DNA of 64,000 nucleotides, from positions 1-64,000 of the forward strand of contig JAEUTZ010000004.1 of the NCBI GenBank assembly GCA_016787725.1, in the 5' to 3' direction. The DNA is from Cyclobacteriaceae bacterium (lineage in GTDB: Bacteria > Bacteroidota > Bacteroidia > Cytophagales > Cyclobacteriaceae). A model generated the notes under the pieces. It ran no database searches and had not been told where the DNA came from. It was given only the letters and a program-made list of their open reading frames with translations. Positions 1-64,000 of the stretch are shown here, one piece after another. A program made the translations under genes and the position numbers. Within the stretch, counting starts at the first letter, position 1; every line of letters begins with the position of its first letter.

Positions 1-1
1 G

Positions 2-919
2 GTTGACAAGAAGAAGCTTACCAAAGATGATCCCTATGCCGATAAAGTAAATGCTATTTACAAAAGCCTACGACAACGGTCGAGTACAAAAGTGTCAATT
101 TCAAAAGCTGAACTAAATGGATTGGAAGGAATCGTAAAAGCCTGTGGATGCAAAAATGAGGTGGGCAGAATTTATGATACAGGTGGAAAGAAGCTAAGAC
201 CATGTAAGAGTAAAACATACTCGGATGCAAGTCGTGGAGCTTGTTCACACAACAGAGGACTCAGTGGAGTACTGACTGCGGAAGAAATGGCAACCCGTAA
301 ACTTGACTTGCTCAATTTCTTTTCATTCTGGCATTCCTTGTTTGGAAATCCCGCTAGGAACTTCACCATGATGTTTCATGGAGAGCCGCATAATGGAAAA
401 ACCATCTTCCTGCTAAAGCTTGCGCAATACCTTGCTGAGAATTTCGGTGATGTTCTTTACGTGTCATCGGAAGAATTTGCTTCGCCAACCATGACCAAGA
501 AGGTGAACGAATTTTTGAATCCTCTGCCATCAAGGTTGCACTTCGCTGAAAACTTACAAGACCCCGACCTTTCGGATTATCAGTTTATAATTCTCGATTC
601 AGTGAATGACCTGGGACTGAAAATCAATGAATACAAAGAGCTTCGAAAGGAGCATCCTGACAAAGCATTCATCTTTATCCTCCAGCATACCAAAGCCGGG
701 GATTTCAAAGGTGGAAAAGATTGGGAGCATATCGCAGAAATTGCGGGTGAGGTACATAAAGGTGTGGTGAACATTACCAAGAACAGGTACGCACCTAAGA
801 GCACTTTGGATTTCTTTCGACAATTCGGCATCCAATGGCAAGAGCCAATGGCCAAACAAAAATTAAAACCTTATCCGATCAATGGTGACATGACCACTAA
901 GGATAGTCAGCATTACTAA
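2..919 (+). CDS. RecA-fold P-loop ATPase of an integrated element (5' end outside window)
   Basis: The reading frame is open from base 2, so the gene begins left of the window; the GTG at 92 is an internal valine codon, not a convincing start. The visible protein has a Walker A motif GEPHNGKT (bases 380-403) and a Walker-B-like strand FIILDSVND about 90 residues later. That spacing is typical of RecA/RadA/DnaB-type ATPases. Before the P-loop lies a cysteine-rich stretch (CGCKN, RPCKS, GACSH) that could bind zinc. A holin-like gene and an integrase lie downstream, so a role in the replication or recombination of a phage-like element is inferred. I do not recognise the exact family. Confidence 0.6.
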   Translation, partial: VDKKKLTKDDPYADKVNAIYKSLRQRSSTKVSISKAELNGLEGIVKACGCKNEVGRIYDTGGKKLRPCKSKTYSDASRGACSHNRGLSGVLTAEEMATRKLDLLNFFSFWHSLFGNPARNFTMMFHGEPHNGKTIFLLKLAQYLAENFGDVLYVSSEEFASPTMTKKVNEFLNPLPSRLHFAENLQDPDLSDYQFIILDSVNDLGLKINEYKELRKEHPDKAFIFILQHTKAGDFKGGKDWEHIAEIAGEVHKGVVNITKNRYAPKSTLDFFRQFGIQWQEPMAKQKLKPYPINGDMTTKDSQHY

Positions 920-950
920 ACAGAATTATCTAACAATTAAACATACAAAC

Positions 951-1433
951 ATGGAGGCAAGTGAAGTTGGTAAAAAGCCATCTATCGGAGGATTTTTGTC
1001 TAAAATTCTCGGAGTTGGAGTAAAGGAGACAGTCGATTCCATTGGGAATGCGATCGACAAAATCGACAAGTCAGATGAGAAGCTTGAACTTCAACTGAAG
1101 TACAAGGAACTTCTCATGAACATGGAAGGAGCCTGTATTGATTATGAAAGCAAGCTGCTGGAAACGAAATCAAAAATTATTGAATCAGAAACGAAAGGCG
1201 AAAGCTGGTTGCAACGAAACTGGAGACCGATACTCATGTGCATCTGCATGTTTATCGTTTTCAATAACTACGTGCTCGTGCCATACTTCAACCTTCCGGT
1301 AACTACTCTTGATGATCACATCTGGACTTTGATGGACTTGGGTGTTGGAGGTTATGTAGCAGGCAGGTCTCTTGAGAAGATTAGTGAGAACCTGGGGCCA
1401 GTACTTTACAATGTGGGAAAGAAAAAACGCTGA
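951..1433 (+). CDS. Holin-like protein of the GTA/phage 3TM type
   Basis: This 160-residue protein has a charged, partly coiled N-terminal half (residues 1-85). It is followed by ESWLQRNWRPILM and a hydrophobic hairpin, then a glycine-rich segment GVGGYVAGRSLEKI near the C-terminus. The WLQRNWRP motif followed by membrane segments and GGY.xGRS is the signature I know from the holin family of gene-transfer agents and phages, which permeabilise the inner membrane for release. It lies 31 bases after the ATPase gene and is probably co-transcribed with it. A strong hairpin overlaps its stop codon. The family is a confident recognition; holin activity itself is inferred. Confidence 0.7.
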   Translation: MEASEVGKKPSIGGFLSKILGVGVKETVDSIGNAIDKIDKSDEKLELQLKYKELLMNMEGACIDYESKLLETKSKIIESETKGESWLQRNWRPILMCICMFIVFNNYVLVPYFNLPVTTLDDHIWTLMDLGVGGYVAGRSLEKISENLGPVLYNVGKKKR

Positions 1434-1453
1434 GATGATAAATCTCAGCGTTT
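1425..1453. terminator. Bidirectional terminator hairpin
   Basis: A perfect 12-base inverted repeat (AAACGCTGAGAT / ATCTCAGCGTTT) has a 5-base loop. It overlaps the stop codon of the holin-like gene and lies between two converging genes, with A-runs on one side and T-runs on the other. It would work as an intrinsic terminator in either direction. Confidence 0.75.
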
Positions 1454-1466
1454 GGAAAATTGAATC

Positions 1467-2042
1467 TTATAAACTGATGCCATTCAAATGGGTTTTGGAA
1501 TTCTTACCGTTTTCCAAAATCCGTTTGTAGTATTTATGCGCTTTAGAAATATGACCTTCCATCGACCTTTTATTTGGAAATGGTCCTGCTTCACACTCCG
1601 GACACCAGTATTCAACAACCTTCTCTTTGTCTGCCTTCAATCTTTTGTAGAACAGTTCGCTCAACTGCCACACCGCGAGGGAGTGGCAGAAGCATATTAG
1701 GAAACTGATCGTTGCTAATTTGATATTCAGCAGTGATGGCTCCTGTAGAGCAAGGAACCAATGGTCATAGTAGAAGGCATTAATAAAAAAGCTAACAACT
1801 GCATAGAACTTTCCAGTTGTTCTATAACCGTTGATAATGAAAACTAAAATTATGAATTCAATAATACTGGCTAATGCAATTCCATAAACCCAGTTCAAAA
1901 TTGAGAAACCAAAAATGGTCATATCTAAGTGTTCAAGATGCTTAAAAAGGTGACCAGCGTGAGGTACGTAAAGAATGATTAGCATAAGTGCTCCGTGAAA
2001 AACAACTTCTTTGCTTTCAAGGTATGTGACTATCTTATTCAT
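1467..2042 (-). CDS. Polytopic membrane protein with C-terminal C2H2-type zinc finger
   Basis: This 191-residue protein has about four or five hydrophobic segments over residues 10-130. A soluble tail follows with CPEC, 13 residues, then HISKAH, giving the C-x2-C-x13-H-x4-H spacing of a C2H2 zinc finger. I do not recognise a named family. It converges on the holin-like gene and lies 24 bases downstream of the integrase on the same strand, so integrase and this gene may form one transcript. The finger could tether nucleic acid or a partner protein at the membrane; that is inference. It is probably cargo of the integrated element. Confidence 0.55.
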   Translation of the reverse strand: MNKIVTYLESKEVVFHGALMLIILYVPHAGHLFKHLEHLDMTIFGFSILNWVYGIALASIIEFIILVFIINGYRTTGKFYAVVSFFINAFYYDHWFLALQEPSLLNIKLATISFLICFCHSLAVWQLSELFYKRLKADKEKVVEYWCPECEAGPFPNKRSMEGHISKAHKYYKRILENGKNSKTHLNGISL

Positions 2043-2066
2043 TGGAGTAATGGATTAAAGTTGAGA

Positions 2067-3317
2067 TTAGGATTTTTGAGCTATTGCAGGAGTTACTGAT
2101 TTTGTATTGAGCCTGTTCCGGAGATTCTTCATGTCCTCGCTCACTTTCAAATCAAGGATTCTTGCATAGTGTTGGGTAGTCTTTAGGTTTCTGTGTCCTA
2201 GCATCTTACCCACTGTTTCAATCGGTACACCATTAGAAAGTGTAACAGTAGTAGCGAAGGTGTGCCGAGCCGTGTGGAAGGTCATTTTCTTCGTGATGTC
2301 ACACGCATCTGCAATCTCTTTCAGATAGGTGTTCATCTTTTGATTGCTCAAAACAGGCAACAATCTTCCTTTGATAGCGCATTGAGGGTCATCTTTGTAG
2401 CGGTCAAGAATTTCAAGAGCTTGAGATAGCAGGGGAATTCTGGTCGCAGTGTCAGTCTTCTGTCTGCTTGTCCAAATCCATTTCTCGCCATCAATACCAG
2501 TGGTGATTTCTTCGCGTGTTAGTTTTTCAACATCAGCATAGGCTAATCCGGTATAGCAACAGAAGATGAAAATATCGCGCACCTGGTTCATGCGTGGGGC
2601 TACGAATTGTTTTGCAATAATTCGTTTGAGTTCTTCATCTACCAGAAAGGGACGTTCTACCTCCCGTTTTGTCATTTTGAATCCCAAAAACGGGTCGCGG
2701 TCAAGCCAACCGTTTTTAATGCAGATGTGGACAATCTTCTTGAAATTGGATAGGTACTTCACGGAAGTATTATGGTCACATTTACGCTGAGACTTCAGCC
2801 AAAATTCATAGTCGGCAATAAATTCATAGTTAAGCTTCTTAATATCAATGTCCTCAATCTGGAATTTCCATTTCATGTATTCCAGCGTATGCCGGTATGA
2901 GGTTTCATATCGTTCCAGTGTTAGCGGTGAGAACTCACGATTGACAAGAGCTTTCATTTGCTCATTGTGCTGTTTGAAAACTTCCATCAACATTCGTGGA
3001 CGTTCGGTAGATGTTCCGTACCATTTTGCTTTAAGATTGTCCAAGGTGATTTCCTTTCCTTCGGTCATCAACTCTCGTTGATGATCAAAAGCTTTCAACT
3101 TGAAGCCTTCAAGCATCTTGTTTATCCTTCGCGATTCCTCGTTGTTGGTTTTTAGTTTACAGTTTTGAACAGACCAGTCGGCAGGTTTTACATAAATCTT
3201 GGTGATGATGTTTATGCGCTTAAGTCCGATTCCAATTCTCATGAAAACTGGAACCAAACCATCATCCTTTGCGCGGTCTTTTCTTGCGAAAAACTTAACT
3301 GAAATTGTTTGCCTCAT
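2067..3317 (-). CDS. Tyrosine recombinase/integrase, Bacteroidetes type
   Basis: This 416-residue site-specific recombinase carries an arm-binding N-terminal domain (about 1-95), a SAM-like core-binding domain (about 105-210) and a catalytic domain (about 225-400). Visible catalytic residues are Lys287, His348 and Arg351 in HTARHTFA, His375 in MLGHRN and the nucleophile Tyr384 in HYARI. The first arginine, usual in TGLRxxE, is alanine here (TGLAYAD, 256-262), a known variation of Bacteroidetes integrases. The gene starts about 245 bases from the 3' end of tRNA-Ser, the usual arrangement for an element inserted at a tRNA 3' end. It should catalyse integration and excision of the element extending left. 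Confidence 0.9.
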   Translation of the reverse strand: MRQTISVKFFARKDRAKDDGLVPVFMRIGIGLKRINIITKIYVKPADWSVQNCKLKTNNEESRRINKMLEGFKLKAFDHQRELMTEGKEITLDNLKAKWYGTSTERPRMLMEVFKQHNEQMKALVNREFSPLTLERYETSYRHTLEYMKWKFQIEDIDIKKLNYEFIADYEFWLKSQRKCDHNTSVKYLSNFKKIVHICIKNGWLDRDPFLGFKMTKREVERPFLVDEELKRIIAKQFVAPRMNQVRDIFIFCCYTGLAYADVEKLTREEITTGIDGEKWIWTSRQKTDTATRIPLLSQALEILDRYKDDPQCAIKGRLLPVLSNQKMNTYLKEIADACDITKKMTFHTARHTFATTVTLSNGVPIETVGKMLGHRNLKTTQHYARILDLKVSEDMKNLRNRLNTKSVTPAIAQKS

Positions 3318-3418
3318 ATATCCCTTAGTTTAATTGGTTAAAGTATCCTTTCCAGGATGCTGAAATCAAGATGCGCGATGGTCGAACAGGTTGATTTTCA
3401 GCACTTTGACCTCGTTTT

Positions 3419-3462
3419 GGTACCAACTTTCCGTCTGAAAGTTTGGTACCACTACTGGTACC
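3419..3462. repeat. Inverted repeat plus third GGTACC copy upstream of the integrase
   Basis: The arm ggtaccaacttt (3419-3430) is repeated inverted at 3438-3450 with one extra T, separated by 7 bases. A third GGTACC follows at 3457-3462. It lies in the 244-base gap between the integrase start and the tRNA. Integrase arm sites, an excisionase site or an operator for int are all possible. No function can be assigned from sequence alone. Confidence 0.45.
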
Positions 3463-3508
3463 AAGGGATTGCGAATTTTTGGTTGTTTTTGGTATGCTCT
3501 AAAAACAA

Positions 3509-3541
3509 AAAACCTCGAAATCATTACGATTTCGAGGTTTT
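3509..3541 (-). terminator. Intrinsic terminator of the tRNA-Ser transcript
   Basis: A perfect 14-base inverted repeat, AAAACCTCGAAATC, has a 5-base loop. On the minus strand it is followed by a T-rich run and lies 21 bases past the encoded CCA of tRNA-Ser. It is therefore the natural end of the minus-strand tRNA transcript. Confidence 0.8.
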
Positions 3542-3561
3542 GATTGTGTTTGACTTTTACT

Positions 3562-3651
3562 TGGCAGAGGAGGAGGGATTCGAACCCCCGGACCGCGTGA
3601 ACGGTCTCCGGTTTTCAAGACCGGTGCAATAAACCACTCTACCACTCCTCT
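3562..3651 (-). tRNA. tRNA-Ser (anticodon TGA)
   Basis: The minus strand folds as a class II tRNA: acceptor AGAGGAG pairs with CTCCTCT, the anticodon loop is CTTGAAA (anticodon TGA), and there is a long variable arm (GACCG/CGGTC). The T-arm is GGGGGTTCGAATCCCTC, followed by discriminator G and an encoded CCA (3564-3562). All stems close. It decodes UCA and other UCN serine codons. It is preceded by a GIY-YIG nuclease gene ending two bases upstream, and by a second interrupted tRNA-Ser copy. The best upstream promoter is at 4053-4082, so it is probably released from a longer transcript by processing. Confidence 0.95.
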
Positions 3652-3653
3652 TT

Positions 3654-3896
3654 TTAAATAATACCTTTTTCTTTAAGAAATCTATAACCTTCAATTGACT
3701 TAAAGAATAATTCCCTTTTGTAAGCTTCCGATTTTGTATCGAAAGGTTCGCTGTAAACAATCTTCCAAGGCCTTCTGCCTTTTGTTGATCTTACTTTCCC
3801 AGCATTATGTCTTTTCAAACGATTATCCAGATCAATTGAATGACCGTAATAATGTGTTTTACTCGTTTCACTCTGAAGGACATAGACATAAAACAT
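3654..3896 (-). CDS. Small GIY-YIG nuclease domain protein
   Basis: From the ATG at 3896 this is an 80-residue single-domain GIY-YIG protein starting MFYVYVLQSE. The GIY equivalent is YVYVLQS (start) and the YIG equivalent is HYYGHSIDLDNRLKRHN; the helix with the conserved Arg is present and the acidic metal ligand region is KSEAYKREL. The family are Mg-dependent nucleases related to UvrC and to homing endonucleases. The frame stays open for 32 more codons upstream, but that extension is a translation of the tRNA-Ser pseudo-copy and is not homologous to the domain. The stop codon is two bases from the intact tRNA-Ser. Position between two tRNA copies suggests a mobile or homing-like gene; that is inference. 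Confidence 0.85.
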   Translation of the reverse strand: MFYVYVLQSETSKTHYYGHSIDLDNRLKRHNAGKVRSTKGRRPWKIVYSEPFDTKSEAYKRELFFKSIEGYRFLKEKGII

Positions 3897-3944
3897 CCAC
3901 AAAGCTACTAAAACCCCCGGACCGCGTGCACGGTCTCCGATTTT

Positions 3945-3966
3945 TGCCATCGGCATCCCTTTGGGG
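3945..3966. repeat. 22-base insertion in the anticodon loop of the tRNA-Ser pseudo-copy
   Basis: The element consists of two adjacent small palindromes: TGCC-ATC-GGCA and then CCC-TTT-GGGG. It matches the 22-base element at 3981-4002 at 18 of 22 positions in the same orientation. It splits the sequence equivalent to the loop CTTGAAA after CTTG. No clear target-site duplication is visible. Confidence 0.7.
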
Positions 3967-3980
3967 CAAGACCGGTGCAA

Positions 3981-4002
3981 TGCCATAGGCATCCCTTAAG
4001 GA
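3981..4002. repeat. 22-base insertion in the D-loop of the tRNA-Ser pseudo-copy
   Basis: It has the same double-palindrome design as its partner: TGCC-ATA-GGCA followed by ATCC-CTTAA-GGAT. It has the same length and orientation as the element at 3945-3966. It lies within the D-loop, so both insertions sit in unpaired tRNA loops. Confidence 0.7.
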
Positions 4003-4052
4003 TAAACCACTCTACCACTCCTCTGTGTGTGATTTTGCTTTTTTAAGGACTG

Positions 4053-4082
4053 CAAAAGTAAGCCGAAATTTGATTTCTACAA
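4053..4082 (-). promoter_or_regulatory. Promoter for the tRNA-Ser pseudo-copy/GIY-YIG/tRNA-Ser unit
   Basis: On the minus strand TTG (4082-4080) is followed by 19 bases and then TACTTTTG (4060-4053). This is an exact match to the Bacteroidota -33/-7 promoter, TTG-N19-TAnnTTTG. Initiation would fall about 20 bases before the pseudo-tRNA 5' end. No comparably good promoter was seen between it and the intact tRNA. Confidence 0.65.
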
Positions 4083-4087
4083 ACGTT

Positions 4088-5617
4088 CTATTGCTCACTA
4101 AAGTCCGGGAATGTCTTTTTCAGGTCCTTATTGTCATACTCCTTAATGCCCGGTTTGCTTGCATCAAGCTCCAGGATCACGAGTTTTTGATTGTTAATGA
4201 TGGGCAATAACTTATCGCGGTCAGCGTCAAAATCCTTGTTTCTGCGAGTGCTTTTTAATGAATATTTTCTCGCAAAATTATCAGCTTCCAATTGCAGCTG
4301 ATTACGGATCTCTACATTGATTTTCATTTTTTCTAAAATATCGGACTTGGATTTGCCAATGACTTCGGTCGCCTCCAGGGTGCCCATCGTAAGCACGGTG
4401 GTACCCCCAATGGCGGAGACTGTTTTATACGTGCTGGGGTTATCAGCGAACGCAACCGGAGCCAACCCCGTTGTTGCGCCCAGAGAGGCGTTTACGATGG
4501 ATCGATTTTTCTTTCCTTTCTTCGCTTGTTTATACGCTTTATTCAGCTTTTCATGATTCTCGTCCAACATGTCGATCATCGTTTTGGCCAAGCTGAGGGA
4601 GCTTTTGTATTTGATATAAAGAAACTTGTCTTTTTCCTCCAGATTTTCGGTGTCTAACACCTTCACTTTTACACTTTTTTGTACCCGGTTATTTGATTTA
4701 TCGAGCGCAAAAAATAGAATCTCAGTGTCTTTTTGTTTCTGCGATTCTTCCACAAAGTAATATCCCGGAGACCAGGTAAATTCCGATTGCGCAGAGGTTC
4801 CCTGTACAAAACTGTTTGACGGAATACGATGGTCGGAAGACACAAAGCCTACATTGCTGATATTGTCATCGCCATTGGGATCAGATACATAGATTTTCAG
4901 ATTAACGAGTTCGTCTTCTTTGATTGTAATAACTGAATCACCGGGTACAATCAGGATTTCAGGTGGTAAATCTAATTGGGTCTGGGCGATTTTTATTTTG
5001 CCACGCGATTCGGCTTTATCCGGTTGATCCTGCACAACAAATTCAAGCGTTAACGGATTGTTCTTTAATGAATTGAACTGATTTCGCGATGGTGTCCAGG
5101 TAATTAACCCGAGCGAAGATAAGGATAAGCCTTCCGGCAGCTGCGATTGGATGGATTTGAAAATGAGCGGATCACCATCCGGGTCCCTCACGTATTCTGT
5201 CGGAATCTGATATCGATTAACGCTCGATAGCCTTACGTAAAAGATGGGTAGGTCTTCCACCAGCGGAGGACGATTTTGATGCAAAACAATAAAGTTCAGC
5301 GTTCGCCTAACCCTCCGGCCATCACTCCATTCGGCCTGGGCCATCACACTTATTTCTTTCTGTTTTTCCAGGCGATCCACTAAATCATAAGACGGTTTCC
5401 ACACGAAATTGCCCAATGAATCCAATTGCATATTCAGCCCTTCAGCGCCTTCCAACGTGTATCTGGGGTTTACCGGTTCGAAATGCTCAAAACGGAATTT
5501 AAATTCGACCCCTTCCAGGAGCGTGTTAAACCGGGTTGAATCTGAAATTTGAAGCCGTTGAGCAGAAGATGTTGTAAAAACAAGTGTAAAGCATACCAGA
5601 ACGAACCAACTCTTCAT
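4088..5617 (-). CDS. Secreted protein with Ig-like (putative Ig/cadherin-like) repeats
   Basis: This 509-residue protein has a signal peptide over residues 1-19 (MKSWFVLVCF... ending SSAQ). The middle contains repeated all-beta modules with the motifs EYVRDPDGDPL, LSSLGLITWTPS and VSDPNGDDNIS. These are typical of bacterial putative-Ig or cadherin-like domains, found in adhesive or cell-surface proteins. A hydrophobic glycine-rich segment near residue 390 lies between charged, helix-prone regions, and the C-terminal 100 residues are basic and probably coiled. It could be periplasmic or surface-exposed; no C-terminal sorting domain is obvious. The gene stands alone, with the tRNA promoter starting just after its stop codon. 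Its function is not recognised. Confidence 0.75.
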   Translation of the reverse strand: MKSWFVLVCFTLVFTTSSAQRLQISDSTRFNTLLEGVEFKFRFEHFEPVNPRYTLEGAEGLNMQLDSLGNFVWKPSYDLVDRLEKQKEISVMAQAEWSDGRRVRRTLNFIVLHQNRPPLVEDLPIFYVRLSSVNRYQIPTEYVRDPDGDPLIFKSIQSQLPEGLSLSSLGLITWTPSRNQFNSLKNNPLTLEFVVQDQPDKAESRGKIKIAQTQLDLPPEILIVPGDSVITIKEDELVNLKIYVSDPNGDDNISNVGFVSSDHRIPSNSFVQGTSAQSEFTWSPGYYFVEESQKQKDTEILFFALDKSNNRVQKSVKVKVLDTENLEEKDKFLYIKYKSSLSLAKTMIDMLDENHEKLNKAYKQAKKGKKNRSIVNASLGATTGLAPVAFADNPSTYKTVSAIGGTTVLTMGTLEATEVIGKSKSDILEKMKINVEIRNQLQLEADNFARKYSLKSTRRNKDFDADRDKLLPIINNQKLVILELDASKPGIKEYDNKDLKKTFPDFSEQ

Positions 5618-5709
5618 TTCGGTTAAGGTTTTTCTAATTTTGGAGGCGCAAAGTTAAACGTTTAGTAATGGATTTTCAGCCATTCATGGATTTTAGACTC
5701 AACTGATCG

Positions 5710-6054
5710 ATGGCAAAAAAGGCTTCCTCTTCGCCCTCTTTTTTTGATGATGTTTATGAGGTGGTCATACTCATTCCCAAAGGCCGGGTAACCAGTTACG
5801 GTGCCATTGCCCGATACCTGGGCACGGGTATGAGTGCCCGCATGGTAGGCTGGGCAATGAATGCGGCACATACCAATAAAAAAATTCCTGCACACCGCGT
5901 GGTCAATCGAATTGGGTTACTCACGGGCAAGCATCATTTTGAAACACCCACAACAATGAAAGCACGGCTGGAGAAGGAAGGAATTAAGGTGATCAAGGAT
6001 CAGATTCAGGATTTTAAAAGTAAGTTCTGGGATCCGGCAGTCGAGCTGCTTTAG
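5710..6054 (+). CDS. Alkyltransferase-like protein (MGMT fold without catalytic Cys)
   Basis: This 114-residue protein matches the DNA-binding domain of O6-methylguanine-DNA methyltransferases: IPKGRVTSYGAIARYLG is the helix-turn-helix with the arginine finger region, followed by RMVGWAMN. The active-site motif, normally PCHRVV, reads IPAHRVVN with alanine at residue 61, so it cannot accept a methyl group. This defines the alkyltransferase-like (ATL) family, which bind alkylated guanine and flag it for nucleotide excision repair. Length fits ATLs, which lack the N-terminal Ada/Ogt domain. It diverges from the Ig-like protein gene with about 90 bases between. Confidence 0.9.
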   Translation: MAKKASSSPSFFDDVYEVVILIPKGRVTSYGAIARYLGTGMSARMVGWAMNAAHTNKKIPAHRVVNRIGLLTGKHHFETPTTMKARLEKEGIKVIKDQIQDFKSKFWDPAVELL

Positions 6055-6176
6055 GAAATTTTTTCCCATTCTGGGCTAATAAATTTTGGTGAACCCCCAA
6101 ATTCACCTGAAAAGAAGGCCTTTTCCAGCCGGTATGGTCATTGTATTTACAAGGGAAAGAGTAAGATCAAGTAAGT

Positions 6177-6476
6177 ATGAAAGCATTTGTGATCATTTTA
6201 TTGGTGGTTTCTGTTTTTACAACGGCATCAGCGGAGGATTCAACTTCCTGGGTTAAAGTATTGTCGAAAAAGAGATCAGTCCTCTATTTTAAAAATTCAA
6301 AGGATTTGATTGGTGCCACGATCGAGATTGAAAATGAAGACCATGATTTAATCGAATCAATTCTTGTTGAGTCGAAAAGAACGATTGTAGACTTCTTTTA
6401 TCTGGCACCGGGCGCGTATTTGGTAAAGATCAAGAAGGGAGGCAAAGAATACGTAATTGAATATTTAAATAAATAG
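6177..6476 (+). CDS. Small secreted protein with beta-sandwich-like C-terminal region
   Basis: This 99-residue protein has a clear signal peptide (residues 1-19, ending TASAED). The mature part resembles the C-terminal fibronectin-like/sorting domains of Bacteroidota exported proteins: IEIENEDHDLIES, then DFFYLAPGAYLVKIKKGG and a final short strand. It may be a stand-alone domain with a periplasmic or surface location. No catalytic motif is visible. It ends just before a terminator hairpin shared with the converging symporter gene. Confidence 0.65.
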   Translation: MKAFVIILLVVSVFTTASAEDSTSWVKVLSKKRSVLYFKNSKDLIGATIEIENEDHDLIESILVESKRTIVDFFYLAPGAYLVKIKKGGKEYVIEYLNK

Positions 6477-6501
6477 GTGTCAAATTGATTTGGGTAAAAG
6501 G

Positions 6502-6536
6502 GAGCCGTACGAAAGGTGCGGCTCTTATTTATTTTT
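6502..6536. terminator. Terminator between converging genes
   Basis: GAGCCG..AC pairs with GT..CGGCTC around a short GAAAG loop (6502-6524), followed by the T-rich run ttatttattttt. It ends the small secreted protein transcript and overlaps the last codons of the converging symporter gene. Confidence 0.65.
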
Positions 6537-7967
6537 AGAGATCAGCCACAACCCAAGAAACGTGATCAATCCATTAACGACCAGAATTTCTATTCCGAAT
6601 TGATATCCGCCTAGCCATACTTTTGAATTTTGACTAATCAGATAAGAAAGAAGGGGAGAAGCAAGACACACAAGGGGGACGCCCACTCCTTTAATATGGC
6701 GCCTGGTGAATAAACCAAAACTGAATAATCCCAGTAACGGGCCATAGGTGTAGCCCGCTACATTCAATACCGCATCGATCACCGACTTTTCATTGATTTC
6801 TTTAAAGACGATGATGATGACGAGGAACAGCAGCGAGAAGGAAAGGTGGACAATGAATTTCTGTTTTTGTTTTTGCTTTTCCTCCTTTTCTTTGAAATGT
6901 AAGAAGTCGATACAAAAGGAGGTGGTTAGTCCGGCCAGGGCCGAATCAGCACTGGCGTACGAGGAAGCAGTGATCCCGAGTAAAAAGAAAATTCCTACCA
7001 GGGCCCCGAGTTCAGTAAAGGCAAGTCGTGGAAAGAGTTCATCCGATAAGGTGGGCAACGGTATTTGATTTTGCTCACTGTATAAATAGAGCAGTGCCCC
7101 TAAGGTTAGGAAGAGCAAGTTTACAAACACCAGGATCAGGCTAAACCAAAACATATTCTTTTGTGCATCGCCCAGGGTTTTGCAGGTTAGGTTCTTTTGC
7201 ATGATCTCCTGATCCATGCCGGTCATGGTAATGGCGATGAATGCTCCGCCAAAAAATTGTTTTGGAAAGAAGAGCGTGGAATTGGCATCTTCAAAATGAA
7301 AGATTTTGTCATAGCCTTTAGCCTGAATGGCAGCAATCACGTCAGTAAAATTCAGACCGAGATCGCCCGCAATTTTTATTACGGTAACCACAACGGCTGT
7401 TACTAAAAAGAAAGTTTGAAAGGTATCGGTCCAGACAATCGTTTTAATACCGCCTTTAAACGTGTACACCCAGATCAAGGCAATGGTGGCCGCCACAGTA
7501 ATAAAAAAGGGTACGCCCCATGCGTCAAACAAAAATAATTGAAGCACCGTTGCGGCAAGAAAGAGGCGCAACGAAGAGCCGATAGTGCGGGAGATCAGAA
7601 AGAAGAGAGCTCCGGTTTTATACGACCATTGATCAAAGCGCTGCTCGAGATAAGTATAAATGGAGATTAAATTGAGCCGGTAGTAAAGGGGCATCAACAC
7701 GCCAATGATTACCCAGTACCCAAGCAGGTACCCAAGCACCACCTGAAAATAAGAGAACCCGATCTTGCCAACATTACCCGGCACGGAGATGAAGGTAACC
7801 CCTGAGAGCGAAGCGCCAATCATGCCAAAGGCAACCAGGTACCAGGGGGACTGACGATTGGCGGTAAAGAAGGTATTGGTGTCAGCTCCCTTTGAAGTAA
7901 GGTATGAGATTGTGATCAGAACGCAGAAATAAACTACCAGGATGGTGATAACCAGAAAGGGATTCAT
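6525..7967 (-). CDS. Sodium:solute symporter (SSS family)
   Basis: This 480-residue integral membrane protein has about 13 hydrophobic segments. Family marks include GMIGASLSGVTFISVPG near residue 50, the polar segment RTIGSSLRLFLAATVLQ, and the helix-8 region GITASSYASADSALAGLTT (about 330) that contributes to the sodium site. Members use the sodium gradient to import sugars, amino acids, sialic acids or vitamins; the substrate cannot be read here. The length is typical. It is transcribed alone, divergently from clpS. Confidence 0.9.
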   Translation of the reverse strand: MNPFLVITILVVYFCVLITISYLTSKGADTNTFFTANRQSPWYLVAFGMIGASLSGVTFISVPGNVGKIGFSYFQVVLGYLLGYWVIIGVLMPLYYRLNLISIYTYLEQRFDQWSYKTGALFFLISRTIGSSLRLFLAATVLQLFLFDAWGVPFFITVAATIALIWVYTFKGGIKTIVWTDTFQTFFLVTAVVVTVIKIAGDLGLNFTDVIAAIQAKGYDKIFHFEDANSTLFFPKQFFGGAFIAITMTGMDQEIMQKNLTCKTLGDAQKNMFWFSLILVFVNLLFLTLGALLYLYSEQNQIPLPTLSDELFPRLAFTELGALVGIFFLLGITASSYASADSALAGLTTSFCIDFLHFKEKEEKQKQKQKFIVHLSFSLLFLVIIIVFKEINEKSVIDAVLNVAGYTYGPLLGLFSFGLFTRRHIKGVGVPLVCLASPLLSYLISQNSKVWLGGYQFGIEILVVNGLITFLGLWLISKNK

Positions 7968-8040
7968 GTATGTGATTTTGAAGCTCTAAAGAAAGTAAAA
8001 TCCATGAGATTAATGCCGTAGCAAACAAGTTCATTTTTTT

Positions 8041-8048
8041 TAATTTTG
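8041..8048 (+). promoter_or_regulatory. -7 promoter element upstream of clpS
   Basis: TAATTTTG is an exact match to the Bacteroidota -7 motif TAnnTTTG, 19 bases before the clpS ATG. The -33 TTG is not clear. It would drive clpS and the closely spaced recR. Confidence 0.4.
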
Positions 8049-8067
8049 TACTGGATTCTGACAGAAA

Positions 8068-8349
8068 ATGAAAACATCGCATCAGGAGAAGGAGTTGATT
8101 GAGGTGCTGGAGGTAGTTGATGAAACAGACATCAACAACCTGGTGGTGTTTAATGATGATTTTAACACCTTTGATCATGTGATCCAGACGTTGATCCGGG
8201 TTTGCAAACACACCGTTGAGCAAGCCGAACAATGCACGTGGCTGATTCATTATCGGGGAAAGGCCACGGTGAAGTCGGGTGCGATGGATGAATTGAAGCC
8301 CCTGCGCGAAGCGATTTGTGACGCGGGAATTGATGCCAGGATATTGTAA
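8068..8349 (+). CDS. clpS: ATP-dependent Clp protease adaptor ClpS
   Basis: This 93-residue protein has the ClpS core: LVVFNDDFNTFDHVIQTL, in which the N-D-D loop and following helix bind ClpA/ClpC and the N-degron pocket. VCKHTVEQAEQ and the helper strand of the WLIHYRGKATVKSG region follow, with a final short strand. ClpS delivers N-end-rule substrates to the Clp protease in the cytoplasm. The length is normal. It lies 20 bases upstream of recR and probably shares its transcript. Confidence 0.93.
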   Translation: MKTSHQEKELIEVLEVVDETDINNLVVFNDDFNTFDHVIQTLIRVCKHTVEQAEQCTWLIHYRGKATVKSGAMDELKPLREAICDAGIDARIL

Positions 8350-8369
8350 TCGTATCGCTTAAAATTTTT

Positions 8370-8981
8370 GTGGAATTTCCATCGAAGCTAATTGAGGATG
8401 CCGTAAACGAAGTAGCCAAGCTGCCCGGCATTGGTAAGAAAACGGCCTTGCGCATGGTGTTGCACCTGGTGAAGGAGGCGGAAGGAAAAACTACGGCACT
8501 CACGGAAGCGCTCAATCGCATGCGGCACAACATCCGGTTTTGCAACACCTGTCATAATATTTCCGATTCGGATGATTGTGCGATTTGCAGCAGCCATCGC
8601 AGGGATAAAAGTGTGCTGTGTGTAGTGGAGGAAAGCCGCGATGTGATGGCGATCGAGAACACCGCACAATTTACAGGCGTCTATCACGTTTTAGGTGGCA
8701 TCATTTCGCCCATGAATGGTGTGGGCCCATCCGATTTAAAAATAGACGCGTTGGTGGAGCGGGTGGCGAAAGCGCAAGGCTCGATTAAAGAAATTATTCT
8801 GGCGTTAAGCCCCACCATGGAAGGCGACACGACTGCTTTTTATATTAACAGGAGACTGAGCAATTTTTCGGTAAAAATTACATCCATTGCGCGTGGCGTT
8901 TCGGTGGGGGGCGATTTGGAATATACTGATGAGATTACGTTGGGAAGGAGTATCAGCGGGCGTGTGCCTTTTCAGGTATAA
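8370..8981 (+). CDS. recR: Recombination mediator protein RecR
   Basis: This 203-residue protein has an N-terminal helix-hairpin-helix (LPGIGKKTALRMVLHL). A C4 zinc finger follows (CNTCHNISDSDDCAICSS, residues 57-74), then a TOPRIM domain starting LCVVEESRDVMAIENT, and a C-terminal Walker-like segment. RecR acts with RecO (and RecF) to load RecA at gaps. The GTG at 8370 gives the start MEFPSKLIEDAV; no ATG lies closer and the length agrees with family members. It follows clpS directly. Confidence 0.95.
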   Translation: MEFPSKLIEDAVNEVAKLPGIGKKTALRMVLHLVKEAEGKTTALTEALNRMRHNIRFCNTCHNISDSDDCAICSSHRRDKSVLCVVEESRDVMAIENTAQFTGVYHVLGGIISPMNGVGPSDLKIDALVERVAKAQGSIKEIILALSPTMEGDTTAFYINRRLSNFSVKITSIARGVSVGGDLEYTDEITLGRSISGRVPFQV

Positions 8982-9057
8982 TTCGAATAAGCAGCCTATT
9001 TTTCCAAAACCCGGTATAAACTTACATGATGCATAAACTTATTGTTCACTGGCGTTT

Positions 9058-9094
9058 GTTAACTACCCGGATAATTTTATATATCTTAGTTAAC
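9058..9094. promoter_or_regulatory. Inverted repeat in the promoter region of the poly-C lipoprotein gene
   Basis: The perfect 8-base arms GTTAACTA (9058-9065) and TAGTTAAC (9087-9094) are 21 bases apart. They bracket an AT-rich stretch with TATATC, upstream of the ATG at 9112. The spacing suits a dimeric regulator bound over a promoter. The role is inferred. Confidence 0.4.
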
Positions 9095-9122
9095 CTAAAA
9101 AAATCAAATCTATGAGGACAAT

Positions 9123-9132
9123 CCCCCCCCCC
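9123..9132 (+). repeat. Homopolymeric C10 tract between start codon and lipoprotein body
   Basis: Ten consecutive C follow ATG AGG ACA AT at 9112-9122. With ten C, the 9112 frame stops at 9157. With nine C, the same ATG runs into the downstream lipoprotein frame and completes a normal lipoprotein signal peptide. The tract is therefore either a phase-variable switch or a read-length error. Confidence 0.7.
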
Positions 9133-9175
9133 AACTTCATCTTCCATTCGGATAGTTAGCTTACTAGTTATTGCC

Positions 9176-10351
9176 ATGGTAGGCGCCTGTATCCAAGAGG
9201 AACCTATTCAAGTGACTAAACTTGTACCAGATTTTGTTGACGAGACGTTGATAAAATCGGAAGCAGACAGGCAAAATATGGAAGCAATTCTTACAACCAC
9301 CCGGGTACTTCGCAAAATCTATAAAGACCGTAATGTTATTGAGGAGGTAAATGCAGCAATTGCAAGTGATTACTATGAAGATGAAAGAGTGTTACTTAAA
9401 GATTTATTAAATCCAGAAAATAGTCCCATTTATCAATTGCCACAGTTTAAGGAAAGACAGCTCAAACGGGGTTTTGAAGTAGGTATATTCAAGACAAGCT
9501 TTGAAAGGGAGTTAGGACACCAAGAGAAGTCCGGTGAGAACTTTAGAACTAATGAAGAATTCTTTGATGATAGTGGAGTGAGTATATATTTCCCCTATCA
9601 TGAACAAACTCAATATACAAATTATATTTACGCCATAGTTCCAGCGACTGTGGAAGCAGATCAACAGGTGATACCTATGCCCTACGGTCCGGAACCAGAC
9701 ATAATAAATCCGCCCGATCACACAATGTTAGTAAATGACAATTATTCAGAAATTTATCCGACTCATATTGTTGGTATGGGTGCGGAAACAACATTAAATC
9801 AGACACAACAAAACTGTGCAAACCTGAAAGTTTCTATCGGAAAGATAAAAGTATTGAATCAAAAGCAGTATGATTCTTTTATTTCGTTTAATGGAAATGG
9901 AGGGGGCTCAGAGTTCTTTTTCATAGGTGTTAAAGCTCAATCAACAACTACTCCAATTACATCCTGGAATAATACTGCTTATCACTACGTAACTCGATCT
10001 GCTATACGAAATGGCAACTGGATTGATATTTGGAGAACTTTGGATCAAAACTGGCAATCAAATTCAATTAATCAGCTTTTCGGTATTTATGAATATGATA
10101 ATACTTCAGATAAAAAGTACTTTACGGGCACTTTAAGATTCAACAATGGAGGGATAACACACCACCCGTACTGTAATATTGAGGTTACAAGTAAAAATGG
10201 CATAATAAATAGCAGATTTTTTGAACGTACGGAATTAACATACCAGTATAATACCTTTGGAAACACACCAGAATTTCTGAACGGCTTTGGTCCCCAATAT
10301 AATAGCACTGATGGGAACGTGCTGTACAGTCTCCCGGGATCTTGTTATTAA
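9176..10351 (+). CDS. Putative surface lipoprotein, start split off by a poly-C tract
   Basis: The in-frame ATG at 9176 gives a 391-residue protein beginning MVGACIQEEP, with a lipobox cysteine at residue 5, far too close to the start for export. The frame stays open back to 9116. If the C10 tract were C9, translation from the ATG at 9112 would give MRTIPPPTSSSIRIVSLL followed by VIAMVGAC, a proper lipoprotein signal. The mature protein is rich in Asn, Tyr, Thr and Gly, as in secreted Bacteroidota proteins, and resembles no family I know. Three beta-barrel-like genes follow closely, so a surface assembly is plausible. It is called here from 9176; the true start is probably 9112. Confidence 0.65.
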   Translation: MVGACIQEEPIQVTKLVPDFVDETLIKSEADRQNMEAILTTTRVLRKIYKDRNVIEEVNAAIASDYYEDERVLLKDLLNPENSPIYQLPQFKERQLKRGFEVGIFKTSFERELGHQEKSGENFRTNEEFFDDSGVSIYFPYHEQTQYTNYIYAIVPATVEADQQVIPMPYGPEPDIINPPDHTMLVNDNYSEIYPTHIVGMGAETTLNQTQQNCANLKVSIGKIKVLNQKQYDSFISFNGNGGGSEFFFIGVKAQSTTTPITSWNNTAYHYVTRSAIRNGNWIDIWRTLDQNWQSNSINQLFGIYEYDNTSDKKYFTGTLRFNNGGITHHPYCNIEVTSKNGIINSRFFERTELTYQYNTFGNTPEFLNGFGPQYNSTDGNVLYSLPGSCY

Positions 10352-10363
10352 ACTTAAATCCAA

Positions 10364-10927
10364 ATGATTTTCATTCAGGTTAGTTTGTATTTAAGATTTA
10401 TTTGCATTGTTCTTTTTGAATTATTCATTTCTGGCGTGATAGTAGCCCAAGAATTGCGTATTAATAAATTGGAAGCATCAGTTGGATTAAGTTACGGAAG
10501 TGAAAATAACTATGGTAATCCAGGGTTTATGTTGAATAGCTCTTTCACATACCATTTAAACAAATCATTTTCTGTCTCACCTAGGCTTGGATTTTTTCAA
10601 TCTATGCCGTGGTTTCATCCTGAGCCATTTTATTTCTCCTTTAATTCTATTTCAGTTGGGTTAAATTTAGGCTATACAACCCGTTTTGATGAGGATAAAA
10701 AGTTTGTGAAGCTTGCAATTGGCCCCACTTATTTCAGTTATCACTACTTATACTCGGATATGAATGTGTACTATGATGATGTTCAAAAATTTGGATACGG
10801 AATTTCTTTGGAGGGTGGCGGGGCTATAACATCTTCAATTGACCTCACACTTATGCTTCAAGTTTATAGTTATGAAATATTTGCGGATCTATTTGTAATT
10901 GGACCAAATGTAATTTTTAAGCTTTAA
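10364..10927 (+). CDS. Outer-membrane beta-barrel-like protein, paralogue 1
   Basis: This 187-residue protein has a hydrophobic export signal ending near GVIVAQ (about residue 29). Alternating-polarity strands follow, and the protein ends with a hydrophobic residue pattern (IGPNVIFKL) typical of outer-membrane barrels. The segment GSENNYGNPGFMLNSSF near the start of the mature part recurs in the gene at 11644 (GSENNIGNPGFMLTS), and the C-terminal strands also match, so the two are paralogues. It starts 12 bases after the lipoprotein gene and is probably in the same operon. The function is unknown. Confidence 0.65.
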   Translation: MIFIQVSLYLRFICIVLFELFISGVIVAQELRINKLEASVGLSYGSENNYGNPGFMLNSSFTYHLNKSFSVSPRLGFFQSMPWFHPEPFYFSFNSISVGLNLGYTTRFDEDKKFVKLAIGPTYFSYHYLYSDMNVYYDDVQKFGYGISLEGGGAITSSIDLTLMLQVYSYEIFADLFVIGPNVIFKL

Positions 10928-10939
10928 GATTCTGATAAG

Positions 10940-11647
10940 ATGGGATACAGACTGCTTTCGGTGTTTTTGATAATATCAGGTCAAGCTATTGGCCAGAAAA
11001 TCATTTCAAATTCAGGACTGTTTGTAGCATATAACTCACTTACTCCAAGTGTTAGAGCAACCATCAGTGATCGTTACTACATTTCTGGGGGTACTGGTAC
11101 TGATGGGTTTGAAGTAGGTTTGTTTGGAAGCTTTAAAAGAAGAGGATGCTGGGAAGGGCAACTTTCATATTTATTTAGCCGGTACGATTTGGTGATAGAA
11201 AATCGGAAATGGCAGGAAGATTTGATGCAATTTGGATCCGCTGATTTAGCAGGCGGTATTGGAAGCACTAATCGTATGATTAGATTTTCCGTAAATAGAG
11301 GTTTTCTCGTTGGACGAAACTTCTCTTTGAAATCGGGAGTGTTAGGAATAATGCTGATTGACGATCCCCATTATAAAGATTGGAATGAAGAAGATTATGA
11401 AGACTGGCAGAAGGATATGTCGTATACCGTTTTTGAATTTGGGAGAAGTATCAATCGTTTCATGTTGTCTGTAGAGGCTGCTGTGTCTTACTACTTTGGT
11501 CCATTAGAAATTTCATTTGTCTTGGAGGGAAATGTTAGTCCGGTAATGAGCCAAGTTGCTTATCATGGGCAGAAATACCCAGTTAAGTACGATTACTTAA
11601 TGTGGACTGTTGGAGTTAATTACACAGTTTTTGAATCAAAGAAATGA
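10940..11647 (+). CDS. Outer-membrane beta-barrel-like protein
   Basis: This 235-residue protein has a signal peptide (MGYRLLSVFLIISGQAIGQ) and a mature part of amphipathic strands with aromatic girdles (RRGCWEGQLSYLFSRYD, YLMWTVGVNYTVF). It is not closely similar to the two flanking paralogues. It lies 12 bases after the first and overlaps the next by four bases (ATGA), so translational coupling is likely. No enzymatic motif is visible. It is probably an outer-membrane protein of unknown role. Confidence 0.6.
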   Translation: MGYRLLSVFLIISGQAIGQKIISNSGLFVAYNSLTPSVRATISDRYYISGGTGTDGFEVGLFGSFKRRGCWEGQLSYLFSRYDLVIENRKWQEDLMQFGSADLAGGIGSTNRMIRFSVNRGFLVGRNFSLKSGVLGIMLIDDPHYKDWNEEDYEDWQKDMSYTVFEFGRSINRFMLSVEAAVSYYFGPLEISFVLEGNVSPVMSQVAYHGQKYPVKYDYLMWTVGVNYTVFESKK

Positions 11648-12198
11648 AAGTTTATTTGGTTCTTATATTCCTGGTGTCAATTCAGACTAGCTTTTGTCAG
11701 ATTGAAGAAAAGAAATCATGGGAAATATCAACTTCAATATCTGTTGGTTCAGAGAATAACATTGGCAACCCGGGGTTTATGCTTACCAGCGAGTGTGAGT
11801 ACTTTTTTTTCAAAGCATTTTCTGTGTCTACAAAGGTGGGGTTCTTTCACTCAGTGACATCAAATACGTCTTCTTTTCCAAACACTGACTTCCTGAGTAA
11901 TTTTAGTGCATTAACCGGTGGCTTGTATATTAATCATACCAACCGTTTTTCTAAGAATTATGTTCGTGTGTCAGCCGGAGGTGCTTACTTTCATTCCGAT
12001 GCCTTTTATCAGAGTGGTTCGAGTACTCAAGTTACAAGCCATATTCAGGTTGTTAGTAAATTGGGCTATGGGCTATCGCTGGAAGGCGGGCGGGAGGTAT
12101 CTGACAAAATATCGCTAGGATTAATTTTACAGATATACAGCTACCAGATTTTTGGTGACATAAGTACAATAGGAGTAAATACTCATTTTAAGTTGTAG
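11644..12198 (+). CDS. Outer-membrane beta-barrel-like protein, paralogue 2
   Basis: This 184-residue protein has a signal peptide (MKVYLVLIFLVSIQTSFCQ). It shares GSENNxGNPGFML, KxFSVSxxxGFF and the closing LGLILQIYSYQIFGD with the gene at 10364, so it arose by duplication, with an unrelated barrel gene now between the copies. Its start overlaps the stop of the preceding gene. The cluster of lipoprotein plus three barrel-like proteins probably forms one exported system; its role is not recognised. Confidence 0.65.
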   Translation: MKVYLVLIFLVSIQTSFCQIEEKKSWEISTSISVGSENNIGNPGFMLTSECEYFFFKAFSVSTKVGFFHSVTSNTSSFPNTDFLSNFSALTGGLYINHTNRFSKNYVRVSAGGAYFHSDAFYQSGSSTQVTSHIQVVSKLGYGLSLEGGREVSDKISLGLILQIYSYQIFGDISTIGVNTHFKL

Positions 12199-12247
12199 TA
12201 ATAATTCTAATGATACATAGGTACCTTTTTGAAGGGAGGATAAACCT

Positions 12248-12361
12248 ATGGAGTCCTGGCAATACAAAAAGCAAGTTCGGGTGCTTTTGACGTCCGAAAT
12301 CCACTTACGGCCATGGATGTACATTGCAATCGATTTAAGATACAAACCATGGGGTAAATAG
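12248..12361 (+). CDS. Possible 37-residue small protein
   Basis: A short open frame starts MESWQYKKQVRVLL and ends YKPWGK, with an unusual purine-rich AGGGAGG about 7 bases before the ATG. It fills the gap between the barrel cluster and the aminotransferase gene. There is no family match and codon evidence is too short to judge. It may be chance. Confidence 0.2.
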   Translation: MESWQYKKQVRVLLTSEIHLRPWMYIAIDLRYKPWGK

Positions 12362-12387
12362 TCCCTGCTTCCTGTTAATTTCTTTCT

Positions 12388-12395
12388 TATTTTTG
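12388..12395 (+). promoter_or_regulatory. -7 promoter element upstream of the aminotransferase gene
   Basis: TATTTTTG matches TAnnTTTG exactly, 17 bases before the ATG at 12413. The -33 element is not clear. It would drive the aminotransferase and the heptose kinase. Confidence 0.35.
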
Positions 12396-12412
12396 GGCTC
12401 ATTTATTTAATC

Positions 12413-13609
12413 ATGAACCACCTCTCCAATCGAATCAACGCTATTGAAGAATCAGCCACACTGGCCATGGCGGCCAAAGCCCGAGAGTTTAAAAACAAGG
12501 GCATTGACGTAATTAACTTAAGCCTGGGGGAGCCTGATTTTAAAACTCCCCAGCACATTTGCGATGCTGCAAAGAAGGCGATTGATGAAGGCAAATATTT
12601 CTCATACCCGCCCGTTGCAGGTTATCAGGATTTGCGCGAAGCGTTGGCTACCAAATATCAACGGGATAATCACGTTCCTTACCGCGCAGAGAATATCGTT
12701 GTCTCCAATGGGGCCAAGCAATCGATTGCCAACGTGATGCTTGCATTGTTGAATCCGGGGGATGAGGTGATCATTTTTTCACCCTACTGGGTAAGCTACG
12801 ATGCGCTCGTACGGTTAGCCGAGGCCACCCCGGTCATAGTTCAAGGTACACTCGAGAATGATTTTAAAGTAACGGCCAAGCAGGTAGAAGAAGCAATTAC
12901 CCACAAAACCAGGGCAATCATTTTCTCCTCCCCGTGCAATCCAACAGGCTCTGTATTTAGTAAGAAGGAGTTGGAAGCCATCGCAACTGTTGTTTTGAAG
13001 CATCCGCACCTGATGGTGATTAGTGATGAGATTTACGAACACATCAACTTTACCGGAGAACAAACCAGCATGGCTTCGCTGCCCGGCATGTTCGACCGGA
13101 CCATTACCGTCAATGGGTTTGCCAAAGGATTTGCCATGACGGGCTGGCGAGTAGGTTACATCGCAGCACCGAAATGGGTAGCCGATGGCAGTAACAAAGT
13201 TCAAGGGCAATTAACATCAGCAAATTGTTCCATCTCTCAGCGCGGGGCCTTAGCTGCCATAACCGGAGATTTGAAACCCACACAGGAAATGGTGGAGCAG
13301 TATCGCATACGCAGAGATTTGGTTTATAATCTTTTGAAAGAAATGCCCGGTGTAAAAGCAAATTATCCCCAGGGCGCTTTCTATTTTTTCCCGGATGTAA
13401 GTTACTACTACGGCAAGTCCGATGGTGAACGGATCATTCAAAACGGTGACGATTTTTGCATGTATATGCTGGAGAAGGGTCATGTTTCGCTGGTGCCGGG
13501 TAGCGCTTTTGGCGAAGAGAAGTGTGTTCGGTTATCCTACGCAGCTTCTGAAAAAGACCTGAACGAAGCCTTGGCGCGGATGAAGAAAGCCTTGGCAAAT
13601 CTTAAGTAA
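12413..13609 (+). CDS. aspC: Pyridoxal-phosphate aminotransferase, aspartate aminotransferase type I
   Basis: This 398-residue fold-type I aminotransferase starts as family members do (RINAIEESATLAMAAKARE). It has LSLGEPDFKTP near residue 40, SNGAKQ for cofactor phosphate, PCNPTGS, SDEIYEHI, and the PLP lysine in NGFAKGFAMTGWRVGY (about residue 240). The most likely reaction is transamination between aspartate and 2-oxoglutarate; prephenate or aromatic substrates are possible in this subfamily. One base separates it from the heptose kinase gene, so they share a transcript. Gene symbol by family only. Confidence 0.85.
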   Translation: MNHLSNRINAIEESATLAMAAKAREFKNKGIDVINLSLGEPDFKTPQHICDAAKKAIDEGKYFSYPPVAGYQDLREALATKYQRDNHVPYRAENIVVSNGAKQSIANVMLALLNPGDEVIIFSPYWVSYDALVRLAEATPVIVQGTLENDFKVTAKQVEEAITHKTRAIIFSSPCNPTGSVFSKKELEAIATVVLKHPHLMVISDEIYEHINFTGEQTSMASLPGMFDRTITVNGFAKGFAMTGWRVGYIAAPKWVADGSNKVQGQLTSANCSISQRGALAAITGDLKPTQEMVEQYRIRRDLVYNLLKEMPGVKANYPQGAFYFFPDVSYYYGKSDGERIIQNGDDFCMYMLEKGHVSLVPGSAFGEEKCVRLSYAASEKDLNEALARMKKALANLK

Positions 13610-13610
13610 A

Positions 13611-14597
13611 ATGGCTCGTACGCTACCGCAGATATTTCAAGCCTTCAACGAGCTCCGGGTTCTAATTATCGGAGATGTTATGCTGGACAGCTATATCTGG
13701 GGGGCTGTGGAACGAATTTCACCCGAAGCCCCCGTGCCAATTGTCACCGTGAAAAAGCGGGATCTTCGGTTGGGGGGTGCTGCTAATGTGGCCCTCAATG
13801 TTCAGGCTTTGGGAGCCACCCCTGTTTTAGTTGCCCTTTGCGGAGAGGATGAAGCTGGAAAAAAATTGCGCACTATACTCGAACAGCAAGGGATGTCTAC
13901 GGAAGGGCTGGTCGTCTCCTCCACCCGGCCTACGACAGTCAAAACCCGGGTGATTGCCAGTAGCCAACACGTAGTTCGTGTCGATGAAGAGTCCGACAAG
14001 GAATCCAACTCACAGGAGGAAAATCAGTTGGTTGAAAGGATACATAAACTCTTGCCTTCCTGTCAGGTAGTAATTTTTGAGGATTACGATAAAGGCGTAA
14101 TCAACGAAAGCCTGGTTGCAAAAACCGTAGCCCTGGCGAAACAGCAACAGGTTCCCACTGTTGTTGACCCGAAGAAGCGAAATTTTCTGGCCTACAAAGG
14201 GGTGAGTTTGTTCAAGCCAAACTTGAAAGAGATGCGCGAAGGGTTGAAGGTTGAATTGGAGTCGGGCAATCAGGAACAACTGGAAACAGCGGTCGAACTA
14301 TTGAAGCAAAAGCTTGCTGTGGAAGGAGTGATGGCTACGTTATCCGAGCAAGGAGTGTACATCGATTATCAGAGCCAAAAGTTAAAGTTGCCGGCCCACC
14401 CACGCGAAATAGCCGATGTATCTGGTGCGGGCGATACAGTAGTGAGTATTGCTGCGCTCTGTGTTGCGTTGCAACTGCCACCCCGGCAAATCGCGGAGCT
14501 TTCCAATTTAGGAGGGGGGTTGGTGTGCCAGCATGTGGGCGTGGTTCCTATCAACAAACAGGAGCTTCTACAGGAAGCAGCTGGGTTAAAGCTTTAA
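13611..14597 (+). CDS. rfaE1: D-glycero-beta-D-manno-heptose-7-phosphate kinase
   Basis: This 328-residue PfkB-family kinase has the HldE/RfaE N-terminal signature: IGDVMLDSYIWGAVERISPE, then LGGAANVALNVQALG, then ADVSGAGDTVVS-type anion hole with the catalytic Asp near residue 270. It phosphorylates heptose-7-phosphate at C1 on the way to ADP-heptose for LPS core. The adenylyltransferase half of bifunctional HldE is absent, as usual in Bacteroidota, where it is a separate gene. Its presence supports LPS production and so fits the polysaccharide locus further right. Confidence 0.88.
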   Translation: MARTLPQIFQAFNELRVLIIGDVMLDSYIWGAVERISPEAPVPIVTVKKRDLRLGGAANVALNVQALGATPVLVALCGEDEAGKKLRTILEQQGMSTEGLVVSSTRPTTVKTRVIASSQHVVRVDEESDKESNSQEENQLVERIHKLLPSCQVVIFEDYDKGVINESLVAKTVALAKQQQVPTVVDPKKRNFLAYKGVSLFKPNLKEMREGLKVELESGNQEQLETAVELLKQKLAVEGVMATLSEQGVYIDYQSQKLKLPAHPREIADVSGAGDTVVSIAALCVALQLPPRQIAELSNLGGGLVCQHVGVVPINKQELLQEAAGLKL

Positions 14598-14599
14598 GG

Positions 14600-15580
14600 T
14601 CAAGCTAGCCGTTTTTTCAAGGCCTCAATTTTTCCTTTCATCTGATTAAAGAACTTATTCCGTTCCCGTTCGGCTGTTTCGCTGATCAGGACCGAATTTT
14701 TCTTTAAGTCATTCAAGTATTTGATCGTTTTGGTGCAAAAGGATGGTTGGTGAGTAGTGAGCAGGCTGAGTGTATTATAGTTAATATACGCTATGTGAAT
14801 CTTATCCATTTGAACATAGATGGTATTGTTGGCGATCAGAATTTCGTTCTTGTAGAGTTGAAAATCCACACCACTTGATTTTTTTCCCAGGCCGGCCTCC
14901 TGTTTAATTGAACTGATCAACTCAATCAGTTGATCGCAGAGTTGTTGAGCCTGCTCACGCTGCTCAAAAAAGCGACACTCGTGGTAGAATTCAATTTGCT
15001 TTATGGTTTCGTTAATGGCTTCATCGCTCCAGATTTCGATGCTTGGAGTGGTTGAAAAGAGTTTCCAAACTCTCTGGGCAGCCTTTACCAGGGGTTCAGG
15101 AATACGTTCGGGGTGATACAGCTTGTTTACATACACAGGATCTTTGATCAACGTCTTCAACCAGAAGAACATTTTAAAAGAGGATAGGCCGGACAATCGA
15201 AAGTGATGAAAGGTTGGGATGTCTCGTGCAGCATAGATCATTTCCCTGTTTTGAAACGTATTGACGTACTCCATGTTCTTGCCAACGGAGTTTAGCCAGT
15301 TTTCGAGGGTGTACGTGGTGCTTAAGGCCCGGTGATGAAATACGGAGGTATTGATGGATGTTGTGAGGAGGGCATCCAATGAAATAGCAAACAAATCACA
15401 TAGTTTTTTTGTCTCGTCCAATGACAACACGGTATCTCCGCGGATTCTCCGGTAGGCACTATCACGACTAATATCCAGCAACTCTGCCAACTTATCCACA
15501 AAGGAAACGGAATCGGGTAAGCGCTTTCGGATTAGTTCGAGGAAGGCTGCCTGAATGTTGCCGGTGGCTGTCTTGGTCAT
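14600..15580 (-). CDS. Helix-turn-helix regulator, paralogue A
   Basis: The ATG at 15580 gives 326 residues starting MTKTATGNIQAAFLEL. The open frame goes 28 codons further, but the paralogues begin at this position. Residues 15-65 form a Cro/CI-like helix-turn-helix: LAELLDISRDSAYRRIRGDT, then LSLDETKKLCDLF. The remaining 250 residues are mostly helical, with a shared IEIWSDEAINETIKQIEFYHE block, a NEILIANNTIYVQMD-like strand pair, and a C-terminal basic helix. The effector domain is not a family I know. It follows paralogue B by 10 bases in the same operon. A third paralogue lies at 18895-19863. Confidence 0.75.
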   Translation of the reverse strand: MTKTATGNIQAAFLELIRKRLPDSVSFVDKLAELLDISRDSAYRRIRGDTVLSLDETKKLCDLFAISLDALLTTSINTSVFHHRALSTTYTLENWLNSVGKNMEYVNTFQNREMIYAARDIPTFHHFRLSGLSSFKMFFWLKTLIKDPVYVNKLYHPERIPEPLVKAAQRVWKLFSTTPSIEIWSDEAINETIKQIEFYHECRFFEQREQAQQLCDQLIELISSIKQEAGLGKKSSGVDFQLYKNEILIANNTIYVQMDKIHIAYINYNTLSLLTTHQPSFCTKTIKYLNDLKKNSVLISETAERERNKFFNQMKGKIEALKKRLA

Positions 15581-15590
15581 TGCGGTTCTC

Positions 15591-16565
15591 CTATTTTTTA
15601 TGAACCAGTATCTTGTCTTCGATCTTTCCAAAAAAACGATTGCGCTCTTTTTCTGCGGTGGCACTGATCAGGGTGGAATTCTTAATAAGATTTCGCATGT
15701 AGTTTTCTGTGATTTCGCAAAATGAATTCTGGTACGAAGTGAGCAGGTCCATGGTATTATAGTTGATGTAAACCACTCGTTGACTATCCATTCGGGCGAA
15801 TATTGTGTTGTCTGGAATCAGGATTTCGTTGCAGTAAAGGGTCATTGAGCCGCCACCGGGTTTCTTGCCCTCCGTGACTTCTGCCTTGATTTGAGCGATG
15901 AATTGTGACAACTGTTCAACTAATGCTGCCGCCTGATTTTGATTTTCGAAGTAATCGCACTCCACATAGAACTCGATTTGCTTAAGCGTTCCATTAATCA
16001 CTTCATCGCTCCAGATTTCTGTGATTGGAATGGAGGCGTACAAATCCCAGGCCTTGGCAGCCAGGGCAAGTATTTCTCTTGGCAGAAAGTTTGGGGCATA
16101 GGCTTTGTTCTCGTAGGCCGGATCTTTGATAATGGACTTCGACCAAACGAAAAGTTTGAATTCGGCTAATTCGGGATGGCGGAAATACTGGAATACGGGG
16201 ATGTCTTTAGCAGCAAAAATCAATTCCAGATTCTGCGAAGATCTCGCAAGCTCCAGGTTGTAGATCAGCGAATTTAACCACTCCTTTAGAGAGTACGTAT
16301 AATCAGCTGCCTGATGCTGAATGAGAACTACATTGGAGTTGGGGGAGACGATCGCATCCAGCGATAGTCCAAAACGGTCGTAGAGTTTCTTCACCTCGTC
16401 CAGGCTTAAAACTGTCTCACCGCGTATCCTTCGATAGGCGCTATCCCTGCTGATGCTTAGGAGTTCAGCCATTTCATCGGCTAAAGAGGTGCTGTCGGAT
16501 AATTTATTCTTGATCTGACTTAAAAAGGCGGTCTGAATGGAGTTTGAGTCTAGTGAGGAAGTCAT
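15591..16565 (-). CDS. Helix-turn-helix regulator, paralogue B
   Basis: This 324-residue protein has the same architecture as paralogue A: an N-terminal helix-turn-helix (MAELLSISRDSAYRRIRGET, LSLDEVKKLYDRFGLSLDAI), then a long helical domain with ITEIWSDEVINGTLKQIEFY and a final NRFFGKIEDKI helix. It is first in the two-gene operon and transcribed away from the hydroxylase gene at 16746. Its upstream region carries a promoter of the same layout as that of paralogue C. The 180-base divergent region between B and the hydroxylase contains a palindrome and a hairpin, so control of that gene by B is a reasonable inference. Confidence 0.75.
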   Translation of the reverse strand: MTSSLDSNSIQTAFLSQIKNKLSDSTSLADEMAELLSISRDSAYRRIRGETVLSLDEVKKLYDRFGLSLDAIVSPNSNVVLIQHQAADYTYSLKEWLNSLIYNLELARSSQNLELIFAAKDIPVFQYFRHPELAEFKLFVWSKSIIKDPAYENKAYAPNFLPREILALAAKAWDLYASIPITEIWSDEVINGTLKQIEFYVECDYFENQNQAAALVEQLSQFIAQIKAEVTEGKKPGGGSMTLYCNEILIPDNTIFARMDSQRVVYINYNTMDLLTSYQNSFCEITENYMRNLIKNSTLISATAEKERNRFFGKIEDKILVHKK

Positions 16566-16580
16566 TCTCGTGTCTTCAGT

Positions 16581-16614
16581 AAATAATAATAATCCAAATT
16601 TTCCCCATTTGCAA
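16581..16614 (-). promoter_or_regulatory. Promoter of regulator paralogues B and A
   Basis: On the minus strand TTGCAAA (16614-16608) is followed by 16 bases and TATTATTATTT (16591-16581). The same two blocks with the same 16-base spacing precede paralogue C at 19884-19917. The spacing fits the -33/-7 layout of Bacteroidota promoters. Confidence 0.55.
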
Positions 16615-16674
16615 GAGTCCGTACCGGCTCAGCACCTGATTCCGATTTCTGGTGTACGATGCAAAAACTAAACA

Positions 16675-16709
16675 GGGGTGCAGTATAGAATGAAATCAGA
16701 TACTGCCCC
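16675..16709 (+). other. Hairpin in the divergent region upstream of the hydroxylase gene
   Basis: GGGG(T)GCAGTAT pairs with ATACTGCCCC around a 13-base loop, giving about eleven pairs with one bulge. There is no T-run, so it is not a typical terminator. It lies just upstream of the inferred -7 element and may be a regulator site or part of an antisense leader. Confidence 0.5.
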
Positions 16710-16717
16710 AAGGAAAA

Positions 16718-16735
16718 TACTTTTGATCATCAAAA
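16718..16735 (+). promoter_or_regulatory. -7 element overlapped by a palindromic operator candidate
   Basis: TACTTTTG (16718-16725) matches TAnnTTTG. It overlaps the 15-base perfect palindrome TTTTGATCATCAAAA (16721-16735), which ends 10 bases before the ATG at 16746. A protein bound there would block transcription. The neighbouring helix-turn-helix proteins are natural candidates; not shown. Confidence 0.5.
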
Positions 16736-16745
16736 CAGAAGCACT

Positions 16746-17972
16746 ATGAATACAAACATCTATGCCGTCTTAACTCCGTTGGCCTTAGGGTTTATTGTAT
16801 TGGAGATTCTGATCTGCTGGTATTACAAGAAGAAGTACATCACATTTCAGGAGGCCGTTGCCAATTTTGGAACAGCCCTGGGCAATCAAACCATGAATGT
16901 ATTGGTGGCTGCCGGAGTTTATGTTGTTTACGGATATCTGTGGCAGCAGTATCGGTTAATTGAATCGCTGGAGATGAATTCATTTACCTTCATCTTACTT
17001 CTCCTAGGGATCGATTTCATTTTCTATTGGGTGCACCGTTGGGGGCATCACGTCAATATTATGTGGGCAGCTCATTCCCCGCATCACTCGGCCGAGGAGA
17101 TGAATTTTTTTGTGGCGCTCCGGGCAAGTGTTACGCAGCGCTTATTTTCCTTTCTGTTTTTCTGGCCCTTAACCCTGATTGGATTCCACCCCGTGGATAT
17201 CTACGCCATGACGGGTCTTCATTTATTCATCTCCTTTCTTCATCATACCGAATTGATTCCAAAACTCTGGCGATGGATAGAGTATATCTTCACTACGCCT
17301 TCCCATCACCGGGTTCATCATGGCATCAACTTCGCCTACCTCGATAAGAACTTTGGTGAGTTTTTGATCATCTGGGACAGACTTTTTCACACTTACGCTG
17401 AAGAAGAAGAGAAAGTAGTCTATGGAATGTATAACCCGCCCAACACCTGGAATCCGATTTCAATCAACTTTCATTACTACCAATTGCTTTGGAAAGATGC
17501 CATGGCTGCTCCTCGATGGACGGATAAGTTAAAAATCTGGTTTATGCCATTGGGCTGGCGACCTCAGGGCTTGCCACCTAAACCTGCACTACAAGAGGTA
17601 ACAGCTCAGAACCAGGTGCGCTTTATAACTACGATGTTTCTCGGAGCCAAGCCCTATCTGTTGATTCACATCCTTACTGGCATTGCATTGATGATGATGG
17701 TCATCGACCCACAGTCACCTTGGACAACGGTGGAGCGATGGATTGGAAGTTTTTTGTTATGGCATATGATTATTAACTGGAGTGGTATCATGGAGTCTAA
17801 GTCATGGTTATATCCTTCCGAGCTGATCAGGCTTATAACTACTTGTATATTTTTAATCCTTATCAGCGATCAAGGGATATCGCATCCAATGAATATTCTT
17901 TGGCTTGCTCTTTCTTTCCTATCGGCTCTGTGGGCCTCACTGTTTTTTAGAAACTACTTTCCATTAAATTGA
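16746..17972 (+). CDS. Fatty acid hydroxylase/sterol desaturase family membrane protein
   Basis: This 408-residue di-iron membrane enzyme shows the histidine boxes HRWGHH (97-102), HSPHH (110-114) and HHRVHHG (about 195-201) between membrane helices. The length and the extra C-terminal helices (from about residue 290) resemble alkylglycerol monooxygenase-like members more than short desaturases. Such enzymes hydroxylate lipids with O2; the substrate is unknown. The next gene starts 8 bases after its stop. It stands between helix-turn-helix paralogues on both sides, suggesting a regulated lipid-modification unit. Confidence 0.88.
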   Translation: MNTNIYAVLTPLALGFIVLEILICWYYKKKYITFQEAVANFGTALGNQTMNVLVAAGVYVVYGYLWQQYRLIESLEMNSFTFILLLLGIDFIFYWVHRWGHHVNIMWAAHSPHHSAEEMNFFVALRASVTQRLFSFLFFWPLTLIGFHPVDIYAMTGLHLFISFLHHTELIPKLWRWIEYIFTTPSHHRVHHGINFAYLDKNFGEFLIIWDRLFHTYAEEEEKVVYGMYNPPNTWNPISINFHYYQLLWKDAMAAPRWTDKLKIWFMPLGWRPQGLPPKPALQEVTAQNQVRFITTMFLGAKPYLLIHILTGIALMMMVIDPQSPWTTVERWIGSFLLWHMIINWSGIMESKSWLYPSELIRLITTCIFLILISDQGISHPMNILWLALSFLSALWASLFFRNYFPLN

Positions 17973-17980
17973 TTTCATCC

Positions 17981-18889
17981 ATGAAAAAGTTATTAGCAAT
18001 CGCATTTGTTGCAAGCAGCCTGGTGAATGGGATGGCCCAATCATATGTTGATATAGCCAGAATTTTTTATAGTGGTACGAACCAAAACTATTTTGAGAAT
18101 AGTGACTCAAGTACACGAATCAACGAAATGGGATTTGACCTAACCTTGCCGCTGGTGCTCAATACCAAGGCAGCTTTTTTAACCGGATTGATCTATGAAG
18201 AAACGGAGACGAAATTATTTGAATCCGAGCCAAGACAAAGTTTTTCTGCGATTGGTTTTCGGATAGGGTTTTCGAAAACCTATTCGGAGTGGTGGTCGGC
18301 TACTTACATACTCATTCCAAAGATCGCTTCTGATTTAAAAAGTGTTACCTGGAAGGATTTTCAAACCGGTGCCATTGGTTTATGGAAATATACCAAGCGT
18401 GAGAATTTTAATTATCGGTTCGGAGTATACGTTAACACCGAACAATTTGGACCGATTATCGTTCCTCTGTTTGGGTTGTACCACCAGAGTACTGATCAGA
18501 AATTTGAGGCCAATTTGACCTTACCCTTTCTAGCGGATGTGAATTGGAAGCTTCACGATCGTGTACATGTGGGTGCCAATTTCAATGGGTTGGTTCGGTC
18601 TTATCAACTATCCGAAATTCCCGAAAGCAAGGAGGAGGGCTATGTCGTAAAATCTTTGAATGAATTATTCTCCTATTTGCGATTCAATTTAAGCCCAAGC
18701 CTGATGATCCAGGCAAAACTGGGATACACATTGGGTCGTAGCTACCGGGTATTCAATGAATCGGATAAAATTACGGTCGGATCGATCCTGATCAGCGTGG
18801 GGGATGACCGGCAACAACTGAATACGGATTTCTCCGATGGGTTGGTTTACCAGGCTACCTTGGTCTATCGATTTCACAAATCAAACTAA
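17981..18889 (+). CDS. Outer-membrane beta-barrel-like protein
   Basis: The ATG at 17981 gives MKKLLAIAFVASSLVNGMAQ, a good signal peptide; an upstream TTG in frame is not needed. The mature protein (about 280 residues) has many amphipathic strands (YSEWWSATYILIPKIAS, FNYRFGVYVNTEQFGP, YQATLVYRFHKSN) and ends in an outer-membrane-type strand. It resembles uncharacterised Bacteroidota barrel families with a conserved DUF. It is probably co-transcribed with the hydroxylase, so it may act in lipid export or in sensing the membrane; inference only. Confidence 0.65.
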   Translation: MKKLLAIAFVASSLVNGMAQSYVDIARIFYSGTNQNYFENSDSSTRINEMGFDLTLPLVLNTKAAFLTGLIYEETETKLFESEPRQSFSAIGFRIGFSKTYSEWWSATYILIPKIASDLKSVTWKDFQTGAIGLWKYTKRENFNYRFGVYVNTEQFGPIIVPLFGLYHQSTDQKFEANLTLPFLADVNWKLHDRVHVGANFNGLVRSYQLSEIPESKEEGYVVKSLNELFSYLRFNLSPSLMIQAKLGYTLGRSYRVFNESDKITVGSILISVGDDRQQLNTDFSDGLVYQATLVYRFHKSN

Positions 18890-18894
18890 GGCTT

Positions 18895-19863
18895 TTAGGT
18901 TAGGATCTTCTTTTTTAGTAATTGAATAGACTCCTGCATCCGGTTGAAGAACTTGCTGCGCTCGCGTTCCCCGCTGGCGCTAATTTGGATGGATTTATTG
19001 ATCACATTGCTGAGGTAATCATCGATGATTGAACAAAAGGAATCATTGGAAGTGGTGAGCACATTCATCGTGTTGTACGTGAGGAATGCCACACGCTTTG
19101 TTCCCATCTTGAAGAAGATGGTGGTTTCAGCAATGAGAATGTCATTCTTGTAAAGACTGTAATTGGATTCACCGTTCTTCGATCCATTCTGAGCACAGGC
19201 ACGAATATGTTCCAACATGCGGCTGTATTCATCACAAATCTCCAGTGCTTGCGCCTGAGTAACTACAGCAGTTTCCAGGTAGTACTCAATTTGCCGCAAT
19301 GTTACCGTGGCTGTTTCATCACTCCAGATTTCAACGCTCGGTATTTGTGCATATTGATTCCATAGTTTTTCTCCCACCTGTATGATTTCTTTCGGTACAA
19401 GGTCAAAGCTGAATTTGCTATCGGCCAGGCTTGGGTATTGATGGTAAGTCTTAGTCCAAAAGAACATTTTGAATGCGGCCAGTTTTGGAAATTTGTAATA
19501 CTGGAAAAGAGGGATGTCTTTGGCCGCATAGTATAGGGTTTTATCGGCAAAACCACTGAGCATTTCCACGTTGTGAAGAATCGATTTCAGCCACATTTCA
19601 AAAGTGAAATACTTGCTATCAATTCTTCGATTGTGGAAGCACACCATCTCTGGCGTTGGGTTCAGAAGTGTATCCAGCGAAACATGGTAATGCGTGCAGA
19701 TTCTTTTCACCTCATCCAGCGAGAGAACGGTTTCACCTCGAATCCTCCTATACGCACTATCTCTGCTGATATTCAGGAGTTCTGCCAATTCGTCTGCCAA
19801 CGAAAGGTGAGAAGGGATCTTCTTTTTAATCTCACCTAAAAAAGTAGACTGAATACTTTCCAT
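18895..19863 (-). CDS. Helix-turn-helix regulator, paralogue C
   Basis: The ATG at 19863 gives 322 residues starting MESIQSTFLGEIKKK; the 40-codon upstream extension is not shared by the paralogues. The helix-turn-helix is LAELLNISRDSAYRRIRGET, LSLDEVKRICTHYHVSLDTL. The C-terminal domain carries VEIWSDETATVTLRQIEYY, KNDILIAETTIFFKMG and a final basic helix ERERSKFFNRMQESI, as in paralogues A and B. It ends 5 bases after the converging barrel gene. Its promoter copies that of paralogue B. The trio points to recent local duplication with separate targets or signals. Confidence 0.75.
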   Translation of the reverse strand: MESIQSTFLGEIKKKIPSHLSLADELAELLNISRDSAYRRIRGETVLSLDEVKRICTHYHVSLDTLLNPTPEMVCFHNRRIDSKYFTFEMWLKSILHNVEMLSGFADKTLYYAAKDIPLFQYYKFPKLAAFKMFFWTKTYHQYPSLADSKFSFDLVPKEIIQVGEKLWNQYAQIPSVEIWSDETATVTLRQIEYYLETAVVTQAQALEICDEYSRMLEHIRACAQNGSKNGESNYSLYKNDILIAETTIFFKMGTKRVAFLTYNTMNVLTTSNDSFCSIIDDYLSNVINKSIQISASGERERSKFFNRMQESIQLLKKKILT

Positions 19864-19883
19864 AGGCGCATGGTAGTAAGTGC

Positions 19884-19917
19884 AAATAATAATAGGAATT
19901 TTGATCAGGTTTTGCAA
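19884..19917 (-). promoter_or_regulatory. Promoter of regulator paralogue C
   Basis: TTGCAAA (19917-19911), 16 bases, then TATTATTATTT (19894-19884) on the minus strand. Length and block spacing are identical to the promoter at 16581-16614, while the spacer differs. Confidence 0.55.
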
Positions 19918-19998
19918 ATAAAGCAACGAATGAATTCCAGCACTGCCCTTTGTATTAAATAGTGCCAAAGGATTATTGGGCAATGGCAGAGGTTAACG

Positions 19999-20028
19999 TT
20001 GAGGCCGATTATGGCATACTTAGCTTTG
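19999..20028 (+). promoter_or_regulatory. Bacteroidota-type promoter upstream of the 120-residue membrane protein
   Basis: TTG (19999-20001), 19 bases, then TAGCTTTG (20021-20028), an exact TTG-N19-TAnnTTTG match. It lies 25 bases before the ATG at 20054. Confidence 0.65.
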
Positions 20029-20053
20029 AGCTAACATTAAAAAGCAAGAAGCC

Positions 20054-20416
20054 ATGCGACTCAACTACACTTATTTAGTCTGGCAAGAGCGAACAAACTA
20101 TTTGTTTGGATTTTTATTCGGTGTGGCGGCCCTCTATCAGGTTGCTGGAATTTTCCTTAAGATGAATGGTGAATCGTTGGCACGAACCATCCTGTTTATA
20201 TTGATTAATCTCTATTGCGTGTATGGATTGTTCAACCGGTCAAAGTTCTTTTACTTATTTTATGTTGGCCTAACCGTGTATCAACTTGTCACCCAAAGCG
20301 TAAACCTGGTCATCCACTGGAATCAAGCTGGTACCACGTTTTGGATCAGCGTTACGGTACTGCTTGTGATGACGCTTGGATTGGCGAAGTTGGTGGTTGA
20401 ATATTTTACGGAGTAA
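20054..20416 (+). CDS. Small four-helix membrane protein
   Basis: This 120-residue protein has four hydrophobic segments (about 15-33, 44-60, 64-82 and 92-112) joined by short loops, including LYCVYGLFNRSKFFYLF. There is no signal cleavage site or catalytic motif. It is monocistronic behind a strong promoter match and converges on the gene at 20442. The function is not recognised. Confidence 0.65.
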   Translation: MRLNYTYLVWQERTNYLFGFLFGVAALYQVAGIFLKMNGESLARTILFILINLYCVYGLFNRSKFFYLFYVGLTVYQLVTQSVNLVIHWNQAGTTFWISVTVLLVMTLGLAKLVVEYFTE

Positions 20417-20441
20417 GCAACAGGACCCAACGGGGTTGCCG

Positions 20442-21665
20442 TTAGTTGGGTAATTGATTGTCTTTGAATTGTTTTTCCAGAGGGCCTTGTTTCTCCAGGT
20501 CTTCGATAATTTTTCGATCCAGCGGGCTTTCCTTTATGACATTGTAAGTATCCCAGAATTCTTTGTTGTAGGGCAAGTCCTGATATTGCAAGCCATAGTT
20601 TCTCATCTTCTCAGTCGTTGCAATTCTCCTGGCGGTATTCTGCTCCACCTGATTGATAAGCAACGATTGATTTAATTCCGTTTCAAATTTTAATTCCTTG
20701 GTCTTAATATCATACCAGTTTACTTTGGAGTCCACCGAAATGTAGTTCAGGTAGAATTTGCCCCCATAGTACTTAAAATCGATCACCCGTTTCAAATTAA
20801 CGAATTTACTTTCCAGCCCCCGCTTTTTCATCAACTCTTCTTCCATGCTGTTTTCATATTCTGTTCGAATGATCGCATAGCTTCCTTTTTCAATGTAAAC
20901 CCGAAGCAGATATTCTGCTGTATGAGCAACAACAAACACTTCATGACCATTGTAATGCGAATCTTTTTCTCTTTTTAAGCTGTTGTAGAAAGATAATTCA
21001 ACAGGAAAGTGACGGTACCGAATGCTGTTATGAAGCAACAGATCTTCCAGCAAGTTATCCTGGTCGAAATACGTTGTAAACTTGCTGGCATATCCAATAC
21101 TACGCCTTACTTCCAATAGAGAAACGCGTTCGCGCAGTTTGAATTTATTTCGGGGCTCCAGGTAATCTTCATCATAGATTTTAACGGCCGCTTCCAACAA
21201 GGAGATGTAGGTGCCTCCAACTTTTTTAATATCACGGTAAAATCCATCCATCAGATAGGGATTCATGGGATAATTTTGCTCTATACGCGATAAGGCTATC
21301 TGCATTATTTCGCCACCATTCAAGGTATCAGAAACTAAAACCTCATCCAGCATGAACGTAGATTTCTCAACTTCAATCACAAGCGGGCTGATTTCCAGCA
21401 ATGTCCAAACCGGAACTTCATAGGTTTTGTAACCCAACATGTTTATCACAAACAGGTCATTGCGTAATTCGGAGGAGATGTGAAAGTCAAATTCACCCAT
21501 CAAGTTGGTAATGGTACCGATGGATTGCCCTTTTATCCCAATGGTGGCGAATGGAAGTGGCTCTTTGGTATCTTTGTCTATTGCTTTTCCGGAAATGGTG
21601 ATCCGCTGCGCCTGGAGAGAGAAGCTCACCACTAGAATCATACAAAAAAGAAATAGATTCCTCAT
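20442..21665 (-). CDS. Carboxypeptidase-regulatory-like domain surface protein
   Basis: This 407-residue protein has a signal peptide (residues 1-19, ending SLQAQ). A CarboxypepD_reg-like beta-sandwich follows immediately: ISGKAIDKDTKEPLPFATIG, then GTITNLMGEFDFHI. This domain usually sits at the N-terminus of TonB-dependent receptors, but here no barrel follows. The rest (about 110-407) is a mixed region with many charged residues, seen in other stand-alone Bacteroidota proteins with this domain. It is probably periplasmic or outer-membrane associated. The function is unknown. It diverges from the LytS-type kinase gene. Confidence 0.75.
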   Translation of the reverse strand: MRNLFLFCMILVVSFSLQAQRITISGKAIDKDTKEPLPFATIGIKGQSIGTITNLMGEFDFHISSELRNDLFVINMLGYKTYEVPVWTLLEISPLVIEVEKSTFMLDEVLVSDTLNGGEIMQIALSRIEQNYPMNPYLMDGFYRDIKKVGGTYISLLEAAVKIYDEDYLEPRNKFKLRERVSLLEVRRSIGYASKFTTYFDQDNLLEDLLLHNSIRYRHFPVELSFYNSLKREKDSHYNGHEVFVVAHTAEYLLRVYIEKGSYAIIRTEYENSMEEELMKKRGLESKFVNLKRVIDFKYYGGKFYLNYISVDSKVNWYDIKTKELKFETELNQSLLINQVEQNTARRIATTEKMRNYGLQYQDLPYNKEFWDTYNVIKESPLDRKIIEDLEKQGPLEKQFKDNQLPN

Positions 21666-21828
21666 GTAAAGAAAATGGGCTTTGGAGAGATTACCATTCG
21701 CAAAATTAGGTATTCATAATGTACTACGAAGGTAAGTAAACAGCAATAAACTCCATTAATCGTGCTAATATTACATTGGTCGGCTTTCCCTTCGAATGTT
21801 TAATTTTAAAGAATAATCTGCCAAGCTC

Positions 21829-22950
21829 ATGAAATGGCTGGATGCAATACCAAGAATCTGGAAGCGGGCATATTTGTTGATATGTCTTTGGTATACCATT
21901 AATTTTACCATCAGTGCGGTATTGGAGTGGCGGTTGGTCAATCCTCAGTATTATGTGCTGTGGACAGCACTTTTTCTGTTGGAAGCTTTATTTGTGTCTA
22001 TCCTGTTGATTTTCCTGTGGTCGCATTGGTTATTTAAGTTTAAAGCCGTTTGGCAAATTACAGGTCACGTTGCTGGCATTATCTTTTTCTTTTTTGGAAT
22101 GGGAACACTCTCTTATTATTTCAGCGATTACCTGGAAGGATATGTGTACCTGGAACATTGGGAGGAATACATGGTGGGCTTATTAAGCAAGCGAGATGCC
22201 CTGTCCATTCACGATCAGTATATAATCACGGTTGGGGTTTATTATGTAATTCGGTATTTTGAAGGATTGCAGAAACAAGAGCAGGAAAAAAGTGAACTGG
22301 CTTTGCGTAATAAGGAAATGCAGATCTCACTTTTAAAATCGCAAATCAATCCGCATTTCCTGTTCAATACGCTGAACTCCATCAGCACGCTGGTCAATAC
22401 CAGCAAGGAGCAGGCCCGAAAAGTAATCAGTCAACTTTCTGATATTTTCCGGTATGCGTTGGATTCGCACAGCGGTGAAATGGTGAAGTTGGTGCATGAG
22501 ATTGAGTTCATTGAAAATTATGTACGGATTCAACAAGTCCGTTTTGGTGATCGTCTAAAGTTCCAAAAGAGTATTGACTCAACCTGTTTAGGAATTTTTA
22601 TACCCCCCATGATTCTACAGCCTCTGGTTGAAAATTCAGTGAAGTATGGAATTGCCCCTAAAGAAGAAGGAGGCACAATATTTTTAACGGTGAGGCGTTC
22701 CGGTTCCATCATCTTTTTTGAGATCCGGGATGATGGTTTAGGTTCCAAGGCAAAAAAAGTCATGGATGGGAGCTCCAGCGGAGTGGGCATGTTAAACACC
22801 GACTTGCGATTGCGCAGTTATTTTGGAGTGAAGTCACACCTTCGGGTCCTGGCCACCGAGCAAGGGTACTCCGTAAGTTTTTTCATCGAGGATAAAAATT
22901 TAAGAACCCCTCATGAATCGCAACCCATATTAGAAAACCAACTTGTATGA
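21829..22950 (+). CDS. LytS-type sensor histidine kinase
   Basis: This 373-residue protein has about four membrane segments (residues 10-110), then a coiled linker (EQEKSELALRNKEMQ). The His_kinase domain carries the phospho-acceptor His in SQINPHFLFNTLNSIS (about 178), and the HATPase region has LQPLVENSVKYGIAP and DDGLGS. This is the LytS/YehU type without a HAMP domain. Its stop overlaps the start of the LytTR regulator gene by 4 bases, so it is the cognate kinase. The signal is unknown. Confidence 0.9.
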   Translation: MKWLDAIPRIWKRAYLLICLWYTINFTISAVLEWRLVNPQYYVLWTALFLLEALFVSILLIFLWSHWLFKFKAVWQITGHVAGIIFFFFGMGTLSYYFSDYLEGYVYLEHWEEYMVGLLSKRDALSIHDQYIITVGVYYVIRYFEGLQKQEQEKSELALRNKEMQISLLKSQINPHFLFNTLNSISTLVNTSKEQARKVISQLSDIFRYALDSHSGEMVKLVHEIEFIENYVRIQQVRFGDRLKFQKSIDSTCLGIFIPPMILQPLVENSVKYGIAPKEEGGTIFLTVRRSGSIIFFEIRDDGLGSKAKKVMDGSSSGVGMLNTDLRLRSYFGVKSHLRVLATEQGYSVSFFIEDKNLRTPHESQPILENQLV

Positions 22951-23693
22951 ATACAACCTGCTTAATTATTGACGATGAGAAGTTAGCCCGCGATCTACTT
23001 CGTGAGTTCCTGGAGCCTTTTCCGGAAATTGACGTGATTGGCGAGTGCAGCAAGGGTACGGAGGCTGTAGAACAAATCAATAAGATGAAGCCCGATTTAA
23101 TCTTTTTGGATGTTCAGATGCCGGGAATGAATGGATTTGACGTACTCGATGAAATTGAACACGAGCCCTATGTAATCTTTACCACGGCCTATGATCAGTA
23201 TGCCATCAAAGCATTTGAGAGAAATGCGGTTGATTATGTACTAAAACCGCTGGATCAGGAGCGGTTCAAGTTGGCAGTAGACAGGGCTTTGAAGCGAAAG
23301 AAAATGGAGGAAGGAAATCTGGAAGATTTGCTTGGCAGCTTGCGCACTGTACCACACCGAGCATCGTACGACTCGCATCTTTTTGTTCAGAAATCTGAAA
23401 AGCTGTACAATCTGCCGGTTGAAGAAATCATTTACCTGGAGGCATCCGGAGACTACACGGTGATCTCTACGAAGAATGATCAATTTGTAAGTTCTTCAGG
23501 AATTGGAAAACTGGAGGAACTTATGAATCCTGATACGTTTATCCGGGTTCATCGATCCACCATCATTAACGTGAATTATCTGAAGGAGATCGAGCGCCAT
23601 TTTAATGGGGGTATGATTGTAAAGATGCAAAACGGTAAGAGTTTTCCGGTTAGTCGTACGTATGCTAAACTCATCCGCAAGAAAGTCGTGTAG
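22947..23693 (+). CDS. LytTR-family response regulator
   Basis: This 248-residue protein has a receiver domain (about 1-120) with IIDDEKLARDLL, phospho-acceptor Asp in LIFLDVQMPGMNG (about 54), TTAYD and LKPLD. A LytTR DNA-binding domain (about 145-245) follows, with IIYLEASGDYTVI and FIRVHRSTIINVNYL. It is coupled to the upstream kinase by a 4-base overlap. It would activate target promoters in response to the kinase; the targets are not visible. Confidence 0.93.
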   Translation: MNTTCLIIDDEKLARDLLREFLEPFPEIDVIGECSKGTEAVEQINKMKPDLIFLDVQMPGMNGFDVLDEIEHEPYVIFTTAYDQYAIKAFERNAVDYVLKPLDQERFKLAVDRALKRKKMEEGNLEDLLGSLRTVPHRASYDSHLFVQKSEKLYNLPVEEIIYLEASGDYTVISTKNDQFVSSSGIGKLEELMNPDTFIRVHRSTIINVNYLKEIERHFNGGMIVKMQNGKSFPVSRTYAKLIRKKVV

Positions 23694-23714
23694 AATTATA
23701 TAAACTTGGTTGTT

Positions 23715-24395
23715 TTAAACGTAATTTAAAATTTCGTGAATGGTGCTGAGTTGCTTAAACCGGTCGTGATTGATTTCCGACTCTACGCGCTCGTGTGCCC
23801 AGGTAACATGGTAAGGAATATGAAATCCATATCCACCCAAATTTAAGACGGGTATAACATCGGATTTCAAGGAGTTACCCACCATGGCGAATTGATCCGG
23901 AGAGATGTCCAGATGCCGGATCAATTTTTTGAAGTCCGGTTCTTTTTTCTCGGACATAATTTCGATGTGGTGGAAGTAGTGTTCTAAGCCAGATTTTTTA
24001 AGTTTTCGTTCCTGGTCCAGCAAATCGCCTTTGGTGGCCATTACCAACCGATAGCGACTTTTTAGTTGTTGCAGCACGTGGTCAACTCCGTCAATGAGAT
24101 CTACAGGCTTTTGAAGAATTTCCTGCCCAAAGTCGATAATTTTTTCAATCGCTTCATTGGGAATCGATTTATCGGTTATCCGGATGGCCGTTTCAATCAT
24201 GGAGAGCATAAACGCTTTTATGCCATACCCATAGAGTTCAATATTTTTTATTTCCGTTTGCAACAGTTCACGGGCTACCGTGTGTTGCGGAAGGTAGTTT
24301 TCCAAAAGAACACAGAATTTCCGTTCAGCCTCCTGAAAGAACGCTTCGTTATGCCACAGCGTATCATCGGCATCAAAGGCAATTACTTTTAACAT
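23715..24395 (-). CDS. HAD-superfamily hydrolase
   Basis: This 226-residue protein has HAD motif I FDADDTLW (residues 6-13) with the nucleophile Asp. A helical cap follows, then LVMATKGD (motif II), KKEPDFKKL (motif III Lys) and FAMVGNSLKSDV (motif IV acidic residues). It is a phosphatase or related hydrolase of phosphoglycolate phosphatase type; the substrate cannot be told. It converges on the LytTR gene. Confidence 0.88.
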   Translation of the reverse strand: MLKVIAFDADDTLWHNEAFFQEAERKFCVLLENYLPQHTVARELLQTEIKNIELYGYGIKAFMLSMIETAIRITDKSIPNEAIEKIIDFGQEILQKPVDLIDGVDHVLQQLKSRYRLVMATKGDLLDQERKLKKSGLEHYFHHIEIMSEKKEPDFKKLIRHLDISPDQFAMVGNSLKSDVIPVLNLGGYGFHIPYHVTWAHERVESEINHDRFKQLSTIHEILNYV

Positions 24396-24457
24396 AGATT
24401 CAAGTTGCAGGATGAAACTACTAAATGACGACCGAAAATACTATCGGTGGTGCTGCT

Positions 24458-25552
24458 TCATTTCGTTACGTTGTATTCAATGGCCGTGCATGTAAATTCA
24501 CCATAGGTAAGTGCCCCATCAGGCAAATGCCAGACGGCTTCTCCGAAACCGGGTACTTTGCGTCCATCTACATCAATATAATTTTTAACGGGTGTCGAGA
24601 ACCGAATTTGTTTGCGATCTGAATTGCTCAGAATCCGATACCGATCTTCCGAGACAAAGTTAGTAAGTTCACCGTTTTCGTTGAACTGCAACGTTGCAGC
24701 AACGTTGATACCCTCTTGTTGAAAGACGGCTTTAACCTGGAGCCTGTCGATCGTTTCCCAATGAATTCTTTTATCGATTAATGCGGCTGGTGCATAAAGG
24801 CATAGGTCGTTAAGCCAGGTTACTGTTTCCGCCACATTCATTTCCATACCAGCTTGATATTGAACCGTAAACACCGAGAGCAATCGAATATCCATAGTAG
24901 CCAAGCCATTCTTGTAAGCGTGATACCCCGTGACCGGAAGACCTTTCATCTTGGCTTTCATAAAGAAGAGACGCGAGGGGTTTTCAATGAAATTGTATTG
25001 TTCGGTTGTAAAGGGCATCCATGCAGATTTTCCGTCACTGCGGATTCGGCCTTCAAACTTAATTTTGAAGTTGGAGAGGACGGGCTTGTTAAGGGCGCCT
25101 GAGTAGATAAGGTACCGTTGCACAGGTTCCGGTAGGTGTGAAATACGTTCGATCGTGAGCAGGGTTTCTTTATGGTTATTCGGATTTAAACTCTCAGTAA
25201 CATCTCTTTTGAATTTCGTTTCGAAGTTCCATTCAAAGAAGGCGGGCATTGCGACAAGAAGGATCATCAGATTTGGAATCGTGCCGAATTTGGCGTCCTT
25301 CCAGTAAAGAAAAATTAATAGTTGTGAAAGTAAGGCGCCTGCAAGAGCGATGCCCCACCACCCCTCCTTTTTAAAAACGATAGTCGCTGAGGCAATGATC
25401 ATCAGGAGCGCTGTCACAAGCCAGATGGTTCCCACCGGTTTGGAAATCTCCCGGGGAAGTTGATTAATTTGGCTGATTCCAAAAGCCTTGATAAAACCCA
25501 GGAGATGAATTAAGCCATGGACAAGCATCAGAAGACCAATCAAATATCTCAT
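24458..25552 (-). CDS. Membrane-anchored DUF6544-like protein
   Basis: The start at 25552 gives MRYLIGLLMLVHGLIHLLGF; the ORF upstream of it lacks membrane character. Residues 1-110 hold about four transmembrane helices. The C-terminal part has the block LPEPVQRYLIYSGALNKP, then WMPFTTEQYNF, which I know from a DUF6544-type family (LolA/YlaN-like fold suspected). Function unknown. It has its own transcript on the minus strand, divergent from the LytTR membrane gene at 25655. Confidence 0.7.
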   Translation of the reverse strand: MRYLIGLLMLVHGLIHLLGFIKAFGISQINQLPREISKPVGTIWLVTALLMIIASATIVFKKEGWWGIALAGALLSQLLIFLYWKDAKFGTIPNLMILLVAMPAFFEWNFETKFKRDVTESLNPNNHKETLLTIERISHLPEPVQRYLIYSGALNKPVLSNFKIKFEGRIRSDGKSAWMPFTTEQYNFIENPSRLFFMKAKMKGLPVTGYHAYKNGLATMDIRLLSVFTVQYQAGMEMNVAETVTWLNDLCLYAPAALIDKRIHWETIDRLQVKAVFQQEGINVAATLQFNENGELTNFVSEDRYRILSNSDRKQIRFSTPVKNYIDVDGRKVPGFGEAVWHLPDGALTYGEFTCTAIEYNVTK

Positions 25553-25654
25553 GTTTAACGGATACGGTCTAGCATGCCAAAATTGAAAAAATATTTCCTT
25601 GGGTTTTATGATATCGACCAATGGAATTACTGATTTTTATCACCTGTATATCAG

Positions 25655-26530
25655 ATGAAAATTAACTATCAGGATAAATTGCTTCGCATCATTGGCTACC
25701 CGGTGTTGGGTTTTATCGTTCGCCATTTCGGGGAATATGAGTCTGTTGGTTCGCTGATGAAGCAACCTTTATACTATGGCGATCTGGCGTGGAATACCTT
25801 ATTGGTAGCGCTAAGTTGGGAAGCCAACAGGCGTTTGATTGTTTATCTGGATCAACATTACTCCTGGGTCAATCAGCGATTTCAACGATTTGTTATTCAG
25901 GCATCGACCTCCTTTGTGATTACGGTACCGCTGGTAGCTTCCATGATTTATTTATGGAATGAGATCCTGATCAAGCGACCCGGCAATTTTGAAACAGGCT
26001 ATTTATTGGTGTATGATTTTCCACTCACAATCGTATTTACCGTGCTAGTACATATGATTTACACGGGTATGTACTTTCATCAATATTATTCCCAAACCAT
26101 CGAGAGACTTGAAAACAGAGTGCGTGAGTTAGAGACATCGGTAGCCGGGGTAAAAAGCTCTTCCGATCTGATAAAGCCTTCCGGATATCGCGATTTGTTG
26201 ATAGTAAATTACGGAACCGCATCTGTGCCCGTACAAACGAACGACATCGCTTTTATTCATAAGCAAAATGAAATCAGTTTCATCAAAACATTTGACGGTA
26301 AGGAGTACACCTCTTCGTCCTCATTGGAGAACCTGGAAGATTTACTGGATCCCATTGCATTCTTTCGAATCAACAGACAGATGTTAAGTAACGTTAAGGC
26401 GATTCGGCAATTTAAAGCAGACACTGCGGGCAAATTAGTGTTAGAAATTCAACCTTCCTTCCATGAAGAAGTAACAGTAAGCAAAAGGAAGGCGGTTGAA
26501 TTTAAGGCCTGGATAGGAAAGAAAATTTGA
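25655..26530 (+). CDS. Membrane-bound LytTR transcription regulator
   Basis: This 291-residue protein has four hydrophobic segments in the first 150 residues and a short coiled linker (RLENRVRELETS). A C-terminal LytTR domain follows (about 190-290: IAFIHKQNEISFIKTFDGKEY, FFRINRQMLSNVKAI). No receiver domain is present, so the membrane part is the likely sensor. This one-component LytTR design is common in Bacteroidota. It stands alone and ends at a strong hairpin. Confidence 0.88.
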   Translation: MKINYQDKLLRIIGYPVLGFIVRHFGEYESVGSLMKQPLYYGDLAWNTLLVALSWEANRRLIVYLDQHYSWVNQRFQRFVIQASTSFVITVPLVASMIYLWNEILIKRPGNFETGYLLVYDFPLTIVFTVLVHMIYTGMYFHQYYSQTIERLENRVRELETSVAGVKSSSDLIKPSGYRDLLIVNYGTASVPVQTNDIAFIHKQNEISFIKTFDGKEYTSSSSLENLEDLLDPIAFFRINRQMLSNVKAIRQFKADTAGKLVLEIQPSFHEEVTVSKRKAVEFKAWIGKKI

Positions 26531-26533
26531 AAA

Positions 26534-26566
26534 CCTGATCTGTGCTGGTCACGGGCACAGATCAGG
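26534..26566. terminator. Terminator hairpin between converging genes
   Basis: A perfect 12-base inverted repeat CCTGATCTGTGC / GCACAGATCAGG with a 9-base loop lies between the LytTR gene and the converging hydrolase gene. It has no long T-run, but strength and position support termination. Confidence 0.65.
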
Positions 26567-26572
26567 AAGTAC

Positions 26573-27712
26573 TTATTTCATAAGCGAATCCAGCCAACTC
26601 TTATCCGAACCATTTCCGTTGTTTTTGTACAGCACAGAAATGCCTCCAGTATCTTCATAGTATAATACATTCGCTTCAATGCCCACCAATCCACCGTTGT
26701 GGCCATACGCAATTCCGGCATCCGTACGCCAGATTTCCAAACCCAATCCATATTCGCAGTAAGGTGTATTGCATGTCGGCAACTGAATCTTTTTCATTTC
26801 CTCAAGGGTGGCCAGCGTAACCAACTCTCCATGAAATAGCCCGTTCATAAATCGATACAAATCTTCGGCTGTACTAATGAGACCTCCATCCGCTTCGCCA
26901 TCGCCTTCCGCTTTATCCCACAGTGTCACATCCATCAGAATCCCATTGTTATACAGATCGGCATATCCACGGGTTACGTTGCGATCATCCCTTTTTTCGA
27001 TGTACGTACGGGCCAACCCAAGGGGGGTTAGGATGATCTCCTCCATGAGCATTTGCAGTGTTTTATTGGTTGTACGCTCAGCAATCTTACCCAACAGCCA
27101 GTAGTTTGTGTTACTATACGAATAACTTGTTCCCGGAGTAAAGTGAAGAGCTTTTCCGTAGACATAGGTTTCAAGGGTTTCATCAAGCGTCATAGCATAC
27201 ATGTCGGTTGGGTTATTTATGATGTCGGCCTGGTATCGTAAACTTTCGTTGGGTGGATCGATAATTCCACTTAAATGCCCCAACAGGTGCCGGATCGTGA
27301 TCTGATCTGCCTCTGGAATTTTCCCGTTTACAGTCGGGAGAATGTTCGCCAGTTTGTCTTCCAGCGTGAACTTGCCCTGCTCTATTAGTTTCATAATAAC
27401 CACGGCTGTAAACATTTTTGTAACACTGCCGGTGCGAAACTGACTATTGGTATTCATGGATGTATTATGGGCCAGGTTTGATTTTCCTACCGCTCCGATC
27501 CAGAGCTCTTCACCGGGTCGGTGAATCAGCAGCACGCTGCCGGGCGAATTGGTTGCATTCCGATAGTCACGAAGTGCAGTTTCGTATAGCTGGTTTTTAG
27601 GATGAGTTTCGTAACTTATATCCTCCTGCATCGGAGGCACCGGAACGATTACTTCGTTGGAGCAGGCTACTGCAAGGAGTAAGCTGAAGATGAGAATGAT
27701 TCTGGGTTTCAT
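26573..27712 (-). CDS. Beta-lactamase-fold serine hydrolase lipoprotein (class C family)
   Basis: This 379-residue protein has a lipoprotein signal (MKPRIILIFSLLLAVACSNE, lipobox AVAC). The class C/DD-peptidase catalytic motifs are SVTK (S-x-x-K, about residue 93), YSYSNTNYWLLG (Y-x-N) and GHNGGLVG (replacing KTG). Members hydrolyse D-Ala peptides or esters; true beta-lactamase activity is not implied. Anchored in the periplasm or at the outer membrane. It follows the barrel gene at 27719 by 6 bases, sharing its transcript. Confidence 0.85.
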   Translation of the reverse strand: MKPRIILIFSLLLAVACSNEVIVPVPPMQEDISYETHPKNQLYETALRDYRNATNSPGSVLLIHRPGEELWIGAVGKSNLAHNTSMNTNSQFRTGSVTKMFTAVVIMKLIEQGKFTLEDKLANILPTVNGKIPEADQITIRHLLGHLSGIIDPPNESLRYQADIINNPTDMYAMTLDETLETYVYGKALHFTPGTSYSYSNTNYWLLGKIAERTTNKTLQMLMEEIILTPLGLARTYIEKRDDRNVTRGYADLYNNGILMDVTLWDKAEGDGEADGGLISTAEDLYRFMNGLFHGELVTLATLEEMKKIQLPTCNTPYCEYGLGLEIWRTDAGIAYGHNGGLVGIEANVLYYEDTGGISVLYKNNGNGSDKSWLDSLMK

Positions 27713-27718
27713 TTGATT

Positions 27719-28297
27719 TTATTTTAAGTTAAATCGAGTACCAACATGAAGCGCTTTATGAGGCAGAACAGGTACACCTTTGTATCCAAAAGGCATTTCA
27801 CCAAAAAGTTCATACCGACTGAATACAGAAAGCGTTTTGAATTTATAACCCGCACCTAATCCCAGGGTTGGCATGATCCTGCCAAACGTACTTCCGATCG
27901 GTTGATAGTCATTCCCTGTTTTTTTATAGCGAGGTAGAGCAGAATCAATCAACAGGTATCCGAGGCCAGCAGTCAGATCAACAAAGGTGTTGTTAAAAAA
28001 CCTTCGATAACCAAACTCCGAAGTGATGTAGAATCCATTTTGTAAATCCTTGTGATAGTAATAGCCCAGATTAACGGTTTGCAGCAAATGCCTGTTTTCA
28101 GTTCGTGAATAGTAAAGTTCAGTTCCGATGCGTATACCCAGATTGGGATGTTTGAAAAAGTTACGAAAGTTGGGCATGCTTACGGATTCTGAAAATACCG
28201 TAATCGTAAGGGGAAGCTTGCCGGGTTTTGCAGGATCCTGAGCCTGGGCAAGCACCCCAAGGCTAAGAGCAATGGTTACTAGAAATATAGTTTTCAT
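27719..28297 (-). CDS. Outer-membrane beta-barrel-like protein
   Basis: This 192-residue protein has a signal peptide (MKTIFLVTIALSLGVLAQAQ). Strands of outer-membrane type follow (IGTELYYSRTENRHLLQTVN, FGYRRFFNNTFVDLTAGLGY) and a final LHVGTRFNLK strand. It is upstream of the serine hydrolase in one operon. Its function is unknown. A weak hairpin TCAGCC/GGCTGA lies in its leader at 28310-28329. Confidence 0.65.
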   Translation of the reverse strand: MKTIFLVTIALSLGVLAQAQDPAKPGKLPLTITVFSESVSMPNFRNFFKHPNLGIRIGTELYYSRTENRHLLQTVNLGYYYHKDLQNGFYITSEFGYRRFFNNTFVDLTAGLGYLLIDSALPRYKKTGNDYQPIGSTFGRIMPTLGLGAGYKFKTLSVFSRYELFGEMPFGYKGVPVLPHKALHVGTRFNLK

Positions 28298-28576
28298 ACA
28301 TTTTTGGTTTCAGCCACTTGAACGGCTGAGGTCGGGTTGGAGATAGGTGCAAAACCCCCGAGATGCCTAAAGAAATTGCCCATTTGACCATTTTCCACTG
28401 GTGAAGGAGCCAAAATTCAAGGCGAAATGATGGTGCGACTTTCCTGTTCTAAGGACCCAAAAAATTCTATACAATAGTATCTGCAATAATGAAACCTGCG
28501 GCAGTCACTTTTCGTGAAAGCATCGATTCACAGTAGACCGGGTTTCTTCGTTGTGAACAATTTTAAAATATGTAAA

Positions 28577-29368
28577 ATGAAAATCATTTTTTTATTCCTT
28601 CTTTTAATCACCAACCTTGGACTCTCTCAATCCATCAAATTATCGCTGGATGGCACCGAATGGTCTGACGCGGTTGAATACCCGGTACAAGGAAGACAAG
28701 GGATTCTTATTAACCAGAAACTTTCTTTTGGTGAGTATCATACCTTGTTGGTTGACCGGTCTTGGACAAAGGGCTCCTCTTCCATGATGGGATTATCGCA
28801 AGGCCTTCCAACCGATCAGGACTTTAAGAAGATCATTACCAGCGAGAAGGTTAAGAAAAATCAAACCCTCTACTTTGCCCTGGCAGACAGTCTTGGAAAT
28901 CAGGCCCGGGCTTATTGCATCACGAATTTTAAATCAAAAGATTTTACGATTGGCGATAACCCCAACAGCGTCATTAATCTTTTTGGTGATATTCTGGGCA
29001 TTGGCGATGAGTCGTCCAGTACTTTTTATGCAATGATTTACGATGCGCAAGCCACCAACCGCTGGGAACTATTGATTGACAATCAGGAAGCTCAACTAAA
29101 TCCCAAAGAGTACAAGGGGTATTTGAGTAAAAGTAAAGACGAGTTCTACACCATTAAGCCGCTATCGAAAGTGATCAGCAAGAAGGGGAAAGTTGGCACC
29201 ATGCCTTTTGGTTCTGCAGGATTTGAAATTCGTAATAGCAATGGAGTAGCCATCGCAGCCGTATCGATGATTGACAAGGGAGTGGTTTATCTTACGAAGG
29301 TAAGTCCCGAAGAGAGAATCTTGCTATCCGGGGTTTGTGCCGCCTTGCTGCTGCAGGAACAGATTTGA
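28577..29368 (+). CDS. Secreted protein of unknown function
   Basis: The ATG at 28577 gives MKIIFLFLLLITNLGLSQ, a signal peptide; the 21 codons upstream in frame are not signal-like. The mature part (about 245 residues) opens with SIKLSLDGTEWSDAV. It has two short blocks rich in Ser and Gly, and ends LSGVCAALLLQEQI, a hydrophobic stretch. No domain I know. It ends at the first base of the converging GNAT gene's coding region, so the two transcripts overlap. The 279 bases upstream hold nothing else convincing. Confidence 0.65.
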   Translation: MKIIFLFLLLITNLGLSQSIKLSLDGTEWSDAVEYPVQGRQGILINQKLSFGEYHTLLVDRSWTKGSSSMMGLSQGLPTDQDFKKIITSEKVKKNQTLYFALADSLGNQARAYCITNFKSKDFTIGDNPNSVINLFGDILGIGDESSSTFYAMIYDAQATNRWELLIDNQEAQLNPKEYKGYLSKSKDEFYTIKPLSKVISKKGKVGTMPFGSAGFEIRNSNGVAIAAVSMIDKGVVYLTKVSPEERILLSGVCAALLLQEQI

Positions 29369-29875
29369 TTATAATTTTTTCTCCAGCACGACAAACTCCA
29401 GCTTCATTTTTGGCTGGCCAAAGCGCGGATCATTGAAGGCAAAGGGTTTCGTTTCTCCGGTAAGTTGATATCCATGCCGGAGATACCAGTCGATTAATTC
29501 TTTCCGAACCGAGATTACCGTCATGTAAATTACATGGCAGTTCTGTTTTCTGGCTTCCTGCTCGGCAGCCATCAAGAGTTCTTTACCAATTCCTTTACCC
29601 TGCAGGTTGGGTTTAACGGTCAGCATGCCCAGGTACAATTTTCCATGTTGATTCCGGAGTTCAACACAGCCCAGAATTTCCTGTCCATCCACATACTTTA
29701 ATAAAACTGTTCCGGGCGTTTTTATCAGTTCGGCAATGGCAGAGGCATCCGTACGGGTTCCATCCAATAAGTCAGCCTCGGTTGTCCATCCTTGCCGGGA
29801 TGATTCGCCCCGGTAAGCTGAGTTAACCAGCTTGTCTAATGCGATAGCATCATTCGGGGTGGCTGCGGATATCAT
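29369..29875 (-). CDS. GNAT-family N-acetyltransferase
   Basis: This 168-residue protein follows the GNAT order: substrate-binding N-terminal helices, then LYLGMLTVKPNLQGKGIGKEL with the Q-x-x-G-x-G acetyl-CoA loop (about 89-95). VIYMTVISVRKELIDWYLRHGYQLTGE closes the fold. The substrate is unknown. It is a single gene with a structured region behind its start. Confidence 0.88.
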   Translation of the reverse strand: MISAATPNDAIALDKLVNSAYRGESSRQGWTTEADLLDGTRTDASAIAELIKTPGTVLLKYVDGQEILGCVELRNQHGKLYLGMLTVKPNLQGKGIGKELLMAAEQEARKQNCHVIYMTVISVRKELIDWYLRHGYQLTGETKPFAFNDPRFGQPKMKLEFVVLEKKL

Positions 29876-30260
29876 GCGTCAATTGAGTAAGGTCAATAGA
29901 ATTTGAATTAAAGCAATTTTGGAAAGTGTAGCAAGAGGAAATACGGATGAGTAACCGATGTTGGTTGTTCGCTTTTGGCTTGTTCATTGACAAAGCCAGG
30001 ACGGCTGACGGAATCTGCACACCGGCAAGCATTCCTGTCATGTGCGGAAAGGGAATGCAACTGCGGTGGCCACAAGGGCGAGCGTACTTTCGCGCCACCC
30101 TTTCTTTCTCAGATTTGCAAAAGTCTGCTCTCCACTCGCGATTCCAATGCAATAAAAGGCGCCCCCATCAGTTCGCAAGTGAATCGAAAAATAAAAGAGT
30201 CAGCGGGCGAACCAATCAAGTTGTCTTCAAATCCTTTACCTTTAAACTGAAATTCTACCT
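29876..30260. other. 385-base region without a gene, containing GC-rich hairpins
   Basis: Open frames here look non-protein-like. The stretch 30000-30110 is visibly richer in GC than its flanks and holds two inverted repeats. One pairs accggcaagcattcc (30021-30035) with ggaatgcaactgcggt (30052-30067), about 13 pairs with small interruptions. The other pairs GGTGGC (30065-30070) with GCCACC (30094-30099) and overlaps the first, so the two folds may compete. It could be a structured RNA, a dispersed repeat or a relic. No T-run follows. Confidence 0.4.
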
Positions 30261-31502
30261 ATGAAATCTGTATTCTTAATTGCCTTGCTGGCGATGATTT
30301 CCTGTGCCGATCAGCAATCCGAGCTCCGGGTGTGGCAAAGCATTGAGCAAACCCTGCAGACGCAACTGATTACCATTCAGGACGGAGACACCCTCGACCT
30401 CCCGGAAGGAAATTTTATGTTTACCAAAAGCCTGGCCATGGACGGTAAGTCAAATGTGGTCATACGGGGAAAAGGTATGGATAAAACCATTTTATCATTT
30501 AAAAACCAGACCGAAGGCGCCCAGGGATTGCTGATAACCAATGGAAATAATATTTCGCTCGTGGATTTTTCGATTGAAGATGCGATTGGGGATAACTTAA
30601 AAGTGAGCGAAGTGCGTGGCATTACCCTAAAGCGCATTCGGTCGGTTTGGGCGGATGGGCCAAAAACGGAGAATGGAGCCTATGCGCTCTACCCGGTGTT
30701 GTGTAAACAAGTACTTATTGACGAATGCATTGCCATGGGGTCTGCGGATGCCGGGATCTATGTTGGTCAGTCTGATTCAGTCATCATTCGCAACAGCAAG
30801 GCCTACTGGAATGTGGCCGGGATTGAAAGTGAAAATTCTCGTTGGGTGGAAATTTATGGCAACGAAGCCTATGAAAACACAGGTGGCATTCTGGTTTTTG
30901 ATCTTCCGGGGCTTACCCAGTACGGCCACACCACCAAAGTTTACAATAATAGAGTCCACGATAACAACCATGAAAATTTTGCAGCCAAAGGAAACATTGT
31001 GGCTAGTATTCCACCTGGTACAGGCTTAATGATACTTGCCACTCACGATCTGGAGCTTACGAAAAATGAAATCACCGATAATAAAACAATTGGCGTTGGA
31101 ATTATTAGTTATGAATTGGTGGCGGCTTTAAATGAAGGCGAGGTTGAGCAGGAGAGCTCGATTGGCGGAGTACAGACGGTGGATAATAATTTTCGTACGG
31201 ATACCTTGTACAACCCGTTTCCGTATCAGATTTATATTCATGAAAATAAATTTGAAAACAGTCATTGGTTCCCGGCCCTGGGTCACGATATCGGCAAATT
31301 ATTTTTCATGAAATCCTTTATGAACCCGCCCGATATTGCCTATGATGGCATTGAGGACCCGAAGCGGGCCGATCGTGGGCTTTGTGTTCAGGAGGGGGAC
31401 AAGGTGAATGTAATCAACCTGGACGCGGCCAATGATTTTAAGAGCCTGAAGAAAGACGCCCGTCAGTTTGATTGCGCAGGAGTGAAAATCAGCAAGCGAT
31501 GA
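30261..31502 (+). CDS. Parallel beta-helix repeat lipoprotein
   Basis: This 413-residue lipoprotein (MKSVFLIALLAMISCADQ, lipobox MISC) has a right-handed parallel beta-helix. Repeated rungs such as IRNSKAYWNVAGIESENSRW, IYGNEAYENTGGILVFD and VYNNRVHDNNHENF span about residues 80-300. It corresponds to the conserved beta-helix family found next to SO2930-type diheme cytochromes. The start of the cytochrome gene overlaps its stop (ATGA), indicating coupled translation. It is probably periplasmic or surface-exposed; the substrate or partner is not known. Confidence 0.82.
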   Translation: MKSVFLIALLAMISCADQQSELRVWQSIEQTLQTQLITIQDGDTLDLPEGNFMFTKSLAMDGKSNVVIRGKGMDKTILSFKNQTEGAQGLLITNGNNISLVDFSIEDAIGDNLKVSEVRGITLKRIRSVWADGPKTENGAYALYPVLCKQVLIDECIAMGSADAGIYVGQSDSVIIRNSKAYWNVAGIESENSRWVEIYGNEAYENTGGILVFDLPGLTQYGHTTKVYNNRVHDNNHENFAAKGNIVASIPPGTGLMILATHDLELTKNEITDNKTIGVGIISYELVAALNEGEVEQESSIGGVQTVDNNFRTDTLYNPFPYQIYIHENKFENSHWFPALGHDIGKLFFMKSFMNPPDIAYDGIEDPKRADRGLCVQEGDKVNVINLDAANDFKSLKKDARQFDCAGVKISKR

Positions 31503-32581
31503 AGGCTTTTTGGAGTTGTGTTTTGGGGATTTTGCTTTTTAGTTGTGAACCCCGGAAACAGGAAATCGTAGTGTTGCCCGAGCAGGAAGTAGCGGTTGAT
31601 TTATCCCATGTTGGCAAGCAGAAACTTTCTGAATATGGATTTTTTGTTGGCCCATTGAAGGAATTGCAACCAGCCAGTGACGTAATTCCATACACCCTTA
31701 ATGCTGCTTTGTTTACCGATTATGCATTTAAGCTTCGGTTCGCAAAAATCCCTACTGGAACAAAAGCAAAATTTAGTGTTGACGATGTTATGGAATTTCC
31801 GGAGGGAACAATTCTGATCAAAAACTTTTACTATCCCGCGGATTTTCGGAAGCCCACCGCAGAAATGCGCATTCTCGAAACCCGCCTTTTAATCAATGAG
31901 GCCGGCACCTGGAAGGCATTACCGTACATTTGGAATGAAGACCAGACAGAAGCCTATATAAATGTGGCTGGAAAAAATTTGGATGTCTCATGGATACATA
32001 CTGACGGAGCGGCACGACAGATTAAGTATTCTGTTCCGAATATGAATCAGTGTAAGGGCTGTCACTTACGGGGTGACAAAGTAATGCCCATTGGGCCAAC
32101 AGCGCGGCAGTTAAACGGAGTCTACTCATATCCTACAGGTGAGAAAAATCAATTAATTCATTGGCAACAAGTTGGAGTGTTGGAAGCTCTTCCGGATTTG
32201 AAGGAGGTTTCCAGACTGGCTTCGTATGAGGATCCAACCGTTTCCATCAGCGACCGTGCCCGGGCGTGGTTGGAAATCAACTGTGCGCATTGTCATCGGG
32301 CGGATGGCCCTGCAAAAAACAGCGGATTGTATTTATTGGCGAGTGAAAATGACCCTGGTCGACTGGGGGTGGGCAAAGCCCCTGTTGCAGCGGGGAAAGG
32401 TTCCGGGGGCTTGTTGTATAGTATTGTACCGGGAAAGCCGGATGAGTCTATTTTGCAATTCCGGATTGAATCAGTTCACCCTGGGATCATGATGCCCGAA
32501 TTGGGTAGGTCGATTACGCATGAGGAGGGTGTTGCGCTGGTCCGTCAGTGGATTATGGAATTGAAAACCGGGCAACCATGA
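31499..32581 (+). CDS. Diheme c-type cytochrome lipoprotein (SO2930-like)
   Basis: The ATG at 31499 gives MKAFWSCVLGILLFSCEP, a lipoprotein signal. Two CxxCH heme sites are visible: CKGCH (followed by LRGDKVMPIGPTARQLNG) about two thirds along, and CAHCH (in INCAHCHRADGPAKNSG). This pattern and the beta-helix partner match the SO2930 family of conserved diheme cytochromes. Maturation needs the Ccm system, whose genes lie just downstream on the other strand. Start and stop overlap neighbours by 4 bases, making a tight three-gene operon. The electron partner is unknown. Confidence 0.85.
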   Translation: MKAFWSCVLGILLFSCEPRKQEIVVLPEQEVAVDLSHVGKQKLSEYGFFVGPLKELQPASDVIPYTLNAALFTDYAFKLRFAKIPTGTKAKFSVDDVMEFPEGTILIKNFYYPADFRKPTAEMRILETRLLINEAGTWKALPYIWNEDQTEAYINVAGKNLDVSWIHTDGAARQIKYSVPNMNQCKGCHLRGDKVMPIGPTARQLNGVYSYPTGEKNQLIHWQQVGVLEALPDLKEVSRLASYEDPTVSISDRARAWLEINCAHCHRADGPAKNSGLYLLASENDPGRLGVGKAPVAAGKGSGGLLYSIVPGKPDESILQFRIESVHPGIMMPELGRSITHEEGVALVRQWIMELKTGQP

Positions 32582-32745
32582 AATCGGCTACCTTCGTTGG
32601 AGTTATTGCCTGTTTATTTGTGATAGTAGGATCTGTTTTGAAAATACTTCACATCCCTGGCAATAGTTATTTTATACCGGTTGGTGTTGCTTTATTCTTC
32701 TTTTATCTCGCAGTAAGGGCCGTTAGTACCAGAAAGAGGAATTGA
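32578..32745 (+). CDS. Small two-helix membrane protein, GldL-like
   Basis: The ATG at 32578 overlaps the cytochrome stop (ATGA) and gives 55 residues. Two transmembrane helices, GVIACLFVIVGSVLKI and YFIPVGVALFFFYLA, flank LHIPGN. The arrangement helix-K-I-x-H-x-P-G-helix resembles the N-terminus of the gliding-motor protein GldL and small proteins of that type. No motor domain follows. It is co-translated with the cytochrome and so may anchor it; inference. Confidence 0.65.
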   Translation: MKSATFVGVIACLFVIVGSVLKILHIPGNSYFIPVGVALFFFYLAVRAVSTRKRN

Positions 32746-32758
32746 AAAGCAAGTAGGG

Positions 32759-35281
32759 TTAACCGGCCTTCCTGGTAAATTCTTTGAATCTTCGCACCAT
32801 CGCCATTGAGAAACCAACCATAAGCACTCCGGTGCCTAGCCAAAGTACATTAATTAAAGGCTTTTCCATCGCTTTAATAATCACCCAATCTTTTTGACGG
32901 GTATTTAATCCGAGGGAGAATTCATTGGTATCAGGATGAATATTGAGCAAGGTAATTTTAACCCCCAGGTCGTTGATCTCGGAAGGCAGTCGTCCTACTT
33001 GCGACCGATCACGGATCAGAAAAATGGGTTCCGCATAATAGGTATCCCGCTCACCGGTCACTTTTATTTTTGCCTGAACGGCCACATCCGCATCCGAAAG
33101 TTCGAACCCTTCAATCTGGGTGATGCGGGTAACCCCTTCCAGCACGGCCACATAATCGTTAACAAAAAATTGCTGGTTGATTCTTGTGCGAATCTCTTCC
33201 ATCTCACTCCATTCAGGCTCTTCTTCGCGGTTCATGGGCAATGAAACGTGGGTGTACAGATCGCGGGTAACATTACGCTTAATATCGGGGGAAGCGATGA
33301 AGCCGCCCATGGCGGGATTGATTTGAACGCGAGGATACAGAATGGCCGTCACCTCACCATTCCTGCGCAATTCTATTTCATAAAAGGTGTTCTCGGGATT
33401 GATTTCGAAGGTGTCTTTAGCATTTAGAATTTTGCGTCCCTTGAAAAGGATGTCTTTCTTAGCGACAACTTTAAATGGGTCCATGGTCAGGTCAATGTCA
33501 TTCTTACTTACATACCCATTCACATTCCGGGGCTCAACACGTTCACCCAGGTATTCGATTTCATAACCCGCCATGGTGCGCGGCTCATTGATAAAAAGCA
33601 AGAGATTATCGCGATTGAATTCAGTGGGCAAATCTTTTGAGATCAGCATGCCGGTGTTATTGAGCGAAACCACCTTGCTGTAGCCGGATGAAAACATGAC
33701 ACCAATCAACATCATGCCTACGCCTATATGAGCCAAGGCTCCACCGGAAAGGGAAGCATTCACCTTTGTTACCGAAGCAAGCACTTTTAAGTTGGATACG
33801 ATCAGGTAAACCCCGGCCAGCGTAACCACTAAGTATACGGGTTCGTACACGCGGGCCAGCGAGATTATTATTGCAAAAACGATCAGGGAGATTAAGGCTG
33901 GGTATGCAAGTTCTTTTAACAGCGTTCCTTTATCCATTCGCTTCCACCAAAAGAATTGACCCGTTCCTGAAATCAAGGCTACCAGCACGCCAAACCATAA
34001 TTGAAATTTGGAATAGAAACCAATTTGATCAGCCGGTGGAGCAAGATTTGATTCCCCGCCAAAAAATTCAATCAACCGGTTGTAGACGGGAATGGAAGTG
34101 GGTAGCAGCACCTGAAATCCCATCAGGCAAAGGGTGGTAGCTCCCAGGAAAATCCAGAATTCACGCGAGTAAATGGAGGACTCTTTTTCGGTAGTAGGAA
34201 TTTCTTTCCAGCGGATGGTGGCCAAAACGATGGCGGCAAGGGTAAAGAACAACATGTAAATCAGCAATTGACCGGAAAGGCCCAAATCCGTGAAAGAGTG
34301 TACTGAGGCATCGCCTAAAATGCCGCTTCTTGTCAGGAAAGTTGAGTAAAGGATCAGAACAAACACCGCGATGTTCAGGATAATGGCACTTTTGAGCGCG
34401 GTCTGATTATTCTTATAAATGATCATGGTATGGATGGAGGCAATCAATACCAGCCAGGGTACATACACCGCATTTTCAACAGGATCCCAATTCCAATATC
34501 CACCGAAATTCAGCGTTTCGTATGCCCAGTAGCCGCCCATTAATATTCCGAGGCCTAAAATGGCACCACCCAACAAGGCCCAGGGCAAAGCTGGTTTTAT
34601 CCAGTCTGCATATTTTTTCTGCCACAGGCCAGCGATACAAAAAGCAAAGGGGACCAGCGTTAGGGCAAAACCAAGAAAAAGTGTAGGCGGATGGATTACC
34701 ATCCAGTAATTCTGAAGCAGCGGATTTAATCCACTGCCGTCTTTCGGAATAAAATCCGGTTGAAGTTTGAAAATCGGATCATCCATGGCATCGCGCAACA
34801 AGATGAAAGGTGAGCTTCCTAATTTAATATTCAAGAAGGGAATAACTACCCCCAGAATCATGGAGGCCAGGAATGCCTGAACCAAACCAAACACCACCAT
34901 AACGGGGGCTTCCCATTGGCGTTGGGATTTGATCAGAATAAGTCCGATCAGCGCCTGCCAGAAAATCCAGAGCAGAAAACTTCCTTCCTGACCTTCCCAG
35001 AAACAGGAGATCATGTACTGACCCGGCAGGTGGAGTGAAGAATGACTGTACGCGTAGTGATATTCGAAATAATGCTTGTAAATAATGGTAAACAGGCTGA
35101 ATACAACACCGAGCACCGCTGCACTATGAGCATAGAAAGCTACCCTGGCATTTTTCAGCCATTGGTCTTTTGTTTCACCGGCAACGGAAGCAGCCTTCCA
35201 GTACGCGTAGGCGCAGATGAGCGAAGCAACGAAAGAGAGTATAACAAACAGGTGGCCCAGGTCACCAATGAAGTAGTGCAT
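32759..35281 (-). CDS. ccmF: Cytochrome c-type biogenesis protein CcmF (heme lyase)
   Basis: This 840-residue polytopic protein has the WWD heme-handling domain (GGYWNWDPVENAVYVPWLVL, about residues 270-290). The conserved HxxxS/WQ regions and about 14 membrane helices are present, with a large periplasmic domain (about 540-790) before a last helix. CcmF transfers heme from CcmE to apocytochrome c. The length is longer than E. coli CcmF (about 650), as usual in Bacteroidota. It is last in the ccm operon on the minus strand and converges on the diheme cytochrome operon. Confidence 0.93.
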   Translation of the reverse strand: MHYFIGDLGHLFVILSFVASLICAYAYWKAASVAGETKDQWLKNARVAFYAHSAAVLGVVFSLFTIIYKHYFEYHYAYSHSSLHLPGQYMISCFWEGQEGSFLLWIFWQALIGLILIKSQRQWEAPVMVVFGLVQAFLASMILGVVIPFLNIKLGSSPFILLRDAMDDPIFKLQPDFIPKDGSGLNPLLQNYWMVIHPPTLFLGFALTLVPFAFCIAGLWQKKYADWIKPALPWALLGGAILGLGILMGGYWAYETLNFGGYWNWDPVENAVYVPWLVLIASIHTMIIYKNNQTALKSAIILNIAVFVLILYSTFLTRSGILGDASVHSFTDLGLSGQLLIYMLFFTLAAIVLATIRWKEIPTTEKESSIYSREFWIFLGATTLCLMGFQVLLPTSIPVYNRLIEFFGGESNLAPPADQIGFYSKFQLWFGVLVALISGTGQFFWWKRMDKGTLLKELAYPALISLIVFAIIISLARVYEPVYLVVTLAGVYLIVSNLKVLASVTKVNASLSGGALAHIGVGMMLIGVMFSSGYSKVVSLNNTGMLISKDLPTEFNRDNLLLFINEPRTMAGYEIEYLGERVEPRNVNGYVSKNDIDLTMDPFKVVAKKDILFKGRKILNAKDTFEINPENTFYEIELRRNGEVTAILYPRVQINPAMGGFIASPDIKRNVTRDLYTHVSLPMNREEEPEWSEMEEIRTRINQQFFVNDYVAVLEGVTRITQIEGFELSDADVAVQAKIKVTGERDTYYAEPIFLIRDRSQVGRLPSEINDLGVKITLLNIHPDTNEFSLGLNTRQKDWVIIKAMEKPLINVLWLGTGVLMVGFSMAMVRRFKEFTRKAG

Positions 35282-35348
35282 CAGGATGGAAGTAAATAAA
35301 GTGTACGATATGGTATGATGGAGTGGTTTCTAATCAAACACTCCATGG

Positions 35349-35759
35349 TTAAATACTGGCATTAAGTTTTTCCTCCTGATACTTCGAAGGACACTTTAAC
35401 AGGATTTTGTTGGCTACAAAGGCGTTGTTTTGAAAGCTGCCTATTACCACGACTTTTTCAGAACGGGTGAAATCCGGAGGCATGGGTTCGTTGTAATAAA
35501 CCTTTTGTTCCTTTTGATTCTCGTCAATCAGGATGAATGAAAAGGATAGGTTATCGGCACTCTTTTCAATTCCAACGATGTTCCCCTGATCGTCTTTCTT
35601 CAAATCGCCCACCACATGAATTTGGGTTTTGTTACCGGTGGAGGCCATTTGGTAGGCTTGGTCGAAGGTGACATATGTGCTGGCATCACCCGCGGTAACG
35701 ATAATGATCCCGATGCAGGCGGCAATAACAACGATGGCAATAATGTGCGACTTCTTCAT
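35349..35759 (-). CDS. ccmE: Heme chaperone CcmE, CxxxY variant
   Basis: From MKKSHIIAI (35759) this is 136 residues: one N-terminal membrane helix (about 4-22), then an OB-fold. Family motifs are LSFSFILIDE, and NEPMPPDFTRSEKVVVIG close to the C-terminus. The heme-binding motif, HxxxY in E. coli, reads CPSKY (Cys123 to Tyr127), the cysteine-type variant known from some anaerobes and archaea. It carries heme covalently to CcmF. An in-frame upstream ATG at 35795 adds a non-membrane extension and is less likely. Confidence 0.88.
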   Translation of the reverse strand: MKKSHIIAIVVIAACIGIIIVTAGDASTYVTFDQAYQMASTGNKTQIHVVGDLKKDDQGNIVGIEKSADNLSFSFILIDENQKEQKVYYNEPMPPDFTRSEKVVVIGSFQNNAFVANKILLKCPSKYQEEKLNASI

Positions 35760-35837
35760 CTCCATAACTTTTTGCGGGCTTAAAGTTACAGTCAAAAACA
35801 GCGATTCTGATTAAAAAGTTGAGATTTTAACAGGTCG

Positions 35838-36068
35838 TTAATTCTTCTTTTCAGGCAGTTTTTTTTCGATTTGGGTAATTTTTCGGTCGAGCAGGATCAA
35901 ATACCCAATCAGGCCAACAAAAATCACCAGCAGGATGGCAACCACCACATAAATTTTACCTTCTGAGCGCATGGTATCGGCCATCTCCACAGGTTGGGCA
36001 ATTGCACTGATGGGCAGGGAGAATAAGATGAACTGGAATATCAGTCGGATGAATTTATTCATTTTCAA
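35838..36068 (-). CDS. CcmD-like small membrane protein
   Basis: This 76-residue protein has a likely cleavable or anchoring N-terminal segment (FIRLIFQFILFSLPISAIAQ) and a second helix (KIYVVVAILLVIFVGLIGYL). A basic tail (KITQIEKKLPEKK) follows. CcmD proteins are short, single-helix and bridge CcmC with CcmE; the position between ccmC and ccmE supports this call. Its start lies 14 bases inside ccmC, which argues for translational coupling. Confidence 0.7.
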   Translation of the reverse strand: MKMNKFIRLIFQFILFSLPISAIAQPVEMADTMRSEGKIYVVVAILLVIFVGLIGYLILLDRKITQIEKKLPEKKN

Positions 36069-36723
36069 GGTTCAGTAATTTTTCGTTGATAATCCGAATC
36101 CGGATCCGCAGCGTGGCGATCCAGACCCCCAACAAGATCCAGCCGATAACAGCCGGGTAGAAAACCATTCGCATTTTGCTATCCAAATCATACATGTTGA
36201 AGCCGGGATTCCCTCCACTTCCTGGGTGCATGGAGCTGGTCATGCGCGGGATGATAAAGATGAGCGGGATCATGGCCGCAAAGGCAAAGATGTTGTATAC
36301 CGCACTGAGTCGGGCTCGTTGATCTTCATTTTCAACCGAGCCCCTTAAAACAAAATAGGCGAGGTAAACGAGCAAGGAGATGGCTGCTCCGTTCTGCTTA
36401 GGGTCGCCATGCCAGGGTGAGCCCCAGGTGTAGTTGGCCCAAATCATTCCGGTAAAGATGCCGAGCAAACCAAGCAGTAAGCCGGTATTTGCATATTCCA
36501 CAGCTCGGGTATCTTTTTCAAAAGACGGCTTGCGTAAGTACTGGATCGAGTAAATAGTGGAGACCAGGAAAAGAGCTACCATGCCAAACCACATGGGTAC
36601 GTGAAAATATAATGCCCTAACCGTTTCGTTTACAATGTTTAATCGGGGTACGTCCATTAATAAACCACCTACAATGGTATACCCAAGTAGTACAATTGAA
36701 ACGCCCTTCAACCAGGTCTTCAT
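36055..36723 (-). CDS. ccmC: Heme exporter/handling protein CcmC
   Basis: This 222-residue protein has six membrane helices and the tryptophan-rich heme motif WANYTWGSPWHGDPKQNG (about 105-122). It also has flanking histidines (FHVPMWFG near 43) typical of CcmC/CcsA. It loads heme onto CcmE. The tryptophan motif is shorter than the E. coli form, as in other Bacteroidota. It follows ccmB by 19 bases and overlaps the CcmD-like gene. Confidence 0.9.
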   Translation of the reverse strand: MKTWLKGVSIVLLGYTIVGGLLMDVPRLNIVNETVRALYFHVPMWFGMVALFLVSTIYSIQYLRKPSFEKDTRAVEYANTGLLLGLLGIFTGMIWANYTWGSPWHGDPKQNGAAISLLVYLAYFVLRGSVENEDQRARLSAVYNIFAFAAMIPLIFIIPRMTSSMHPGSGGNPGFNMYDLDSKMRMVFYPAVIGWILLGVWIATLRIRIRIINEKLLNLENE

Positions 36724-36742
36724 AATGAAAATGAGGGAAAGC

Positions 36743-37399
36743 TTAACTCCGCCAAATATACGGGAAGAGGAGGTACGAGGCGGCAGTGACCAGGCAATTT
36801 ATTGCCAGTAAGGTAAGGAGGTCATTCGTACTTACGGACCGATCCAATCCATCAATACAATTTTTAGTCACCTTTACGGTGATCATCAGAACTGAAATGA
36901 CAATCGGGAAAGACAGCACGGCCATGAGGATGTGACTGTTATTGGCTTTGGCGGCAATGCCGGAAAGTAAGGTGAGTGAGGAAGCAAAACCGATTGCCCC
37001 CAGGGCTAAGGTGAGTGCAAAGAGGGTGAAATCGGCAATAGGATTCTTCAAAAGCAAAATAAAAAGAACAAATCCTGTAAAAGAGAGAAGCAGGGTTAGG
37101 AAAGAGTTGTAAATAATTTTTGAAATAATAATTAGTTCAGGTGCAGCAATGGAGTAGTAGTAGATGTCGCGTCCCTTTTTCTCACCAATAAAGCTCTTGG
37201 CCACGGTATTGATAACTGTGAATAATATGGTGATCCAGAACAGAGCACTCCATACCAGCGGGGTGATCTGATTTTGGCGTAAGCTAAAAGTCAGGTAGCA
37301 AATGAAGGCGGTGCTGAACAGATAGAGCAATAGCCCGGAGATGACAGATTTGCGTCTGAGTTCAAGGGTTAGTTCTTTGATCAGCAGGGTTTTAAACAC
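36743..37399 (-). CDS. ccmB: Heme ABC exporter permease CcmB
   Basis: This 218-residue permease has six hydrophobic segments; FKTLLIKELTLELRRKSVIS is the characteristic N-terminal block and FIGEKKGRDIYYYSIA follows. It normally works with CcmA ATPase and CcmC. No ccmA is seen in this window. It begins 4 bases after the chain-length determinant gene on the same strand, so both may be read from one promoter. Confidence 0.9.
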   Translation of the reverse strand: MFKTLLIKELTLELRRKSVISGLLLYLFSTAFICYLTFSLRQNQITPLVWSALFWITILFTVINTVAKSFIGEKKGRDIYYYSIAAPELIIISKIIYNSFLTLLLSFTGFVLFILLLKNPIADFTLFALTLALGAIGFASSLTLLSGIAAKANNSHILMAVLSFPIVISVLMITVKVTKNCIDGLDRSVSTNDLLTLLAINCLVTAASYLLFPYIWRS

Positions 37400-37403
37400 C
37401 GGT

Positions 37404-38429
37404 TTATTTTATTGTTGCGAGGTATTTGTCAAAATTCCGGAAGGCAACAATCAAATAGCTAAGTACAAGACCAATGCCCATGGCGATTAGAATAATTTTT
37501 GGAGTACTATAACTTGTGGGCTCATTAAACTCTGTAAAACCATCAATTACTTCAAAATCAGGCTGAAGGAATAGTTGTTTTTGTGCATATAGCATTTGTT
37601 CATAAATGGCAATATCTTGATTATATATATCAATTGGGTTGGTTACGGCCTTGTCACTAAGAATTACATTATTGGAACCCTGCCGACTTTGTTCAGCCAT
37701 ATTTTTGTAGTTGGCGTAGATAACCCGCTTTAAACTATCGAGTTTTGGCAACTCTTGCTCAAGTTTGTTCTTTCTTTCCGTAAGGGTAGTTTTATTGATT
37801 TCAATCCGCTTTCTTATGTAATCGTTATCTTTAAAGTAGCTTACCAAAGCATCTTGCAAAGGTTTTACAACGGTAGGATTGTAGGTCCGTACGGTGAATT
37901 CAAAAGCATGCCGGTTTTCGATTTCAATTCGTTGAATAACCTGCTCAATTACTTTGTCATTTTTATTATCAAACTGAGCGTTTTTGAGTTGCTCTTTCAA
38001 TACTTCTAACTCGATCAGATCCGTTTCGGAAACGAAAGGTCTAGCTTCAAATTTTTCTATATTCTTAGCAAGCGAATCATTAATATTAAGTTCATGTGCT
38101 AATCCTATTGGAGACTCTTCTTCCGCCAGCAGATTCAGTTTGTCAATTGAGCTGTCAACAATCCTCATGTTCAAATATTCGGAGCTAAGTATCATGGTTG
38201 ACTCATAAAATTTCTTTTTCAAAAAAGCTGAGTAAACAAATCCAACTACTCCCCCAAACAGAATCAAAAACACAAATAAGGTCTTGTTTTGAATTGGTGT
38301 TTTTCGGATCACGGCCAAAAATCGAATGATACCAAACCCAATTCGTTTAAAAAAATCGCCAATCTTGGCGAACAGAACGCCCACATCAATTTCATCCGAT
38401 GCTACAGGTTTTTGAGGATTTTCCATCAA
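37404..38429 (-). CDS. Wzz-type polysaccharide chain-length determinant
   Basis: This 341-residue protein has one helix near residues 50-68 (TLFVFLILFGGVVGFVYSAF). A long periplasmic coiled region (about 85-290, rich in Leu/Lys/Glu) follows, and then a C-terminal helix IILIAMGIGLVLSYLIVAF. This is the Wzz/PCP topology. It sets the length of polysaccharide made by the adjacent locus on the other strand. The tyrosine kinase part of PCP-2 proteins is missing. The start faces the first gene of the sugar operon, 54 bases away. Confidence 0.82.
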   Translation of the reverse strand: MMENPQKPVASDEIDVGVLFAKIGDFFKRIGFGIIRFLAVIRKTPIQNKTLFVFLILFGGVVGFVYSAFLKKKFYESTMILSSEYLNMRIVDSSIDKLNLLAEEESPIGLAHELNINDSLAKNIEKFEARPFVSETDLIELEVLKEQLKNAQFDNKNDKVIEQVIQRIEIENRHAFEFTVRTYNPTVVKPLQDALVSYFKDNDYIRKRIEINKTTLTERKNKLEQELPKLDSLKRVIYANYKNMAEQSRQGSNNVILSDKAVTNPIDIYNQDIAIYEQMLYAQKQLFLQPDFEVIDGFTEFNEPTSYSTPKIILIAMGIGLVLSYLIVAFRNFDKYLATIK

Positions 38430-38447
38430 TTCGAGCCGTTAAGTTGT

Positions 38448-38455
38448 TAGTTTTG
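38448..38455 (+). promoter_or_regulatory. -7 element at the head of the polysaccharide locus
   Basis: TAGTTTTG matches TAnnTTTG, 28 bases before the ATG at 38484, in the 54-base divergent gap with the wzz-type gene. No clear TTG lies at -33. Confidence 0.4.
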
Positions 38456-38483
38456 AGGCCCGAAATTAACCATAGTACGCAGG

Positions 38484-39506
38484 ATGTCAAAACCAGAGGT
38501 TATTCTAGTTACCGGAGCAGCCGGATTCATCGGATACCATCTGTCCTCTCGATTGTGCCACTCTGGGTACACCGTAATCGGGCTGGATAGCCTGAATGAC
38601 TACTATGATGTTGGTTTGAAGAGATCCAGACTTGCTTTGCTTTTAAAGCAGAACGGCTTTACTTTTTTAGAGGCAAACCTTGCCGATAAACCTTCGATTG
38701 ATTCCAGTTTCCAGCAAAACAAGTTTGATTATGTTGTTAATCTTGCTGCCCAGGCTGGCGTTCGGTATTCACTTCAGAATCCCTATGCTTATTTGGAGAG
38801 TAATCTGACCGGGTTTCTCAACATTCTGGAAGCATGCCGACATTACCCGGTCAAGCATCTGATCTATGCCTCGTCCAGTTCGGTTTATGGCGCGAATACC
38901 AGGATGCCATTTTCGGTCCATGACAACGTAGACCATCCCCTTGCCCTTTACGCTGCAAGTAAAAAAAGCAATGAGTTAATGGCTCATGCCTATTCGAATT
39001 TGTTCAAGTTACCAACAACCGGCCTTCGCTTTTTTACCGTGTATGGCCCCTGGGGTCGACCGGATATGGCGTTGTTTTTATTCACAAAAGCAATTCTGGC
39101 TGGAAAACCGATAGATGTTTTTAACTACGGTAAGATGAAGCGTGATTTCACGTATGTGGATGACATCGTTGAAGGTATTATCCGATTGATTCCAAAAGCT
39201 CCAACGGGTAATTCCAAATGGAGTAGCGAAAAGCCGGATCCGGCTAGCAGCTTTGCACCTTATAAAATTTATAACATCGGCAATAACAAGCCGGTTGACT
39301 TGCTTCACTTTATTGAAGTGCTGGAACAAAAGCTAGGCCGAAAAGCCATTAAAAACCTAAAGCCCCTACAAGATGGAGATGTTCCGGAAACGTATGCCGA
39401 TGTGGAGGACCTGATGCGGGACGTTGGGTTTAAGCCATCAACCCCGATCGATGTAGGAATTGAAAAATTTGTGAACTGGTATAAGGAATACTATCAAATT
39501 AACTAA
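38484..39506 (+). CDS. NAD-dependent epimerase, UDP-glucuronate 4-epimerase type
   Basis: This 340-residue short-chain dehydrogenase/epimerase begins with the Rossmann motif [10 protein letters not shown]. It has LNDYYD (residues 39-44), the catalytic YAASKK and a C-terminal sugar-binding part. The DYYD sequence and length are typical of UDP-glucuronate 4-epimerases (CapI/WcvA type), which make UDP-galacturonate. It is first gene of the polysaccharide operon and is followed by a UDP-sugar dehydrogenase with no gap. Confidence 0.85.
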
Positions 39507-40757
39507 ATGGACAAAATCGGAATTATCGGATTAGGATACGTGGGACTTCCCCTCGCTGTTGAGTTTGGAAAGATATTGGAGGTGGTTGGGTTTGATATAA
39601 ACCAGGAGCGAATTCAAGAGCTGAAATACGGACATGATCGAACCCTGGAAGTTGATTCTGCAGAATTGAAATCCGCAACGAACCTCACGTATTCATCTAA
39701 TCCTCAGAATTTGAACGCAGTGAATTACTTCATTGTAACTGTACCCACTCCGGTAGATGAATACAAAACCCCCGACCTCACTCCCCTGATCAAAGCGAGT
39801 GAAACTGTAGGTAAGGTCTTAAAGAAGGGTGACATCGTAATTTATGAATCAACAGTATATCCGGGCTGTACAGAGGAGGATTGCGTGCCGGTTCTTGAAA
39901 TGCACAGCGGACTAAAATTTAATGTTGATTTTTTCTGTGGGTATTCTCCGGAACGGATTAATCCCGGAGACAAACAACATCGCCTTCCTACCATCAAGAA
40001 GGTAACGAGCGGCAGCACTCCGGAAGTGGCCGAAAAGGTTGATCAACTCTACAAGAGAATCATCAAAGCTGGAACACATAAGGCTTCATCCATTAAAGTA
40101 GCCGAAGCGGCAAAGGTGATTGAAAATTCTCAGCGGGATATCAATATCGCCTTCGTTAATGAATTATCCTTGATTTTTGAAAAGATGGGAATCGACACAC
40201 ACGAAGTGCTGGACGCAGCAGGCACCAAGTGGAATTTTCTCCCATATAAGCCCGGTTTGGTGGGTGGCCACTGCATTGGCGTAGATCCTTATTATCTAAC
40301 CTATAAAGCAGACAGCCTAGGCTATCATCCACAGGTCATCCTGGCAGGAAGGAGAATCAATGATAACATGGGTATTCACATAGCCAACCGGGTAATTAAA
40401 CTCATGACTCAGCACAATTTACCGGTTAACAAAGCTAAAATACTGGTGCTGGGAATTACGTTTAAGGAAAATTGTCCGGATATCCGAAACAGTCGCGCCA
40501 TTGATGTGATTCGCGAACTACAGAGTTATAGTGCAGATGTGGAGGTGTTTGATCCGCATGCCGATGAGAATGAAGTTCGTCACGAATATGGATTGAGTTT
40601 GATTTCGAAGTTAAACAAGAAATATTCGGCAATCGTATTGGCTGTTAGCCATCAGGAATTTAAATCACTGGACTGGTCAACTATCCGCGATTCGAATACA
40701 ATTGTTTATGATGTTAAGGGATTTTTGGATAAATCAATGGTAACAGCTCGGCTATAA
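39507..40757 (+). CDS. Nucleotide sugar 6-dehydrogenase (WbpO/TviB type)
   Basis: This 416-residue NAD enzyme has GLGYVGLPLAVEFG at residues 8-21, TVPTPVD, YESTVYPGCTEE, and the catalytic cysteine in GLVGGHCIGVDPYYL (about 254). It has a C-terminal domain with FKENCPDIRNS. This subfamily oxidises C6 of UDP-N-acetylhexosamines (GlcNAc, GalNAc or ManNAc) to uronic acids. It begins on the base after the epimerase gene stop codon. Upstream of WbpE/D/B-like genes, it probably supplies UDP-HexNAcA. Confidence 0.88.
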   Translation: MDKIGIIGLGYVGLPLAVEFGKILEVVGFDINQERIQELKYGHDRTLEVDSAELKSATNLTYSSNPQNLNAVNYFIVTVPTPVDEYKTPDLTPLIKASETVGKVLKKGDIVIYESTVYPGCTEEDCVPVLEMHSGLKFNVDFFCGYSPERINPGDKQHRLPTIKKVTSGSTPEVAEKVDQLYKRIIKAGTHKASSIKVAEAAKVIENSQRDINIAFVNELSLIFEKMGIDTHEVLDAAGTKWNFLPYKPGLVGGHCIGVDPYYLTYKADSLGYHPQVILAGRRINDNMGIHIANRVIKLMTQHNLPVNKAKILVLGITFKENCPDIRNSRAIDVIRELQSYSADVEVFDPHADENEVRHEYGLSLISKLNKKYSAIVLAVSHQEFKSLDWSTIRDSNTIVYDVKGFLDKSMVTARL

Positions 40758-41774
40758 ATGCAACAGCACATACTTGTTACAGGCGGAGCTGGGTATATCG
40801 GAGCCCACACGCTGGTGGAATTAATTAATGCAGGATACCGGGTAACCGCGATTGACACGCTGGAGCGGAGTGAATTTCGCATCATTGAAGGTGTTGAAAG
40901 GATAATCAGTAAAAAAATTGATTTCCACCAAATCGATTGCCTGGATGCTGTCGCATTAAATTCAGTATTTGAACGGAATACCTTTTCATCGGTAATTCAC
41001 TTTGCTGCGTATAAGTCGGTCAATGAATCGGTGGAAAAGCCTTTGCGTTATTACAAGAATAATGTTGGCTCGCTCATGACATTACTTGAGGTCATGAAGC
41101 GAAACAAGATTCGGGATCTGATTTTTTCTTCTTCTTGTACAGTGTATGGTCAACCTGATCAAATACCTGTTGATGAATCTGCTCCCTTTAAAAAGGCAGA
41201 GTCGCCTTACGGTCAGACCAAGCAAATCTGTGAGCAGATCCTTGAAAATGTTATTTCGGAGGGATTTAGAATTGTGTCCTTGCGCTACTTCAATCCTATC
41301 GGGGCACACCCCAGCGCAGAGATTGGTGAATTACCCATCGGTTCACCCAATAACCTGGTCCCCTATGTTACCCAAACGGCAGCCGGGGTTCGAGAAAAGC
41401 TGGTAGTTTTTGGTAATGATTATGATACGCCTGATGGATCTTGTATCCGGGATTTTATCCATGTCTCGGACGTGGCAATCGCTCATGTCAAAGCATTGGA
41501 ATTTCTCATTAACCGAACGGAAGCATCTTTGTTTGACGCCTTCAATCTTGGTACGGGTGTTGGCGTTAGTGTTCTTGAACTCGTAAATAAGTTCATTCAG
41601 GTTACTGGAATGAAGTTACCGTATATTATTGGCCCACGCAGGCCTGGCGATGTAGAAAAAGTGTTCGCTAATCCTCAAAGGATTAATCAGGCTTTTGGCT
41701 GGAGGACGAAGTATACCTTGGAGGAGTCCTTACTTCATGCGTGGAATTGGGAAAAGAAAATTAGAAACCGCTGA
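40758..41774 (+). CDS. galE: UDP-glucose 4-epimerase (GalE-type)
   Basis: This 338-residue protein has the GalE pattern: GGAGYIGAHTLVELI, FAAYKSVNESVEKPL, SSSCTVYGQPDQIPVDE, YGQTKQICEQI (catalytic YxxxK) and RYFNPIGAHPSAEIGE. It interconverts UDP-Glc/UDP-Gal and possibly the N-acetyl forms. It is directly joined to its neighbours; the next gene starts 2 bases after its stop. Confidence 0.9.
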   Translation: MQQHILVTGGAGYIGAHTLVELINAGYRVTAIDTLERSEFRIIEGVERIISKKIDFHQIDCLDAVALNSVFERNTFSSVIHFAAYKSVNESVEKPLRYYKNNVGSLMTLLEVMKRNKIRDLIFSSSCTVYGQPDQIPVDESAPFKKAESPYGQTKQICEQILENVISEGFRIVSLRYFNPIGAHPSAEIGELPIGSPNNLVPYVTQTAAGVREKLVVFGNDYDTPDGSCIRDFIHVSDVAIAHVKALEFLINRTEASLFDAFNLGTGVGVSVLELVNKFIQVTGMKLPYIIGPRRPGDVEKVFANPQRINQAFGWRTKYTLEESLLHAWNWEKKIRNR

Positions 41775-41775
41775 T

Positions 41776-42906
41776 ATGCATAAGATACAGATGGCTGATC
41801 TGCATTCCCAGTATCTCCGGATCAAACCGGAGATTGATCAGGCTATTCAGGAAGTTTTGGATTCCACAGCCTTTATTCAAGGACCCCAGGTAAAGCAATT
41901 TGAAGAGGATTTGAAAAAATATGTCGGGTCAAAAACGGTCATAACCTGTGCCAATGGAACGGATGCATTGCAAATTGCCATGATGGCCCTGGGTTGCAAG
42001 CCAGGCGATGAGGTGATTCTGCCGGTTCATACCTATGTGGCTACGGCCGAAGTGATTGCCTTGTTGGGACTCAAACCTGTATTCACCGAAGTTGATCCCA
42101 AGACCTTTAATCTTGATGTATCACAACTGGAAGAAAAGATTACCCCCAGAACATTTGCCATAGTACCGGTTCACCTTTACGGACAGAGTGTAGATATGGA
42201 GCCATTGTTGGCGTTAGCACGTAAACATTCCATTCATGTTATTGAAGACGTGGCGCAAGCGCTGGGTGCCGTTTACACCTTTTCTGATGGCCGAAATATG
42301 CGGGCGGGCACAATGGGAACGATCGGCTGTACCTCATTCTTTCCATCTAAAAATCTGGGTTGTTATGGCGATGGGGGAGCCATGTTCACACAAGACGAAA
42401 AATTGGGTGAGAGAATCCGGATGATCGCCAATCATGGCCAGCAAAAGAAATATCACCATGATCTGATTGGAGTCAATAGCCGGCTGGACACCCTTCAGGC
42501 AGCCATACTCAGGGTAAAACTCCGGTATCTTGATGACTATGAAACAAGGAGAAGAGCGGTGGCGGACTTCTATGATCGGGAATTATCTAGCGTAAATTTT
42601 TTAACAACACCGGTTCGTGCTTCCAATTCCACTCACGTTTTTCACCAATACACAATAAGAACAAAGGGAATCAACCGCGATCAATTTAAAGAGTATTTGC
42701 AGGATAGAGGTATTCCTAGTATGATCTATTATCCGGTGCCGCTCCATCTGCAAAAAGCCTATGAACAGCCTCATTTTCCAAAAGGATCATTTCCGATAAC
42801 CGAAGAATTATCTCGAACTGTTTTGTCTTTGCCCATTCATACCGAAATGACTGCGGATCAAATATCCTACATTTGTAATTCGATCAGGGAATATCCAAAT
42901 GGCTGA
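41776..42906 (+). CDS. DegT/DnrJ/EryC1 aminotransferase, WbpE-like
   Basis: The ATG at 41776 gives 376 residues starting [16 protein letters not shown]. Motifs include [52 protein letters not shown] and the PLP lysine in [16 protein letters not shown]. It aminates the 3-keto sugar in the UDP-2-acetamido-3-amino-uronic acid pathway. A longer upstream reading lies inside galE and is unlikely. It overlaps the acetyltransferase gene by 8 bases. Confidence 0.88.
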
Positions 42907-43477
42907 GGTAAACTATTTTGCACACGAAACAGCGGTCATCGATGCGGACTGTGAAATAGGAGCCGGGACAAAAATCTGGCACTTTTCACATATCATGACC
43001 GGGTGTAAAATAGGCGAGAACTGCAATCTCGGTCAGAATGTAGTGGTTTCGCCCCAGGTTGTTTTAGGGAAGAATGTGAAAGTGCAGAACAATGTTTCAA
43101 TCTATACCGGGGTAACCTGCGATGATGATGTGTTCCTTGGCCCCTCCATGGTTTTTACGAATGTTATCAACCCACGCAGTGCCATTAATCGCAAGTCTGA
43201 ATATGCGAAAACAAGAGTAGGCAGAGGCGCTACCATTGGTGCCAACGCTACCATTGTTTGCGGACATGATATTGGAAAGTATGCCTTTATCGGGGCGGGT
43301 GCGGTGGTGACAAAACATGTTCCTGATTACGCGCTTGTGGTGGGCAATCCTGCCCGGCAATCCGGTTGGATGAGTGAGTATGGGCATAAATTGAAATTTG
43401 ACAAAGATGGAAATGCACTTTGTCCGGAGAGCAATGAGCGATATCAGCTAATGGACGGGAACGTGACCAAGTTATAG
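42899..43477 (+). CDS. Hexapeptide-repeat N-acetyltransferase, WbpD-like
   Basis: This 192-residue left-handed beta-helix protein is mostly hexapeptide rungs: [54 protein letters not shown]-terminal segment [15 protein letters not shown] completes the family pattern. It should acetylate the 3-amino group made by the upstream aminotransferase, giving a 2,3-diacetamido uronic acid. Overlaps upstream gene; next gene follows after 1 base. Confidence 0.9.
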
Positions 43478-43478
43478 T

Positions 43479-44390
43479 ATGAAAAATTTTGCATTGATCG
43501 GAGCAGCAGGCTTCATCGCTCCACGCCATTTAAAAGCAATCAAAGAAACAGGAAACAACCTGGTTGCGGCTATGGATAAGTTTGACAGTGTGGGTATAAT
43601 CGATAGCTATTTTCCCCACGCTGATTTCTTTACGGAATTTGAACGGTTTGACCGACATATTGATAAACTCAGACGTCAGGGAACTCCGTTGGATTATGTG
43701 AGTATTTGCTCACCTAATTACTTACACGATTCCCACATTCGGTTTGCACTTCGTCACCATGCTGATGCCATTTGTGAAAAGCCTCTGGTTTTAAATCCAT
43801 GGAATGTAGAGGCATTGGCAGATATTGAGAAAGAAACCGGAAAACGGGTTTATACGATTCTTCAGCTTAGGTTGCATCCGGCTATTATTGCTCTGCGTAA
43901 TCAGGTTCTTGCTACCCCTAAGGATAAGATATTTGAGGTTGACCTGACGTACATCACCTCGCGCGGGAAATGGTATCACCATAGTTGGAAAGGGGAAGAG
44001 TCAAAGTCGGGCGGAATTGCCACCAATATCGGGATTCACTTCTTTGATATGCTGTTGTGGATTTTCGGGTCCCTCAAGTCCTTAAAAATTGAAAAGTATG
44101 AAGCGGACCATGCTGCCGGCTATTTAGATCTCCAGCGCGCCCGGGTAAAATGGTTTCTGAGTATTAATGAAAATCATTTACCAGAGGCTGTAATAGGACA
44201 AGGAAAGCGTACCTTCCGGTCCCTTAAAATGGATGGTTCAGAGATTGAGTTCAGCGAAGGGTTTACCGATTTACATACCACCAGCTATCAGGAAATCTTA
44301 AAGGGCAATGGATTTGGCCTTCAGCAAGCGCTTCCCTCCATTGAATTAGCCCATCAAATCCGGAAAACAAATAGGGATTCGAACCTCTAA
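43479..44390 (+). CDS. Gfo/Idh/MocA oxidoreductase, WbpB-like
   Basis: This 303-residue protein has an N-terminal Rossmann start (FALIGAAGFIAPRHLKAI), VSICSPNYLHDSHIRFAL and CEKPLVLNPWN. The C-terminal domain carries GGIATNIGIHFFDML. In Pseudomonas, WbpB oxidises C3 of UDP-GlcNAcA before WbpE acts; the same gene trio is present here. The downstream stop is followed by a new -7 element and rfbA. Confidence 0.88.
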   Translation: MKNFALIGAAGFIAPRHLKAIKETGNNLVAAMDKFDSVGIIDSYFPHADFFTEFERFDRHIDKLRRQGTPLDYVSICSPNYLHDSHIRFALRHHADAICEKPLVLNPWNVEALADIEKETGKRVYTILQLRLHPAIIALRNQVLATPKDKIFEVDLTYITSRGKWYHHSWKGEESKSGGIATNIGIHFFDMLLWIFGSLKSLKIEKYEADHAAGYLDLQRARVKWFLSINENHLPEAVIGQGKRTFRSLKMDGSEIEFSEGFTDLHTTSYQEILKGNGFGLQQALPSIELAHQIRKTNRDSNL

Positions 44391-44395
44391 AATTG

Positions 44396-44403
44396 TAAAT
44401 TTG
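44396..44403 (+). promoter_or_regulatory. -7 element upstream of rfbA
   Basis: TAAATTTG matches TAnnTTTG 16 bases before the ATG at 44420, in the only gap (29 bases) in this part of the locus. It may mark an internal transcript start. Confidence 0.35.
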
Positions 44404-44419
44404 CGGCTTATTTAAGTCC

Positions 44420-45298
44420 ATGAAAGGAATTATCCTTGCAGGGGGGTCTGGAACAAGACTTTATCCCCTTACAAAAGCGGTTTCCAAGCAGCTTTTGCCA
44501 ATTTATGACAAGCCAATGATCTACTACCCTTTGTCTATTTTGATGTTGGCGAACATCCGGGAGATCCTGATTATCTCTACACCCCATGACTTGCCTTTGT
44601 TTAGAGCACTATTGGGGGACGGATCTGACATAGGGCTAAAACTGGAATACCGCGAGCAGCCCTCACCTGATGGTTTGGCCCAGGCTTTTTTAATTGGTGA
44701 GACTTTTCTGAATGGAGACGCTGCCTGTTTGGTATTAGGAGACAATATTTTTTATGGCTACAATTTTTCCAAATTACTGGTTGAAGCAAGCCAACTTAAA
44801 ACCGGAGCTACGGTGTTTGGTTATTATGTAAACGACCCGGAGCGATACGGTGTGGCAGAATTTGATGTGCAAGGCAATGTGTTGTCCATTGAAGAAAAGC
44901 CGAAAGAACCCAAATCAAATTATGCAGTAACGGGTCTTTATTTCTATGATAAAACAGTCGTTGAAAAGGCCAAGCAGGTGAAGCCATCCCCACGGGGAGA
45001 GTTGGAAATCACAGACTTGAATAAAATCTATCTTCAGGAAAAATCCCTAACTGTAAAATTGTTGGGTAGGGGTATGGCTTGGTTGGATACGGGCACTCAT
45101 CAATCGATGTTACAAGCTTCTAATTTTATTGAATCAATCGAAGAGCGGCAGGGACTTAAAGTAGCTTGTCTAGAAGAAATAGCTTACAGAAAAGGATACA
45201 TAAACAAGGAACAAATCATTGAATTGGCCAAACCCCTGCTTAAGAATCAATACGGCAAATACCTAATGAAGATTATCAATGAAAAGTTTATTCGTTAG
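44420..45298 (+). CDS. rfbA: Glucose-1-phosphate thymidylyltransferase
   Basis: This 292-residue nucleotidyltransferase has [35 protein letters not shown] and [14 protein letters not shown]. The metal Asp is in LGDNIFYG and EITDLN comes later. It makes dTDP-glucose from dTTP and glucose-1-phosphate. Length is standard. It starts the rfbA-rfbC-rfbB trio with 0-1 base spacing. Confidence 0.96.
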
Positions 45299-45847
45299 AT
45301 GAAAGTTAGTGAGACTGGATTTAATGGTTTATTGATATTAATGCCAAAAGTGATTGGAGATAATCGAGGCTACTTTATGGAATCGTACAACCAAAAGACA
45401 TTACTTGAAGCTGGAATAGATATAAAATTTGTTCAGGACAATCAATCGAGTTCCTCAAGAGGGGTTTTGCGTGGGCTTCACTTTCAAAATGCTCCTCACG
45501 CACAAACCAAGTTGGTAAGGGTGCTTACAGGAACAATTCTTGATGTGGTTGTGGATTTGCGAAAGAGTGAATCAACCTTCGGAAAAAGTTATGCCATTGA
45601 GCTTTCAGACAAAAACAAAAAGCAATTGTTGGTACCTAAGGGATTTGCACATGGGTTTGTTGTATTAAGTGACCGCGCAGAGGTTTTTTACAAGTGCGAT
45701 GAATACTACAACGCGCAGGCAGAAGGAGGGATTTTTTATAGTGATCCTTCTATGGGTATTGATTGGCTATTGGAGCCGAAAGATTTGATACTTTCCGGTC
45801 GTGACCAGAGTCATCCATTTTTGAGCGAAGCTAAATTTAATTTTTGA
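45299..45847 (+). CDS. rfbC: dTDP-4-dehydrorhamnose 3,5-epimerase
   Basis: This 182-residue cupin has DNRGYFMESYNQKT, FVQDNQSSSSRGVLRGLHFQ with the catalytic His, VVVDLRKSESTFG, and FAHGFVVLSDRAEVFYKCDEYY. It epimerises dTDP-4-keto-6-deoxyglucose. No rfbD reductase gene lies in this window. Confidence 0.95.
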   Translation: MKVSETGFNGLLILMPKVIGDNRGYFMESYNQKTLLEAGIDIKFVQDNQSSSSRGVLRGLHFQNAPHAQTKLVRVLTGTILDVVVDLRKSESTFGKSYAIELSDKNKKQLLVPKGFAHGFVVLSDRAEVFYKCDEYYNAQAEGGIFYSDPSMGIDWLLEPKDLILSGRDQSHPFLSEAKFNF

Positions 45848-45848
45848 G

Positions 45849-46859
45849 ATGAAGAACATATTAGTAACCGGGGGTGCCGGTTTTATTGGGTCGAACTTTA
45901 TTCCCTTCTTTTTGGAAAAGAACAAGGATTACTATGTTATTAATCTGGATTTATTAACCTATGCTGGTAATTCTGATAATTTGAAAGAGGTTGAAGGGAA
46001 TGCCCGGTATACCTTTGTGAAGGGCGATATTTGTGATCGTGCCTTAGTAGAATCGCTCTTTGAGAAATTCAACATATCTGGCGTTATTCACTTTGCGGCA
46101 GAGTCGCACGTAGATAATTCCATCTCAAGCCCTGAAGCATTTATTCACACAAATATCAACGGCACCTTTACCTTATTGGACGTGGCGCGCAGGCAATGGA
46201 TGAGTGCTCCGTTTGAAGTAAAGAGTGAAAAAAATGGCAATCGGTTTTTACATGTTTCTACTGACGAAGTATATGGATCATTAGGAAGCGAAGGCTTATT
46301 TACAGAAGCAACTCCTTATGCACCAAATAGCCCATATTCTGCCTCCAAGGCGAGTAGCGATTTGATCGTTCGCAGCTATTTCCATACCTATGGGATGAAT
46401 GTAGTGACCACTAATTGTTCGAATAATTATGGTCCCAAGCAGCATAATGAAAAATTGATACCCACCATTATTCGCAAAGCATTATCAGGACAGCCAATTC
46501 CGATTTATGGAGATGGATTGAATGTACGTGATTGGCTATATGTGTTAGATCATGGCAAAGGAATCGACCTGGCATATCATAAGGGCAAGGCGGGTGAAAC
46601 TTATAATATTGGCGGAAGAAACGAACGCACCAACAAAGAGATCGTAAATACAATTTGTGAGATTCTGGATGCAAAACGTCCCAGGGCAGATGGAAAATCT
46701 TACAAACAACAAATCACTTATGTAAAAGATCGGGCAGGCCATGATAGACGTTATGCCATCGATGCGACTAAAATTGAAACGGAATTAGTCTGGAGTGCGG
46801 ATGAGAATTTTGAAAGCGGGATTTTAAAAACCATTTCATGGTATTTGGGTGGCAAGTGA
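45849..46859 (+). CDS. rfbB: dTDP-glucose 4,6-dehydratase
   Basis: This 336-residue short-chain dehydrogenase has GGAGFIGSNFIPFF, FAAESHVDNSI, VSTDEVYGSLG with the catalytic Asp-Glu, YSASKASSDL (YxxxK) and NCSNNYGPKQ. It makes dTDP-4-keto-6-deoxyglucose, used for rhamnose or other 6-deoxy sugars. It is last of the rfb trio. Confidence 0.96.
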   Translation: MKNILVTGGAGFIGSNFIPFFLEKNKDYYVINLDLLTYAGNSDNLKEVEGNARYTFVKGDICDRALVESLFEKFNISGVIHFAAESHVDNSISSPEAFIHTNINGTFTLLDVARRQWMSAPFEVKSEKNGNRFLHVSTDEVYGSLGSEGLFTEATPYAPNSPYSASKASSDLIVRSYFHTYGMNVVTTNCSNNYGPKQHNEKLIPTIIRKALSGQPIPIYGDGLNVRDWLYVLDHGKGIDLAYHKGKAGETYNIGGRNERTNKEIVNTICEILDAKRPRADGKSYKQQITYVKDRAGHDRRYAIDATKIETELVWSADENFESGILKTISWYLGGK

Positions 46860-46867
46860 TACCTTTG
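46860..46867 (+). promoter_or_regulatory. -7 element upstream of pseB
   Basis: TACCTTTG matches TAnnTTTG, 19 bases before the pseB ATG, starting on the base after the rfbB stop codon. From here the sequence looks more AT-rich. It may start a separate pseudaminic-acid transcript. Confidence 0.35.
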
Positions 46868-46886
46868 CAATAAATAATCTCTAAAA

Positions 46887-47906
46887 ATGTTAAATGGTAA
46901 AAGTGTTTTAATTACAGGAGGAACCGGTTCTTTTGGTAAGATGTTTACCAAATTGATTTTGAAGAAATATCCTGATGTCAAAAGGTTGGTAATTTTTTCA
47001 CGTGATGAACAAAAGCATTATCAAATGGAATTGGAATATTCTGAGAGAGTATATCCGGTTCTACGATATTTCATCGGGGATGTAAGGGAGGAAAACAGAT
47101 TGGTAAGTGCTTTTGAGGGAATAGATGTGGTGATACATGCTGCAGCAATGAAGCATGTTCATCTTGCTGAATATAATCCGATGGAATGCGTTAAGACAAA
47201 TATTCTTGGCGCTGAAAATGTAATTCGTGCCGCAATAAAAGCTGGAGTTAAGAAAGTCGTTGCCCTGTCTACTGATAAAGCTGCTGCGCCTATAAATTTA
47301 TACGGTGCAACAAAGTTAGCATCAGATAAACTTTTCATTGCAGCAAATAATATACGTGGGAAAAGGGATATAATCTTTTCAGTAGTTCGTTATGGTAATG
47401 TGATGGGCTCTAACGGATCTGTAATGCCGTTTTTTTTAAAGAAGCGTTCAGAAGGAGTACTGCCAATAACAGATAGGCGAATGACTCGTTTTAATATTTC
47501 TCTGGAAGAGGGTTGCGAAATGGTATTTTTTGCTATTGAAAAGGCCTGGGGTGGAGAAATTTTTGTTCCCAAGATACCCTCTTACAAAATTGTAGATGTT
47601 GCAACAGCTATTGCGCCAGATTGCAAGCAGATTGAAGTGGGAATCAGGCCAGGAGAGAAGCTTCATGAAGAAATGATAACCGTATCAGATTCTTATAACA
47701 CTTTAGATTTGGGTAAGTATTATGCGATTTTACCTCAACAGCCAATATTTAATGTTGAAGATTATAAAATGCATTTCAAGGCTCAGAATGTTCCTCAAGG
47801 GTTTAGTTATAATTCGGGTAATAATGACCAGTGGGAAACAGTTGAAAATTTAAGAGTATTAATAAACAAATATGTGGATCCAAATTTTGAAATTATATCC
47901 AAATGA
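46887..47906 (+). CDS. pseB: UDP-GlcNAc 4,6-dehydratase (inverting), PseB
   Basis: This 339-residue enzyme begins LNGKSVLITGGTGSFG, the PseB start. It has FSRDEQKHYQMELEY, HAAAMKHVHLAEYNPMECV, LSTDKAAAPINLYGATK and RYGNVMGSNGSV. It performs the first step to CMP-pseudaminic acid: 4,6-dehydration with 5-epimerisation of UDP-GlcNAc. It overlaps pseC by 4 bases. Confidence 0.93.
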   Translation: MLNGKSVLITGGTGSFGKMFTKLILKKYPDVKRLVIFSRDEQKHYQMELEYSERVYPVLRYFIGDVREENRLVSAFEGIDVVIHAAAMKHVHLAEYNPMECVKTNILGAENVIRAAIKAGVKKVVALSTDKAAAPINLYGATKLASDKLFIAANNIRGKRDIIFSVVRYGNVMGSNGSVMPFFLKKRSEGVLPITDRRMTRFNISLEEGCEMVFFAIEKAWGGEIFVPKIPSYKIVDVATAIAPDCKQIEVGIRPGEKLHEEMITVSDSYNTLDLGKYYAILPQQPIFNVEDYKMHFKAQNVPQGFSYNSGNNDQWETVENLRVLINKYVDPNFEIISK

Positions 47907-49084
47907 TTAGACCAATACCTTATGGAAAGCAATCAATATCAAAAGACGATGAGTTGGCTCTAGTTGATGCCCTTAATTCAGAATTTCTAACACAAGGGCC
48001 AAAAGTTTATGAATTTGAATCAAAATTTGCGGATTATGTTGGAAGTAAATATGCAGTTGCAGTTTCAAATGGAACGGCTGCTCTTCATTTATGTACACTT
48101 GCACTCGGAGTAAATTATAATTCGAATGTAATTACAACACCTATAACATTTGCAGCCTCAGCTAATTGTGTCTTGTATTGCGGTGGTAAAGTACATTTTG
48201 CAGACATTGATTCATCTTCAGGCGTAATTGATATTGGATCAGTGATAAAACTGCTTGAATCAAAGCCGGAGGGTTATTTTCATGGTTTGATTCCTGTTGA
48301 TTTTGCTGGTTATCCAGTCAATTTAGAGGAGTTTAGGAAAATAGCTGATCAATATGGTTTGTGGATAATTGAAGATGCATGTCATGCCCCAGGTGGTTTT
48401 TTCACCGATTCAGCCTCAAAACAACAACGTTGTGGAAATGGAAATTATGCAGATTTGGCAATATTTTCATTTCACCCTGTCAAACATATTGCCACTGGCG
48501 AAGGTGGAATGATTACCACCAATGATGAGCAGCTTTATAAAAAGCTTTTAAAACTGCGAACACATGGAATAACCAAGGAACCTTCATTACTTGAAAAAAA
48601 TGAAGGTGGATGGTATTATGAAATGCAAGAATTAGGTTTTAATTACAGAATACCTGATATCCTCTGCGCCCTTGGGATTTCACAATTGAAAAAGGCCGAA
48701 AGAGGCCTTTCAAGGAGAAAGGAAATTGCAAGAAAGTATGATGAGGCATTTAAAGGATATAAATCAATCAGAAAATTTGAGAACCAACAAAACTTAGATA
48801 GAAAAGGAATACAACATGCTTATCACCTTTATATAATTAGAATTAAAGACCGATTAGAACTTTATAATCATCTAAGGTTAAATAATATTATAGCGCAAGT
48901 CCATTATATTCCTGTTTATAGTATGCCTTATTACCGAAATAATGGTTATCATGATGTGCGTTGTATTGAGGCTGAGTCTTACTACAGCGAATGTTTGAGT
49001 CTTCCCATATATCCTTCTCTATCAGATACTGAGCAAAATTTTGTAATTGAAACAATCTTAAATTTTATTAATAAAAAATTATGA
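47903..49084 (+). CDS. pseC: UDP-4-amino-4,6-dideoxy-AltNAc aminotransferase, PseC
   Basis: This 393-residue PLP enzyme begins MIRPIPYGKQSISKDD, has SNGTAALHLCTLALG, PITFAASANCVLYCGG, EDACHAPGG and the PLP lysine in FSFHPVKHIATGEGGM. It aminates C4 of the PseB product. Order and 4-base overlaps with neighbours match pse operons elsewhere. Confidence 0.92.
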   Translation: MIRPIPYGKQSISKDDELALVDALNSEFLTQGPKVYEFESKFADYVGSKYAVAVSNGTAALHLCTLALGVNYNSNVITTPITFAASANCVLYCGGKVHFADIDSSSGVIDIGSVIKLLESKPEGYFHGLIPVDFAGYPVNLEEFRKIADQYGLWIIEDACHAPGGFFTDSASKQQRCGNGNYADLAIFSFHPVKHIATGEGGMITTNDEQLYKKLLKLRTHGITKEPSLLEKNEGGWYYEMQELGFNYRIPDILCALGISQLKKAERGLSRRKEIARKYDEAFKGYKSIRKFENQQNLDRKGIQHAYHLYIIRIKDRLELYNHLRLNNIIAQVHYIPVYSMPYYRNNGYHDVRCIEAESYYSECLSLPIYPSLSDTEQNFVIETILNFINKKL

Positions 49085-49734
49085 GTTTAAATACACAAGA
49101 ACATTTTTGGAGTGGTGACTTCGGCAAGAACTACACAGATAGGAATAGTCGACATAGTGATGAATTTAACAATGCTTATGAGGTTTGGTATGGAATCTCA
49201 AGGACAAAAATGAATCAAACATTTTTAGGCTCTATACCAAAGGATATTAAAATTCTTGAAGTAGGCTGCAACACAGGTATGCAATTATCTGAGCTTCAAT
49301 CTGAGGGATTCACTTCCCTATACGGTATTGAACTTCAAGATTATGCTGTCCAAAAAGCTAAAGAGTATACAGAGGGAATTAATATCATTCAGGGATCTGC
49401 ATTTGATATTCCATTTAAGGATAATTTCTTTGATTTGGTATTTACAAGTGGTGTGCTTATTCATATTTCTCCTGATAATCTTTCTAAAGTGTTTTCTGAA
49501 ATGTATCGTTGCTCTAAAAAATACGTTTGGGGGTTTGAATATTACTCAGATGATGTAACATCAATAAACTATCGTGGAAATGAAGGTTTCTTGTGGAAAG
49601 CAAACTATGGAAAATTATTGCGCAGTCAGTTTTCCAATTTAGAACTTATCAAAGAAGAGAAGTACCCATATATCACACAGGCTGAAAAAGGCAATGTTGA
49701 TTTCATGTATCTTCTTGAAAAGAGAAATGCCTAA
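49081..49734 (+). CDS. Pseudaminic acid biosynthesis-associated methylase
   Basis: This 217-residue SAM-dependent methyltransferase starts with EHFWSGDFGKNYTDRN, the block of the methylase family often found in pseudaminic-acid clusters. It has the SAM motif ILEVGCNTGMQLSEL and FDLVFTSGVLIHISPDN. The acceptor is not established for the family. Its ATG overlaps the pseC stop, and its end overlaps the next gene. Confidence 0.85.
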   Translation: MSLNTQEHFWSGDFGKNYTDRNSRHSDEFNNAYEVWYGISRTKMNQTFLGSIPKDIKILEVGCNTGMQLSELQSEGFTSLYGIELQDYAVQKAKEYTEGINIIQGSAFDIPFKDNFFDLVFTSGVLIHISPDNLSKVFSEMYRCSKKYVWGFEYYSDDVTSINYRGNEGFLWKANYGKLLRSQFSNLELIKEEKYPYITQAEKGNVDFMYLLEKRNA

Positions 49735-50458
49735 GGTTGGTATAATAACACAAGCAAGAATGACCAGCACACGGCTGCCTGGTAAAATTTTACTGTTCTC
49801 CGGTGGAAAAATAGTTCTACATCATCACATCCATCGACTTCAATGGAGCGGTTTGCCAGTTTTTGTTGCAACGACAAATAATCAATCAGATAAACCTGTT
49901 GTCGATTTTTGTACAGCCAACAATTTTTCGTATTTCCGCGGTGATGAGTTCAACGTCCTTGAGCGATTCACATTTTGTGCGCGTATGCACGAACTTGATA
50001 CGATTATTCGAGTCACTTCTGATTGTCCGCTTATTGATGGAAATATTATCGCAGAGGGACTTGATAAATATCAGCAGCTAAGAAATGATAAAATTTATTA
50101 TTCCAATTGCATACAGAGAACCTATCCGCGAGGCCTTGACTTCGAAATCTTTTCACGTCAGCTTCTTGAAGATGCTTATGAGAATGCAACACTCGAAGCC
50201 GATAAGGAGCATGTAACGCCATACATAAACCAAAATCGATCTGGCAGTGTCGTGCTAGAGCACCACACATCGCAACCGGATTACAGTGACTTGCGCTGGA
50301 CTTTAGACACACCGGATGACTGGACACTCCTTGATTCGCTATTGCAAAAATATAACGCTGGGAATCTTCGCTATGAAGATATTATTGCAATATTAATTAA
50401 GAATCCAACTTTAAAAGCATTAAATACCCACGTTAAACAAAAAGAAGTAAACTTATGA
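49727..50458 (+). CDS. Cytidylyltransferase, PseF/SpsF-like
   Basis: The ATG at 49727 gives 243 residues starting MPKVGIITQARMTSTRLPGK, the SpsF/CMP-KDO synthetase-like start with the nucleotide loop. SDCPLIDGNIIAEGLDKYQQ is the metal-binding region. In this setting it activates the final nonulosonic acid with CTP. An alternative upstream start lies inside the methylase gene. Overlaps at both ends by 4-8 bases. Confidence 0.85.
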   Translation: MPKVGIITQARMTSTRLPGKILLFSGGKIVLHHHIHRLQWSGLPVFVATTNNQSDKPVVDFCTANNFSYFRGDEFNVLERFTFCARMHELDTIIRVTSDCPLIDGNIIAEGLDKYQQLRNDKIYYSNCIQRTYPRGLDFEIFSRQLLEDAYENATLEADKEHVTPYINQNRSGSVVLEHHTSQPDYSDLRWTLDTPDDWTLLDSLLQKYNAGNLRYEDIIAILIKNPTLKALNTHVKQKEVNL

Positions 50459-51600
50459 AGTACTGTACTCGTTGCGTAATGCCAGACACGAAGCCAGATT
50501 TGTTTTTGGATGAAGAAGGTGTGTGTAACGCCTGCCGTAGCTTTGAAAGGAGAAAAGAGATCAATTGGGAAACTCGAAAAAGAGAATTTTTTGAAGTCGT
50601 AGATCGCTACCGTTCAAAAGATGGAAGTAGCTGGGATTGCATTATTCCGGTCAGTGGTGGAAAAGACAGCACTTATCAGGTGTTAAAAGTCCTTCAGCAA
50701 GGTTTGAATCCATTGTGTGTAACAGCTACAACCTGTCATCTTTCTGATATTGGAAGGAAAAATATTGAAAATATTAAAAGCTTTGGTGTTGATTACATAG
50801 AGTTCTCGCCAAACATTAATGTTAGAAGAAAATTGAATAAAATCGGTTTAACACAGGTTGGAGATATTTCCTGGCCGGAGCATGTTGGGATTTTCACCAT
50901 CCCAGTCAGGGCAGCAGTTGAATTCAACGTACCTTTGATAGTTTGGGGTGAGAATTCGCAAAATGAATATGGTGGCCCGGCATCTGCAAGCGAGAATAAC
51001 GTTTTAAACAGGAGATGGCTTGAAGAATTTGGTGGCCTTTTAGGATTGCGCGTCTCTGATCTGATCGGTATGGAAGGCATTGAAAAACGTCATTTGATTC
51101 CATATAGCTATCCCAAGGATGAGGAACTATCAAGAGTCGGAGCAACGGGAATATTTTTAGGATATTATTTTCCTTGGGATGGCTATAGCAATGCTCTAAT
51201 TGCGCAGGCGAATGGCTTTGTAACAAAAAGCACTATAGTTGAAGGTTCAGTTGTCAACTATGAAAACCTAGACAATTGTCAGACAGGAATTCATGATTAT
51301 TTCAAGTTTCTGAAATTTGGATTCGGTCGCGCAACCGATATTACGTGCTTACATCTTCGAAGAGGAAGAATAACCCGTGAATTTGCAGTCGACTTTGTAA
51401 ATAAGCATGATGGGAAATTTCCGTGGACATATCTTGATGTATCGATCGAAGATATTTTAGGCCCTTTAGACATTACCTTAGATGACTTTATAAAAGTGTG
51501 CGATCGCTTCACTAACAAGAAAATTTTTCAAACCGATGCCCGTGGCAACCTAATCAAAGATAAACGTGGAAATCTGAAGAAAATTAAATACGCAGAGTAA
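50455..51600 (+). CDS. N-acetyl sugar amidotransferase (PseA/WbpG-like)
   Basis: This 381-residue protein has an N-terminal zinc-type set (CTRCVMPD and CNACRSFE), then the PP-loop IIPVSGGKDSTYQVLKVL that adenylates the substrate. The family converts an N-acetyl group to an acetamidino group, using ammonia from HisH/HisF-like partners encoded next. In Campylobacter the homologue PseA acts on pseudaminic acid, in Pseudomonas WbpG on a diacetamido uronic acid. Either substrate pathway is encoded in this window. Confidence 0.9.
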   Translation: MKYCTRCVMPDTKPDLFLDEEGVCNACRSFERRKEINWETRKREFFEVVDRYRSKDGSSWDCIIPVSGGKDSTYQVLKVLQQGLNPLCVTATTCHLSDIGRKNIENIKSFGVDYIEFSPNINVRRKLNKIGLTQVGDISWPEHVGIFTIPVRAAVEFNVPLIVWGENSQNEYGGPASASENNVLNRRWLEEFGGLLGLRVSDLIGMEGIEKRHLIPYSYPKDEELSRVGATGIFLGYYFPWDGYSNALIAQANGFVTKSTIVEGSVVNYENLDNCQTGIHDYFKFLKFGFGRATDITCLHLRRGRITREFAVDFVNKHDGKFPWTYLDVSIEDILGPLDITLDDFIKVCDRFTNKKIFQTDARGNLIKDKRGNLKKIKYAE

Positions 51601-51601
51601 A

Positions 51602-52225
51602 ATGAGTGTACTTATTATAGACTATGGCATGTGCAATCTGGGTTCTGTGAAGAGGGCATTTGAAGAGTGTGGCGCGACTGCGTTTATCAGCGATAACCCC
51701 AGAGATGCAGAGATAGCATCACACCTTGTTTTACCAGGTGTAGGCGCATTTGGAGATGCAATGAGAAACATAACGGCAGCTGGTTGGCATTCTGCACTCC
51801 GCAAATATACCTTAGAGTATAAAGTGCCCTTGCTGGGAATATGTCTTGGTATGCAACTTTTAGCCGAAAAGGGATTTGAAGGAGGCGAACACACTGGTTT
51901 AAGTTTGATTGAGGGCGAAGTAATGAAAATTTATAATTTAGAATCATCAAATAAATTTCGTGTGCCGCATATCGGATGGAATGAGATTGATAAAAAAAAA
52001 GATCATCCATTGCTGGCAAAGCTGGAACCATCCACTGATTTTTATTTTGTTCATAGCTATTTCTTTAATGCAAGGAAGTCAGAGAATATTCTGACTACAA
52101 CGCATTATGGGCTCGACTTTCCTTCAATCGTGAGTAATGGCAACATTATGGGAGTTCAATTCCATCCAGAAAAGAGTTCAAGAGCCGGATTCCAGATTAT
52201 CAAAAATTTTCTAAGTATAAACTGA
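51602..52225 (+). CDS. hisH: HisH-like glutaminase subunit for sugar amidation
   Basis: This 207-residue class I glutamine amidotransferase has IIDYGMCNLGSV and the nucleophile Cys in LLGICLGMQLLAEKGFEGG (about 82). The catalytic His and Glu are in MGVQFHPEKSS near the C-terminus. Position beside the amidotransferase indicates ammonia supply for sugar modification rather than histidine synthesis. One base after the upstream stop; overlaps hisF. Confidence 0.9.
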   Translation: MSVLIIDYGMCNLGSVKRAFEECGATAFISDNPRDAEIASHLVLPGVGAFGDAMRNITAAGWHSALRKYTLEYKVPLLGICLGMQLLAEKGFEGGEHTGLSLIEGEVMKIYNLESSNKFRVPHIGWNEIDKKKDHPLLAKLEPSTDFYFVHSYFFNARKSENILTTTHYGLDFPSIVSNGNIMGVQFHPEKSSRAGFQIIKNFLSIN

Positions 52226-52986
52226 TGTTAAAAGCTCGCGTGATTCCTACCATCCTTTGGAAAGATTTCGGAATTGTAAAGGGAGTCGGATTTAATAGCT
52301 GGAGAAGAGTAGGGTCATTATTGCCTGCTATTAAAGTGTATAATACGCGACAAGTTGACGAATTGATTATCGTTGATATTACTGCAACAGAGCAGAATCG
52401 AGAACCGGATTATGAGGTGATTGATGAAATTGCCGATGAGTGTTTTGTTCCCCTCACTGTTGGCGGAGGTGTTAAGACTATCGACCATATCAAGAAGTTG
52501 TTGCGCGCTGGTGCTGACAAAGTTGCGATAAATAGTGCTTGCTATGAAACGCCAGAGCTTGTCTCAAAAGGTGCCAATCTCTTTGGTACGCAGTGCATTG
52601 TCGCTAGCATTGACATACTGAGGAAATCGGATGGCAGCTATGAATGCTATAAAGACAGCGGGAAAATTGCAACCGGAAAAGACCCAGTTAAATGGGCCAA
52701 AGAAATGGAACAAAGAGGTGCAGGTGAGCTATTAATCACCTCAATAAAAAACGATGGAGCAATGGTTGGCTATGACATTGAGATTATCAGAAGGGTCTCA
52801 GACGAAGTAGGCGTGCCAGTGATTGCATCAGGCGGGGCAAGTAATTATGCGGACATGTATGAGGCATTGAACTCTGGACATGCATCTGCGGTTGCTGCTG
52901 CTAGTATTTTCCATTTTACAGAACAGACACCCCTAGAGGCGAAGCGTTTTCTCGAAGGAAAGGGTATTTTAGTCAGGAGGTTTTGA
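52225..52986 (+). CDS. hisF: HisF-like cyclase/ammonia channel subunit
   Basis: This 253-residue TIM barrel has RVIPTILWKDFGIVKG, ELIIVDITATEQNREPDY, PLTVGGGVKTIDHIKKLL and IASGGASNYADMYEAL. Its HisF-type start differs from true histidine HisF (CLDVxxGxVVKG reads TILWKDFGIVKG), consistent with the sugar-amidation type. It forms a complex with the HisH-like protein. The overlap of its first base with the hisH stop suggests coupled translation. Confidence 0.88.
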   Translation: MLKARVIPTILWKDFGIVKGVGFNSWRRVGSLLPAIKVYNTRQVDELIIVDITATEQNREPDYEVIDEIADECFVPLTVGGGVKTIDHIKKLLRAGADKVAINSACYETPELVSKGANLFGTQCIVASIDILRKSDGSYECYKDSGKIATGKDPVKWAKEMEQRGAGELLITSIKNDGAMVGYDIEIIRRVSDEVGVPVIASGGASNYADMYEALNSGHASAVAAASIFHFTEQTPLEAKRFLEGKGILVRRF

Positions 52987-54443
52987 TCCACAAATTGAAA
53001 AAGGGCAGAATCGTATTTCGTGTGGATGGCAACAGTGCTATCGGTATGGGGCATATTTCAAGATGCATGGCTTTAGCGCAAGTGCTGAAAGAGTACGATA
53101 TCCAATTTGCTATCCGCAATCCAGATGATTTCGTGAAAGATTCGCTTCGTGCTATTGGTGCAGTATTACTTCCTTTAGATTCTGACGATAAGGTAGGTGG
53201 TATAGAATTTGCAAGCCTTCTTTCCAACGATGATATTGTCGTTTTGGATGGCTACTCATTTACCACTGATTATGAAAAACTAATTAAAGAACACGCTGGA
53301 GCTTTAGTTACAATCGATGATATTCCTTCACGTCATTTTGTCGCTAATGCTGTCATCAATTTTTGCGGGGCGATCGATCCTAAAGCCTATTCTCGAGAAT
53401 CCTATACGAAGATTTGTTTTGGCTCTGACTATATATTCTTGCGACAGCCATTCCTGAGTAGGCCAGTTGTTAAACAACCGACAGGTAACCGAATCCTTTT
53501 AAATATGGGTGGCGCTGACGCGAACAATCAGACTATGATTGTGCTAAACGAAATATTGCCATCAGCACTGGGCATCCCAATTGATGTGGTAGTCGGTCAT
53601 ACGTATGCGTTTTTCGATGAACTTAAGGCAGTTGCGGATAAGCATCACCAAATTATCCCACATAGAGGATTGTCCGCCCATAAGATGTTTGAAGTGATGG
53701 CAAACTGTAATATTGCAATATTACCGCCAAGCACCGTTGCCTTGGAATTTCTAAGTACAGGTGGACAGCTGTTTCTCAAACAGACAGCCGATAATCAGAC
53801 ATGCATTAAGCAGTATTTAATCACCCGACAGTTTGCGTTTGATTATAGCCATTGGGACTTCTTTGTTAGCGATATAAGTCAGTCGCGATTTAGACCTAAA
53901 ACGTTGAACTTTGACTCGTCCAACAAGTCCGTCCATGCACTTTTTAATTCGCTTCGCTACTATGCCCGGTTGCGTCTGCGGCTAGCCATGGAACAAGATG
54001 CGCGATTGATTTATGACTGGGCAACCGATGTTGAAGCGAGGCAATATGCTTATGATAAATCAGAGATTTCCTGGGACAATCATTTGAAATGGTTTGCTGC
54101 AAAGTTAGAAAGCAATAAATGCAATTACTATATCGCTGAAATTGAAGAATTTCCCATTGGGCAAATACGGTTCGATTTTTCCGATGAAGAGGAAGGGATT
54201 GCAATTATCAGCTATTTGATCGACAAATCTTGGCGCGGAAAGGGACTCAGCGTTTCGTTGCTGACAAAATCTATTCAGCAATTATCGGTTGCAAAGCGGG
54301 TAAAAAAAATAGTAGGTTTTGTGCAAAATGCTAACATCGCCTCTATTAAGGCGTTTACACGAGCAGGTTTTACAATACACCCAGCAGAGAAATATCCGGA
54401 TTCAAGTAAATTTGAACTTTCGTTGAAAAACCAATATGAGTAA
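52983..54443 (+). CDS. PseG-PseH fusion: UDP-sugar hydrolase and N-acetyltransferase
   Basis: This 486-residue two-domain protein has residues 1-325 like PseG, a GT-B-fold hydrolase, with GMGHISRCMALAQ (catalytic His about 24), LLNMGGADANNQT and LPPSTVALEFLSTGGQL. Residues about 330-486 are a GNAT domain (LRLAMEQDARLIYDWATDVE, SYLIDKSWRGKGLSVSLL) like PseH, which acetylates C4-N before the hydrolysis step. Two sequential pathway steps are joined in one chain. The start is a TTG at 52983, or a TTG at 52995 giving MKKGRIVFRVDGN, closer to typical PseG. AGGAGG at 52975-52980 is a rare ribosome-binding-like sequence here. Confidence 0.88.
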   Translation: MIHKLKKGRIVFRVDGNSAIGMGHISRCMALAQVLKEYDIQFAIRNPDDFVKDSLRAIGAVLLPLDSDDKVGGIEFASLLSNDDIVVLDGYSFTTDYEKLIKEHAGALVTIDDIPSRHFVANAVINFCGAIDPKAYSRESYTKICFGSDYIFLRQPFLSRPVVKQPTGNRILLNMGGADANNQTMIVLNEILPSALGIPIDVVVGHTYAFFDELKAVADKHHQIIPHRGLSAHKMFEVMANCNIAILPPSTVALEFLSTGGQLFLKQTADNQTCIKQYLITRQFAFDYSHWDFFVSDISQSRFRPKTLNFDSSNKSVHALFNSLRYYARLRLRLAMEQDARLIYDWATDVEARQYAYDKSEISWDNHLKWFAAKLESNKCNYYIAEIEEFPIGQIRFDFSDEEEGIAIISYLIDKSWRGKGLSVSLLTKSIQQLSVAKRVKKIVGFVQNANIASIKAFTRAGFTIHPAEKYPDSSKFELSLKNQYE

Positions 54444-55485
54444 TAATATCAAAATCGAAAATTTCGTGATTTCTCAGTCAAATCGGCCATTCATTATAGC
54501 AGAAATGTCAGGAAATCATAATCAGTCATTGGAGCGTGCTCTTGCAATTGTGGATGCGGCAGCGGATGCGGGGGCTCATGCCATCAAACTGCAAACCTAC
54601 ACGGCAGATACAATGACGGTGCGTGGGGCATATAAAATAGAAGATAGCAACTCTTTATGGAACGGCCGGGAATTATATGATTTATATCGAGAAGCATATA
54701 CTCCATGGGAGTGGCATACCCAAATATTTAAGAAAGCGCAAGAGCGCGGGCTAATTGCTTTTAGCTCACCATTTGATGAAAGTGCAGTCGATTTTTTGGA
54801 AAAGTTAGGCGCGCCATTGTATAAAATCGCCTCCTTTGAAAATACTGATCATACACTGCTCAGACGTGTTGCCAAAACGGGGAAGCCCATTATTATGTCA
54901 ACTGGTGTGAGTACCATTGCCGACATTTTTGAATCCGTGCAGGTGCTAAAAACTTATGGATGTAAGGATCTTGTTTTGCTGAAATGCACAAGTACCTATC
55001 CGGCCAGTCCAGAAAATACCAATCTTCTCACAATTCCAGTGCTTCAACAAATATTCAGTGATTGCGTAATAGGTTTGTCTGATCATACGATGGGTGTGGG
55101 TGCCTCTGTTGGGGCGGTGACGCTGGGGGCAAGAGTAATCGAAAAACATTTTACTTTAAAGCGAGCTGATGGAGGCGTGGATAGTGCTTTTTCATTGGAG
55201 CCGGACGAGCTCAAATCCCTTGTTATCGAAAGCGAACGCGCATTCTTAGCTTTAGGCATTCCTGAATTTGGAGTAATTAAAGCTGAAGATAAAAGCAAAA
55301 AATTCAAGCGGTCGGTCTACGTGGTTGAAGACATCAAGAATGGTGATTTATTCACCAAAGAAAATTTGAAAGTAATCAGGCCTGGTGATGGATTAGAGCC
55401 CCGCTTTTATGATCAACTTTTAGGCAAAAAGTCTAATCGGAATATTGCCAAAGGAACCCCAATGAGTTTTGACTTACTTTTTTGA
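54436..55485 (+). CDS. pseI: Pseudaminic acid synthase PseI
   Basis: This 349-residue NeuB-family enzyme has RPFIIAEMSGNHNQSLERAL, HAIKLQTYTADTMT, APLYKIASFENTDHTLL, LSDHTMGVGASVGAVTLGA and IEKHFTLKRADGGVDSAFS. A C-terminal SAF/antifreeze-like domain begins about residue 290. It condenses the diacetamido-altrose with phosphoenolpyruvate. The motif GVDSAFSLEP is typical of PseI rather than NeuB. It overlaps the fusion gene by 8 bases. Confidence 0.94.
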   Translation: MSNNIKIENFVISQSNRPFIIAEMSGNHNQSLERALAIVDAAADAGAHAIKLQTYTADTMTVRGAYKIEDSNSLWNGRELYDLYREAYTPWEWHTQIFKKAQERGLIAFSSPFDESAVDFLEKLGAPLYKIASFENTDHTLLRRVAKTGKPIIMSTGVSTIADIFESVQVLKTYGCKDLVLLKCTSTYPASPENTNLLTIPVLQQIFSDCVIGLSDHTMGVGASVGAVTLGARVIEKHFTLKRADGGVDSAFSLEPDELKSLVIESERAFLALGIPEFGVIKAEDKSKKFKRSVYVVEDIKNGDLFTKENLKVIRPGDGLEPRFYDQLLGKKSNRNIAKGTPMSFDLLF

Positions 55486-55557
55486 TAATTAGGGGTCGTC
55501 TGAAGCGATAGGTTGTAGATAAAATTATTCAAGGGATTAAGCAAAGCAGTTTACTTT

Positions 55558-56826
55558 ATGGATTACCTTGAAAGAATTTTAAAGCACCCTTCTTTAAAGA
55601 TTTACATAAGCAGTATTTCCATCAGGGCACTCACCATTGCAGCAAAATTTGGTCTGACATTTTTTCTCGGCAAAGAATTCCCGGATGCATTTTTGGGCGA
55701 GTATGGGCTTTTTACAACAAGCATTTTACTGTGCTATTTTATTTTATGCTTTAGTTTTGATAGTTATGGATTGCGAGAAGTAATCACAATGCCAGTTGAT
55801 CGGCAACTCTCTTACATTCGAAACATATTCGTTTTCTATGGCATTGCATATTTAATTGTTTTACCCATCACCTTTTTGATTTTTCATTTTGGATTACTGC
55901 GCAGTGACCTAATTATTTATTTTTTGATACTTCTTTTTTTAGAAACAATCAATCAGGCGTTTTTTGCACTCTTCACCATCTTACAGCGTCCCACAATTGC
56001 AAACATAACCTTGTTTTTTAGCCAAGGTCTTTGGATTATAATTGTATTTTTGCTTTGGATTATAACACCACTCAAATTTTCTTCCTTCGAAAGTTTTCTC
56101 ACTGCATGGATTTTAAGCAGTGTAATAGCTAGTTTCTATTCTGCTTATAAAGTCAATCAGATTTATCGAAACAATCCACTTGACCAATCAATAGATTGGA
56201 GTTGGATTAAAGCCGGCTTATCGGTTTCCTTAGTATTTTTCTTAACCACAATTTCCTACAAACTTATAGAGTTTACTGATCGTTATGTTATCGAATTGCA
56301 CCTGGGCACTGCTAAATTGGGCATTTATATCTTTTTTAGCCAGATAGCTAACCTCATCAATACCGCCATTAATGTTGCTGTAATTATTATTCTTTATCCA
56401 AGATTGATTGAAAGTCACTTAAAAAATGACATGATCTCATTCCAAATGTTTAAAAACAAAATGTATACAAGAGTATTGGCATTAGGTATTCTCATTGGAA
56501 TTGCTGAAGTAGTGATGATTCATCCCCTAATGAAATTTCTCAGCAAGGAATCATTTGCGGCTGAAGTTCGTGTACTTTATATTTTGATTTGCAGCAATAT
56601 CGTAATGAATCTCTCCTTTATTCCCCATTATTGTCTTTATGCCTTTAAGCAAGACACCATACTATTAAAGACAACACTTTCAGGCGCGATTTCAAGTATC
56701 TTGCTCAATTTCATTCTTATTCCATTATGGGGCCTTCCGGGTGCTGCGCTTGCAAGCCTGTCTAGTTTTGGCATCGTCTTGATGACAAAGTCCTATTTTT
56801 TAAAAATGACTTTGGCTAAAAGATAA
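55558..56826 (+). CDS. Wzx-type polysaccharide flippase
   Basis: This 422-residue protein has about twelve hydrophobic segments and belongs to the polysaccharide transporter (MATE/MOP) superfamily. It has an N-terminal ISSISIRALTIAAKFGLTFF, a charged loop REVITMPVDRQLSYIRN, and a C-terminal pair ISSILLNFILIPLWGLPGAA. It flips lipid-linked repeat units to the periplasm. 72 bases separate it from pseI and nothing else is evident there. Confidence 0.85.
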   Translation: MDYLERILKHPSLKIYISSISIRALTIAAKFGLTFFLGKEFPDAFLGEYGLFTTSILLCYFILCFSFDSYGLREVITMPVDRQLSYIRNIFVFYGIAYLIVLPITFLIFHFGLLRSDLIIYFLILLFLETINQAFFALFTILQRPTIANITLFFSQGLWIIIVFLLWIITPLKFSSFESFLTAWILSSVIASFYSAYKVNQIYRNNPLDQSIDWSWIKAGLSVSLVFFLTTISYKLIEFTDRYVIELHLGTAKLGIYIFFSQIANLINTAINVAVIIILYPRLIESHLKNDMISFQMFKNKMYTRVLALGILIGIAEVVMIHPLMKFLSKESFAAEVRVLYILICSNIVMNLSFIPHYCLYAFKQDTILLKTTLSGAISSILLNFILIPLWGLPGAALASLSSFGIVLMTKSYFLKMTLAKR

Positions 56827-56855
56827 AAGCACCGCTGTTAGGAGTATTTTTTTTC

Positions 56856-56863
56856 TAATTTTG
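56856..56863 (+). promoter_or_regulatory. -7 element upstream of the PhyH-family gene
   Basis: TAATTTTG matches TAnnTTTG 26 bases before the ATG at 56890, in a 63-base AT-rich gap after the flippase gene. Confidence 0.35.
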
Positions 56864-56889
56864 CTAAAGATTGTAAAACTATATAACGT

Positions 56890-57708
56890 ATGAGTAATCG
56901 GGAGAAATTCGAAAAGCACGGATGGATTATCTTCAAGGATTTTTTTGATGAAGAGCAAAGTGCACAAATAAGAGACGCAACGGAGCGCAGTATAAAGGAA
57001 GACCTTCGGGGCGATTTGTTGTGTAATCCGTATCTAAAAGGATTGACCGTGCTCAACCCCAGAATAGTTACTCTGGTGAAGGAATTGCTACAGGGCGATC
57101 CGATTTACATTGGCGATAGCACTATCTCATTTAATGATACGGTCATGTCTTTGCATAAGGATAACCCCGATAAAAGTAATCCTAGTGCTCCAGATTGGGG
57201 GTCAACCTACACCATTCTTAGAATGGGAATCTATTTGCAGGATTACACAAAGTATTCCGGTGGCCTTATCCTGCGCGACAAGTCACACAAAACCATTTCA
57301 CGCTGGTCAGGAAAAATTGTTAATGTAAAATCAAGTCCGAGAGATTTGATCATTTGGAATTTAAGGACAACACATTCCGGAAATGCAAAAGTGCTTCGAA
57401 GTTTTCCAAACGTTGACTTAAACCCATATTTATGTAAGTTAATCCCGAAAAGTCAATTTCTCGACACACCACAAAAGCGGGAGGCATTATTTATTTCCTA
57501 TGGACTTGATGATCAACACATGAAGCGCTATATCGCTTATCTAAAAACAAGAAAATATTCGGTGAATAGATGGAGAAGTATGAAAATGGAGTCGAGCGAT
57601 GTAGAACATGCTAAAAAAATGGGGTTACAAATCTGGGATATGTCTGGACAAGCCTCTCAGATAGATGATTCAACGGTTTATGAAAAGCATGTGGAGATGA
57701 AATTTTAA
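56890..57708 (+). CDS. Phytanoyl-CoA dioxygenase (PhyH) family protein
   Basis: This 272-residue 2-oxoglutarate/Fe(II) oxygenase-type protein has FEKHGWIIFKDFFDEEQ at the N-terminus. The iron ligands are likely His and Asp in LHKDNPDK, with the distal His in RTTHSGN, and an Arg nearby. Members hydroxylate lipids, sugars or natural products. Inside a polysaccharide locus it may hydroxylate a sugar or an acyl group; the substrate is unknown. Confidence 0.8.
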   Translation: MSNREKFEKHGWIIFKDFFDEEQSAQIRDATERSIKEDLRGDLLCNPYLKGLTVLNPRIVTLVKELLQGDPIYIGDSTISFNDTVMSLHKDNPDKSNPSAPDWGSTYTILRMGIYLQDYTKYSGGLILRDKSHKTISRWSGKIVNVKSSPRDLIIWNLRTTHSGNAKVLRSFPNVDLNPYLCKLIPKSQFLDTPQKREALFISYGLDDQHMKRYIAYLKTRKYSVNRWRSMKMESSDVEHAKKMGLQIWDMSGQASQIDDSTVYEKHVEMKF

Positions 57709-57709
57709 A

Positions 57710-57790
57710 TTAAGGATTTCTGTGTGGATCGGAATTCCAATTATTGTTTTCCTTAAGCACATCAATAAATAGCTCTTCTCTCTGCTTCAT
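57710..57790 (-). pseudogene. Possible C-terminal gene fragment on the opposite strand
   Basis: The 96-base gap carries a minus-strand frame, MKQREELFIDVLKEN then NNWNSDPHRNP and a stop, preceded in frame by ACFPYYLEN after a stop. It reads like a natural protein tail rather than random translation. It runs against all neighbouring genes, so a remnant of a lost gene from locus rearrangement is one explanation; chance is another. No family recognised. Confidence 0.25.
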
Positions 57791-57804
57791 GTTTTCTAAA
57801 TAAT

Positions 57805-59172
57805 ATGGAAAGCAAGCTTAAGGAACTTCATGAGGACCTGCCCAGAACCAGGCTGTATTATAAAGACTACAACCTGTTGTTTTTATCTCAGGTTTATATT
57901 GCCGAATTCTGTTTTGGCGTATATAAACATGATAGTATAATAAATGTCGTTAAACGATTTAGTCTTGATAACCTTGCTAAATTATTTATGGGCAAACTCA
58001 AAAGGCCTTTTTCTTCTACAGGTTCGATTGAGAGCGACTTTGTGTTTGTAAGCGATGTCTACAATAGAGCGGTAATTGAAGCTTTGAATATTGTCTATAG
58101 GGCCTTTGAAAAGGAGAAGTCGATTACGATTTACACTGATCCACGATTGCGCCAGTCCGGAGGCCAGGATGTAAACCTTTTTGATGGCCTTACGCTGAAA
58201 GTTCTATTAGTGGTCATCAGAGATTCTTTTAAGATATTGGTTGCGGCATTTCACCACAGGGAGGATCTAATGGGTATCCACAAAAAGTATGGTGTATCAC
58301 TCATATTGCTATTACTTAACCTCTTCGACTCTATATTAATGGTAAATATCAGTGAGGCAATCTTTGCAAAGATGAAGACCTCAAAAATAATTCTGATGAG
58401 TGATGTGCATAAGGTGTCAAGAATAATGGTATTGCTAGCAAAGTCCAAACAGATTTATTCATTTGTTGTACAACATGGGGCGACCATTGGAGAGGAGGGT
58501 TACCTGCCTGTAATTGCCGATAAAATTTTAGTTTGGGGACCAGCCTCTAAGGCTTGGTTTTTATCATATGGGCAACCGGAAAGTAAAATTGAGATTGTTG
58601 GGTGCCCCCGATTGGATTCAGAAAGATTTGAAAAGAACCAATATAAACCCATCAAAACTTTGCAGAAAGCACTGATTGTATTGAGTGACATCCTTGTCGA
58701 AAAGAAATATTTGGAAGTGGTGCGCGATGCCCTGGCGACACATAGTGATATTGAGGTTACTATTAAACTTCATCCGGGAGGAGCAGTTGATTACACTTTT
58801 ATACCAGAGACTATTTTTAAAAATTCAGGGATTTCATTTAAGGTACTTCGATTTGAAAATATTAAGGACCTATTAAGGAATACTGATTTTGTTTTTGTAA
58901 CAAATTCAACGGTTGGTATGGAAGCGATTATTTATTCAAAACCTCTATTTCAATATAAGTCAAATGAATTATTGGATTACACTATGGATTACGAGGCATT
59001 CAACTGTTCCCATATATTCTCCACCTCTCAGGAAATAAAACGCTTATTAGATACCCCCGAATTGGTTTTTTCGAAAGTTGTTAATTATTCAGACTTTGTT
59101 TCACATTATTTTTTTGAGCTAGATGGAAACTCGGCCGAACGTATAAAAAAATATATTGAAGCGTATTCATAA
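57805..59172 (+). CDS. GT-B-like surface polysaccharide transferase
   Basis: This 455-residue protein has an N-terminal half specific to itself and a C-terminal Rossmann-like half. The latter has VVQHGATIGEEGYLP, ADKILVWGPASKAWFL, IEIVGCPRLDSERF, VTIKLHPGG and FVFVTNSTVGMEAI. This order is typical of CDP-glycerol glycerophosphotransferase-like and capsule-type transferases. It probably adds a sugar or polyol phosphate to the repeat unit. The donor cannot be determined. Confidence 0.7.
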   Translation: MESKLKELHEDLPRTRLYYKDYNLLFLSQVYIAEFCFGVYKHDSIINVVKRFSLDNLAKLFMGKLKRPFSSTGSIESDFVFVSDVYNRAVIEALNIVYRAFEKEKSITIYTDPRLRQSGGQDVNLFDGLTLKVLLVVIRDSFKILVAAFHHREDLMGIHKKYGVSLILLLLNLFDSILMVNISEAIFAKMKTSKIILMSDVHKVSRIMVLLAKSKQIYSFVVQHGATIGEEGYLPVIADKILVWGPASKAWFLSYGQPESKIEIVGCPRLDSERFEKNQYKPIKTLQKALIVLSDILVEKKYLEVVRDALATHSDIEVTIKLHPGGAVDYTFIPETIFKNSGISFKVLRFENIKDLLRNTDFVFVTNSTVGMEAIIYSKPLFQYKSNELLDYTMDYEAFNCSHIFSTSQEIKRLLDTPELVFSKVVNYSDFVSHYFFELDGNSAERIKKYIEAYS

Positions 59173-59182
59173 TCGGTAATCA

Positions 59183-60655
59183 ATGTATTCTTACAAATCC
59201 AAGCTATACATTTATATTCTTCTACTATCAATACTGATAGTTGTTTATGGCACAACAGTTATCTCCACAATTGTTGGTTTTATTCTAAATGAACTCTACT
59301 TTGATAAAATAAATGTAATTGCAGCTGCTTCGGGTTTATTATTTGTCATACTAAGCGCTCTGAGTCTGACTTCATCAAGAATTTATTTTACCCTGCTCGT
59401 TTTTCAAATTATTGCGTTCCCATCAGCTGTTGATAATTTTATTCCGGGTGTTTACTTTGGAAGCAAATCAGAGTTGCATGCAAGTATTACACCTTTATTT
59501 ACCCATATCGATATTTTTATTCTGTTAGGAATAATAAGAGGAGTTTTGTCAAAAAACCGACTGATCCTGATTGATAGCAACCTTCTTTTGGTTTCTGTTT
59601 TAGTTCTTTTTTTATCTTCTATTGTCAATGCCTTTTATTCTACAGATGCACAAGATTTTTTTTTAATTGTGTCGGGATTTATGCATTTACGTTATTTAAT
59701 AGGTTTATACATCCTATTTTCACTATACGACCCCCACGCATTTACCAAGCAATTTATTTTAGGACTAATCATTTCTGTTGTCTTCCTTTTTTGCGAGGCT
59801 ATTGTCTTTACAAATCTCAATAACCTCGACAGACTCACTAGCGGATCGCTGGGAAATAATACTTTTGGAAATATTATCGCTTGTCTAACGGTATTTTTTT
59901 ATTTTATATCAATAAAGACTAAGTCAATTGTATTTCGACTTCTGTTAGTGGTAGTTATACTAATCGGTGTGGTCACTGTAATATTTTCGCAGACAAGAAT
60001 GGCATTGCTGGCTGGCTTTGTTCTATTTTGCGTTGTCACCTTTTATTTAAACAGAAGTGCTTTTCGAACGATTTTGTATCTAACAGTTTTTTTTATCGTT
60101 CTGGGAATTTCTTTCATTTACCTTGACGCTTTTAGTAGTAATCTTGGCCAGCGATTTGATATAATAAAAGTGTTTTCGAAAATAGAATTGAATTTTCCGG
60201 GTTCCGGCAGGGATATTATTGAAATGGAACTTACCCCAGAAACTGCCTCGATATTAACGCGATTGCAACTTTACAAGACCTCCTTTAGCATGATAACGGC
60301 CAATCCATTTTTTGGAATTGGTTCAATGCGGTGGGATTACTATAAAGCTGAATACGGTTTTAACGAGAAGGTGTTGCTGGATACACACAACGGCTATCTT
60401 GCCATCATTTCACAATTTGGCATTTTCTCAATTATCTTTTTGTATTTCATTTATCTTCGCCCCCTGGTCATTTTAAGAAGGATTCGATTTTTGGACGAGA
60501 CTGGTTTTTATTTGATTCTGATATCCATAGGCATGGCCATTTGTGATTTAACAAATGCTGGAATTTACAAGCACCAGGTATTTGGATTGCTTTGCCTGAG
60601 CACCATAGTTCTTATTCACCTTTCGTATAGAAATAAATTTGTACAAACAGTATGA
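59183..60655 (+). CDS. O-antigen polymerase/ligase-like membrane protein (Wzy candidate)
   Basis: This 490-residue protein has about twelve membrane helices. A periplasmic loop (about 330-400) contains ASILTRLQLYKTSFSMI, FFGIGSMRWDYYKAEYG and LDTHNGYLAIISQFG. The sequence of loop, HNGYL motif and further helices is typical of Wzy/WaaL-like proteins. In this locus it is the likely polymerase of repeat units. It overlaps the next gene by 4 bases. Confidence 0.75.
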   Translation: MYSYKSKLYIYILLLSILIVVYGTTVISTIVGFILNELYFDKINVIAAASGLLFVILSALSLTSSRIYFTLLVFQIIAFPSAVDNFIPGVYFGSKSELHASITPLFTHIDIFILLGIIRGVLSKNRLILIDSNLLLVSVLVLFLSSIVNAFYSTDAQDFFLIVSGFMHLRYLIGLYILFSLYDPHAFTKQFILGLIISVVFLFCEAIVFTNLNNLDRLTSGSLGNNTFGNIIACLTVFFYFISIKTKSIVFRLLLVVVILIGVVTVIFSQTRMALLAGFVLFCVVTFYLNRSAFRTILYLTVFFIVLGISFIYLDAFSSNLGQRFDIIKVFSKIELNFPGSGRDIIEMELTPETASILTRLQLYKTSFSMITANPFFGIGSMRWDYYKAEYGFNEKVLLDTHNGYLAIISQFGIFSIIFLYFIYLRPLVILRRIRFLDETGFYLILISIGMAICDLTNAGIYKHQVFGLLCLSTIVLIHLSYRNKFVQTV

Positions 60656-61650
60656 TTAGGAGTAACCCGAGTGACGAGACCTGCATGTTATGCGGATCAA
60701 AAACAATTTCCCGATTTTCTGCAGGACCCTTAGATTATTGCCTTGATAAAAGTTTTTCTATCAACCAATGCTTGGGTTGTGGTCTTGGAAAAACGAAAGA
60801 GGTAAAAAGCGAGGATTTGAATATGGTCTATGAAGACGGTGCTTATGACCCAAAAGAGAATCTGTCTCATAAGTTGTTACGGCCAATGTTGAATTTCGTT
60901 GAGTCATTTAAGCTTGCTTACCTCCACCAAACACAAGAAAAGGAGGGGGCTCTTCTTGAAATTGGAACCGGCAAGGGTAATTTTTTAAAGATCGCATTAG
61001 ATTCCGGATACGATGCGGTAGGGATTGAGCCTTCTACCAGAAGTTACAACATTGCCAAAGCAAAACTGGGAGACCGCGTTTTTCACTGCACGTTAGAGCA
61101 AGTAACAAACAATAGTCAGCTTAATAAAGAGTATGATCATATCTTTTTGTGGCATGTTTTTGAGCATTTAAATGATCCAGAAGGCGCGGTGAGTATCATG
61201 AAAGCATTACTCAAGCCGACCGGAACGTTAATCATTGCAATTCCTAATTTTTCAAGTAACCAGGCAAGAATAGGCGGCAAAAATTGGTATCATCTTGATC
61301 CTCCGCGGCATCTTTCACACTTCACACCTGAATCTATTAAATTACTTCTTGATCGTAATGGTTTGCGGATTAAGTGTATTTATTTTGATTCATTTTTTCA
61401 AAATTTTCTAGGGGAAATTATAACTATTGGCAATCTCGTTTTACCACACAAGAATATTTTACTCAACTTTCTAAGACGTAATAAGTTTTACTTTATTAAA
61501 AAGAGTTTGAGAAGCAGAATTTTAAATCTTATAGCATTCATCCTCCTGACATCAATTTTAATCATTCCGGTTCTCTTATTGACCTGGGCCAACCAAGCCA
61601 TGGGTAAATCAGGAACCATGATTGTGGTGTCGGAAGGGAAGACAAAGTGA
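60652..61650 (+). CDS. SAM-dependent methyltransferase with N-terminal zinc-binding motif
   Basis: This 332-residue protein has two CxxC pairs near the N-terminus (CMLCGSK and CLGCGLG), a class I methyltransferase domain with LLEIGTGKGNFLKIALDSG and HVFEHLNDPEGAV. A hydrophobic C-terminal tail (about 290-320) suggests membrane association. C-methyltransferases acting on sugars share such zinc-binding fronts. The acceptor is not known. Translation is likely coupled to the upstream polymerase gene. Confidence 0.8.
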   Translation: MIRSNPSDETCMLCGSKTISRFSAGPLDYCLDKSFSINQCLGCGLGKTKEVKSEDLNMVYEDGAYDPKENLSHKLLRPMLNFVESFKLAYLHQTQEKEGALLEIGTGKGNFLKIALDSGYDAVGIEPSTRSYNIAKAKLGDRVFHCTLEQVTNNSQLNKEYDHIFLWHVFEHLNDPEGAVSIMKALLKPTGTLIIAIPNFSSNQARIGGKNWYHLDPPRHLSHFTPESIKLLLDRNGLRIKCIYFDSFFQNFLGEIITIGNLVLPHKNILLNFLRRNKFYFIKKSLRSRILNLIAFILLTSILIIPVLLLTWANQAMGKSGTMIVVSEGKTK

Positions 61651-61674
61651 GACTAGATTTTTACGATTCGTTTT

Positions 61675-62757
61675 ATGAAAATAGGAATAATTGGAACACG
61701 TGGAATCCCCAACAATTATGGTGGATTCGAGCAATTGGCAGAATACTTGTCGAAAGGACTAGTTGAACGAGGTCATCAAGTGATCGTATATAGCACACAT
61801 AATCATTCTTATAAGGAAAGCATTTGGAACGGAGTTCAATTAATTCATAAGTACAATGCGGAAGTACATTTGGGAACCTTCGGTCAGTTTATCTATGATT
61901 TACTATGCATTTTAGATTCAAGAAGGCGAGACTTTGATATAGTGCTTCAATTGGGTTATACAAGTAATTCAATATGGGGCTGGTTGTTACCTAGTTCAGC
62001 CAGGATATTTACAAACATGGATGGACTCGAATGGAAGCGAACAAAATATAGCCGACTGGTCCAACATTTTCTAAGATATGCTGAGAAGTTGGCTGTAAAA
62101 ACAAGCGATTGTTTAATTTCCGATTCGATAGGTATTAAAAAATATCTATTGGACAAGTACAATCGGAATTCAGAGTTCATTCCATATGGCACACATGAGT
62201 TTAATGCTCCAAATATAGATATACTCACTGGATATGGATTAGCCCCAACTTCATACAACATGCTTATTGCACGAATGGAACCCGAGAATAATATTGAGAC
62301 AATTTTGAATGGGGTAGTCGGATCATTAAGTGAACGCAAGTTTTTGGTTATAGGAAATTGTAAGACCAATACATTTGGCCGACATCTACTTTCTAAGTTT
62401 AGCAATGATCAAAGAATTTATTTCTTAGGCGCTATATATGACATTGAAATATTGAACAACCTAAGATATTTCTCAAATATCTATTTCCACGGCCATAGTG
62501 TTGGTGGTACAAACCCATCCCTACTAGAAGCAATGGCATCAAACAGTCTTATTTGTGCACATCAGAATCCTTTCAATGAATCGGTACTTGGACGGGAAGC
62601 ATTTTATTTTTCGAGCAGTATTGACGTGTCCAAAATTATTGATTCAAGTGTTGACAAGAATGCTTCCACTTTTATGACCAGAAATCTTATGAAGGTTAGG
62701 GATTCATACAGTTGGGATAAGATTGTGTCTGATTATGAAAATCTCTTTACATCTTAA
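61675..62757 (+). CDS. Glycosyltransferase with DUF1972 N-terminal domain
   Basis: This 360-residue GT-B enzyme starts MKIGIIGTRGIPNNYGGFEQ, the hallmark of the DUF1972 glycosyltransferase family (rhamnosyl- and related transferases), followed by a GT1/GT4-type C-terminal half (ARMEPENNIETILNGV, FHGHSVGGTNPSLLEAMAS). The usual E-x7-E region is ...NPSLLEAMASNSL. It most likely transfers a hexose or 6-deoxyhexose to the growing unit. Confidence 0.88.
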   Translation: MKIGIIGTRGIPNNYGGFEQLAEYLSKGLVERGHQVIVYSTHNHSYKESIWNGVQLIHKYNAEVHLGTFGQFIYDLLCILDSRRRDFDIVLQLGYTSNSIWGWLLPSSARIFTNMDGLEWKRTKYSRLVQHFLRYAEKLAVKTSDCLISDSIGIKKYLLDKYNRNSEFIPYGTHEFNAPNIDILTGYGLAPTSYNMLIARMEPENNIETILNGVVGSLSERKFLVIGNCKTNTFGRHLLSKFSNDQRIYFLGAIYDIEILNNLRYFSNIYFHGHSVGGTNPSLLEAMASNSLICAHQNPFNESVLGREAFYFSSSIDVSKIIDSSVDKNASTFMTRNLMKVRDSYSWDKIVSDYENLFTS

Positions 62758-62766
62758 TATCTTAAA

Positions 62767-64000
62767 ATGTTCGCCAATAAGTTGACAAGAGAAGGGATTA
62801 GGACTTCAATCTTTTCATTACTCGTTTTCTCGTTGCCTTTCTCCAAAGGATTAACCAATGTTGCAATTATTTTGGCTGTCCTTAATTGGGTGCAGGAAAG
62901 TAGCTTAATTGAGAAGTGGGTAAGGCTGAAAAGTAATCGACACTTCCTATTGTTCATTTCTTTTTTCTGTCTTACTGTTATCGGACTTTCTTATTCCGAA
63001 AATTTTGAGCAAGGCCTTTTTATTCTTGAGAAACGGATACCACTTCTTGTGCTACCCTTGATTATATTTTCTTCAACAGCCATTTCAAAGACAGAGATTC
63101 GGATAATTTTTAAGACGTTGGTTTTGGCTTGCTTACTAGCCTCATTGATTTGTCTTGGGTATGCATTTTATCGAAATTATAAAGAGGGACATACACTGTC
63201 CTATATCTACAATGCTTTGGTGAATGGTATACATTTGCCTGGTAGATATGATTACCTCAATTATTATTATTTCACAAATTACTTTTTTGTAGAGCCATTG
63301 CGGATTCATCCAACCTATTTCGCCTTGTATATCCTATTTTCAAGTTGCCTTGTAATATGGCTGTTGTGGGACAAGAATAAACTTGAGAGTGGCATAAGTA
63401 TTTGGATAGTTTTGCTGTTGTTATATAATGTAATAATAATTGTTCTGCTGGCTTCGCGTGTGCAACTTTTTTTGCTGATCCTAGTAGGTACGACTTTTGT
63501 CATGTATTATTCCTATTTAAAGAAGAAATTGCTGAGAGGTGTGATTGGTTTCATGAGTCTTATATCTGTTATAACTATTCTAATTTTCCTGAATCCGATA
63601 ACCAGAGAAAGATTTTCAACAGCGATTAACCCAAGAGCACATTATTCGGAGAATGTGCATGGTGAGGGAGGATTATCCTTGAGGATACATGAGTGGCGGT
63701 ATACCCTTGAAGGAATTAAGTCAAATTTCCTATTTGGCACAGGAACCGGAGATGCACAAGATGTATTACAGGAAGTATATCTAAGGAACAAGTTTAAAAT
63801 TGGTTACGAGAATAGCCTTAATCCCCATAATCAGTACTTACATACTACCCTTGAATTGGGCATACTGGGATTTATAGTGTTGATTTCAAATCTTATAAAT
63901 CCGTTCGTGCTTGGATTTCGGAAAAGACAATGGTTAGTAATAATTTTTGTTCTTATAATTGCGGTTTCATTTGTGCCTGAATCTGTACTTGAGTTAAATC
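62767..64000 (+). CDS. O-antigen ligase/polymerase family protein (3' end outside window)
   Basis: The frame from the ATG at 62767 stays open to the right edge, giving at least 411 residues. There are many membrane helices from the start (IFSLLVFSLPFSKGLTN). A periplasmic loop has NPHNQYLHTTLELGILG, followed near the end by SFVPESVLELN, which equals the usual SFLPES motif of WaaL/Wzy-like proteins. It is a second member of this superfamily in the locus, perhaps the ligase to the gene at 59183. It starts 9 bases after the glycosyltransferase. Confidence 0.82.
   Translation, partial: MFANKLTREGIRTSIFSLLVFSLPFSKGLTNVAIILAVLNWVQESSLIEKWVRLKSNRHFLLFISFFCLTVIGLSYSENFEQGLFILEKRIPLLVLPLIIFSSTAISKTEIRIIFKTLVLACLLASLICLGYAFYRNYKEGHTLSYIYNALVNGIHLPGRYDYLNYYYFTNYFFVEPLRIHPTYFALYILFSSCLVIWLLWDKNKLESGISIWIVLLLLYNVIIIVLLASRVQLFLLILVGTTFVMYYSYLKKKLLRGVIGFMSLISVITILIFLNPITRERFSTAINPRAHYSENVHGEGGLSLRIHEWRYTLEGIKSNFLFGTGTGDAQDVLQEVYLRNKFKIGYENSLNPHNQYLHTTLELGILGFIVLISNLINPFVLGFRKRQWLVIIFVLIIAVSFVPESVLELN

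Follow-up and report, generated by a model that had tools for sequence, protein, structure and literature searches.

Organization of the tRNA-Ser locus

The window analysed here is a stretch of 64,000 nucleotides from a Cyclobacteriaceae bacterium (contig JAEUTZ010000004.1). On its minus strand a promoter motif is followed by a damaged copy of a tRNA-Ser gene, a gene for a GIY-YIG protein of 80 residues, an intact tRNA-Ser gene and a terminator (Table 1). This order of parts had been described in a sequence-only reading of the same DNA and was recovered by inspection of the letters and with ARAGORN, Rfam and Pfam. The copy had been called 3'-truncated; it indeed breaks off in the T loop, but it is also interrupted by two inserts of 22 nt which had been missed. 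Alignment of its pieces with the intact tRNA-Ser gave identities of 100% for stretches of 23 and 15 nt and of 94% for one of 33 nt, and the two inserts resemble each other.

Table 1. Features of the tRNA-Ser locus, in window coordinates
Feature	Position	Strand	Basis or remark
Predicted promoter of tRNA locus	4053..4082	-	TTG 4082-4080, 19 bases, TACTTTTG 4060-4053; letters read
373-bp insertion relative to empty sites	3652..4024	-	Global alignment with L221 and L224
Damaged tRNA-Ser copy (t1-21, t22-36, t37-69)	3912..4024	-	Breaks off in T loop
22-nt double-hairpin insert in D loop of damaged copy	3981..4002	-	Alignment to intact tRNA, letters
22-nt double-hairpin insert inside anticodon of damaged copy	3945..3966	-	Alignment to intact tRNA, letters
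GIY-YIG nuclease gene, 80 codons and stop	3654..3896	-	Pfam PF01541, E 2.5e-16
Intact tRNA-Ser(TGA)	3562..3651	-	ARAGORN; Rfam match 3651-3565
Hairpin terminator of tRNA locus, then T run	3509..3541	-	Inverted repeat; letters

The motif TTG-N19-TACTTTTG resembles the Bacteroidota promoter consensus, and since the same motif stands, by eye, directly before tRNA-Ser in relatives that do not carry the unit, it is presumably the promoter of the ancestral tRNA locus. The arms of the terminator hairpin (3509-3522 and 3528-3541) are 14 nt long and 100% complementary; a similar hairpin was seen by eye after the tRNA-Ser of the related locus L224. The genome of the window has only one full match to tRNA-Ser(TGA), so that the intact copy is presumably required. 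The nuclease frame is open further upstream into the damaged copy; counted from an ATG at 3992, which lies within the first insert, it has 112 codons, an extension which we treat as chance.

The start of the contig, on the far side of the tRNA-Ser terminator, holds a tyrosine recombinase gene (2067-3317, minus strand) and a GTA_holin_3TM gene (951-1433), and the region 951-3317 is a prophage-like element adjoining the same tRNA-Ser. In L224 the DNA after tRNA-Ser is, by eye, similar to this recombinase/holin side.

Empty sites in related genomes

A tRNA-Ser search of 40 genomes of the genus found the tRNA in 38, and the best 13 loci were inspected by eye. Seven of these 13 (L218, L221, L224, L225, L226, L227 and L228) have the end of the window's upstream gene and the promoter, followed directly by tRNA-Ser. 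L229 starts in the same way and has a palindrome-bearing damaged copy directly before the intact tRNA, with no nuclease gene in its 3087 bp. Six of the seven empty-type loci (all except L226) were aligned globally to the window. L221 and L224 each gave one single gap of 373 bp, with flanks identical to the window at 240 of 297 and 120 of 141 positions (L221) and at 222 of 297 and 137 of 148 positions (L224). The difference was split over two gaps for L228 (374 bp) and over three for L218 (415 bp), and no interpretable gap was obtained in the global alignments of L225 and L227. The single clean gaps against L221 and L224 argue for a gain of the unit here (or its loss in the relatives) in which the native flanks on either side were preserved and the tRNA was duplicated. 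Clean empty sites come from this one locus; a second one, sought at tRNA-Arg(CCG), was not found in eight comparisons.

The recombinase and phage-type holin genes that adjoin the tRNA-Ser of the window could point to an ordinary tRNA-targeted island, the damaged copy being the attachment-site remnant of an integrase-borne element. The insertion, however, measures 373 bp and holds a single GIY-YIG gene and no integrase, damaged copies carry hairpins, and the layout recurs at 34 anticodon labels, all of which makes such an island hardly credible.

Recurrence of the nuclease beside tRNA genes

Relatives of the nuclease were gathered by protein similarity alone, not by tRNA context. Matches were present in 37 of 58 related genomes (133 matches in sum); 67 loci from named contigs and 80 further stretches were added and the profile was rebuilt. 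From 220 hits (208 distinct) 187 domains were kept that covered more than 45 of the 75 model positions. A tRNA lies within 300 bp of the domain in 113 of these 187 rows and on the same strand in 112 of the 113, while a rough estimate of the chance that a random gene has such a neighbour is about 1% (39 tRNAs, genome of 4.2 Mb). The same-strand tRNA is downstream of the nuclease gene in 40 cases and upstream in 72. Across the nuclease gene from it, a damaged piece for the same amino acid was found in 72 of the 112 rows; such a piece was on the same side in 16, and BLAST found none in 29. The other rows have a damaged piece only (26), an intact tRNA at 300-900 bp (4) or neither (45). By phylum, a tRNA or damaged copy is present in 118 of the 133 rows taken as Bacteroidota, an assignment that for the related genomes is based on named relatives such as Roseivirga, Algoriphagus and Pedobacter and on the promoter type, and in 0 of 9 rows from Verrucomicrobiota.

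A phylum search, in which matches were counted whatever their tRNA context, gave a profile match to the nuclease in 95 of 148 sampled genomes. Its 29 best-scoring loci, the window's own left out, served as a second set: in 23 of them a tRNA lies on the same strand no more than 300 bp away, each of these also gave a damaged-copy alignment, and in 12 the insert has a stem of at least 6 bp. The genome of the window itself has four nuclease matches, all with a tRNA within 300 bp; a wider profile gave nine matches there, the tRNA context being read for four. The three other copies, with 30-49% identity to the window protein, are located at tRNA-Arg, tRNA-Pro and tRNA-Leu. Two of them, L003 (C22:226714, tRNA-Pro(TGG)) and L004 (C15:391751, tRNA-Leu(GAG)), have an in-frame stop in the nuclease and keep a tRNA remnant beyond the nuclease gene; the remnant in L004 carries a palindrome in its T loop. 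The observed unit is one case of a recurrent system.

These counts agree with the view of the sequence-only reading that the locus holds a small tRNA-associated, probably selfish unit (same-strand tRNA in 112 of 187 rows, 72 with a damaged copy; 23 of 29 in the second set), and the clean 373-bp insertion relative to two empty sites upholds its proposal that a nuclease cassette entered an ancestral promoter-tRNA-terminator locus. The same layout, for which it had suggested a search beside other tRNA-Ser genes, was found by protein similarity at 34 anticodon labels. Nucleases at unrelated places without tRNA copies would have spoken against it: the majority do have a tRNA or a copy, but 45 of 187 have neither. 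Release of the nuclease mRNA by tRNA processing, also proposed, cannot be general because the intact tRNA is upstream of the nuclease in 72 of 112 cases; it is possible in the window itself.

The same position of the tRNA weighs on an interpretation at the RNA level, in which the damaged copy would serve as a structured leader or decoy, while the protein, expressed from the same transcript as the tRNA, would process RNA or act in regulation. The shared strand in 112 of 113 neighbours and the one promoter upstream in the window would suit such a role. A conserved RNA fold of the damaged copy was nevertheless unsupported, the RNA being not unusually stable (z -0.23 in the window, -1.38 in L012), and the unit is absent at orthologous sites; we consider this interpretation very improbable.

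In the protein of the window the catalytic-type residues Y5, Y16, R26, H30 and E62 are all present, and the corresponding columns are conserved (Y5 174/176, Y16 178/180, R26 181/186, H30 185/187, E62 180/183). Comparison of the window with L012 gave pN 0.16 and pS 0.80, with synonymous sites saturated, and the nuclease is under purifying selection. A promoter of its own for the nuclease (TAnnTTTG just before the start, as in the window and L012) was rejected, as the motif is present in 5 of 187 rows and random windows have it in 108 of 3740 cases.

In-frame stops occur in 11 of the 133 matches, including two of the four copies in the window's genome, and tandem units in 14 of 168 loci, for example L012. 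The latter, together with purifying selection and the amplification of phage tRNA genes described for SegB in the part of PMC13096335 that was available, could suggest a domesticated nuclease which keeps tRNA gene dosage flexible, its breaks driving tandem tRNA duplication with damaged copies as by-products. In L012, however, the amplified unit consists of damaged copies and brings no extra working tRNAs; the unit is absent from orthologous sites of near relatives, and the in-frame stops also argue against a domesticated function, which we therefore regard as improbable. The empty sites, in-frame stops and tandem copies fit a mobile element with turnover.

Damaged tRNA copies and hairpin inserts

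The units occur in two mirror layouts, in which the nuclease gene stands in the middle, preceded by the damaged copy and followed by the intact tRNA or the other way round, and the damaged copy is often cut off on the side facing the nuclease. It was recognized in 110 rows, 94 of them with an insert of at least 8 nt, by an alignment with cheap long gaps in which some long inserts are artefacts. Taken once per locus (72 loci) and assigned approximately by coordinates, the hairpin insert is in the T arm in 25 cases (17 in the loop), in the anticodon arm in 24, in the D arm in 19 and elsewhere in 4. Many inserts are exact, with no tRNA base lost, such as those between GTTC and GATTCC; in tRNA-Val a palindrome stands in place of t31-43 in five loci, with differing stems. 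In the Ser clade the insert position is t36|t37 and in the Leu-CAA clade t65|t66. The T loop as a single target was rejected, since 31 of 97 damaged copies have the insert in this consensus region and the T loop is whole in 22.

A palindrome-bearing damaged copy and an intact tRNA were also found with no nuclease gene in the stretch (L229, L280, L293, L295). At L280 (330-830, genome G024) three tandem palindrome-bearing damaged tRNA-Arg copies with a period of 143 nt precede the intact tRNA-Arg(CCG), which lies beside tmRNA. The unit accounts for tRNA-like fragments that mislead annotation: at L024 (1751-1831) ARAGORN calls a tRNA-Ser(GCT) which we read as a palindrome-bearing damaged tRNA-Leu copy.

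A perfect stem of at least 6 bp is present in 63% and one of at least 7 bp in 41% of 117 inserts of 12-60 nt, as compared to 7.5% and 1.7% of mononucleotide-shuffled inserts. The Ser-type insert of 22 nt consists of two adjacent 4-bp hairpins with 3-nt loops. Fifteen such inserts were hand-picked from Ser loci, leaving out those of other length or build (e.g. L044, L045, L143, L332 and the anticodon insert of L326). In this selection 94.2% of cells are paired; shuffles give 79.6%, with 0 of 500 reaching the observed value, and slid controls 16-58%. Both sides have changed in 12 cells, where shuffles give 2.6 and 0 of 500 come as high; the outermost pair is broken in 6 of the 15, including the anticodon insert of the window. 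Compensatory change of this kind may stem either from selection on the hairpin or from one arm serving as template for the other. Insert similarity tracks nuclease similarity (r 0.257, 0 of 2000 permutations as high), as calculated over 2292 pairs from 72 loci, the members of each pair coming from different genomes and different amino acids.

Copies of two palindrome types number 0-7 and 0-36 per genome (58 genomes), and REP-like high-copy palindromes were rejected on these low counts. The insert type of the window gave 3 forward and 4 reverse matches in its own genome with at most 2 mismatches, against 2 and 3 for a control pattern, and both exact matches in this sequence-pattern search are in the window locus. 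A strict link of the palindromes to tRNA genes was rejected as well: the first 20 further sites had a tRNA in the stretch at 9, one of which (L290) is itself a nuclease locus, and 20 more sites (G024, G031, G018) had a tRNA at 0. In rows with no tRNA, a perfect inverted repeat of at least 10 nt spans the nuclease gene in 17 of 41 cases (0.5% in shuffles); the figure for tRNA rows is 12 of 136 (0.3% in shuffles). In two checked cases the nuclease interrupts another gene, a 23S_rRNA_IVP gene at profile position 43/44 in L081 and a tyrosine recombinase gene in L055. In the Patescibacteria loci L049 and L075 nuclease and tRNA are enclosed by direct repeats of the same palindromes.

In Patescibacteria L066, L069, L076, L084 and L092 (about 1480-1760) the nuclease gene stands between inverted repeats CCCGTTAGAGA..TCTCTAACGGG, which by eye end at the apparent start codon of the next gene; this is perhaps another gene-sparing insertion. 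In L308 (524-938, G031) a TCCCGAT..ATCGGGA-type palindrome (from 549) is inside an RNase P RNA gene (Rfam RF00010). L281 (580-685, G012) has three identical palindromes about 43 nt apart which overlap a Flavo-1 match just above the cut-off (Rfam RF01705, 596-668), and Flavo-1 may be related to palindromes of this type.

The hairpins could themselves be the primary mobile sequences and the recognition sites of the nuclease, which would bind or nick them in single-stranded or cruciform form. They would insert into loops that are exposed in tRNA genes, and also into other places, and survivors would keep a tRNA duplication. Arguments for this scheme are that inserts are the more alike the more similar their nucleases are, whichever tRNA is involved, that pairing is kept while letters change, that palindrome-bearing damaged copies exist in four loci with no nuclease gene, that related genes lie inside inverted repeats in non-tRNA rows, and that a palindrome occurs in the RNase P RNA gene of L308. 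The low copy numbers of both palindrome types and an insert type that by its sequence pattern is not dispersed in the window's genome (3/4 against 2/3 for the control) argue against it, and we hold the scheme to be possible but doubtful.

tRNA fidelity of nuclease clades

A quick tree of the 187 domains was used to map the tRNA labels of 126 rows, one per locus, eight labels being hand-corrected. The anticodon label changes 53 times on the tree, whereas 200 shuffles needed 103 changes on average and never fewer than 96; for the amino acid label these values are 43, 93 and 86. The nearest relative in another genome has the same anticodon in 80 of 126 cases (5.6 expected), the nearest in another family in 37 of 126 (5.0 expected) and the nearest in another phylum in 17 of 126 (3.8 expected, five rows having no phylum name). 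Nuclease clades thus stay with their tRNA, in part even between phyla. Some of this fidelity comes from vertical descent in the genus, and the cross-phylum cases rest on metagenome-assembled genomes (MAGs) in which misbinning could occur.

Within Balneolota and Chlorobiota MAGs, the closest relatives of the window protein (L041, L042 and L044, 64-71% identity) are also at tRNA-Ser(TGA), L041 by its damaged copy only. When the window is compared with L043 from Roseivirga, the host tRNAs differ and each damaged copy resembles the tRNA of its own host, which suggests that the host tRNA was duplicated on arrival.

Relation to known systems

Similar to homing endonucleases, the unit has an intact nuclease domain with catalytic residues (PF01541, conserved columns) and is present in some alleles and absent from orthologous ones (L221 and L224, at one locus). 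The unit differs from a group I intron with a GIY-YIG enzyme, a candidate that was rejected: an Rfam scan of the window gave only tRNA at gathering score, and no ribozyme match around the gene. The nearest solved structures, by sequence, are the small UPF0213-type GIY-YIG proteins PDB 1zg2 and 1ywl (E 3.3e-8 and 1.3e-6), which were deposited as hypothetical proteins.

Other short repeats with a cognate enzyme have been described. REP palindromes are short, reach high copy number and are paired with RAYT transposases, which belong to a different enzyme class; palindrome counts in the present family are low. The Ssn proteins of Neisseria are small GIY-YIG single-strand site-specific nucleases with a short cognate repeat, and the units described here share with them a small GIY-YIG protein and such a repeat; Ssn proteins are not known to be associated with tRNA genes.

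SegB is a free-standing GIY-YIG homing endonuclease of T-even phages that, according to the accessible part of PMC13096335, is encoded near phage tRNA genes, which represent many isotypes, cleaves inside tRNA genes at the motif RAWTSGAAC and drives tandem amplification of its locus. By our reading this motif is the reverse complement of the tRNA T-loop consensus. The window family resembles SegB in its GIY-YIG domain, its position beside tRNAs of many isotypes and its tandem units. SegB is phage-borne, and that part of the source mentions neither hairpin-interrupted tRNA copies nor tRNA fidelity across phyla; the window family is chromosomal, has such copies and partly keeps its tRNA between phyla. 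It is also distinct from the SegB sequence family, as the window protein had no match in PHROG; neither had that of L012, and matches for L067 (0.0013) and L092 (0.008) were weak. Among phage and plasmid records 21 and 6, respectively, match the nuclease, all at less than 60% identity and none a near relative, and the viral contigs of IMG/VR gave no match.

The mobile double-hairpin elements of mitochondria (PMC2800124, consulted in part) likewise consist of two adjacent hairpins, and compensatory change is seen here. Their Allomyces representatives have no reported flanking duplications in that part of the source, and many of the inserts found here remove no tRNA base. The mitochondrial elements are dispersed, with no nuclease partner named in the same excerpt, whereas the sequence-pattern search in the window's genome gave no dispersed copies of its insert type. 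Among the open-access papers searched, titles and abstract beginnings contained no report of hairpin-bearing tRNA copies beside bacterial chromosomal GIY-YIG genes, and a term search of PMC9897764 on tRNA fragments gave no occurrence of 'endonuclease'. Free-standing GIY-YIG homing enzymes near tRNAs have been described, and so have mobile double hairpins, but none of the literature covered was seen to bring the two together.

Proposed explanation

We favour, with moderate confidence, a family of small, integrase-free, homing-like mobile elements which duplicate their tRNA target and leave one copy intact, cutting and mobility being putative. The sole gene of the 373-bp unit would encode a GIY-YIG nuclease of approximately 80 residues that is linked to a single tRNA gene (tRNA-Ser in the window), and the unit would act like a free-standing homing endonuclease with a safeguard. 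Its arrival would duplicate the host's own tRNA gene: one copy would stay intact beside the nuclease gene, and the spare copy would receive a hairpin pair in one of its arms and lose its end on the side of the nuclease. The nuclease may cut its tRNA gene at clade-specific arms and the unit may spread by recombination through tRNA homology, such that only cells with an intact tRNA copy survive; the hairpin would disable, mark or protect the cut site in the spare copy.

Insertion and duplication at the window locus, hairpins and their pairing, recurrence, tRNA fidelity and turnover are documented above. In favour of homing-like elements we count the clean 373-bp insertion, the same-strand tRNAs (112 of 187, and 23 of 29 in the second set), clade fidelity, palindromic inserts that track the nuclease, compensatory changes, the conserved active site and the precedent of SegB. 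Against them stand the 45 of 187 rows with neither tRNA nor damaged copy and the 29 of 112 in which BLAST found no damaged piece, the clean empty sites at one locus with none from the tRNA-Arg(CCG) comparisons, a clade fidelity that is partly vertical and open to MAG misbinning, the palindromes away from nuclease genes and tRNAs, and the lack of a near relative on phages, plasmids or viral contigs.

We see an even chance that these units form an undescribed class of minimal mobile element, composed of an approximately 80-residue GIY-YIG nuclease and a cognate double hairpin. Insertion would be gene-sparing and would occur in many tRNA kinds, with the tRNA duplicated, one copy kept intact and the hairpin placed at a nuclease-specific position in the other, hence life in single-copy tRNA genes and the crossing of phyla with the target kept. 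There is a fair chance that the system deserves its own class. If the explanation is true, the units would show how a very small element can settle in single-copy tRNA genes without an integrase and leave the host alive. The nuclease would then be a candidate enzyme for mobile hairpins, the mechanism of which is left open in the accessible part of PMC2800124, and the family would amount to a naturally occurring set of small nucleases, every one linked to a particular tRNA gene.
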